Of a stretch of 34,745 nucleotides of DNA, positions 1 through 34,745 are shown in pieces. Within the stretch, counting starts at the first letter, position 1. Every line of letters begins with the position of its first letter. Position numbers and translations under genes: made by a program. Origin of the DNA: Clostridiales bacterium (GTDB lineage: Bacteria; Bacillota; Clostridia; Oscillospirales; RGIG5299); the NCBI GenBank assembly GCA_016281405.1, contig JAEEIO010000160.1, positions 1-34,745 of the forward strand, written 5' to 3'. The notes beneath the pieces were generated by a model that saw nothing but the letters and a program-made list of their open reading frames with translations, was not told the DNA's origin and did not search any database.

Positions 1-161
1 AATGATGAGCCTCCCTTCGGTCGCCATGATGATTTGCGGTTTCACCGCAAAATGATGAAATGAGTTCCGCTTCATGCGCCGAAGGCGCTCATCATTCGGC
101 GAAGCCGTTCATCATGCGCGAAAGCGCTCATCATGTGCCGCACAAGCGGAACTCATCATCG
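1..161. repeat. Array of short hairpins separated by ATGATGA (left part) and TCATCAT (right part) spacers, partly enclosed by a 13-bp inverted repeat
   Basis: Hairpins read directly: TTTGCGGT-TTC-ACCGCAAA (33-51), GCGCC-GAA-GGCGC (76-88), CGGC-GAA-GCCG (97-107), GCGC-GAAA-GCGC (116-127), GTG-CCG-CAC (135-143). Spacers ATGATGA at 2-8, 26-32, 52-58 and TCATCAT at 89-95, 109-115, 128-134, 153-159. Outer arms ATGAGTTCCGCTT (60-72) / AAGCGGAACTCAT (144-156). Confidence 0.9.
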
Positions 162-162
162 G

Positions 163-1095
163 TTATTCGGCGGTCACGCTGAGATTTTTGAAGGACATTT
201 CATGGGTGAAGTTGCCCGAGACCTCGGTGGAAATATAGAAGTTCTGAAGGGCGAGGTCGTCGGCCGTCGTATTCTCGAAGACCTTATGCTTTTTCGCGGC
301 CTCGAGCGCTTCGGCGACGACGGCTTTCAGTTCGACGGTTATCTTATGCCAGTTGCCGTCGTGCATTGAGGAGTCGAGGTAGGCCTTCATATTGGGGCAG
401 TAGATGACGGTGTCGGTGGCGCCCTCGAATCCGCTGTCGACCATAGAGGTCCTGGGAGGGATTCCGAAGCGGTCGTCGAAGACTCTGACGCCGAGCCAGA
501 TAAAGCTGCCGCAGTCATCCGACTGTTCGTTGACGTTTCTCAAAATGAAATAGATATTGGTCTGGGCGCACATAATGTTACGGTTATACTCCTCTGGCGT
601 CATGTGGTTTATAAGCCGGTCGTTTCTCGCCTCGAAGGAGAGGGTCAAGGCGTTATAATCGGTCATTTTAATGTCGTTATCGAAACGCTGTTCGAACATG
701 AGGTGGACCCACGGGTCGGAGGTTTTGGTGCGGACGGTCTCGTATTCGTTGTCGCAGTAGAGCGCGAAGTTAAGGACCGAGGCGCCGTTTTCGTCTTTAT
801 AAACGCGGACCTTTTTGCCCTCGTTTTCGTAGACGACTTCCGTGTCGCTCGATGAGACGAGGGAGTCTCTTTTCATTATGAATCGGCTGTTGTTCTGGTG
901 CATGAACCAGACGCGCTCGCCGTCGGTGGAAAAGGTCCGCAAAAAGCCTATGGACGAGCCTTTGTTGAAGAGCATGAAGCCGTTTTTGAAATCGCAGTCT
1001 TTTAACAGATTGTTCATTTTATTACCTCCGTTGCATGATGAAAGTATTAAAGCGAGGGCGGTTATTACCGTTACGAGCAGGGCTCTTTTTTTCAT
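163..1095 (-). CDS. Putative lipoprotein of unknown function
   Basis: N-terminus MKKRALLVTVITALALILSSCNGGN: basic n-region, hydrophobic core, lipobox LSSC. No family recognised for the mature part. Starts 1 nt after the upstream CDS stop. Confidence 0.85.
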   Translation of the reverse strand: MKKRALLVTVITALALILSSCNGGNKMNNLLKDCDFKNGFMLFNKGSSIGFLRTFSTDGERVWFMHQNNSRFIMKRDSLVSSSDTEVVYENEGKKVRVYKDENGASVLNFALYCDNEYETVRTKTSDPWVHLMFEQRFDNDIKMTDYNALTLSFEARNDRLINHMTPEEYNRNIMCAQTNIYFILRNVNEQSDDCGSFIWLGVRVFDDRFGIPPRTSMVDSGFEGATDTVIYCPNMKAYLDSSMHDGNWHKITVELKAVVAEALEAAKKHKVFENTTADDLALQNFYISTEVSGNFTHEMSFKNLSVTAE

Positions 1096-1096
1096 A

Positions 1097-2338
1097 TCAG
1101 TCGAGCTCCGAAACGTTTACGACGCGCGATTCCCTTCTCGCCTTCTCGGCCGCGAAGACGACCTTGTGGCTGGCGAGGCTTTCGTCGATATCGGTGAGGA
1201 TTATAGAGGGGTCGTTTTTACGGATGGCCTCGAAAAAGTTCTGAATTACGAGGAAGTCGCCGCCGCCGTGGCCGATGGCGCCCGCGGGCGGGATAACGGC
1301 GGTTTCGGCGGTGCGGTGGTCGAATTCGTTTATGACGACGGTGTTGGTGGCGAGGTTGCATTCGAGGCAGCCTTTGGTGCCGTTTACGCGCATTATGCGG
1401 TTGCCGTAGTGGAAGGCGGTGAGGGTGAGGGTCGCGGTCTCGCCTCCCTCGAACTCCATGGCGACGACCTGATGGTCGCAGACGTCGTTATCGCAGTGCC
1501 AGATGCAGCGTCCGTAGGGGCCCGTTCTGAGTTCTTCGAGTATAGAGGCCTCGTCGCTCTTGGGTAAGACTATGCTCCAGCCGTCGCGAAGATAGACTTT
1601 TAAGCAGTTATACTGGCATTCGTTTATGTGAGGACAGCCGTCCATGCAGCGCATGGGGGCGTCCTTAGGTGCGAATTCGGGTTTGAAATAGGAGAGATTT
1701 CCGAAGGAGGAGGCTTTTACGCATTTCTTGCCGAGCAGGTAGCCTATGAGGTCGACGTCGTGGCAGCATTTGGTCATGAGTATAAAGGACGATTTGCTCT
1801 CGACGGCCCAGTTGCCTCTTATGTAGGAGGAGGAGAAATGTATATCGCCTATTCCCTCTATCTGGTCGATATTCATAACGCGGCCGATTCTGCCGCTGTC
1901 GATGACGCGTTTTACATAGGAGTAGAAATTGTTATGGCGAAGCGAGTGGCAGACGCTTGCGAGGACGCCCGTTTCGCGTCTGACCTTTGCTATCTCGCGG
2001 CATTCGTCAAGCGAGACCGACATGGGTTTTTCAAGGAGGATGTTATAGCCCGCTTTCATGAGGGGGACGGCCTGGTGGATATGGTCTTTATCCATCGTCA
2101 TGACGAAGGCGGCGTCGGCGATTTTGCCGAGCTTCAAAAAGTCGTCGAGATTATCGAAGATCATATTGTCGGGAAGGCCCGTGAGCTCCTTGGCAAGGTC
2201 TCTTCTCACCTGACGGGGTTCGACTACGGCGACGACTTTGGCAAGGAGCGTCGGAGTCCCCTTGACTATTTCGTTAAAAAGTTTGCCTCGGTTTCCGAAG
2301 CCTATGATTGCTACTTTGAGTTCGCGCATTTCGTTCAT
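1097..2338 (-). CDS. Gfo/Idh/MocA family oxidoreductase with a Cys-rich insertion
   Basis: Rossmann start LKVAIIGFGNRGK, ILLEKPMSVSLDEC motif (EKP), C-terminal Gfo/Idh domain; cysteine cluster CMDGCPHINECQYNC ... CIWHCDNDVCDHQ. Confidence 0.93.
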   Translation of the reverse strand: MNEMRELKVAIIGFGNRGKLFNEIVKGTPTLLAKVVAVVEPRQVRRDLAKELTGLPDNMIFDNLDDFLKLGKIADAAFVMTMDKDHIHQAVPLMKAGYNILLEKPMSVSLDECREIAKVRRETGVLASVCHSLRHNNFYSYVKRVIDSGRIGRVMNIDQIEGIGDIHFSSSYIRGNWAVESKSSFILMTKCCHDVDLIGYLLGKKCVKASSFGNLSYFKPEFAPKDAPMRCMDGCPHINECQYNCLKVYLRDGWSIVLPKSDEASILEELRTGPYGRCIWHCDNDVCDHQVVAMEFEGGETATLTLTAFHYGNRIMRVNGTKGCLECNLATNTVVINEFDHRTAETAVIPPAGAIGHGGGDFLVIQNFFEAIRKNDPSIILTDIDESLASHKVVFAAEKARRESRVVNVSELD

Positions 2339-2361
2339 TATAGTTTCTCCTAATTATTATT

Positions 2362-3090
2362 TTATTTTTTTTCAAGCGGCGCGGGGTGTCCGCAGTCGGT
2401 GCAGTCGGTAGAATAGTCGGCCGACGGGTTATAGGCCCAGCGGACGGCGTTGCCGATTATTTTTATGATCTCGGGTATCTTATAGGTGGGGTTGGTTTCG
2501 TGACCGGGCTGAAAATAGAATATTCTGCCCGCTTCGCGAAGGAAGCAGCAGCCCGAGCGGAAGACCTCGCCTCCCGCGAACCAGCCTATGAAAACGAGGC
2601 GGTTGGGCTCGGGGATGCCGAAGGGCTCGCCGTACATCTCCTCGGCGGGGATCTCAATATAAGCGGGGACGCCTTTGGCTATCGGGTGGCCGGGGGCGAC
2701 GGTCCAGAGGCGTTCTCTGTCGGCATCGCGCCAGTTGAGTCTGCCCGAGGTGCCCATAAGCTTTAAGAAGGGCTTTGAAAGGTGAGAGGAGTGAAGAGCT
2801 ATGAAGCCCATGCCCTTTCGGACGCGGTCGGCTATCTTTTCGGCAAGGGCGTCCGGCACGTCGCCGTGATGGGCGTGGCCCCACCAGATAAGGACGTCGG
2901 TGTCTTCCAGGACGCTTTGCGGAAGGCCGCATTCGGGGTCGTCCATCGCTACGGCGCGGATCACGAAATCGTCGTTTTCTTTGGAAAGCGCTTTTTTAAG
3001 CTCGTTATGGATGCCCTCGGGGTATATGGCGGCGACCTCGGGCATTTCTTTCTCGTGGCGGTATTCGTTCCAGATAGTCACTCTAATCAT
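2362..3090 (-). CDS. ThuA-like domain protein (trehalose-utilisation type, glutamine-amidotransferase-like fold)
   Basis: MIRVTIWNEYRHEK..YPEGIH..., DVLIWWGHAHHGDV, GMGFIALHSSHLSKPF, FYFQPGHETNPTY are typical of ThuA family proteins. Confidence 0.9.
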   Translation of the reverse strand: MIRVTIWNEYRHEKEMPEVAAIYPEGIHNELKKALSKENDDFVIRAVAMDDPECGLPQSVLEDTDVLIWWGHAHHGDVPDALAEKIADRVRKGMGFIALHSSHLSKPFLKLMGTSGRLNWRDADRERLWTVAPGHPIAKGVPAYIEIPAEEMYGEPFGIPEPNRLVFIGWFAGGEVFRSGCCFLREAGRIFYFQPGHETNPTYKIPEIIKIIGNAVRWAYNPSADYSTDCTDCGHPAPLEKK

Positions 3091-3102
3091 TATAAATCCT
3101 CC

Positions 3103-4062
3103 TTATTTGAGCGTTCTTTTTGCGAACATAGCGGCGCCGATTATCCCGGCGTCGTTTCCGAGCGTCGCGCGGGCGATATGGGGTACTTCTATGATGCCGG
3201 CCCCGAAGCTGTTTTCGGCGACGTATTTTTTAATGGGGCCTATGAGCCGCTCGCCCTCGTTTGAGATGCCGCCGCCGATAAGAATTATCTGCGGGCGGAA
3301 TACGTTTGTGAGGTCTATAAGACCTTCGGAGACGTAGCTTATATATTCGTCGGTGACGGCTTTGGCGACCGGACAGCCCTGTTCGGCGGCGTTGAAAACC
3401 GTCTTGCCGTTTACCGTTTCGGCCTCGGCGACCATTTTTGCAAGCAGAGAATCGGGGTGAGCCGCCGCTTCCTCCATCGTCCGCTTTATAAGAGCGCTGG
3501 CGGAGGCGTAGGTCTCCCAGCAGCCGCGCCTGCCGCAGGAGCAGAGGTTGCCGCCGTGGTTGACGACGATGTGTCCGAGTTCGACGCCTCTTGAGCGGCC
3601 GCCCTCGTAAAGCTCGCCGTTAATGACTATTCCGCCGCCGACGCCCGTGCCGAGCGTTATCATAACTACGTCGGAATAACCTTTGGCCGCTCCCGCCACA
3701 ACTTCGCCGAGCGCGGCGCAGTTGGCGTCGTTGGAGACGGCGACGGGGCGGTTGATGCGCTTCTGTATCTCGCCCGCGAGGCAGACGTTTATCATGTCCT
3801 TAAAGTTGAAGGCGGCTATGACGGTGCCCGTCTCGGAGTCGATGACGCCGGGGCTTCCGATACCTATGGAAGCGACGTTGCTAATACTTATTCCGTATTC
3901 GGCAACGGCGCTTTCGATACATTTTATAATATTTGAAATTACCGTCTCGACGCCTTTGTCGGCCTCGGTCTTGACGGTGTATTTGTAGAGCAGTTTGCCG
4001 TAAACGCTCACTATGCCGACGGCTATCTTGGTGCCGCCGAGATCAACTCCGATGTAATACAT
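3103..4062 (-). CDS. ROK family sugar kinase (glucokinase-like)
   Basis: MYYIGVDLGGTKIAVGIV; ITLGTGVGGGIVINGELYEG; ROK zinc motif ELGHIVVNHGGNLCSCGRRGCWETYAS. Confidence 0.95.
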   Translation of the reverse strand: MYYIGVDLGGTKIAVGIVSVYGKLLYKYTVKTEADKGVETVISNIIKCIESAVAEYGISISNVASIGIGSPGVIDSETGTVIAAFNFKDMINVCLAGEIQKRINRPVAVSNDANCAALGEVVAGAAKGYSDVVMITLGTGVGGGIVINGELYEGGRSRGVELGHIVVNHGGNLCSCGRRGCWETYASASALIKRTMEEAAAHPDSLLAKMVAEAETVNGKTVFNAAEQGCPVAKAVTDEYISYVSEGLIDLTNVFRPQIILIGGGISNEGERLIGPIKKYVAENSFGAGIIEVPHIARATLGNDAGIIGAAMFAKRTLK

Positions 4063-4218
4063 AACATCCTCCGTTCGATTTCCTTTTTATTTATGTTAAC
4101 ATCATTGATTTCTTTTGTCAATACATTATAAAAATATATTTTTATAAGCTTTTTTGTGTTGACACCGCGGCTGTTTTATATTATTATTATATTATAATAT
4201 TTTTTTCGGAGGCTTATT
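4063..4218. promoter_or_regulatory. Divergent promoter region between the ROK operon (-) and the isomerase operon (+)
   Basis: Plus: TTGACA 4161-4166, N17, TATTAT 4184-4189. Minus: TTGACA (complement of 4116-4121), N17, TAACAT (complement of 4093-4098). Imperfect AT-rich dyad at 4126-4149 between the two -35 elements. Confidence 0.75.
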
Positions 4219-5184
4219 ATGGAACTCGGATTTCTGACCGTTCCCTTCAAGGAGACACCACTCAAAGAGGTGCTTCCCTATCTCAAATCTTTGGGAATAA
4301 CCGCGCTCGAGCTCGGCGCGGGCGGATACCCCGGGACGGGGCATATCGATCCCGCCAAGCTTTTGGAAAGCGAAGGCGAGAGAAAGGCGCTTTTGGCCAT
4401 GCTTTCGGAATACGGAATGAGTATTAGCGCCCTTGCCTGCCACGGCAATCCCGTGTCGCCCGACAAGGCGTTTGCCAAAGAGTCGGACGAGACTCTTAAA
4501 AATACCATACTTCTTGCCGAGAAGCTTAGCGTCAAGACCGTTATAACCTTCTCGGGCTGTCCCGCCGGCGCGCCCGGCGACAAGACGCCGTGCTGGGTGA
4601 CCTGTCCGTGGCCCGACGAATACGCCGAGGCGCTCAAATACCAGTGGAACGAGGTGCTTATTCCCTACTGGAAGAGCATGAACGCCTTCGCGGCGGCGCA
4701 CGGCGTGAGGGTCGCGCTTGAGATGCACCCCGGCTTCTGCGTTTACAACACCGAGACGATGCTTAAGCTCCGCGAGGCGGCGGGCGAAAACATAGGCGCG
4801 AACGTCGACCCGTCTCATCTTGTATGGCAGGGCATCGACGTGCCGCTCGCGATAAGGACTCTGGGTCCCGCGGTCTTCCATTTCCACGCCAAGGATACCA
4901 AGATCGACGTCCACAACACCGCTGTAAACGGCGTGCTCGACACCAAGCATTACGGAAACGAGATCGCGAGATCCTGGGTCTTCCGTTCCTGCGGCTACGG
5001 CATGACAAGAGAGAAATGGACCGAGATCTTCTCGGCTCTGAAGCTTATCGGTTACGACGGCGCGATCTCCATCGAGCACGAAGACAGCGTTATGGAGACC
5101 AAGGAAGGCCTTGAAAAAGCCGTTAAGTTCCTTTCTGACCTTATCATATACAAAGAGAAGCCCAACTCCATGTGGTGGGCCTGA
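4219..5184 (+). CDS. Sugar phosphate isomerase/epimerase family (xylose isomerase-like TIM barrel)
   Basis: LGITALELGAGGYPG, VRVALEMHPGFCVYN, NVDPSHLVWQGID, FHFHAKDTKID, GAISIEHED; RBS CGGAGG upstream of ATG. Confidence 0.92.
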   Translation: MELGFLTVPFKETPLKEVLPYLKSLGITALELGAGGYPGTGHIDPAKLLESEGERKALLAMLSEYGMSISALACHGNPVSPDKAFAKESDETLKNTILLAEKLSVKTVITFSGCPAGAPGDKTPCWVTCPWPDEYAEALKYQWNEVLIPYWKSMNAFAAAHGVRVALEMHPGFCVYNTETMLKLREAAGENIGANVDPSHLVWQGIDVPLAIRTLGPAVFHFHAKDTKIDVHNTAVNGVLDTKHYGNEIARSWVFRSCGYGMTREKWTEIFSALKLIGYDGAISIEHEDSVMETKEGLEKAVKFLSDLIIYKEKPNSMWWA

Positions 5185-5242
5185 CAGGCGGGTTTCAATA
5201 TTGTAAAGTAATTTTGCTTTATATATTATAGAGGTGTTTTTT

Positions 5243-6292
5243 GTGCATACTTTAGGCATTATCGGATTCGGCGGCGTCGCGAGGTGGCATTACGGCAATC
5301 TGAAGCCGCTTGCCGACATCATTAAGGTAAAAGGCGTTTACGATATTAACCCCGAAAAGGGCAAATACGCCGAGACCTTAGGGCTTGTAAACTACCCTTC
5401 TGCAGACGCGCTGTTTGCCGACGGGGAAATAGACATAGTTCTCGTAAGCACGCCCAATAATTTCCATAAGGAATACGTTATCCGCTCGGTAGAAGCCGGA
5501 AAGAACGTCATATGCGAAAAGCCCGTCGCCCTTTCGGTCGAAGATTTCGACGAAATGCGGGCGGCGGCAGATAAAGCGGGAAAGATATTCACCGTCCACC
5601 AGAACAGGCGGTGGGACCATGATTTCCGCATTATCAAAAAGATCTACGACGAGAATATGATAGGCAAACCCTATTATATCGAGAGCCGCGTGCAGGGAGC
5701 CAACGGCATCCCGGGAGACTGGCGTTTCCGTAAGTTTGCGGGCGGCGGTATGGTTTACGACTGGGGCGTTCATCTGCTCGACCAGATGATGTGGATGGTA
5801 AAATCGCCCGTAAAGAGCGTTTACGCCGACCTTTTCAACGTGAGGTCGCCCGAGGTCGACGACAATTTCAAGGCCATCCTCAAGTTCGAAGACGGCACCG
5901 AAGGGTTCGTGGAGGTCGACACCAACTGCTTTATTCCCCTGCCCCGCTGGCACATGTCGGGCGAGCGCGGGACGGCGGTCATCAAAAGCTTCGACTGCGA
6001 CGGCGAGATAGTAAAGGCAAATCTTATCAAAATGGAATACGAGCCGTCAATCATCTACACGGGGTCGGGCCCCACCAAAACGATGTCGCCGAGACCCAAG
6101 GAGACTATTGAGACAATCCCGCTCCCGACCGACGTCGACAGCGATATTCACAACCTTTTCCGTAATTTCCTCGACGTCATTGACGGCAAGGCGGAAAGGA
6201 TAATAAAGCTCGACGAGGTCAGGCGGGTGCTTGAGGTCATAGAAGCGATATTCGAGTCGGCGGAAAAAGGCAAGGCGGTTTCCCTTAAATAA
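5243..6292 (+). CDS. Gfo/Idh/MocA family oxidoreductase
   Basis: LGIIGFGGVARWHYGN, DIVLVSTPNNFHKE, NVICEKPVALS, GGGMVYDWGVHLLDQM. GTG at 5243 preferred over the ORF-track start at 5234 because gaggtg (5231-5236) is a plausible RBS. Confidence 0.92.
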   Translation: MHTLGIIGFGGVARWHYGNLKPLADIIKVKGVYDINPEKGKYAETLGLVNYPSADALFADGEIDIVLVSTPNNFHKEYVIRSVEAGKNVICEKPVALSVEDFDEMRAAADKAGKIFTVHQNRRWDHDFRIIKKIYDENMIGKPYYIESRVQGANGIPGDWRFRKFAGGGMVYDWGVHLLDQMMWMVKSPVKSVYADLFNVRSPEVDDNFKAILKFEDGTEGFVEVDTNCFIPLPRWHMSGERGTAVIKSFDCDGEIVKANLIKMEYEPSIIYTGSGPTKTMSPRPKETIETIPLPTDVDSDIHNLFRNFLDVIDGKAERIIKLDEVRRVLEVIEAIFESAEKGKAVSLK

Positions 6293-6299
6293 TGTTTTT

Positions 6300-6338
6300 T
6301 GCGGTCTCCCTTATGGGAGACCGCAATTTTTCTTTTTC
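6300..6338 (+). terminator. Rho-independent terminator downstream of the Gfo/Idh gene
   Basis: GCGGTCTCCC-TTAT-GGGAGACCGC (6301-6324) followed by AATTTTTCTTTTT. Confidence 0.93.
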
Positions 6339-6353
6339 GGGGCAAATTTCGTA

Positions 6354-6382
6354 TTGACAAAAGGCGTAAAATAAAATACTAT
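6354..6382 (+). promoter_or_regulatory. Sigma-A-type promoter for the amidase-GH29-GH106 operon
   Basis: TTGACA 6354-6359, 17-nt spacer, TACTAT 6377-6382, about 35 nt before the ATG at 6417. Confidence 0.8.
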
Positions 6383-6416
6383 ATAATATATAGTTTATTA
6401 TTTAGCGAGGCCGAAA

Positions 6417-8330
6417 ATGAGTTTTTTTAAGAAAGCGTCAATAATATTCTTAACGCTGCTCCTTTGCGCCGTTATGACCCTGTCGGCGGCGGCCGCAAAC
6501 TCCAAAGCCGCGGTCGACATTACGGACATGACCGTGGCGGAGCTTCAGAAAGCCGTCGACGACGGCATTATCGACTATTACACCATAACCAAGCTTTATC
6601 TCGACAGAATTACGGCCTACGGCGCGCAGTTCGGGTCCGAAAGCGGCGCTGTCATAACCATAAGTCAGACGGCGCTCGAAGAGGCTAAAGCCAAAGACGA
6701 GGAGCACAAGACGCTCGAAAGTCACAGCGATGTCTTCGGTATTCCGATAGTCGTTAAAGACAATATCGACGTCAAGGGGATGCCGACGACGGCCGCGTCA
6801 AAAGAGATGAGAGATAACTACCCCAACGACGACGCGCCCGTTATAAAGACGCTTAAGGAGCAGGGCGCGATAGTTATAGCAAAGGCCAACATGAGTTATT
6901 TCGCGATATGCGCTTACGAGTCGACCGGCTCTTACGGAAGCGTCGTGAACGCCTACGACTTATCGGCGTCTGCCTACGGCTCGTCAAGCGGGTCGTGCGT
7001 TTGCGTCGCGGCAAAGCTCGCGCCTTTGGCGCTTGGCACCGACACCAACGCCTCGCTTCGTAATCCCGCCTCGGCAAACGGCGTCGTGGCGATAAGGCCG
7101 ACCTACGGCATGCTCTCGCTTGACGGCGTTATTCCCTACGACTATTACAGAGATACCGTTGGCCCCATAGCCGCGAACGTCTACGACTGCGCCACGCTTT
7201 TGGGGGCGCTTACGGGCGACAGCGGGAAATACACGGGCGGTCTTTCGGGGACGAGTCTTGCGGGCATGAAGATTGGTATTCCGAGAGAGCTCGTTTACTC
7301 GGTCGAAAGCAAGAAGGCGACCATACCGATATTGAAATACCAGAACGACACGACGGTCGCGCTTATGAATCAGGTCGCCTCGGTCTTCGAGGCGCAGGGG
7401 GCGACGGTCGAGTGGCTCGACGGACTTGTCGACGACGATATAAACTATCTCGTTCAGATAAGCTTTTCAAACTGGACCTTCGAGCCGTGGTTCAACGAGT
7501 ATATCAAGGGGACGACCGGAAAGATAAGAAAGTTTTCGCAGCTTGCCGCAAAGTCGAGTCAGCTCGACGACTACACCCTCGGGAAGACGCTCGACCAGTG
7601 CAAAGACAGGCTCGATAAAAATATGGCAAACGCCCAGAGGGTGAAAGACCGCATAGACTCCTATTTCGCGAAATACGGCCTTGACGCCATAGTATATCCG
7701 ACCATGCAGACGACGGTGCAGAAGTCGAAGTCTGTGCTTTCGAGCTATTATTCAAACGCCTTTCTGCTGGCGCCGACCTGCCGTTACCCCGCCCTCTCGA
7801 TGCCGATGGGCACCGACGAGAACGGACTTCCGATGGGCTTCGACATCATGTGTCAGGCCGACGGCGAGCAGACGATCTTCAAGATAGCCTACGCCTACGA
7901 GCAGGTGGCGACGAAGATACCCGCGACGACGCTTGCGCCCGCGCTTTACACCGTGCCTCAGAACGTCGAGATCCTCAAGAAGCTCTATTTTGAAGAGCTT
8001 CCCGAGCGAACCGAGGAGCGCTCCGACAGCGTCTACGGCAAGGTCACCGAGGCGCACGACGATATTGCCAAGTTTTTCAAGGAATACGACAGCTGCGCCG
8101 ACCCCGACAAGGAGTCGTTGACTCTTATTGACAATTACAAGGGCGCGGTGCTCGAATACAGACAGTATCAGGATAATTTGAGACGTCAGCACAGTATAAT
8201 GGTGTTCATTATCGTCTTCGTCGCGATCATCGTGCTTCTGACGGTGGGTTACGTTTTCTTTACCGCGGCGAGAAGGAAAAACCGCAAGGCGAAGGCGAGA
8301 ATGAATAATACCAGAAGATACAGAAGATAA
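6417..8330 (+). CDS. Amidase-signature family protein, signal peptide plus C-terminal membrane anchor
   Basis: Signal MSFFKKASIIFLTLLLCAVMTLSAAAAN; amidase-signature Lys region IPIVVKDNIDVKGMPTTAAS, Ser region GSSSGSCVCVAAKLAPLALGTDTNASLRNPAS; C-terminal TM IMVFIIVFVAIIVLLTVGYVFF followed by a basic tail. Confidence 0.92.
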   Translation: MSFFKKASIIFLTLLLCAVMTLSAAAANSKAAVDITDMTVAELQKAVDDGIIDYYTITKLYLDRITAYGAQFGSESGAVITISQTALEEAKAKDEEHKTLESHSDVFGIPIVVKDNIDVKGMPTTAASKEMRDNYPNDDAPVIKTLKEQGAIVIAKANMSYFAICAYESTGSYGSVVNAYDLSASAYGSSSGSCVCVAAKLAPLALGTDTNASLRNPASANGVVAIRPTYGMLSLDGVIPYDYYRDTVGPIAANVYDCATLLGALTGDSGKYTGGLSGTSLAGMKIGIPRELVYSVESKKATIPILKYQNDTTVALMNQVASVFEAQGATVEWLDGLVDDDINYLVQISFSNWTFEPWFNEYIKGTTGKIRKFSQLAAKSSQLDDYTLGKTLDQCKDRLDKNMANAQRVKDRIDSYFAKYGLDAIVYPTMQTTVQKSKSVLSSYYSNAFLLAPTCRYPALSMPMGTDENGLPMGFDIMCQADGEQTIFKIAYAYEQVATKIPATTLAPALYTVPQNVEILKKLYFEELPERTEERSDSVYGKVTEAHDDIAKFFKEYDSCADPDKESLTLIDNYKGAVLEYRQYQDNLRRQHSIMVFIIVFVAIIVLLTVGYVFFTAARRKNRKAKARMNNTRRYRR

Positions 8331-8342
8331 CGGTGTAAAGAT

Positions 8343-9539
8343 ATGGCTTACGAATATATTGAACGGTTCAAGGGACTGGGCTTCGGGCTGTTCGTCCATT
8401 TCGGGCTTTACAGCGTCGTCGGAAAGGGCGAGTGGCACCGCGTCACCCTTTCGGAAGACGGGAAAAAGGAATACGAAAAGCTGACGGAGCGGTTTGACGT
8501 CAAAAAAGACTGGGCGACTGAACTTGTTAAGACCGCGAAGGACGCGGGATGCAGGTATATTACCATTACCGCGAGGCATCACGACGGCTTTTCGCTTTAT
8601 GACGCGGGAAGACTCTCGGATTTCGACGCGCCGCATTCGGCGGCGGAACGCGACCTTATAAAAGAGTTTGTCGAAGCCTGCCGCGAGGGAGGCGTCGTTC
8701 CCTTCTTTTATCACACGCTTTTGGATTGGCATGATCCAAGATATAAGAGCGATTTCAAGGCTTATACCGATTATCTGATAAAGAGCGTCGAACTGCTTTG
8801 CCGTAATTACGGCGAGATAGGCGGTCTTTGGTTTGACGGTATGTGGGATAAGCCCGACGCCGACTGGCGTGAAGACGAGCTTTACGGGACGATAAGAAAG
8901 TATCAGCCAGAGGCGATGATCATAAACAACACCGGGCTTTCAAAGCTCGGCGAATTGGGACACAAGGAAATCGACAGCGTGACGTTCGAGCGCGGCGCTC
9001 CAAGGAAGGTATTAAACGGAGACAAGCCCGTGGCGGGCGAGATGTGCCAGGTGCTTAACGACCACTGGGGCTATGCGGAAGACGACCTCAATTACAAATC
9101 GTTAAAGTCGCTTATTTGCGACCTCGTCGACTGCCGCATAAACGACTGCAATTTTCTTCTGAACACGGGACTCACGGGCGACGGCGGGGTGCAGGCTTTA
9201 GACCGTGAGATACTCAAAAAAATCGGCCGCTTTATTGAAGTCAACAAAGGGTTTATTTACGGCGCGAGGCCGTGCGATATTAAGGCAGAAGGCGCGGACG
9301 TGCTGTTTGACGGCGTCCACTATTACGCCGTTATAAAAGACGTTCAGATGAGCCTTGACACGAACGTGTCGTTAAAGAGCGGCCGCAGGGTCGTAAAGAT
9401 TGACGCCGACGTCAAAAACGCCGTCTGGCTCGATTGCGGCAAAGAGGCCGCAAGGGACGGCGACGGCTTTACGGTCGAGCCGTTCGAATACGGCGTGAGT
9501 TATATCGCGCGCGTTTTGCAATTTGATATAGGAGCGTAA
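8343..9539 (+). CDS. GH29-like alpha-L-fucosidase family protein
   Basis: FGLFVHFGLYSVVGKGEWHR, YITITARHHDGFSLYD, GGLWFDGMWDKP (nucleophile Asp in WFDG), LLNTGLTGDG. No signal peptide visible. Confidence 0.92.
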   Translation: MAYEYIERFKGLGFGLFVHFGLYSVVGKGEWHRVTLSEDGKKEYEKLTERFDVKKDWATELVKTAKDAGCRYITITARHHDGFSLYDAGRLSDFDAPHSAAERDLIKEFVEACREGGVVPFFYHTLLDWHDPRYKSDFKAYTDYLIKSVELLCRNYGEIGGLWFDGMWDKPDADWREDELYGTIRKYQPEAMIINNTGLSKLGELGHKEIDSVTFERGAPRKVLNGDKPVAGEMCQVLNDHWGYAEDDLNYKSLKSLICDLVDCRINDCNFLLNTGLTGDGGVQALDREILKKIGRFIEVNKGFIYGARPCDIKAEGADVLFDGVHYYAVIKDVQMSLDTNVSLKSGRRVVKIDADVKNAVWLDCGKEAARDGDGFTVEPFEYGVSYIARVLQFDIGA

Positions 9540-9543
9540 TAAT

Positions 9544-12372
9544 ATGAAAGAAACCGAGAGCAAATATCAGTGTATTCCCTTCTGGTCCTGGAACGGCGAG
9601 CTTGACGAGGAAAAGCTGTGTAGGCAGATCGAGTGGATGAAGTCTAAAGGCGTGGGCGGCTTTTTTATGCACGCCCGCGGCGGACTTAAGACAGAGTATC
9701 TCGGCGAAAAATGGTTTTCGTGCGTGAGCGCCTGCGTCGAAAAGGCGAACGAGCTCGGCATGCAGGCCTACGCCTACGACGAAAACGGCTGGCCGAGCGG
9801 TTTTGCGGGCGGCAAGCTGCTTGAAGATATTGAAAATCACGATATGTATATCGAATATTACGTCGGCCCGTTTGACGAAAAGGCCGACCTTTCATACGAT
9901 ATTTCGGGGGACAGGCTTATCCGCGCCGAAGGCGGCGAAAACTGCCTTAACCTTTATTTGAAGCATTCTTCGTCGACGGCGGACATTTTAAATCCCGAGG
10001 TCGTCGAAAAGTTTATGGCGCTGACCCACGACGAGTATAAAAAGCGGGACAGGGGCGGTCTCGTCGGCTTTTTCACCGACGAGCCGCAGTATTACCGCTG
10101 GGGGACGTCGTATACCCGCGTTCTTCCGGACTATTTCAAAAAGAAATACGGCGAGGACTTATTCGACGGGTTGGGGCTTTTGTTCGTTGAGAAAGAGGGA
10201 TACAGAGAGTTCCGATACAGGTATTGGAAGAGCATGCAGGAGCTCATGCTCGAAAGCTTCGCGAAAAAGGTCTACGACCGCTGCGAGAAATACGGCTACA
10301 AGTTTACGGGACATTACGTCCAGGAAAACGGCATAGGCGAACAGATAATGTGCTGCGGCGGCGTTATGCCCTTCTACGAATACGAGCATATACCGGGGAT
10401 CGACTGGCTCGGCAGGGGCATTGAGACCGAGCTTGCGCCGAAGCAGCTCGGGTCGGCGGCCGCGCAGCTCGGAAAAAGACAGACTTTGACCGAGACCTTC
10501 GCCTGCGTGGGCTGGGACGCCACGCCGAGAGAGCTCAAGCATATCGCAGAGTTTCAATACGTCCACGGCCTTAATCTTATGTGTCAGCACCTTCTTCCCT
10601 ACGCCGAGGACGGTCAGCGAAAGAGGGATTACCCCGAGCATTTCTCTTACGTCAATCCGTGGATAAACAAGGGCTTTAAGACGTTTAACGGATATTTTTC
10701 CGTTCTTGGAAAAACGCTTTCGCAGAGCACGGAAGTCGTCGACGTCGCGGTGCTTCACCCCTTAAGAAGCGCATATTTCGATTACAGGCGTATGGAAACG
10801 ATGCCTGACGGAAAGCAGCGCGAATTCAGAGGCTTTAACGTCTCGGACATAAACGACTCTTTCCAGAAGTTTGTGGAAGACCTCGGGAAAAAGCAGATAC
10901 CGCACCATTACGTTGACGAGACTATTCTCGCGCGGCACGGTCACGTCGAGGGAGACGTTTTGGTCTGCGGAAAATGCCGTTATAAATACCTGATAATTCC
11001 TAAAATATACACGATGGACGCCTCGACCGAAAAGCTTATAAGGGAATACGTCGAAAACGGCGGCAAGGTATTGCTTACGGACGAAAAGCCTTCGTATCTC
11101 GAGGGGAAGCCGTTTGATTACGGCTATCTGAAATCGAATATTACTCTTGATGAGATAAAGGCGGCGCTTCCGGTGACGGGCGAGGAAAACGCGAATATCC
11201 GCTTTACCTATCGCGTCGGCGACGACGGCAAAGAGTTCGTTTACGCCGTAAATCTCGGCGGCAAGACGAGCTGGAAGGTCATAACCGACAGAGCGAAGTC
11301 GTTTTCGGGATATGATATTCTGAAGGACGAATACTTCCCCGTAGGGAAAGAGATCGAGTTTTCGGAGTATCAGTCTTACCTTCTTTATTTTGACGATAAA
11401 GACTACGAAACCGTAAAAAAGGAAAAGACGTATATAGGCTTGCCCGAGAGGTTTTCGGTTTCGGAGAAGGTCGATAATTATTTAACTCTCGACCTTGTGA
11501 GCTATTCGTTTGACGGAGTGAATTACGGGAAGGCCGTCCACCACATGTGCGCCCTCGACGGACTGCTCCGGGCAAGATACCGCGGGAAGCTTTATCTGAA
11601 ATACGCCTTCGACGTAAAGTCGGCGCCGAAGCGCTGTAAGCTCCTTATCGAAGACACCAATCTACAGAGCGTTTTCGTTAACGGCAAGAAGGCGAAGGTC
11701 TCCGGGCGCTCGGAGGTCGAAGAAAAGCTTTTATACTGCGACGTCGCGGAGTTTATAAAACGCGGCAAGAACGAAATAGTGGCCGTTATAGACTATTATC
11801 AGGGCGATAACGTCTACGACGTGCTTTTCGGCGACGGAACCGAGAGTTTAAGAAACTGTCTGGCATACGATACCACTATCGAGCCCGTTTATCTGAAGGG
11901 CGATTTCGGCGTATACGGCAAGTTCGAGGACGGCAAGACGGAAGGCGCGCTTTTGGGTGAAGAGTTCTATATTGACGAACAGAAGAAAGAGGTCTCTTCT
12001 CTTATCAAGGACGGCTTCCCCTTCTTCAGAGGAGACATTACGTTAAAGGGCAAGGTATATGCCGACAGTGAGAACGCCTCGCTGTTTGTCGGAAAGCGCT
12101 TTCAGATGATGAAAGTCAAGGTAAACGGCAAAGAGGCGGGCGAGATGCTCTTTTCAAAAGAACTCGACCTTTCGGGGCTTTTAAGAAAGGGCGAAAACGA
12201 AATTGAAATAACCCTGACGGTCGGAAACAGAAATCTCTTGGGTCCCTTCCACGCGCCTGACGAGGAGCCCCGCTGGATCGGTCCCTTCACGTTCGAGCGG
12301 TTCGGGAGCTGGAAAGACGGAAAGAGCGATATGTATAGAGAGTCCTACGCCTTTATGAAAACGGTTATATAA
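9544..12372 (+). CDS. GH106-like glycoside hydrolase (alpha-L-rhamnosidase-like)
   Basis: PFWSWNGELDEEKLCRQIEWMKSKGVGGFFMHARGGL, YAYDENGWPSGFAGG, FFTDEPQYYRWG, C-terminal beta-sandwich-like region. No signal peptide visible. Confidence 0.85.
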   Translation: MKETESKYQCIPFWSWNGELDEEKLCRQIEWMKSKGVGGFFMHARGGLKTEYLGEKWFSCVSACVEKANELGMQAYAYDENGWPSGFAGGKLLEDIENHDMYIEYYVGPFDEKADLSYDISGDRLIRAEGGENCLNLYLKHSSSTADILNPEVVEKFMALTHDEYKKRDRGGLVGFFTDEPQYYRWGTSYTRVLPDYFKKKYGEDLFDGLGLLFVEKEGYREFRYRYWKSMQELMLESFAKKVYDRCEKYGYKFTGHYVQENGIGEQIMCCGGVMPFYEYEHIPGIDWLGRGIETELAPKQLGSAAAQLGKRQTLTETFACVGWDATPRELKHIAEFQYVHGLNLMCQHLLPYAEDGQRKRDYPEHFSYVNPWINKGFKTFNGYFSVLGKTLSQSTEVVDVAVLHPLRSAYFDYRRMETMPDGKQREFRGFNVSDINDSFQKFVEDLGKKQIPHHYVDETILARHGHVEGDVLVCGKCRYKYLIIPKIYTMDASTEKLIREYVENGGKVLLTDEKPSYLEGKPFDYGYLKSNITLDEIKAALPVTGEENANIRFTYRVGDDGKEFVYAVNLGGKTSWKVITDRAKSFSGYDILKDEYFPVGKEIEFSEYQSYLLYFDDKDYETVKKEKTYIGLPERFSVSEKVDNYLTLDLVSYSFDGVNYGKAVHHMCALDGLLRARYRGKLYLKYAFDVKSAPKRCKLLIEDTNLQSVFVNGKKAKVSGRSEVEEKLLYCDVAEFIKRGKNEIVAVIDYYQGDNVYDVLFGDGTESLRNCLAYDTTIEPVYLKGDFGVYGKFEDGKTEGALLGEEFYIDEQKKEVSSLIKDGFPFFRGDITLKGKVYADSENASLFVGKRFQMMKVKVNGKEAGEMLFSKELDLSGLLRKGENEIEITLTVGNRNLLGPFHAPDEEPRWIGPFTFERFGSWKDGKSDMYRESYAFMKTVI

Positions 12373-12411
12373 ATTAAAAATCCTCCGCGTAAGCGGAGGA
12401 TTTAATTTTAT
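12373..12411. terminator. Bidirectional rho-independent terminator between convergent GH106-like (+) and serS (-)
   Basis: TCCTCCGC-GTAA-GCGGAGGA (12381-12400), A-rich on the left and T-rich on the right, so it works for both strands. Confidence 0.92.
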
Positions 12412-13698
12412 TTATTTGGTTTTTTCGAGTTTGGTCTGCCCGCGCATATAGGGGACGAGTGCGGGGGGAATGGTCACGCTGCCGTCCTGCTGAAGATGAT
12501 TTTCGAGGAAGGCGATAAGCATTCTCGGCGGGGCGACGACGGTGTTGTTTAAGGTGTGGGCGAAGTATTTGCCGTTTTCGCCCGCGACTCTTATCTTTAA
12601 GCGGCGGGCCTGGGCGTCGCCGAGGTTGGAGCAGCTTCCGACCTCGAAATATTTCTTCTGACGCGGCGACCACGCCTCGACGTCAAGCGATTTTACCTTG
12701 AGGTCGGCGAGGTCTCCCGAGCAGCACTCGAGGGTGCGGACGGGTATCTCGAGGCTTCTGAAAAAGTCGACGGTGTTCTGCCAGAGTTTATTGAACCACA
12801 TGGGCGACTCTTCGGGGCGGCAGACGACTATCATTTCCTGCTTTTCAAACTGGTGGATGCGGTAGACGCCGCGCTCCTCTATGCCGTGCGCGCCCTTTTC
12901 CTTGCGGAAGCAGGGAGAGTAGCTCGTTAAGGTGTAGGGGAGTTTTTCCTCGGGGATGATGGTGTCTATAAAGCGGCCTATCATCGAGTGCTCGCTGGTG
13001 CCTATAAGATAAAGGTCTTCGCCCTCTATCTTATACATCATGGCGTCCATCTCGGCAAAGCTCATAACGCCCGTGACGACGTCGCTTCTTATCATGAAAG
13101 GCGGCACGCAATAGGTGAAGCCGCGGTCTATCATAAAGTTTCTCGCGTAGGTGAGGATGGCCGAGTGAAGCTCGGCGATCGGGCCCGTGAGATAATAGAA
13201 GCCGTTGCCCGCGACCTTTCTCGCGCTGTCTAAGTCTATGCCCGAGAGGCTTTCCATGATCTCGGTGTGATAGGGTATTTCGAACGGAGGCACGACGGGC
13301 TCGCCGAAGCGCTCTATTTCGACGTTTTCGCTGTCGTCCTTGCCTATCGGGACGGAGGGGTCGATAATGTTGGGTATGACCATCATTATCTTCTTTATTT
13401 TTTCGTCGAGCTCGGCTTCCTTCTGCTCGAGGAAAATAAGGCGTTCGGACTGCTCGGTCACGTGTTTCTTTATCTTTTCGGCCTCTTCCTTCTCGCCCTT
13501 CGCCATAAGCGCGCCTATCTGCTTGCTTATGCGGTTGCGGTCTGCGCGCAGCGCGTCGGCTTCCATGATAGTTTTTCTGTTCTCGGCGTCGAAGGCTATG
13601 ACCTCGTCGACAAGCGGCAGTTTGCTATCCTGAAACTTGTTTTTAATATTCTGTTTGACTATATCGGGGTTTTCTCTTAAAAACTTGATGTCGATCAT
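12412..13698 (-). CDS. serS: Seryl-tRNA synthetase
   Basis: MIDIKFLRENPDIVKQNIKNK N-terminal coiled coil; YLIGTSEHSM, CFRKEKGAHG, RIHQFEKQE, GSCSNLGDAQARRLKIR, HTLNNTVVAPPR. Confidence 0.98.
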   Translation of the reverse strand: MIDIKFLRENPDIVKQNIKNKFQDSKLPLVDEVIAFDAENRKTIMEADALRADRNRISKQIGALMAKGEKEEAEKIKKHVTEQSERLIFLEQKEAELDEKIKKIMMVIPNIIDPSVPIGKDDSENVEIERFGEPVVPPFEIPYHTEIMESLSGIDLDSARKVAGNGFYYLTGPIAELHSAILTYARNFMIDRGFTYCVPPFMIRSDVVTGVMSFAEMDAMMYKIEGEDLYLIGTSEHSMIGRFIDTIIPEEKLPYTLTSYSPCFRKEKGAHGIEERGVYRIHQFEKQEMIVVCRPEESPMWFNKLWQNTVDFFRSLEIPVRTLECCSGDLADLKVKSLDVEAWSPRQKKYFEVGSCSNLGDAQARRLKIRVAGENGKYFAHTLNNTVVAPPRMLIAFLENHLQQDGSVTIPPALVPYMRGQTKLEKTK

Positions 13699-13713
13699 TT
13701 GCCGTCAGACCTT

Positions 13714-14820
13714 TCAACCCATGAGCTTATTGAGGAGGATGTCGAGGTCGTCGTCGGCGGGAACGGGCTCGGCGGGCTTTTCGGGCTCCGTCTCGGCGGG
13801 CTTTTCGGGCTCGGCGACGGTCTCTTCGGATTTAGGCTCTTCAATGGGCTTGCGGGGCTTCGGGACGTCGTCGAAACCGGAGGCAATGACGGTTATCTTC
13901 ATTTCGTCCTGCATGCTGTCGTCAAGCGAGGTGCCCCAGAAGATGTTGCCGTTTTCGTTGACGGCCTCGAATATCATATTGGAGGCGCGGTAGATCTCGT
14001 CGAGGGTTATGTCGGACGACGAGGTGATGTTGACTATGATGCCCTTGGCGCCGTCGATGGAGGTCTCGAGAAGCTGAGACGAGATGGCCGCCTGAGCCGC
14101 CTGCTCGGCCTTATCCTTGCCCTGGCCGTAGCCGATGCCGATGTGGGTCTTGCCCGCGTCCTTCATGACCGACTTGATGTCGGCGAAGTCGAGGTTGACG
14201 AGACCGGGAACGGTGATGAGGTCGGATATGCCCTGTATGCCCTGCTTTAAGACTATGTCGGCGGTTTTGAAGGCTTCACGGAGTTCTATCTTGCCGTCGA
14301 GAATGCTGATAAGACGGTCGTTGGGGATGACGACGAGGGAGTCGACGTTTTCAAGAAGATTGGCGGTGCCGGCTTCGGCCTGCTGCATCCTCTTTCTGCC
14401 CTCGAAGGAGAACGGTTTGGTGACGACGCCTATCGTGAGGATGTCGAGTTCTCTCGCGACGGCGGCGATGATGGGAGCGGCGCCTGTGCCCGTGCCGCCG
14501 CCCATACCGGCGGTGATGAAGACCATGTCGGCGCCTTTCAAAGCGTCGGCGATGAGTTCGCGGCTCTCTTCGGCGGCGAGACGGCCGATCTCGGGATTGG
14601 CGCCAGCGCCGAGTCCTCTCGAGACCTTCTCGCCGATCTGTATCTTATGGTTGGCGTTGGTCATGTAGAGATCCTGCAGGTCGGTGTTTATAGCTATAAA
14701 CTCGACTCCCTGCACGTTCTCGTCGACCATACGGTTAATGGCGTTTTTGCCGGCTCCGCCGACACCGACTACTTTGATTCTGACGACCTTATTTATTTCT
14801 TCAGCTATCCTAAAAGCCAT
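13714..14820 (-). CDS. ftsZ: Cell division protein FtsZ
   Basis: [47 protein letters not shown]-terminal linker with EPEKPAE repeats; tail [13 protein letters not shown]. Confidence 0.98.
13768..13812 (-). repeat. Two 21-bp direct repeats, 24 bp apart, in the ftsZ linker
   Basis: ctcggcgggcttttcgggctc at 13768-13788 and 13792-13812, encoding EPEKPAE(T)/EPEKPAE(P). Confidence 0.85.
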
Positions 14821-14894
14821 TTTCGTTACTCCTTATATTTTATCTATTATATTTTATAACATATTGCGCTATTTTTCAAGATGTTTATGCAAAA
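14821..14894 (-). promoter_or_regulatory. Putative ftsZ promoter region
   Basis: AT-rich leader downstream of the ftsQ terminator; TATAAT (complement of 14846-14851) and TTGAAA (complement of 14874-14879), but spacing to the best -10 is non-ideal (22 nt; 15 nt to the alternative TATAAA). RBS AAGGAG before ATG. Confidence 0.5.
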
Positions 14895-14920
14895 AAATTA
14901 GGCGATTATTCGCCTAATTT
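14888..14920 (-). terminator. Rho-independent terminator overlapping the 3' end of ftsQ, stop codon in the loop
   Basis: Minus strand: AAATTAGGCGA-ATAA-TCGCCTAATTT followed by TTTT; 11-bp stem (14895-14905/14910-14920); TAA stop at 14906-14908 lies in the 4-nt loop. Confidence 0.93.
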
Positions 14921-15700
14921 TAATTCGATCCATTCGTCGTCGGTCAAGGGTTTGTAAATCGCGGCGCTGACGCTGTCGTCACGGAAAAAAATCTCGGCTT
15001 TGCCCTCCTCGCCCTTGTGGTCCTCGATACATATAAGGGCGGCCGCGATTTTCCTCTGCAGGTTCTCGGTGTTGCCGAGATTTATCATGACGCGGGCGAG
15101 ATAGTCGAAGGTTATGTTATATCTTTTGGATATGTTTATTTCGCTTACGGAATCGTAGACGCCGCCGTCCTCGATGGCCTTTACGACCGTTCTGTAAATG
15201 CGGAGCGAGGTTTCGTCGCGGAATACCGGGACGAGTCCCGGCGTGGCGGAGGTCACGCCCGAGCCTAAAAGTTCGGGGAGGTTTGCCCTCTCACGGCGGA
15301 CGTCAAGCGCCTTGCCGTCTTTCGAGAGTATCGCCCATCCGTCCTCGGCGCGGACGGTGACGTATTCGCGCTCCTCGGTCAGCACTATGTCTATTTTATC
15401 GGGGAAATGTCGTTCGACGGAGGCCGAGGCAACGTAGGGGAATGCGTCCTTTACGGCCTGCTCGGCCTTGTTTTTGTCTATCAAAAAGATATTGTCGCCT
15501 TTTTTAAGGCCGCTCGCCTCTATGACGGCTTCGGCGTCGTAACGGCATTCGCCCGATACGCTTATGTTTCCTATTCTGAAAAATATGGCGGCGAGGACTA
15601 TGAAGGCGACGGCGATGACGAGGAAAAGAAGGAGGCCCTTTAGCCCTCTTCTTTTCTTTCTTGTGAAAGAGCTTTTCTTCTTTTTCGCCGTTGTTTTCAA
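14906..15700 (-). CDS. ftsQ: FtsQ/DivIB family cell division protein (POTRA)
   Basis: Single N-terminal TM (LKGLLLFLVIAVAFIVLAAIFF), POTRA IGNISVSGECRYDAEAVIEASGLKKGDNIFLID, position between murA and ftsZ. Confidence 0.9.
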   Translation of the reverse strand: MKTTAKKKKSSFTRKKRRGLKGLLLFLVIAVAFIVLAAIFFRIGNISVSGECRYDAEAVIEASGLKKGDNIFLIDKNKAEQAVKDAFPYVASASVERHFPDKIDIVLTEEREYVTVRAEDGWAILSKDGKALDVRRERANLPELLGSGVTSATPGLVPVFRDETSLRIYRTVVKAIEDGGVYDSVSEINISKRYNITFDYLARVMINLGNTENLQRKIAAALICIEDHKGEEGKAEIFFRDDSVSAAIYKPLTDDEWIELKLGE

Positions 15701-15716
15701 CTTTTTTCTCCGATTT

Positions 15717-16967
15717 TCAGTATCTCTTGACGTCGGCTCCGAGGGCCGACAGGTTTTCTTCTATTTTTTCATAGCCGCGGTCGATATGTCCTACGTTATC
15801 TATGACGGTAAGTCCGTCGGCCGAGAGGGCCGCGACGGCAAGAGCCGCGCCGCCCCTTAGGTCGGTGCATTCGACGCTGGAGCATTGCAGTTTATCCACG
15901 CCCTCGACAACGGCGACGCGATCGTTTACCGTTATTCTCGCGCCCATCCTTATAAGCTCGTTGACGTGTTTGAATCGGTTTTCGAAGATGGTCTCGACGA
16001 ATACGCTGTCGCCTTTTGCCGTCGTCATGAGCGCCATCAAAGGCGCCTGGGCGTCGGTCGGAAAGCCGGGATACGGCATGGTCCTTATGTTACGGACGCC
16101 TTTCAGGCGGCCGTCGGTTTTCACGGTGACGGTGTCCTTCGTCCATCTGACATCGGCTCCCGCGTCGGAAAGCGCCGCTATGACAGACGAAAAGTGGAGC
16201 GGGTTGGCGCCTATGAGTTTTCCCTTCCCTCCCGTCGCGGCTATGGCGGCGAGGTAGGTCGAGGCGACTATTCTGTCGGGGATGACGGTGTGGACGACGG
16301 GATAGAGGCGTTTTACGCCCTCTATTACCATATTGCCGCCGTCGGTGCCTATTTTGGCGCCCATGTCGCGTAGGAGCGAAGACAGGTCGTCGATTTCGGG
16401 CTCTCTCGCGGCGTTGGTTATAACGGTCGTGCCCTTTGCGGTGACGGCCGCGAGCATTATATTCTCGGTGGCGCCGACACTCGGGAACCGCAGATGTATC
16501 TCGGCGCCCCGCAAGCCGTCGGGGCATTTACACTCGAGGTAGCCGCGTTTATCCTCGAATACGGCGCCCATCCGTGAAAGGGCGTCTATATGGAGGTCTA
16601 TCGGTCTCGGGCCGAGCTCGCAGCCGCCCGGCATGCTTATCTTGGCCTCGCCCGCGCGGGAAAGCATGGCGCCAAGGAAGACGATGGAAGACCTCATTTT
16701 TCGCATCAGGGCTTCTTCAATTTCGAAGTTGTCTACGTTATCCGACGAGACGGTGATAACTCCGCTTTGGCGGCTGACGCCGCATCCGAGACATTTGAGT
16801 ATTTCGACGGCCGTGGCCGTGTCGCTTATATCGGGACAGTTCTCTATAACGGTGTTCCCCGCCGTTAAAACGGAGGCCGCGAGTATCGGGAGTATGCTGT
16901 TTTTCGCTCCCTGAACGCGCAAAGTGCCGTCCAAACGGCGGCCTCCCTTTATGTAAAGCTTTGACAT
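15717..16967 (-). CDS. murA: UDP-N-acetylglucosamine 1-carboxyvinyltransferase
   Basis: LRVQGAKNSILPILAAS, MPGGCELGPRPIDLHIDAL (catalytic Cys retained), FPTDAQAPLMALM. Confidence 0.97.
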   Translation of the reverse strand: MSKLYIKGGRRLDGTLRVQGAKNSILPILAASVLTAGNTVIENCPDISDTATAVEILKCLGCGVSRQSGVITVSSDNVDNFEIEEALMRKMRSSIVFLGAMLSRAGEAKISMPGGCELGPRPIDLHIDALSRMGAVFEDKRGYLECKCPDGLRGAEIHLRFPSVGATENIMLAAVTAKGTTVITNAAREPEIDDLSSLLRDMGAKIGTDGGNMVIEGVKRLYPVVHTVIPDRIVASTYLAAIAATGGKGKLIGANPLHFSSVIAALSDAGADVRWTKDTVTVKTDGRLKGVRNIRTMPYPGFPTDAQAPLMALMTTAKGDSVFVETIFENRFKHVNELIRMGARITVNDRVAVVEGVDKLQCSSVECTDLRGGAALAVAALSADGLTVIDNVGHIDRGYEKIEENLSALGADVKRY

Positions 16968-17023
16968 TTTCCGCCCTCCGTAGAAACGTTTACCTGTTTC
17001 TACATACTATGCGCGGGCGGAAA
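16968..17023 (-). promoter_or_regulatory. Nested inverted repeats in the murA leader enclosing the Shine-Dalgarno
   Basis: Outer arms TTTCCGCCC (16968-16976)/GGGCGGAAA (17015-17023); inner arms GTAGAAAC (16980-16987)/GTTTCTAC (16996-17003). SD GGAGGG (complement of 16974-16979) spans the junction; outer stem abuts the ATG. Confidence 0.7.
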
Positions 17024-17029
17024 GGAAGG

Positions 17030-18124
17030 TCAACCGAGGAGGGCTTTTACGTTGTCGACTATTATATCGAGCGCGTCGGGTTTGGCAAGGGTCTTTGCCG
17101 CCTTCGCCATCGACGCGAGGCCGTTTTTGCTTCCGAATATGCTTTTCAAGGCCTCGGACAGCGTTTCGGCGCTGAAATCGTCCTCTTTTATAAGAAGGGC
17201 GGCGCCCGCGTCGGAAAAGGCCTTGGCGTTGTAATACTGATGGTCGTCGGTGACGTTGGGGGACGGGACGAGTATCGAAGGAAGTCCCGTTACGGCTATC
17301 TCGGCAAGCGTTATGGCGCCGCTTCGCGCTATGACGAGGTCGGCGGCGGCCATGATGTCGGGGACGTTTTCGGCGTAAGGGACTATGGTTATATTGTCGG
17401 GGAGGACGAAACCGCGGTTTTTGATCTCGTCTTTTATCTCGTCGTAATACTGTGTGCCCGTCGATAGAATTATATTATAGGCAAGGCGGTTTTCCTCGGA
17501 GGCTAAGAAATCGACCATTGAGAAGTTTATCTTCCCCGCTCCCTGCGAGCCGCCCGAGACGTAGATAAGCGGGCGGGCGTCCACAAGAAGCTCGCGGCGG
17601 CAGACCTCGCGGTCGCGGTTTTGGAAGTCGCTTCTCACGGGGTTTCCGCTTATTATTATCTTTTTCGCCGCGGCGGTATTGGCGTTTCTGTCGAAGCTCA
17701 AAAAGAGTAAGTCGGCTTTTTTGGAGACGATGCGGGTCGCCATGCCGAGAAAGGCGTTCTGTTCGTGGACGGCCGTCTTTATGCCGAGCTGCTGGGCGGC
17801 AAGGACGGTGGGCGCACTTATGTAGCCGCCGGTGCCTACGACTATGTCGGGATTGAACTCTTTTATTATCTTTTTAGCTTTAGAGACGGCGTTAAGAAGT
17901 CTCGCCGCGCTTTTTACGTTTTTTATGAGGTTTTTACGGTAGAAGACGCCCGAGCGGATAAACCTTATCTCGTAGCCCGCGTCGGGCACGAGTTTGGCCT
18001 CGAGCCTGTTTTGCTGACCGACGAACATTATCTCGGCGCCGTAACGGTCCCGAAGCGCGTCGGCAATCGCTATCGCGGGATAGACGTGGCCGCCCGTGCC
18101 GCCGGCCGCCATTATGACCTTCAC
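17030..18124 (-). CDS. murG: UDP-GlcNAc--MurNAc-(pentapeptide) pyrophosphoryl-undecaprenol GlcNAc transferase
   Basis: MKVIMAAGGTGGHVYPAIAIADAL, VVGTGGYISAPTVLAAQ, ARSGAITLAEI. Confidence 0.97.
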   Translation of the reverse strand: MKVIMAAGGTGGHVYPAIAIADALRDRYGAEIMFVGQQNRLEAKLVPDAGYEIRFIRSGVFYRKNLIKNVKSAARLLNAVSKAKKIIKEFNPDIVVGTGGYISAPTVLAAQQLGIKTAVHEQNAFLGMATRIVSKKADLLFLSFDRNANTAAAKKIIISGNPVRSDFQNRDREVCRRELLVDARPLIYVSGGSQGAGKINFSMVDFLASEENRLAYNIILSTGTQYYDEIKDEIKNRGFVLPDNITIVPYAENVPDIMAAADLVIARSGAITLAEIAVTGLPSILVPSPNVTDDHQYYNAKAFSDAGAALLIKEDDFSAETLSEALKSIFGSKNGLASMAKAAKTLAKPDALDIIVDNVKALLG

Positions 18125-18134
18125 AAAATCACCC

Positions 18135-19355
18135 TCATTTTTTGACGAGTCTTGAATATCTCGAAACGGAGAGGACTATTCCCATTTCGAAGAGGAGTAT
18201 TAAGATCGAGGTGCCGCCGTAGCTGAAGAACGGCAGCGAAATGCCCGTGTTCGGCAGAGTGTTGGTGACGACGGCGATGTTGAGCGCGGTCTGTATCGCC
18301 ACCCTCGTTATTATGCCCGTGACGAGGAAAAAGCCGAATTTGTCGGGCGCCGAAAGGGCTATTTTATAGCCTCTGTATATCAGTATAACAAATAACGCGA
18401 TAATAATCAAGGCTCCGACGAAGCCGAGCTCCTCGCAGACTATGGCGAAGATAAAGTCGTTTTGCGGCTCGGGGATATAGAGGTATTTCTGACGGGAGCG
18501 TCCAAGGCCGAGTCCGAAGAGGCCTCCCGAGCCGATGGCGTAAAGGCCCTGAATAGTCTGGAAGCCGTCACCGAGGGGATCGGAGAAGGGGTCTAACCAG
18601 ATCTTGAGGCGGTCGGTCATATAGTTCCCTCTTTTGAGGAGGAACAAAACGCCCGCGCCGACGCCCGCGAGTCCGACGGGAAGCAGTATGCGAAGCCGCG
18701 TGCCCGCCACTATCATGAGCACGACGCCGACGGACGCTATCAGTATGGCGCCCGAAAGGTGCGGCTCTATGAGGGTGAGGACGGCGGGGACGCCGATTAT
18801 GCCCATAGGTATGACGAAGCCGTATAAAAAGGTCTTCATCTTGTTGTAGTTGACGGACATATAGAGGGACAGCGCCATGATAGTCCCGAGTTTTGCCACC
18901 TCGGAGGGTTGGACCGTTATGCCGAAGACGACTATCCAGCGGTTGACGTCGCCTCTTCCGACGAAGAGGGCGACTATGAGAAGGCCTATCGATACGACGT
19001 AGAAAACGTAGGCGAAAAGTCGGAGGACGTTATAGTTTATATGCGAGACGACGAACATCGCGACAAGTCCGATGCCCGCGAAAATAAGCTGGCGTTTGAT
19101 ATAGTAGTAGCTGTCGCCGTCGTTTCTGTAAAAGCCCCAGACGAAGCTCGCCGAGAAGACCATGACGAGTCCGACGGCAAGGAGCGTCAGTACGAGGACG
19201 AGGAAAAGGGTGTCTAAAGGAAGGCCGCGGGAGAATAACTTCATTGCCGAGGGGGTCTTGCCTACGTTCGCCTTGGCGTCCATCTCGGCGACGGTCTTCT
19301 TCTCTTCCCCGGGGGTGACCTCGGTGAGAGTATCTGTCTGTTCATTATTTTTCAT
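18135..19355 (-). CDS. ftsW: SEDS-family peptidoglycan polymerase FtsW/SpoVE
   Basis: VMVFSASFVWG, GRGDVNRWIVVFGITVQPSEVAKLG, PEPQNDFIFAIVCEELGFVGA, NTLPNTGISLPFFSYGGTSIL. Confidence 0.94.
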   Translation of the reverse strand: MKNNEQTDTLTEVTPGEEKKTVAEMDAKANVGKTPSAMKLFSRGLPLDTLFLVLVLTLLAVGLVMVFSASFVWGFYRNDGDSYYYIKRQLIFAGIGLVAMFVVSHINYNVLRLFAYVFYVVSIGLLIVALFVGRGDVNRWIVVFGITVQPSEVAKLGTIMALSLYMSVNYNKMKTFLYGFVIPMGIIGVPAVLTLIEPHLSGAILIASVGVVLMIVAGTRLRILLPVGLAGVGAGVLFLLKRGNYMTDRLKIWLDPFSDPLGDGFQTIQGLYAIGSGGLFGLGLGRSRQKYLYIPEPQNDFIFAIVCEELGFVGALIIIALFVILIYRGYKIALSAPDKFGFFLVTGIITRVAIQTALNIAVVTNTLPNTGISLPFFSYGGTSILILLFEMGIVLSVSRYSRLVKK

Positions 19356-19387
19356 AACGGCCCTCCTTTCTTGTAATTTGCGTCAAA

Positions 19388-20371
19388 TCAGGTCCCGAAC
19401 ATCAAAAACGCGAGGAGAGAGGCGAAAAAGGTTATGACGGTGAATACCACCACTATTTTGTTCTCTTTCCAGCCGCATAATTCGAAATGGTGGTGAATCG
19501 GCGACATTTTGAAAAGTCTTTTGCCGTGGGATATTTTATAGTAGCCGACCTGAAGAAGAACGGAGACGCTCTCGAAGACCATCATGATACCCGCCAAAAA
19601 GACGAGCATCATAAGGTTAAGCGTGACGCCCGAGAGGACGAATACGGCGCCTAAAAAGAGCGAGCCGGTGTCGCCCATGAAGACCCTGGCGGGATTCATG
19701 TTGAAAATGAGGAAAGCGAGGGTGCCGCCTATCGCGGCCGTTAGCATCGTCGCCATATCGTCGGCGGCAAAGGAAAGGGCGCAAAGGGTCATGGCGGTGA
19801 GGGCGGGTATGGATTCGGCGGCAAGCAGGCCGTCGATGCCGTCGGCGATGTTGAAGCTGTTATTTATGAAGACTATGGCGATTATCGTTATCGGATAGTA
19901 GAAAAAGCCGAGGTCCCAGGTGGCTTGCGTGAAAGGAAGGGATATTTCGGTCGAGGTATAGCCCGAGACGGACATATAGACGACAAAGGCGGCCGCGAAA
20001 AGGAACTGAAGGAGGAATTTCTGTAAGACCGTAAGTCCCTGATTTCTCTTTTTGAATATCTTTATGAAATCGTCGGCAAAGCCTATGGCTCCGAAGCAGA
20101 CTGCGCCCACCATGACGGCTACGACGCGGTAGTCGCCGTTTATGGTCTCGTTCATGGCAAAGCACAGCGTGGCGACTACGTAGGCGAGAATAAAGACTAT
20201 TCCGCCCATTGTGGGCGTTCCCTTCTTCTTCTCGTGCCACTTGGGGCCTTCCTCGAGTATCGTCTGTCCGAACTTAAGCTTGCGGAGCATCGGTATAACG
20301 AGAGGGAGAAGGATCACCGTTATACCGAAGGAGAGAAGAAGCGCGAACATGACTAAAAGCATTCCCGACAT
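19388..20371 (-). CDS. mraY: Phospho-N-acetylmuramoyl-pentapeptide-transferase
   Basis: KKKGTPTMGGIVFI, NIADGIDGLLA, VFMGDTGSLFLGA, SPIHHHFELCGWKENKIV. Confidence 0.97.
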   Translation of the reverse strand: MSGMLLVMFALLLSFGITVILLPLVIPMLRKLKFGQTILEEGPKWHEKKKGTPTMGGIVFILAYVVATLCFAMNETINGDYRVVAVMVGAVCFGAIGFADDFIKIFKKRNQGLTVLQKFLLQFLFAAAFVVYMSVSGYTSTEISLPFTQATWDLGFFYYPITIIAIVFINNSFNIADGIDGLLAAESIPALTAMTLCALSFAADDMATMLTAAIGGTLAFLIFNMNPARVFMGDTGSLFLGAVFVLSGVTLNLMMLVFLAGIMMVFESVSVLLQVGYYKISHGKRLFKMSPIHHHFELCGWKENKIVVVFTVITFFASLLAFLMFGT

Positions 20372-21784
20372 TTATTTTTTCCATCCTTCCTTAAAAGCGG
20401 CGAGACAGTCTTCGGCGCGCATTCCGCGGCTTGCCTTGAATAAGACCGCTCCGCCTCTTTTCATAGAGTCTATAACGTCTATTACGGCGGCGTTCTTATC
20501 GGCGTAATGGCGGGAGACGCCTTTCTTTACGCTGTTTGCGCCGTCGGATATATATTTGCCGTTTTCGCCGTAGCATATCACCGCGTCGAAGACCTTCGCC
20601 GCGGCGGCGCCGACGTCGAAATGGTATTTCGGGCTGTCGGGGCCGAGCTCGAGCATATCGCCGAGCAGCGCGACTTTAGGGCTTTCGGGGCGCTCCGACA
20701 TGACGTCGAAGGCGGCCTTCATGCTCGAGGGGCTGGCGTTGTAGCAGTCCTCCATTATCGTCACGCCCTCGAAGGAGAAGATGCTCTGGCGCATTTTTTC
20801 GTTTTTATAGGAGGCGAGGCCCTTTATTATCTCGTCGGTCTCGAGGCCGCAAAGATAACCCGCGACGACGGCGGCGAGGGCGTTTAAGACGTTGTGATTG
20901 CCGAAAGCCGATATTTTCGCGTCGAAGCTGCCGTAGGGGGTGACGACCCTGAAGGCCGTGCCGTCTTCAAGACGGCGGACGTTTTCGGCGCGGTATGCCG
21001 CGGCCTTGTTCTCGATGCCGTAAAGGATCACGGGGTGGGAGAGCGTTCCCGAGGCGGGGTAAAGCATATCGTCGTCGGCGTTTAGGACCATGGTGCCGTC
21101 GGCGCCGAGGCCGTTTTCTATCTCAAGTTTGGCTTTGAGGATGTTTTTACGGCTTCCGAGCGCCTCTATGTGGCTGACGCCGATATTTGTGATCACGGCG
21201 ACGCCGGGACGGGCAATGCGGGTGAGGTAGTCTATCTCTCCCGCGGCGTCCATCCCCATTTCGAGAACGGCGGCGCCTTTTTTGGAGTCCATATTGAGGA
21301 GCGAGAGCGGGAGACCCGTTTCGCTGTTGAAATTGCCTTCGCTTTTCAGGACGTCGTAGCGCGCCGAGAGGACGGCGTAAATCATCTCTTTGGTCGTAGT
21401 CTTGCCGACGCTACCCGTCACGCCGACGAAGGGGCATTCGAAGCGTTTTCTGTAGGCGAGCGCCAAGGCGCCGAGGGCGCGTTCGGAGGAAATGACCTCT
21501 ATGAAGGCCGCCTTTTCGGCTTCGGGAGACAGCGAAAGGGCGCCGTAGGGGCGTTCGATGACTATCACCGAAGCGCCGTTTGCGACGGCGGAGTCAATAA
21601 AGCCGTGGCCGTCGTTTTGCGGCCCTTTTACGGCGAAGAAAATCCAGTCTTTTTTAATTCTGCGGGAGTCGACGTCGGCGCCGACGCATTCGGTTAAGGC
21701 GTCGCCGTGGACAAGCCGTCCGCCCGTCATGCGCGCTACATCGGCGGCAGTAAGTTTTTCCATTTGGAGTTCATTTCCTTTCAT
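20372..21784 (-). CDS. murF: UDP-N-acetylmuramoyl-tripeptide--D-alanyl-D-alanine ligase
   Basis: GVTGSVGKTTTKEMIYAVL, LEMGMDAAGEIDYL, MEDCYNASPSSMKAA. Start may be the internal ATG giving MEKLTAADVARM. Confidence 0.95.
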   Translation of the reverse strand: MKGNELQMEKLTAADVARMTGGRLVHGDALTECVGADVDSRRIKKDWIFFAVKGPQNDGHGFIDSAVANGASVIVIERPYGALSLSPEAEKAAFIEVISSERALGALALAYRKRFECPFVGVTGSVGKTTTKEMIYAVLSARYDVLKSEGNFNSETGLPLSLLNMDSKKGAAVLEMGMDAAGEIDYLTRIARPGVAVITNIGVSHIEALGSRKNILKAKLEIENGLGADGTMVLNADDDMLYPASGTLSHPVILYGIENKAAAYRAENVRRLEDGTAFRVVTPYGSFDAKISAFGNHNVLNALAAVVAGYLCGLETDEIIKGLASYKNEKMRQSIFSFEGVTIMEDCYNASPSSMKAAFDVMSERPESPKVALLGDMLELGPDSPKYHFDVGAAAAKVFDAVICYGENGKYISDGANSVKKGVSRHYADKNAAVIDVIDSMKRGGAVLFKASRGMRAEDCLAAFKEGWKK

Positions 21785-21799
21785 GTCGAAAGCGGCGGG

Positions 21800-23242
21800 T
21801 CAGATATACTCTTTGAGTATTTCGCGCTCGTCGAAATCGACGACTCTGTCTTTCAAAATCTGGTAGGTCTCGTGTCCCTTGCCCGCAAGGAGCACGATAT
21901 CGCCTTTCGAGGCGTTCGAGAGGGCGGTTTTTATTGCAGTCCGCCTGTCTTCTATAATGAGAATCGGAGCGCGGGAAAAGGCGGCGCCCGAGGCTATCTC
22001 GTCTATTATGGCGTAGGGGTCTTCGGTGCGGGGGTTGTCAGACGTGATGACGACGAGGTCGGAGAGCCTTGCGGCGATCTCGCCCATTATGGGGCGTTTG
22101 GTTTTGTCGCGGTCGCCGCCGCAACCGAAAACGGTGACGAGTTTTCCCCTGCCCTTTACGTCGCGGAGGGCGACGAGGACTTTTTCGAGTCCGTCGGGAG
22201 TGTGGGCGTAATCAATGACGACGGTAACGCCGTCTTTGGTCTCTATACGTTCCATGCGCCCCTTAATGCCGCCCGCAGTAGCTATATAATCGGAGGCTTT
22301 GTCGAAGGGGACGCCCGAAAGGACGGCAAGCGAGACGGCAGTAAGGGCGTTATAGACCGAAAAGCGGCCGGGGATGTTAATTTCGGTTTCGCGTTCACGT
22401 CCGTCATAGCAAAGTGTAAAAACGGTCTTTTCGCGGCTCTGGCGGAGGTTTTTGGCGCGGATATCGCAGTTTTGGGAGGATATTCCATAGGAAAGGTTTT
22501 TACCTTTACATACTGACGAGGCCTCTTTAAAGGCGTCGGCGTAAGCGTCGTCGGCGTTATAGGCGAAGTTTTCGCATAACGGGACGAGCAGGAGCTTTGC
22601 GGCGAGGTAATTATCCATATTGCCGTGGTAATCGAGATGGTCGCGGGTGAGGTTGGTCACGGCGCCGCTTTGAAAGTTTACGGCCGATACCCTTTTCTGA
22701 ACGAGTGAGTGGGAGGAGACCTCCATACAGACGTCGGAAAGACGGTTTTTACGCATTTTATCGAGCAGTCCGTAAAGCTCGTCGGGCGGCGGCGTGGTTC
22801 GGGCCGAGGCGACGGCGTCGTCGCCCGTCATATTGGCGACGGTGCCTATAATACCCGCCCGCCGACCGCATTTTTCGAGGATATGCCGTAAGAGAAAGGT
22901 GACGGTGGTCTTGCCGTTTGTCCCCGTCACGCCGTGGATCCGGAGCGATGAGGCTGGGTCGCCGTAATAGTTTCGCCAGATTATCGAACGGGCCGCGGCG
23001 GCGTCCTTTACGGCTATGTCGCCGTCTTCCGTGTCGCCGTCGGCGACTATGAGGCTTCCTTTTTCTCTCGCTTCGCGGGTATAGCGGCCGTCTTTGTTGC
23101 TTAAAACGTCAAGCGATATAAATAACGTCTTTTCGCCTGCGTCCTTCGAGGACGCGACTACTTTTTCCACTTCCCTGTCGCCGTCAAAGCGGGACAGAAC
23201 TTCGACATCCTTCAAAAGCGCTGAAAGCTTCATAGGATGCAC
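21800..23242 (-). CDS. murE: UDP-N-acetylmuramoyl-L-alanyl-D-glutamate--2,6-diaminopimelate ligase
   Basis: GVTGTNGKTTVTFLLRHIL, VCMEVSSHSLVQKRV, DYAHTPDGLE, FGCGGDRDKTKRPIMG, DNPRTEDP (DNPR motif, typical of meso-DAP-adding MurE). Confidence 0.96.
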   Translation of the reverse strand: MHPMKLSALLKDVEVLSRFDGDREVEKVVASSKDAGEKTLFISLDVLSNKDGRYTREAREKGSLIVADGDTEDGDIAVKDAAAARSIIWRNYYGDPASSLRIHGVTGTNGKTTVTFLLRHILEKCGRRAGIIGTVANMTGDDAVASARTTPPPDELYGLLDKMRKNRLSDVCMEVSSHSLVQKRVSAVNFQSGAVTNLTRDHLDYHGNMDNYLAAKLLLVPLCENFAYNADDAYADAFKEASSVCKGKNLSYGISSQNCDIRAKNLRQSREKTVFTLCYDGRERETEINIPGRFSVYNALTAVSLAVLSGVPFDKASDYIATAGGIKGRMERIETKDGVTVVIDYAHTPDGLEKVLVALRDVKGRGKLVTVFGCGGDRDKTKRPIMGEIAARLSDLVVITSDNPRTEDPYAIIDEIASGAAFSRAPILIIEDRRTAIKTALSNASKGDIVLLAGKGHETYQILKDRVVDFDEREILKEYI

Positions 23243-23250
23243 CCCGTTAT

Positions 23251-25470
23251 TTAATCGAATACGTTGTTGTAATCGTCTGTCGGATAGTAAAGCTCGAGCG
23301 TGACGAGGTCGCCCGCCGGTCGGAATTCGCCCGCCGCCGGCTCTTCGGCGACGACGATGACGTCCTTTAAGTCTTTATAGTCCTCTTTCAGTTTGATATT
23401 GAAGCCCTTGGCGTTAAGAAGCTTTCTCGCCTCGTCGAGCGATTTGCCTATGACGTCGGGTATTTCGACGGCTTTTATCGAGTCGACGGTGTCGGTGTAG
23501 AGGTTTACGACGGTGCCGGGGAGGACCTTTTCGCCCTTCTTGGGAAGCTGATATTTGATCTTTTCGCCGGTGCCGACGACTTTGACGGCAAGGCCCGCGT
23601 CGGAGACGGCCTTTTTGGCGTCGGCCGTATTCTGTCCGACGTAGTTGGCGACTGTTATCTTTTTGGTCGCGACCTCGCGGTTGGGCTCGAGGCCGAGGTA
23701 CGGCAGTATGGCGGTCAGCATGTCGCGGTTAAGTCTTGTGGCGGAGCTGTAGTAGTTTACGGCGACGTTGGGCTCTATCGACTCGTCGAAGACCGACAGG
23801 ACGGCTATTTCGGGGTCGTCGGCGGGCGCGATGCTTAAGAAAGACGTGACGTAGAGCCAGACGTTTCCGTCCTTGTCTCTTTTATCGAGTTTTTCACTGG
23901 TGCCCGACTTACCCGCTATGAGATAACCCGAGACGCGGGCGTTTGTGCCCGTGCCGTCCTCGACGACGCCGACCATCATTTCGAGCACCTGCTCGGCCGT
24001 CTCTTTGCTTACTATCTGCTTGACCTCCGTCGTGCCGAAGCTGTCGACGAGACTTCCGTCGGAGGCGGTTATCTCCTTCACGACGTGCGGCTTTACCATC
24101 ATGCCGCCGTTTGCGTAGGAGGAGACTATCTGAAGCATCTGTATCATCGACACCTTGAATTGCTGGCCGAAAGAGGAGGTCGCGATTTCGGTGGCGTTAT
24201 AGTTGGATCTGGTGAAGAAGAAGCCCGCTTCCTCGGAGGGAAGGTCTATGCCCGTCTTGCTGCCGATGCCGAGGCTCTTTATGAAGGAGAACATATTGTC
24301 GCCGCCTATCATTTCGGCGATGGTCATAAAACTCGGGTTGCAGGAGTAGGCAAGCGCGCCCGCGAAGGTCAGTCTGCCGTGGCCCGAGCGTTTGGCGCAG
24401 CGTATTCTGACGCCCGCGACGACGTGGTAACCGGGGCAGTAAAACTCGTGGTCGGGACTGCAGACGTCAAGTTCGAGAGCGAGGGCGGCGGTGACCGTCT
24501 TGAAGACCGAGCCCGGCTCGTATATTTCGGAGACGACCTTGTTCCGCCACATTTCGTAGAGAAGGTCGGTATAGTTGGAGTTATCTTTTTCGAGCCTGGC
24601 GGCGTAAAAGTCGGTGAGGGTGAAGGGTTCGTTCAGGTCGAAGTCGGGCATGGTCGCCATGGCGAGTATCTCGCCCGTTTTGACGTTCATGACGACGCTC
24701 GCGCTGCGGTTTCTCGAGCCGTTTTCGTTCTGATATTCGCGGAGATAATTCTCGACGGTGTATTGGACGACCTGGTCGATCGTGAGGGTGACGTTCTGAC
24801 CGTTGACGGGCTCTATATACATTTCGTTGTCGTAGGGGATCAGGTATTTGCTGCTGCCCGAGGCCCGCGTCGAAATGATGCGTCCCGCGGTGCCGCCCAG
24901 GTAGGCGTCATACTGCGCCTCGACGCCGTAAAGGCCCTGATTGTCGTCGCCGACGAAGCCTAAGACGTGAGAGGCGAGCGAGCCGAAGGGATAGTAGCGC
25001 TTGGGGTCGTCGGTGACGTTGACGCAGTTGGTGAGTTTGTTTTCCTTTATAAAGGCTCTGACCTCGGTGGCGACCGAGGGCTCGATCCTTCTTGCGACGG
25101 CGACGTAGCTGCTCTGGGTCTTTGCGACGGCGTTTTCCATGGTCTCGCGTTTTAAGCCGAGTATTCCGGAGAGGCCGTCTATGACCGTCTCCTTTTCCTC
25201 TTCGGCTATTCTGTTGGGGACTATGTAGACCTTATAGGCGGTCGCAGATTCGGCGAGGACGATGCCGTTACGGTCGTATATGGTGCCGCGGTCGGCGTTG
25301 ACTGTTATGACGGCGGTCTGCTGGTTTATGGCCTGCTGTTCGTAATATTCGTGGTTGATTATCTGAATATTGAAAAGCTGTATCACGAGGACGCCGAAAA
25401 AGAGGAAAAGGATTATTCCGCTCATTATCATCGTGCGTCTTTTTATCGGTTTCGTAACGCCCGCGGACAT
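23251..25470 (-). CDS. Class B penicillin-binding protein with PASTA domains (FtsI/SpoVD type)
   Basis: N-terminal TM, EPGSVFKT (SxxK), SCNPS (SxN), GKSGTSEK (KSGT), two C-terminal PASTA domains (VANYVGQNTADAKKAV; EIPDVIGKSLDEARKLL). Start set to the ATG of MSAGVTKP at 25470 with upstream GAGGGGG; ORF track starts at 25491. Confidence 0.94.
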   Translation of the reverse strand: MSAGVTKPIKRRTMIMSGIILFLFFGVLVIQLFNIQIINHEYYEQQAINQQTAVITVNADRGTIYDRNGIVLAESATAYKVYIVPNRIAEEEKETVIDGLSGILGLKRETMENAVAKTQSSYVAVARRIEPSVATEVRAFIKENKLTNCVNVTDDPKRYYPFGSLASHVLGFVGDDNQGLYGVEAQYDAYLGGTAGRIISTRASGSSKYLIPYDNEMYIEPVNGQNVTLTIDQVVQYTVENYLREYQNENGSRNRSASVVMNVKTGEILAMATMPDFDLNEPFTLTDFYAARLEKDNSNYTDLLYEMWRNKVVSEIYEPGSVFKTVTAALALELDVCSPDHEFYCPGYHVVAGVRIRCAKRSGHGRLTFAGALAYSCNPSFMTIAEMIGGDNMFSFIKSLGIGSKTGIDLPSEEAGFFFTRSNYNATEIATSSFGQQFKVSMIQMLQIVSSYANGGMMVKPHVVKEITASDGSLVDSFGTTEVKQIVSKETAEQVLEMMVGVVEDGTGTNARVSGYLIAGKSGTSEKLDKRDKDGNVWLYVTSFLSIAPADDPEIAVLSVFDESIEPNVAVNYYSSATRLNRDMLTAILPYLGLEPNREVATKKITVANYVGQNTADAKKAVSDAGLAVKVVGTGEKIKYQLPKKGEKVLPGTVVNLYTDTVDSIKAVEIPDVIGKSLDEARKLLNAKGFNIKLKEDYKDLKDVIVVAEEPAAGEFRPAGDLVTLELYYPTDDYNNVFD

Positions 25471-25496
25471 CTTCTTTTCCCCCTCTTTCAAAAGTG

Positions 25497-25521
25497 AAAG
25501 CCAAGCTCTGATCTTGGCTTT
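25497..25521. other. Hairpin between ftsL and the PBP gene
   Basis: AAAGCCAAG (25497-25505) / CTTGGCTTT (25513-25521), 7-nt loop; only a weak U-tract in the minus (operon) direction. Confidence 0.7.
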
Positions 25522-25541
25522 TTATTCATTATAGTATTGTG

Positions 25542-25934
25542 TCAGCTGAAATATGCAAGTATGATCGAAAGGCCCTTCGCGATGGATGAGAGAAATCCGC
25601 CCGTCTCCTCGGAGGCCTGCTCCACCCTGTCTTCCGACGGGATGCTTATGTATTTGATATTCGACGAGTCGGTCTTTACCATGCCGAGCTCCTCGGCCTT
25701 CTTTTCGACGTTGCTTATGTCGGTTATCCTGTTGATCTCGACGTTGAGCCTCACTATCTCGCTCTCAATGAGCTTGGTCTCGTTCTGTATGGTGGTGGCC
25801 TCGAAGGAAAGCTCGTTAAGCTTGGCGTAATTGAATATCGAGACGACTATGAGGAGCGAAACGGCTATTAAGAAGGTGACGAGGCTGGGACGGGCGCGGC
25901 GGGAACGGGTCTTTTCGGTTTTTTTGGTTTTCAC
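25542..25934 (-). CDS. ftsL: FtsL-like / septum formation initiator family protein
   Basis: Short bitopic protein, basic N-terminus, TM LVTFLIAVSLLIVVSIF, coiled-coil region; position between rsmH and PBP. Confidence 0.8.
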   Translation of the reverse strand: MKTKKTEKTRSRRARPSLVTFLIAVSLLIVVSIFNYAKLNELSFEATTIQNETKLIESEIVRLNVEINRITDISNVEKKAEELGMVKTDSSNIKYISIPSEDRVEQASEETGGFLSSIAKGLSIILAYFS

Positions 25935-25949
25935 GGCCGTTTTCTCCTT

Positions 25950-26882
25950 TCACAGTTTCTTTGCGGCGCGAAGTTTGGCGCTTCTTGCGCGAGGGTTTAT
26001 TCTGATTTCGTCTTCCGACGGAAGTATGGGTTTTCTTGTTATAAGTTCGGCTTCGGGCTTTTTGCCGCAGACGCAGACGGGAAAGTCCTTCGGGCAGGTG
26101 CAGCCCTTCATTTTGTCGGCGAAAAAGCGTTTTACCGCTCTGTCCTCGAGCGAGTGGAAGGTTATCACCGCGAGGACGCCGTCTTTTTTGAGCAGTCCGA
26201 ACACGCTTTCGAGGCCTTCCCCGAGTGACGAGAGTTCGCCGTTGACTTCTATTCTTATCGCCTGAAAGCTCCTTTTGGCGGGGTGCTGTTTTTCGGAAAG
26301 GGCGGCTTTAGGCATCGCGTTTTTGATTATTTCGACAAGTTCGAAGGTGGTTTCTATGGGCTTGGTTTTACGGCGTTCGCATATCGCGGCGGCTATCCTT
26401 CTCGAGTAGCGTTCTTCACCGTAGTTGAAAAGTATATCGGCAAGAGCGGTCTCTGAGTAGCCGTTCACGACGTCGCGGGCCGTGAGGGGCGCGGATTTGT
26501 CCATTCTCATGTCGAGAGGGGCGTCGTGCATATAAGAGAAGCCGCGGGAGGCGTTGTCGAGCTGGTAGGAGGAGACGCCGAGGTCGGCTATCGCGCCGTC
26601 GACGCCCTCTATGCCCTGCTCCCTTAACGACGCCGCCGCGTCTTTGAAGTCGGAGCGGATGACCTTTATTCTTTTATCGTTCGCAAAGCGGCTTTCGCAG
26701 ACCTTGACCGCTTCTTCGTCCTTGTCGAAGCAAAAGAGACGCGAGTTTTCAGACATTTTCGAGGCGATGAGGGCGCTGTGGCCGCCGCCGCCCGCCGTCA
26801 GGTCGACGTAGACGCCGTCGCGGTCGAAGTCGAGCGCGCCGACGGTCTCGTTAAGCAAAACGGAAAGGTGTGAAAACTCCAT
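25950..26882 (-). CDS. rsmH: 16S rRNA (cytosine(1402)-N(4))-methyltransferase
   Basis: HLSVLLNETVGAL, VDLTAGGGGHSALIA, ADLGVSSYQLDNASRGFSY, LDMRMD, VITFHSLEDRAVKRFF. Confidence 0.97.
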   Translation of the reverse strand: MEFSHLSVLLNETVGALDFDRDGVYVDLTAGGGGHSALIASKMSENSRLFCFDKDEEAVKVCESRFANDKRIKVIRSDFKDAAASLREQGIEGVDGAIADLGVSSYQLDNASRGFSYMHDAPLDMRMDKSAPLTARDVVNGYSETALADILFNYGEERYSRRIAAAICERRKTKPIETTFELVEIIKNAMPKAALSEKQHPAKRSFQAIRIEVNGELSSLGEGLESVFGLLKKDGVLAVITFHSLEDRAVKRFFADKMKGCTCPKDFPVCVCGKKPEAELITRKPILPSEDEIRINPRARSAKLRAAKKL

Positions 26883-26883
26883 T

Positions 26884-27303
26884 TTAGAGGCCTATCTGAG
26901 ACATGATCTCGGCTATATTCTCGGACTTGAGCTTTTGCTCGTAGCCGTTCCACTTTTCTTTATCCCATATCTCCGCGCGAGTGGCGGAGCCGGCGAAGAC
27001 CGCCTCTTTGGAAAGTCCGGCGTATTCGCGGAGATTCTGAGGGATGAGTATTCTTCCCTGTTTATCGAACTCGGCTTCGGCGGCGCCGTTCCATAAAAAT
27101 CTGATAACGGGAGTGGCGTCGGAGAGCTTGAGGCTCTTTATACGCTCGTAAAGGGCGTTCCACTCTGTTTCGCCGAAGACGAAAAGACATTCGTCGAGGC
27201 CGCGGGTGATATAAACCTTACCGGCAAAATCGCTTCTGAATTTGACGGGGACCATTATTCGCCCTTTTTCATCGATATTGTGATAGTATTCGCCGATAAG
27301 CAT
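26884..27303 (-). CDS. mraZ: Transcriptional regulator MraZ
   Basis: MLIGEYYHNIDEKGRIMVPVKFRSDF, ITRGLDECLFVF, DKQGRILIPQNLREYAGL. Confidence 0.97.
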   Translation of the reverse strand: MLIGEYYHNIDEKGRIMVPVKFRSDFAGKVYITRGLDECLFVFGETEWNALYERIKSLKLSDATPVIRFLWNGAAEAEFDKQGRILIPQNLREYAGLSKEAVFAGSATRAEIWDKEKWNGYEQKLKSENIAEIMSQIGL

Positions 27304-27324
27304 TTATCTCACCTCCATTTTTAC

Positions 27325-27368
27325 CACTTTATGACACTTAGAACCACTATTAAGCACTTTTTACCACT
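27325..27368 (-). promoter_or_regulatory. Five MraZ-type boxes (AGTG) at exact 10-bp spacing
   Basis: CACT on plus at 27325, 27335, 27345, 27355, 27365; minus strand reads AGTGGTAAAA AGTGCTTAAT AGTGGTTCTA AGTGTCATAA AGTGGTAAAA. Confidence 0.9.
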
Positions 27369-27397
27369 ATTATACTTATAAGCAAAAAAAAATCAAG
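27369..27397 (-). promoter_or_regulatory. mraZ (dcw) promoter
   Basis: Minus: TTGATT (complement of 27391-27396) - 16 nt - TATAAT (complement of 27369-27374), directly upstream of the AGTG boxes. Confidence 0.8.
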
Positions 27398-27434
27398 AGA
27401 TTTTACGCATTTTCGGCAAAAATCTCTTGATTTT
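27384..27434 (-). terminator. Terminator at the end of the secA-...-ADH transcription unit
   Basis: AAAATCAAGAGATTTT (27389-27404) / AAAATCTCTTGATTTT (27419-27434), 16-bp perfect arms; T-tract downstream on minus. Overlaps the mraZ -35. Confidence 0.85.
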
Positions 27435-27492
27435 CTTTGAATAATGGAACAAAAGTTCGGATTATTCTTTTTATTCGGTTTTTAAGCGGTTT

Positions 27493-28608
27493 TTAACGGT
27501 GCATGGCGTCGTAAAGCTTCTCTACTCCGGAGGGGGTCAGGGGGACGATGGAGTTTTTCAAAGAGGCGCTTTGAGAGGTGAGCGCGGTGAACTCGTCGAC
27601 CTCGGCGTAGGAGAGCGAGGGCGGCTCGGGAAGCAGCTTTTTGAGGTCCTCGTAAAACTCCTCGAAGCCGTATCCGACGGCCGTTTCAAAGATATCGTCG
27701 CGGCGGGGGTCTTCCCCTCTCACCGTCTTCAAAAACGGTATCAGAGAGTGGGCGCAGGCGACGCCGTGGGGGACGTATTTGACGACCGAGAGCGGATAGC
27801 TGACGGCGTGGGCGAAGCAGGTGCCCGTAATGTTTATAGCCATACCCGCGAGTATGGCGGCGTAGGAGAGCTCGTCGCGGACGTCTTCGTTTATGTCGCG
27901 GAACTCGACGAAGGTCTGCCAGTGGGCTTTTTTGAGGGCGTCCCAGGCGCGGGACAGCGCCTCGGAGGCAAAGAGCATACTCATTTCGCCCGCCTTGACG
28001 GAATAGAGCGATTCGATGGCGTGGGCGAGGACGTCGAGCGCCGTCGAGAGGGTTATTTCCCACGGGAGTTTATAGGTGTATTTGGGGTCTATAAGGGCGT
28101 AAAGCGGGTAGAGACGGGGGGACTTTAAGCTTTTCTTATAGCGCATACCGTCGGCCGAGACGGTTATGACCGAGACGGCCGTGACCTCGGAGCCCGTGCC
28201 GGACGTGGTGCCGACGACGATCAAAGGAAGCGGCTTTTTGGGAATGCCGAGGTATATGTCCAACGGACTTCCGAAGTCGTTGGTGGCGTAGACGGCAGCC
28301 GCTTTCGCGGCGTCCATCGCCGAGCCGCCGCCTATGGCTATCATAAAGTCGGCTCCGTATTCCCTTGCTGCGCTGCCCGCGGCCGCGCAGCTTTCGATAG
28401 AGGGGTTCTCCTCGATAGAATTAAAGACGGTGTAGGCTATGTCGGCGCGTTCAAGCGCGCTGACGACGTCCCCTTGCGCGCCGCTTTTGACTGCGCCCGT
28501 GCGGCCCGTGACAAGTATGGCTTTACGGCCGAATTTGGAGAAATCGAATTCTTTTACGCAGTCTTTTTTACAGACCAATCGGGTGGGCATGAAATGGTTG
28601 TATTCCAT
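27493..28608 (-). CDS. Iron-containing alcohol dehydrogenase
   Basis: AIGGGSAMDAAKAAAV, VGTTSGTGSEVTAVSVI, ALDVLAHAIES and VPHGVACAHSL metal-ligand regions. Confidence 0.95.
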   Translation of the reverse strand: MEYNHFMPTRLVCKKDCVKEFDFSKFGRKAILVTGRTGAVKSGAQGDVVSALERADIAYTVFNSIEENPSIESCAAAGSAAREYGADFMIAIGGGSAMDAAKAAAVYATNDFGSPLDIYLGIPKKPLPLIVVGTTSGTGSEVTAVSVITVSADGMRYKKSLKSPRLYPLYALIDPKYTYKLPWEITLSTALDVLAHAIESLYSVKAGEMSMLFASEALSRAWDALKKAHWQTFVEFRDINEDVRDELSYAAILAGMAINITGTCFAHAVSYPLSVVKYVPHGVACAHSLIPFLKTVRGEDPRRDDIFETAVGYGFEEFYEDLKKLLPEPPSLSYAEVDEFTALTSQSASLKNSIVPLTPSGVEKLYDAMHR

Positions 28609-28610
28609 TT

Positions 28611-30062
28611 TCAGACTCCTTGATTACACTTCATAATAAGCTCGTTTTTGACGTCCCAAAGCTTCTGGCTGAGGTCGACGTAGTAGTTATGCGGATTTTC
28701 GAAACGGGTGACCTCGTCCCAGAGGTTTGCGACCTCGTTCAGGCAGTATTTCTGTATCGATTTGACGTCGGGCGAGTCGTAGACGCGCTTGCCCTTAGAG
28801 AAGAGCTGAACGGGCAGTTCGCGGACGACGTAGTCCTCGACGACCTTGCGTTTCCAGGTGTAGTCGGGGTCGAATATCTCGATGGGCTTGGTGAAGTCTA
28901 TCTTCTCTTCTCGAAGGGCGACGAGGTCGGCTATGGCCTTGCCCGTCTTCTTTTCGAAGAGGCGGTAGACCGTCTTGAAGTGGGGGATGTTCATCTTGGT
29001 GACGTTTTCGGAGATCTTTATCTTGGGGATTATCCTGCCGTTTTCCTCGATGGCGGCAAGCTTATAGACGCCGCCGAAGACGGGCTCGCTCTTGGAGGTT
29101 ATGAGCCGCTCGCCGACGCCGAAAGAGTCTATCTTGGCGCCCTGGAAGAGGGTGTCGCGGATTATATACTCGTCAAGCGAGTTGGAGGCCATTATCTTGC
29201 AGTCGGGGTAACCCGCCTCGTCGAGCATGACGCGCATTTTGCGGGTCAGATAGGTTATGTCGCCGCTGTCGACGCGGACGGCAAGCGGGCGCTTGCCCAT
29301 GGGCTTCAAGACCTCGTTGAAGCACTTTATGGCGTTAGGCATACCCGACTTGATGACGTTATAGGTGTCGATCAAAAGCGCGCAGGAGTCGGGGTATATT
29401 TCGGCGTAGGCCTTGAAGGCCTCGTATTCGCTGTCGAACATCTGCACCCAGGAGTGGGCCATGGTGCCGACAGAGGGGATGCCGTAGATCTGCTCGCAGG
29501 CGACGCAGGCGGTGCCGAGACATCCGCCTATATAGGCCGCTCTCGCGCCTAAAATAGCGGCGTGGACGCCCTGCGCCCGTCTCGAGCCGAACTCGTAGAC
29601 GGGACGTCCCGCGGCGGCTCTCACTATTCTGTTTGCCTTGGTGGCGATGAGGCTCTGGTGGTTAATAAGAAGGAGGAGCATGGTCTCCATAAGCTGCGCC
29701 TCTATGATGGGGCCCTTGACGGTGAGGATGGGTTCCTTCGGGAAAATGGGCGTGCCCTCGGGGAAGGCGTAGACGTCGCAGGAGAATTTGAAGTTCCGAA
29801 GGTAATCAAAGAATGCCTCGTCGAATATTCCCTTCCTTTTTAAGAAGGCGATGTCTTCTTCGGAGAAGCGGAAGTTTTCGATATAGTCGAGCACCTGCTC
29901 GATGCCCGCCATTATGGCGAAGCCTCCGCCGTCGGGTATCTGACGGAAGAAGACGTCGAAGCAGGCTATCTTGTCGCGGTTGCCCGACTTCAGGTAGCCG
30001 TTCGACATGGTGAATTCGTAGAGGTCGCAAAGCATTGCGGTATTTACTTCTGAAATATTCAT
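28611..30062 (-). CDS. pncB: Nicotinate phosphoribosyltransferase
   Basis: LCDLYEFTMSNGYLKSG, FDVFFRQIPDGGGFAIMAG, EFGSRRAQG, GTMAHSWVQMF, LLIDTYNV, VRVDSGDI. Start uncertain (30062, 30071 or the ORF-track 30080). Confidence 0.95.
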   Translation of the reverse strand: MNISEVNTAMLCDLYEFTMSNGYLKSGNRDKIACFDVFFRQIPDGGGFAIMAGIEQVLDYIENFRFSEEDIAFLKRKGIFDEAFFDYLRNFKFSCDVYAFPEGTPIFPKEPILTVKGPIIEAQLMETMLLLLINHQSLIATKANRIVRAAAGRPVYEFGSRRAQGVHAAILGARAAYIGGCLGTACVACEQIYGIPSVGTMAHSWVQMFDSEYEAFKAYAEIYPDSCALLIDTYNVIKSGMPNAIKCFNEVLKPMGKRPLAVRVDSGDITYLTRKMRVMLDEAGYPDCKIMASNSLDEYIIRDTLFQGAKIDSFGVGERLITSKSEPVFGGVYKLAAIEENGRIIPKIKISENVTKMNIPHFKTVYRLFEKKTGKAIADLVALREEKIDFTKPIEIFDPDYTWKRKVVEDYVVRELPVQLFSKGKRVYDSPDVKSIQKYCLNEVANLWDEVTRFENPHNYYVDLSQKLWDVKNELIMKCNQGV

Positions 30063-30063
30063 A

Positions 30064-31050
30064 TCAATCATCCAAATCAAAATAAGTATCGAGGCTTATG
30101 CCCGTGCCCTTGACGACGCAAAGCTCGGGCTCTTCTGCGAGATGGACGGGAACGCCTATTCTGTTCTCTATGACCTTACCGAGGCCGTAGAGCATCGATC
30201 CGCCGCCCGTGAGCCAGATGCCGTTTACCGAGATGTCGCCGACGAGTTCGGGCGGAGTGCGCGAAAAGAGGTTATGGACAATATCGAGTATGGCGGCGAC
30301 GGGCTCGGCGAAGGCTTCCGTCGTTTCGTCGCTCCCGACTTCGATGGTCTTGGGAAGGCCCGTTAGCAAGCAGCGGCCTTTTACGGTCATGGTGAGTTTT
30401 TCCTCTCTCGGTATGACGCAGCCGATCTTGCGTTTGACCTCCTCGGCCGTTCTGTCGCCGACGAGGATGTTATACTTTTTGCGAAGGTATTTGACGATGG
30501 CGTCGTCGAATTTGTCGCCCGCTATCTTTATGGATTCGGAGTCGACGATGCTGCCCAGAGAGATGACAGCGGCGTCGGTGGTGCCGCCGCCTATATCGAC
30601 GACGAAGTTGCCGACGGGGCCGCTTATATCGAGTCCCGCGCCGATGGCGGCGGCAAGGGGCTCTTCGATGATCTTTACGTCCTTGGCGCCGGTGTTTCTG
30701 ACGGCGTCGCAGACGGCGCGGTATTCGACGTCGGTCACCTTGCAGGGTATGCAGACTATGACGCGGGTGCGGAAAATGCTTCTTCCGCAGGCCTTTTTTA
30801 TAAAGTAGCGAAGCATCTCCTCGGTGCTCTCGAAGTCGGAAATGACGCCCTCGCGGAGGGGTCTCACGGCGACGATGTTGTCGGGCGTGCGGCCCAACAT
30901 CTCCTGGGCTTCCTTCCCTATTTTGATAATCTTCTTGGTGGTCCTGTTTCTTGCCACGACCGACGGCTCCATGGTGACGAGTCCGCGCCCTTTGACGAAA
31001 ACGCAGACGTTCGCGGTGCCGAGGTCGATGGCGATATCCGTTCCGAACAT
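30064..31050 (-). CDS. mreB: MreB/Mbl rod-shape actin homolog
   Basis: DIAIDLGTANVCVFVKGRG, PSVVARNR, RPLREGVISDFE, VVDIGGGTTDAAVISLG, IWLTGGGSMLYG. Confidence 0.93.
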   Translation of the reverse strand: MFGTDIAIDLGTANVCVFVKGRGLVTMEPSVVARNRTTKKIIKIGKEAQEMLGRTPDNIVAVRPLREGVISDFESTEEMLRYFIKKACGRSIFRTRVIVCIPCKVTDVEYRAVCDAVRNTGAKDVKIIEEPLAAAIGAGLDISGPVGNFVVDIGGGTTDAAVISLGSIVDSESIKIAGDKFDDAIVKYLRKKYNILVGDRTAEEVKRKIGCVIPREEKLTMTVKGRCLLTGLPKTIEVGSDETTEAFAEPVAAILDIVHNLFSRTPPELVGDISVNGIWLTGGGSMLYGLGKVIENRIGVPVHLAEEPELCVVKGTGISLDTYFDLDD

Positions 31051-31062
31051 CTTTTTCTCTCC

Positions 31063-32121
31063 TTATCTGAAAAGTTTCTTTATTTCATTATAATCGGCGT
31101 CGCCGTCTATTACGGTGACGTCTATATTATAGCACAGTTTTTCGAACGGTTCTATATATTTCAGCGTGCCGAGCTCGTTTTCTTTTTCGCGGCCCATTAT
31201 GTGGCAGTTGGTGGGCATCATGCCGAAGGCGTAGTCGCCAGAGCGCATGGATTTCCATTCGAGCATGTAGGGGAGGTTTTCTGTTTCGAAGGAAATAAGA
31301 AGTCCGAGGCCTATCTCCTTATTGTAGACGCCGCCGTAGGCCTTGCCGTCAACGGATTTTACGGTGTAGAGGTAGGCGGTCTCCTCGTAGCCGTCGACAG
31401 GGTCGGAGACGTTATAGCGTTCGGCTTTACGGCGTTCGGACTCGTCGTAAATGGGCATACAGTCCTTTTCGGTGACGAAAAACTCGGTCCCCGCGCCTAT
31501 AAGCGGGAAGCTTGTGTTCATATGATACATTATCATAAGGGGTTCTTTTTTGAAACCCTCGTTTTCGACGACATCGCGGATATGGAAGCCTTTTTCGCCG
31601 AAGGCGGTGGTTATCTCGCGGCGGAGGACGAGGTTGTCGTTAAAGAAACCCGAATCGCGGGTCTCGCCTTTTATGCGGATGCGGTAGTCGTCGCCCTCCC
31701 AGTAGCCTTCGCCCGACGCCTTTTCGGCGGGGATGAAGCGGATGCGGCCGTGGGTGTAGTGGCGGGCGACGGCGTCCTCGTATTCCTTGCCGACGTTGGA
31801 AAGTCCGCAGGTATACATAAATCCGCCCGAGATGCTCCGAAGGTAGTTAATGCCCCGAAGGTCGGCGTTTGCCGCCGAGACGGGGCCGGTTTTTGCGAGC
31901 AGGCGGAGGTTTCGGCCTTTATATTTGAGGTCGAGTATATCGAGGCATTTTGACTCCTCGACGGTAAACTCAAGTCCGCCGCCGTTCGCCACCTCGAACA
32001 TCTTTATCCCGTCGCCCTTGCCCTCGTTCAGAATCACTTTTCGGACGTAGGCTATCTGGTCGACGTTGCCTGTGCGGCGAAGGAGGTCGGCCTTGGTGTA
32101 TTTTTTGCCGTCTATTATCAT
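31063..32121 (-). CDS. Aldose 1-epimerase-like protein (DUF4432-like)
   Basis: MIIDGKKYTKADLLRRTGNVDQIAYVRKVILNEGKGDG..., EVANGGGLEFTVEESKCLDILDLKYKGRNL, YHMNTSFPLIG. ATG at 32121 overlaps the upstream TAA (TAATG); the 507-aa track ORF is a read-in from another frame. Confidence 0.85.
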   Translation of the reverse strand: MIIDGKKYTKADLLRRTGNVDQIAYVRKVILNEGKGDGIKMFEVANGGGLEFTVEESKCLDILDLKYKGRNLRLLAKTGPVSAANADLRGINYLRSISGGFMYTCGLSNVGKEYEDAVARHYTHGRIRFIPAEKASGEGYWEGDDYRIRIKGETRDSGFFNDNLVLRREITTAFGEKGFHIRDVVENEGFKKEPLMIMYHMNTSFPLIGAGTEFFVTEKDCMPIYDESERRKAERYNVSDPVDGYEETAYLYTVKSVDGKAYGGVYNKEIGLGLLISFETENLPYMLEWKSMRSGDYAFGMMPTNCHIMGREKENELGTLKYIEPFEKLCYNIDVTVIDGDADYNEIKKLFR

Positions 32122-32975
32122 TATTTCTTCCCTCCGCAGTTTGTTTCGTAGTATTTTTTCATTTCGGCCGAGTCGACGGTCTGAGTGCCCGCCGATTCGG
32201 AAATGACTCGCATATTGAGGTCGTAACGCGAGAATACGTCGAGCATCGGCTCGTAGTCGGGGCCGAAAAGGCGGCCGTCTCTGAAGGTGAGATGCCGTTT
32301 TTCGCCGCCCTCGGTGTATTCTATCATCGAGAAATGGGAGTGGAGGTCTTTCTTGCCGAGAGCCGCTATCTTTTCGGCGACGGCGGCAAAGTCGGCGGCA
32401 GTTTTTAAGCTCCCGTGGGTGCGGGCGTTGAGGTGGCCGAAATCGACGCAGGGTATCACGAATTCGTCGACCTCGCAAAGCGCCAGAACCTCCTCGAGAG
32501 TGCCTAACTGGTTGACTTTTCCCATGGTCTCGGGGCAAAGAAGCACTTTGCCGTAAAAGCCGAGTTCCTTCATGGCGGCGACACACTTCGAAAGGGTGTC
32601 TTTCGCGAGTATGAGAGCTTCTTCTCTCGAAAGTCCCGAGAGGCCGCCCGAGTGGAATATCACGCGGTCGGCGCCCATTATAAGGGCGGCGCGGGCGGTG
32701 TCGGTTATGTAATCTATGCTTTTAAGCCGCTTGGTCTCCTCGACGCCCGACATCGAGATATAGTAGGGCGCGTGGACCGAAAGGGCTATTCCCTTCTCCG
32801 CGGCGGCCGTCTTCAAAACGGCAAGTTCGGCGGCGTTTACGTTTACGCCGCGCACGCACTGGTATTCGAAGGCGTTAAGGCCGTAGGACGAGACGTAGGC
32901 CGCTATGTCGCCCGCTTTTTTGAAGCCCGCGGCGTAAAAGCCGTCGTCGCGGCCGGCGGGGCCGAATCTGATCAT
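32121..32975 (-). CDS. TIM-barrel protein, endonuclease IV / sugar isomerase-like
   Basis: MIRFGPAGRDDGFYAAG, LSVHAPYYISMSG, RVIFHSGGLSG, PCVDFGHLNARTHG, DLHSHFSMIEYT. Confidence 0.88.
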   Translation of the reverse strand: MIRFGPAGRDDGFYAAGFKKAGDIAAYVSSYGLNAFEYQCVRGVNVNAAELAVLKTAAAEKGIALSVHAPYYISMSGVEETKRLKSIDYITDTARAALIMGADRVIFHSGGLSGLSREEALILAKDTLSKCVAAMKELGFYGKVLLCPETMGKVNQLGTLEEVLALCEVDEFVIPCVDFGHLNARTHGSLKTAADFAAVAEKIAALGKKDLHSHFSMIEYTEGGEKRHLTFRDGRLFGPDYEPMLDVFSRYDLNMRVISESAGTQTVDSAEMKKYYETNCGGKK

Positions 32976-33451
32976 TTTCCGATTTCCTTTTTATATTTTT
33001 TCATAAGTATCTTTTCGAAGACGCGCTTACAGGCTATGAAGGCGTCTTTATAGCCCGTTATCGGTTCGACCTTGACGGTCTTCATGCCCGAATTTATGCC
33101 GCCTCTGACGTCGGTGAAAAGCTGGTCGCCGACGACGAGGCAGTTTTCTGGCCGGACGCCGAGCTTTTCGGAAAGCGCCAAAAAGCCTTTTGCGGAGGGC
33201 TTATGCGCGAGCGGGAAAAGCGGAGCGAAAAAGGGGTCGCGTTTCAAAGGGTTATTCGATATGTAGCCGACCTTTACGCCCGCGGCTTTGAGGCCGTTTA
33301 TGAAGGCTTGGCACTTTTCGTCGGGGCGCTCCGAGCCGTGAGGGACAACGGTGTCGTCGATGTCGAAGATAACGGCCTTTATACCTTCTTTTTCGAGAAG
33401 GTCGGAGGTTATTTCGAAGGCCGTGTCAAAAATGTGGTCGGGACGGAACAT
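32972..33451 (-). CDS. YqeG-like HAD (IIIA) phosphatase
   Basis: IKAVIFDIDDTVVPHGS, VGYISNNPLKRD, CLVVGDQLFTDVRGGINSGMKTVKV. ATG at 33451 (MFRPDHIFD) preferred; the longer ORF runs into secA in another frame. Confidence 0.92.
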   Translation of the reverse strand: MFRPDHIFDTAFEITSDLLEKEGIKAVIFDIDDTVVPHGSERPDEKCQAFINGLKAAGVKVGYISNNPLKRDPFFAPLFPLAHKPSAKGFLALSEKLGVRPENCLVVGDQLFTDVRGGINSGMKTVKVEPITGYKDAFIACKRVFEKILMKKYKKEIGK

Positions 33452-33452
33452 A

Positions 33453-34745
33453 TCAGTCTTCCTTGCCGCAGCAGCGCTTGTATTTTTTGCCGCTGCCGCA
33501 CGGGCAGGGCGCGTTTTTGGATATGACGGTGTTTTTCTTCTTCTGAACGGGAGTACCGTCGGAGGCGCTTTCGCCCGTCTCCTTGGCAACTTCCTTGCGG
33601 ACGAGTTCCTCGCGCTTTCTCACCACGGCGGTGAGGACAAGGCGGACGGTCTCCTCTTTTATTTCGGCTATCATGGCGTCGAACATATCGGCGCTCTCAT
33701 AGCGGTATTCGACTATCGGGTCGCGCTGGGCGTAGGCGCGAAGCCTTATGCCTTCGCGGAGGTCGTCCATAGAGTCGATATGGTTCATCCAGTGACGGTC
33801 GACGACCTGAAGGAGCACGACTCGCTCTATTTCGCGCATAATCTCGGGGGTGTTCTCGCGCTCGCGCTCGTCGTAGCGGGCTTTGGCCTTTTCCTTTAAG
33901 GTCTCGATTATATCGTCTCTTTCGAGGCGGTCAAGTTCGGCGGGGGTGTATTTGAGATCGTCGGGGCCTAAGAAGACGCCCTCAAAGGCGGCGCGGATGG
34001 CGCCGAAATTCCAGCTGTCCTTGACGTCGGAGGTAAACTGCGAGACGGTGGTCTCGATGACCTCGTAAAGCATCTTCTCGACGGATTCGCGGAGGTTGTC
34101 GCCGTCAAGCACCTTGCGGCGTTCGTTATAGATGACCTCGCGCTGCTTGTTCATGACGTCATCGTAGTCAAGGACGCTCTTACGGCGGGCGAAGTTCATG
34201 CCCTCGACCTTTTTCTGCGCCGACTCTATGGAGTTCGAAAGCATTTTCATTTCGAGAGGCTGATCCTCGGGGATGTTTAAGGCGCTCATGACGTTATAGA
34301 CGCGCTCGCCGCCGAAGAGGCGCAAGAGGTCGTCTTCCATCGAGAGATAGAAGCGGCTTTCGCCGGGGTCGCCCTGACGTCCCGAACGGCCGCGCAGCTG
34401 ATTGTCAATACGCCGCGACTCGTGGCGCTCGGTGCCTATGACGAAAAGTCCGCCCGCGGCGCGTACCTCGTCGGCGTCGACGGAAATCTGTTTCTTATAT
34501 CTCGCGACGGCCTCGTCGAAATAGGCGCGGGCGGCTAAAATATCGGCGTCTTCGGTCTCGGCGTGGCTGTCGGCCTCGGCGAGCATCTCCTCGGAAAAGC
34601 CGTGCTTTTTCATCTCGGCCTTGGCCATATATTCGGCGTTGCCGCCGAGCTTTATGTCGGTGCCGCGTCCCGCCATATTCGTAGCTATGGTGACGGCGCC
34701 TTTTTTGCCCGCCTGCGCGATTATCTCGGCTTCTTTTTCGTGGTG
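33453..34745 (-). CDS. secA: Preprotein translocase ATPase SecA, C-terminal part (truncated by the window edge)
   Basis: Frame open to the window edge: HHEKEAEIIAQAGKKGAVTIATNMAGRGTDIKLGG; RIDNQLRGRSGRQGDPGESRFYLSMED; C-terminal SEC-C motif CPCGSGKKYKRCCG. Confidence 0.98.
   Translation of the reverse strand, partial: HHEKEAEIIAQAGKKGAVTIATNMAGRGTDIKLGGNAEYMAKAEMKKHGFSEEMLAEADSHAETEDADILAARAYFDEAVARYKKQISVDADEVRAAGGLFVIGTERHESRRIDNQLRGRSGRQGDPGESRFYLSMEDDLLRLFGGERVYNVMSALNIPEDQPLEMKMLSNSIESAQKKVEGMNFARRKSVLDYDDVMNKQREVIYNERRKVLDGDNLRESVEKMLYEVIETTVSQFTSDVKDSWNFGAIRAAFEGVFLGPDDLKYTPAELDRLERDDIIETLKEKAKARYDERERENTPEIMREIERVVLLQVVDRHWMNHIDSMDDLREGIRLRAYAQRDPIVEYRYESADMFDAMIAEIKEETVRLVLTAVVRKREELVRKEVAKETGESASDGTPVQKKKNTVISKNAPCPCGSGKKYKRCCGKED

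Follow-up and report, generated by a model that had tools for sequence, protein, structure and literature searches.

The window analysed here is the entire contig C208 (34,745 nt); the metagenome-assembled genome to which it belongs (G000) comprises 208 contigs and is 89% complete. It opens with a compact array of small hairpins joined by a constant linker, and the question is what kind of genetic element this array represents and how it came to lie there.

Layout of the array

Within positions 1-161, three copies of ATGATG precede four copies of CATCAT, with differing self-complementary segments between them (Table 1). Among 20000 first-order shuffles of these positions none reproduced this linker order, which is not a product of chance. 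An earlier sequence-only reading, which had described differing hairpins joined by a constant linker that switches orientation, was therefore confirmed, with an extent larger than it had noted. Because the window begins at base 1 of C208, the first linker and the first hairpin (ATGATGATTGCCCTGACGGGCAA), both present in the copies on contigs C86 and C71, are absent from the window copy. That reading also placed the array 1-2 nt past the stop codon of a lipoprotein gene. The adjacency holds but the spacing does not, the stop codon of the minus-strand ORF occupying positions 163-165 and leaving a gap of 3 nt. The middle segment M exactly complements part of the last hairpin (h6) plus the last linker (R4), which gives the last rung of the structure described below a competing alternative fold.

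Table 1. Features of the window copy and its neighbour
Feature	Position	Strand	Basis or remark
Ladder-only element, left end missing	1..159		contig start cuts the copy; complete copies are ~180 nt
Left linker L2, ATGATG	2..7	+	placed by comparison with the full C86 copy
Hairpin h2 (AGCCTCCCTTCGGTCGCC)	8..25		sequence and folding
Left linker L3, ATGATG	26..31	+	sequence
Hairpin h3 (ATTTGCGGTTTCACCGCAAA)	32..51		sequence and folding
Left linker L4, ATGATG	52..57	+	sequence
Middle segment M, GAGTTCCGCTT	62..72		perfect complement of 144-154
Central hairpin hC, GCGCCGAAGGCGC	76..88		sequence and folding
Right linker R1, CATCAT	90..95	-	sequence
Hairpin h4 (TCGGCGAAGCCGTT)	96..109		sequence and folding
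Right linker R2, CATCAT	110..115	-	sequence
Hairpin h5 (GCGCGAAAGCGCT)	116..128		sequence and folding
Right linker R3, CATCAT	129..134	-	sequence
Hairpin h6 (GTGCCGCACAAGCGGAACT)	135..153		sequence; 3' arm able to pair with M instead
Right linker R4, CATCAT	154..159	-	sequence
Neighbouring ORF, 310 aa, lipobox-like N terminus	163..1095	-	outside the element; no Pfam match

The complete ladder and its predicted fold

The full order of parts was taken from the C86 copy, which is complete, and the C71 copy, which is nearly so: AATGATG-h1-ATGATG-h2-ATGATG-h3-ATGATG-M-hC-CATCAT-h4-CATCAT-h5-CATCAT-h6-CATCATT, about 180 nt in all. The two halves are mutually inverted, with four linkers on the left and four on the right, so placed that pairing is possible from L1:R4 through L4:R1. 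The complete copy folded with a minimum free energy of -57.7 kcal/mol as DNA (z -7.1) and -84.1 kcal/mol as RNA (z -5.8), and in both cases 0 of 200 shuffles did as well. In the predicted fold the left linkers pair with the right linkers and the hairpins stand out as side arms; on this model a complete copy can form a chain ("ladder") of four-way junctions. The inverted linkers could also be protein-binding sites that do not pair with each other.

Copies, forms and distribution

G000 carries eight copies with identities of 73-100%. Three lie at the ends of contigs, where a repeat that breaks the assembly is expected to fall. The ladder-only form is found in the window, on C71 and as one of two copies on C8 (C8b). 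A longer, gene-less composite form, represented by C86, C120, C157, C8a and C159, adds a hairpin on the right (GCCGACTGTCCTTAAGAACAGTCGGC) and, on the left, a module that includes a terminator-like hairpin of its own. BLAST located relatives in 12 of 59 genomes of the order, and the exact three-linker pattern occurred in 59 of 199, a minority of these matches being coding or simple repeats; a loose two-linker pattern was useless, matching coding repeats in nearly every genome. Coding members carry a gene as well, and the named carriers of this form are ruminant and horse gut metagenome-assembled genomes of Oscillospiraceae, Ruminococcaceae and unplaced Clostridia. The expectations that such arrays would be multicopy in this genome and its relatives, and that related blocks would occur in gut Clostridia, were thus borne out by BLAST, pattern search and named carriers alike. 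The view that this is not a CRISPR array also stands, since the segments between linkers are hairpins and the linkers are inverted, and the ladder architecture together with the repeated copies agrees that it is not a plain terminator.

Three contigs of two genomes (G130 and G079) carry long tandem arrays of CATCATTTGCCGAAGGCAA-type units in a single orientation, with the left half absent. A phage origin of the array was rejected, its DNA having no match in phages. Two unannotated human-gut phage contigs carry a ladder together with the gene described below (PF05635), one of them with a tRNA upstream; these may be prophage pieces or bacterial contigs.

Insertion into terminators and movement between lineages

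Composite copies have half of a host rho-independent terminator on either side, with complementary arms in G000, G016 and G042. In genome G131, a composite lies downstream of a spoIVB-like gene (a reading by eye from the translated sequence) between the arms AACGCGGAGC and GCTCCGCGTTTTTTT. The same place in the congener G075 reads AACGCGGAGC-GCGAA-GCTCCGCG-TTTTTTT, an intact terminator, with flanks 94% identical, and the terminator at this locus is likewise unoccupied in G200. For a second composite copy of G131, too, the orthologous G075 terminator is unoccupied. The composite form, to which these empty orthologous sites pertain, inserts into terminators. No clear target-site duplication was seen in the comparison of G131 with G075. 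A search of the congener G001 for the flanks of the window copy itself gave no usable empty site, the DNA being too diverged, and ORF clustering of flanks was misled by translations running through the hairpins.

The composite copies of G000 and those of G131, genomes of different families, are 93-98% identical. The seryl-tRNA synthetase encoded in the window shares 91% identity with that of congener G001, 76% with that of G075 and only 67-83% (in two pieces) with that of G131. Since the element copies are so much closer than this gene, they must have moved between lineages. The 91% identity to G001 also indicates that the window contig was binned correctly, and misbinning was rejected.

Two observations concern the choice of site. 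Composites of the two families (G000 C157 and G131 C14) both lie downstream of a spoIVB-like gene, which may be coincidence or reflect a preferred terminator. At eight loci the terminators adjoining the ladder often have the inner stem TTTGTC-NNNN-GACAAA in common, while their outer stems vary; the inner stem is mostly found at tRNA 3' ends and might itself be an insert.

The PF05635 partner gene

The flanks of the relatives led to an ORF of about 115 residues belonging to PF05635 (23S_rRNA_IVP) and TIGR02436 ('four helix bundle protein'), with the solved relatives 2rld and 2gsc. To our knowledge, no catalytic activity is known for PF05635. The protein has been called functionally uncharacterized (PMC11270868), and its likeness to Avd of diversity-generating retroelements has been noted (PMC10053308). 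The usual order at these loci is a gene (often for tRNA or tmRNA), a terminator with its T-tract, the ladder, a sigma-70-like promoter and the PF05635 gene, the ladder ending at the predicted -35 region of that promoter. A tRNA or tmRNA gene ends no more than 320 nt from the PF05635 start in 34 of 58 loci scanned. In 17 of 26 inspected ladders a T-run precedes the first detected linker by no more than 14 nt; in several others a variant first linker had been skipped.

Among unselected PF05635 loci, 19 of 59 had a ladder upstream by a strict exact-linker test demanding at least six of the 4+4 inverted linkers, as against 2 of 590 shuffles, and none was found in downstream controls. Among the 80 loci closest to ladder-type proteins, 75 were usable and 56 of these had a ladder upstream (shuffles, 2 of 1500; downstream controls, 0 of 65). 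This second set was selected for its resemblance to ladder-linked proteins, so its rate does not extend to the Pfam family as a whole. In other PF05635 clades the repeats are one-sided, of a different kind or absent. No such ladder was seen upstream of PF05635 genes from Cyanobacteria, Treponema and a Monoglobus plasmid, which means that not every member of the family is accompanied by one. G000 (89% complete) yielded no PF05635 gene belonging to the ATGATG clade. The one PF05635 gene that it does contain is truncated at the end of a contig and lies closest to an ATGAAG-type protein.

Several loci show further arrangements. In five, the region after the PF05635 stop repeatedly shows a CAAATCGGGATTTG-(GGAGG) start, which links the gene to one of various single cargo genes (judged by eye to be acetyltransferase-, methyltransferase- or nucleotidyltransferase-like), as though the element had acquired gene cassettes. 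Another PF05635 clade (six loci) has one-sided hairpin arrays with a GCTAAAT linker and no inverted ladder. At seven loci, long AT-rich inverted repeats (TTACTTATTAC.../GTAATAAGTAA...) lie upstream of PF05635 genes whose products begin M-x-SPL; these repeats adjoin a duplicated terminator half. Two or three consecutive ladders surround the PF05635 gene at two loci, as if insertion had been repeated behind the same tRNA terminator. On the Monoglobus pectinilyticus plasmid, a type I restriction system has an unannotated PF05635 ORF between its hsdS and hsdR genes.

Linker types and the protein tree

The linkers of different elements fall into the types ATGATG, GTGATG, ATGAAG, GTGAAGT, RTGAAAT, ATGATAT, GCGATAT, TTATATT-like, TGAATTG and TCATAAC. 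Whatever the type, the right half always bears the reverse complement of the left-half linker. When the types, assigned by eye and in part grouped, were placed on a tree of 36 proteins, nine changes were needed; this is the minimum for 10 groups, and the shuffled mean was 24.5. The ladder and the PF05635 gene are one inherited unit. Such agreement does not prove that the protein binds the linker, because inheritance as one unit predicts the same.

One rival explanation starts from here: the ladder would be an operator through which the adjacent PF05635 gene regulates itself, travelling only within larger islands and leaving solo copies as decayed remains. That the ladder ends at the -35 region and that the linker tracks the protein both agree with it. 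Against it, there are many gene-less ladders, which are inserted in terminators and hardly differ from one family to another, and we regard this explanation as very unlikely. Rather, the array in the window is probably a ladder-only, non-autonomous copy of a mobile element family of gut Clostridia, the coding members of which carry PF05635.

DNA or RNA

The hairpins of 3 bp plus a triloop differ between the two halves. The form C(TNC)G occurs 32 times in left halves and never in right halves, and C(GNA)G 22 times in right halves and never in left ones (Fisher p 1.3e-15). Since the halves are inverted, this polarity means that each strand has C(GNA)G hairpins in its 3' half. Mini-hairpins of the C(GNA)G type, above all d(GCGAAGC), are extraordinarily stable as DNA. 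The term and the class of extraordinarily stable mini-hairpins are discussed in PMC10527192. Taken together, the stability of these hairpins, the place of the ladder between a terminator and a promoter and its two-strand symmetry lead us to favour a ladder that works as DNA rather than RNA.

The contrary possibility arises from Rfam. Halves of three ladders with other linkers pass the cut-off of the Gut-1 model (RF01706), the left half on one strand and the right half on the other. The main text of the 2010 description presents Gut-1 as a noncoding RNA candidate from the human gut only (Weinberg et al. 2010, PMC2864571). Like the ladder, Gut-1 has three small hairpins, a constant (A)TGAAAT-like linker and gut bacterial hosts, but it comprises one half only, whereas the ladder has two inverted halves beside terminators and a PF05635 gene. 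Gut-1 is, in our reading, half of a ladder. The window copy scored 19.7 bits against the RF01706 covariance model, for which the gathering cut-off is 50, and nothing in the window reached gathering. The earlier opinion that no described family could be named is thus correct for the window copy, which falls far below the cut-off, and incorrect for one half of some other members.

If the ladder were instead a structured RNA, a full-length Gut-1 acting as a noncoding RNA or as a 3' UTR that stabilises or regulates transcripts, it could have been duplicated with a neighbouring gene by recombination. The Gut-1 matches, the RNA folding score and the place of the window copy immediately after a stop codon speak for this, and the suggestion of a structured 3' UTR does suit that copy. 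It does not suit the usual place of the family, since the ladders of coding members, lying after the terminator T-tract and before the promoter, are outside the predicted transcripts. In addition, the inverted halves give both strands the same design, the loop polarity suits DNA mini-hairpins, and the empty sites indicate insertion. We consider an RNA element unlikely.

Comparison with known elements

The mobile DNA element that we prefer was compared with several known systems. Short, non-coding and multicopy, with inverted ends (eight copies, ATGATG...CATCAT) and sites that are empty in relatives (for the composite form), the ladder is MITE-like, as had been proposed. No transposase is linked to it, the linked gene being PF05635, and no clear target duplication was seen between G131 and G075. 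Inverted small hairpins with short constant flanks in intergenic, multicopy positions are shared with REP/BIME (REPIN) elements, but the REP/BIME-like anatomy suggested earlier was not found: there are three hairpins per half, and the linkers are ATGATG and CATCAT. The ladder lacks the single imperfect REP hairpin with a GTAG-like tetranucleotide in inverted pairs and has another linker, more hairpins and another linked gene. The RAYT/TnpA partner that had been envisaged was looked for as Y1 transposase (PF01797), and there were no matches in G000 (89% complete) or G001; a REP/RAYT system was rejected on this absence. More broadly, a classical MITE or REP-like element could have been moved by a transposase (Y1/RAYT or that of another IS) since lost or unassembled here. 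The short, inverted, multicopy form and the empty sites would suit such an element, but with Y1 transposase absent from both genomes, and with PF05635, whose phylogeny tracks the linker, as the associated gene, we give this explanation little credence.

Intervening sequences of 23S rRNA that contain the IVP/S23 ORF are also inserts carrying PF05635. These intervening sequences lie in rRNA hairpin loops, and the composite form comparably sits in the hairpin loops of terminators. Ladder loci, however, are terminators or the 3' sides of tRNA or other genes rather than rRNA, and the ladder family has an inverted hairpin ladder before the gene as well as solo ladders. PF05635 resembles Avd, but unlike the case of a diversity-generating retroelement, no reverse transcriptase was detected in the window's genome (PF00078, 0 matches in G000). 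Group IIC introns insert next to rho-independent terminators; this terminator-adjacent insertion is alike, but the reverse transcriptase is again wanting in that genome. On this ground a retroelement, diversity-generating retroelement or group II intron was rejected.

In the open-access literature we found no paper linking PF05635 or Gut-1 to such an element. With reference to that literature, both parts are already catalogued, and what is new is their combination in one element. We rate the combined element as categorically new because each known system tested fails in a defining feature, the MITE corresponding in part.

A possible mechanism and its significance

We suggest that the PF05635 protein, a four-helix-bundle oligomer by family, would bind its own ladder through the linker and the mini-hairpins, the substrate most likely being extruded or single-stranded DNA. 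Binding would mark the element for movement and bring it to hairpin-forming terminators, where insertion would follow. Gene-less copies such as that of the window would have been moved in trans, and the host may supply the catalytic enzyme. A tentative extension, which we put forward as somewhat less than an even prospect, is that these elements form a new mobile class that itself encodes neither transposase nor integrase nor reverse transcriptase. The class would consist of an Avd-like four-helix-bundle protein and a matching palindromic DNA hairpin ladder that inserts at rho-independent terminators, the solo ladders being MITE-like satellites and the Gut-1 'RNA' half of a DNA structure.

PF05635 genes are common and have been without a function since their discovery in rRNA intervening sequences, and Gut-1 has been an orphan RNA candidate since 2010; one mobile element that joins them would give both a testable role. 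It would suggest that Avd-like proteins have a role outside diversity-generating retroelements, namely in binding hairpin nucleic acid, and would describe a safe route of insertion at terminators, either within them or next to them. What is annotated as an RNA may really be a DNA structure, and that annotation would then be corrected. The linker types, each with its own protein, provide ready-made controls of specificity.

Other features of the window

A weak inverted 6-mer match (TCGGCG, 3+3) at positions 14521-14780 falls within coding sequence and was judged to be due to chance. Between positions 1097 and 13698 the window carries sugar-metabolism genes (GFO/IDH/MocA, ThuA, ROK, alpha-L-fucosidase and GH106) together with that for seryl-tRNA synthetase.
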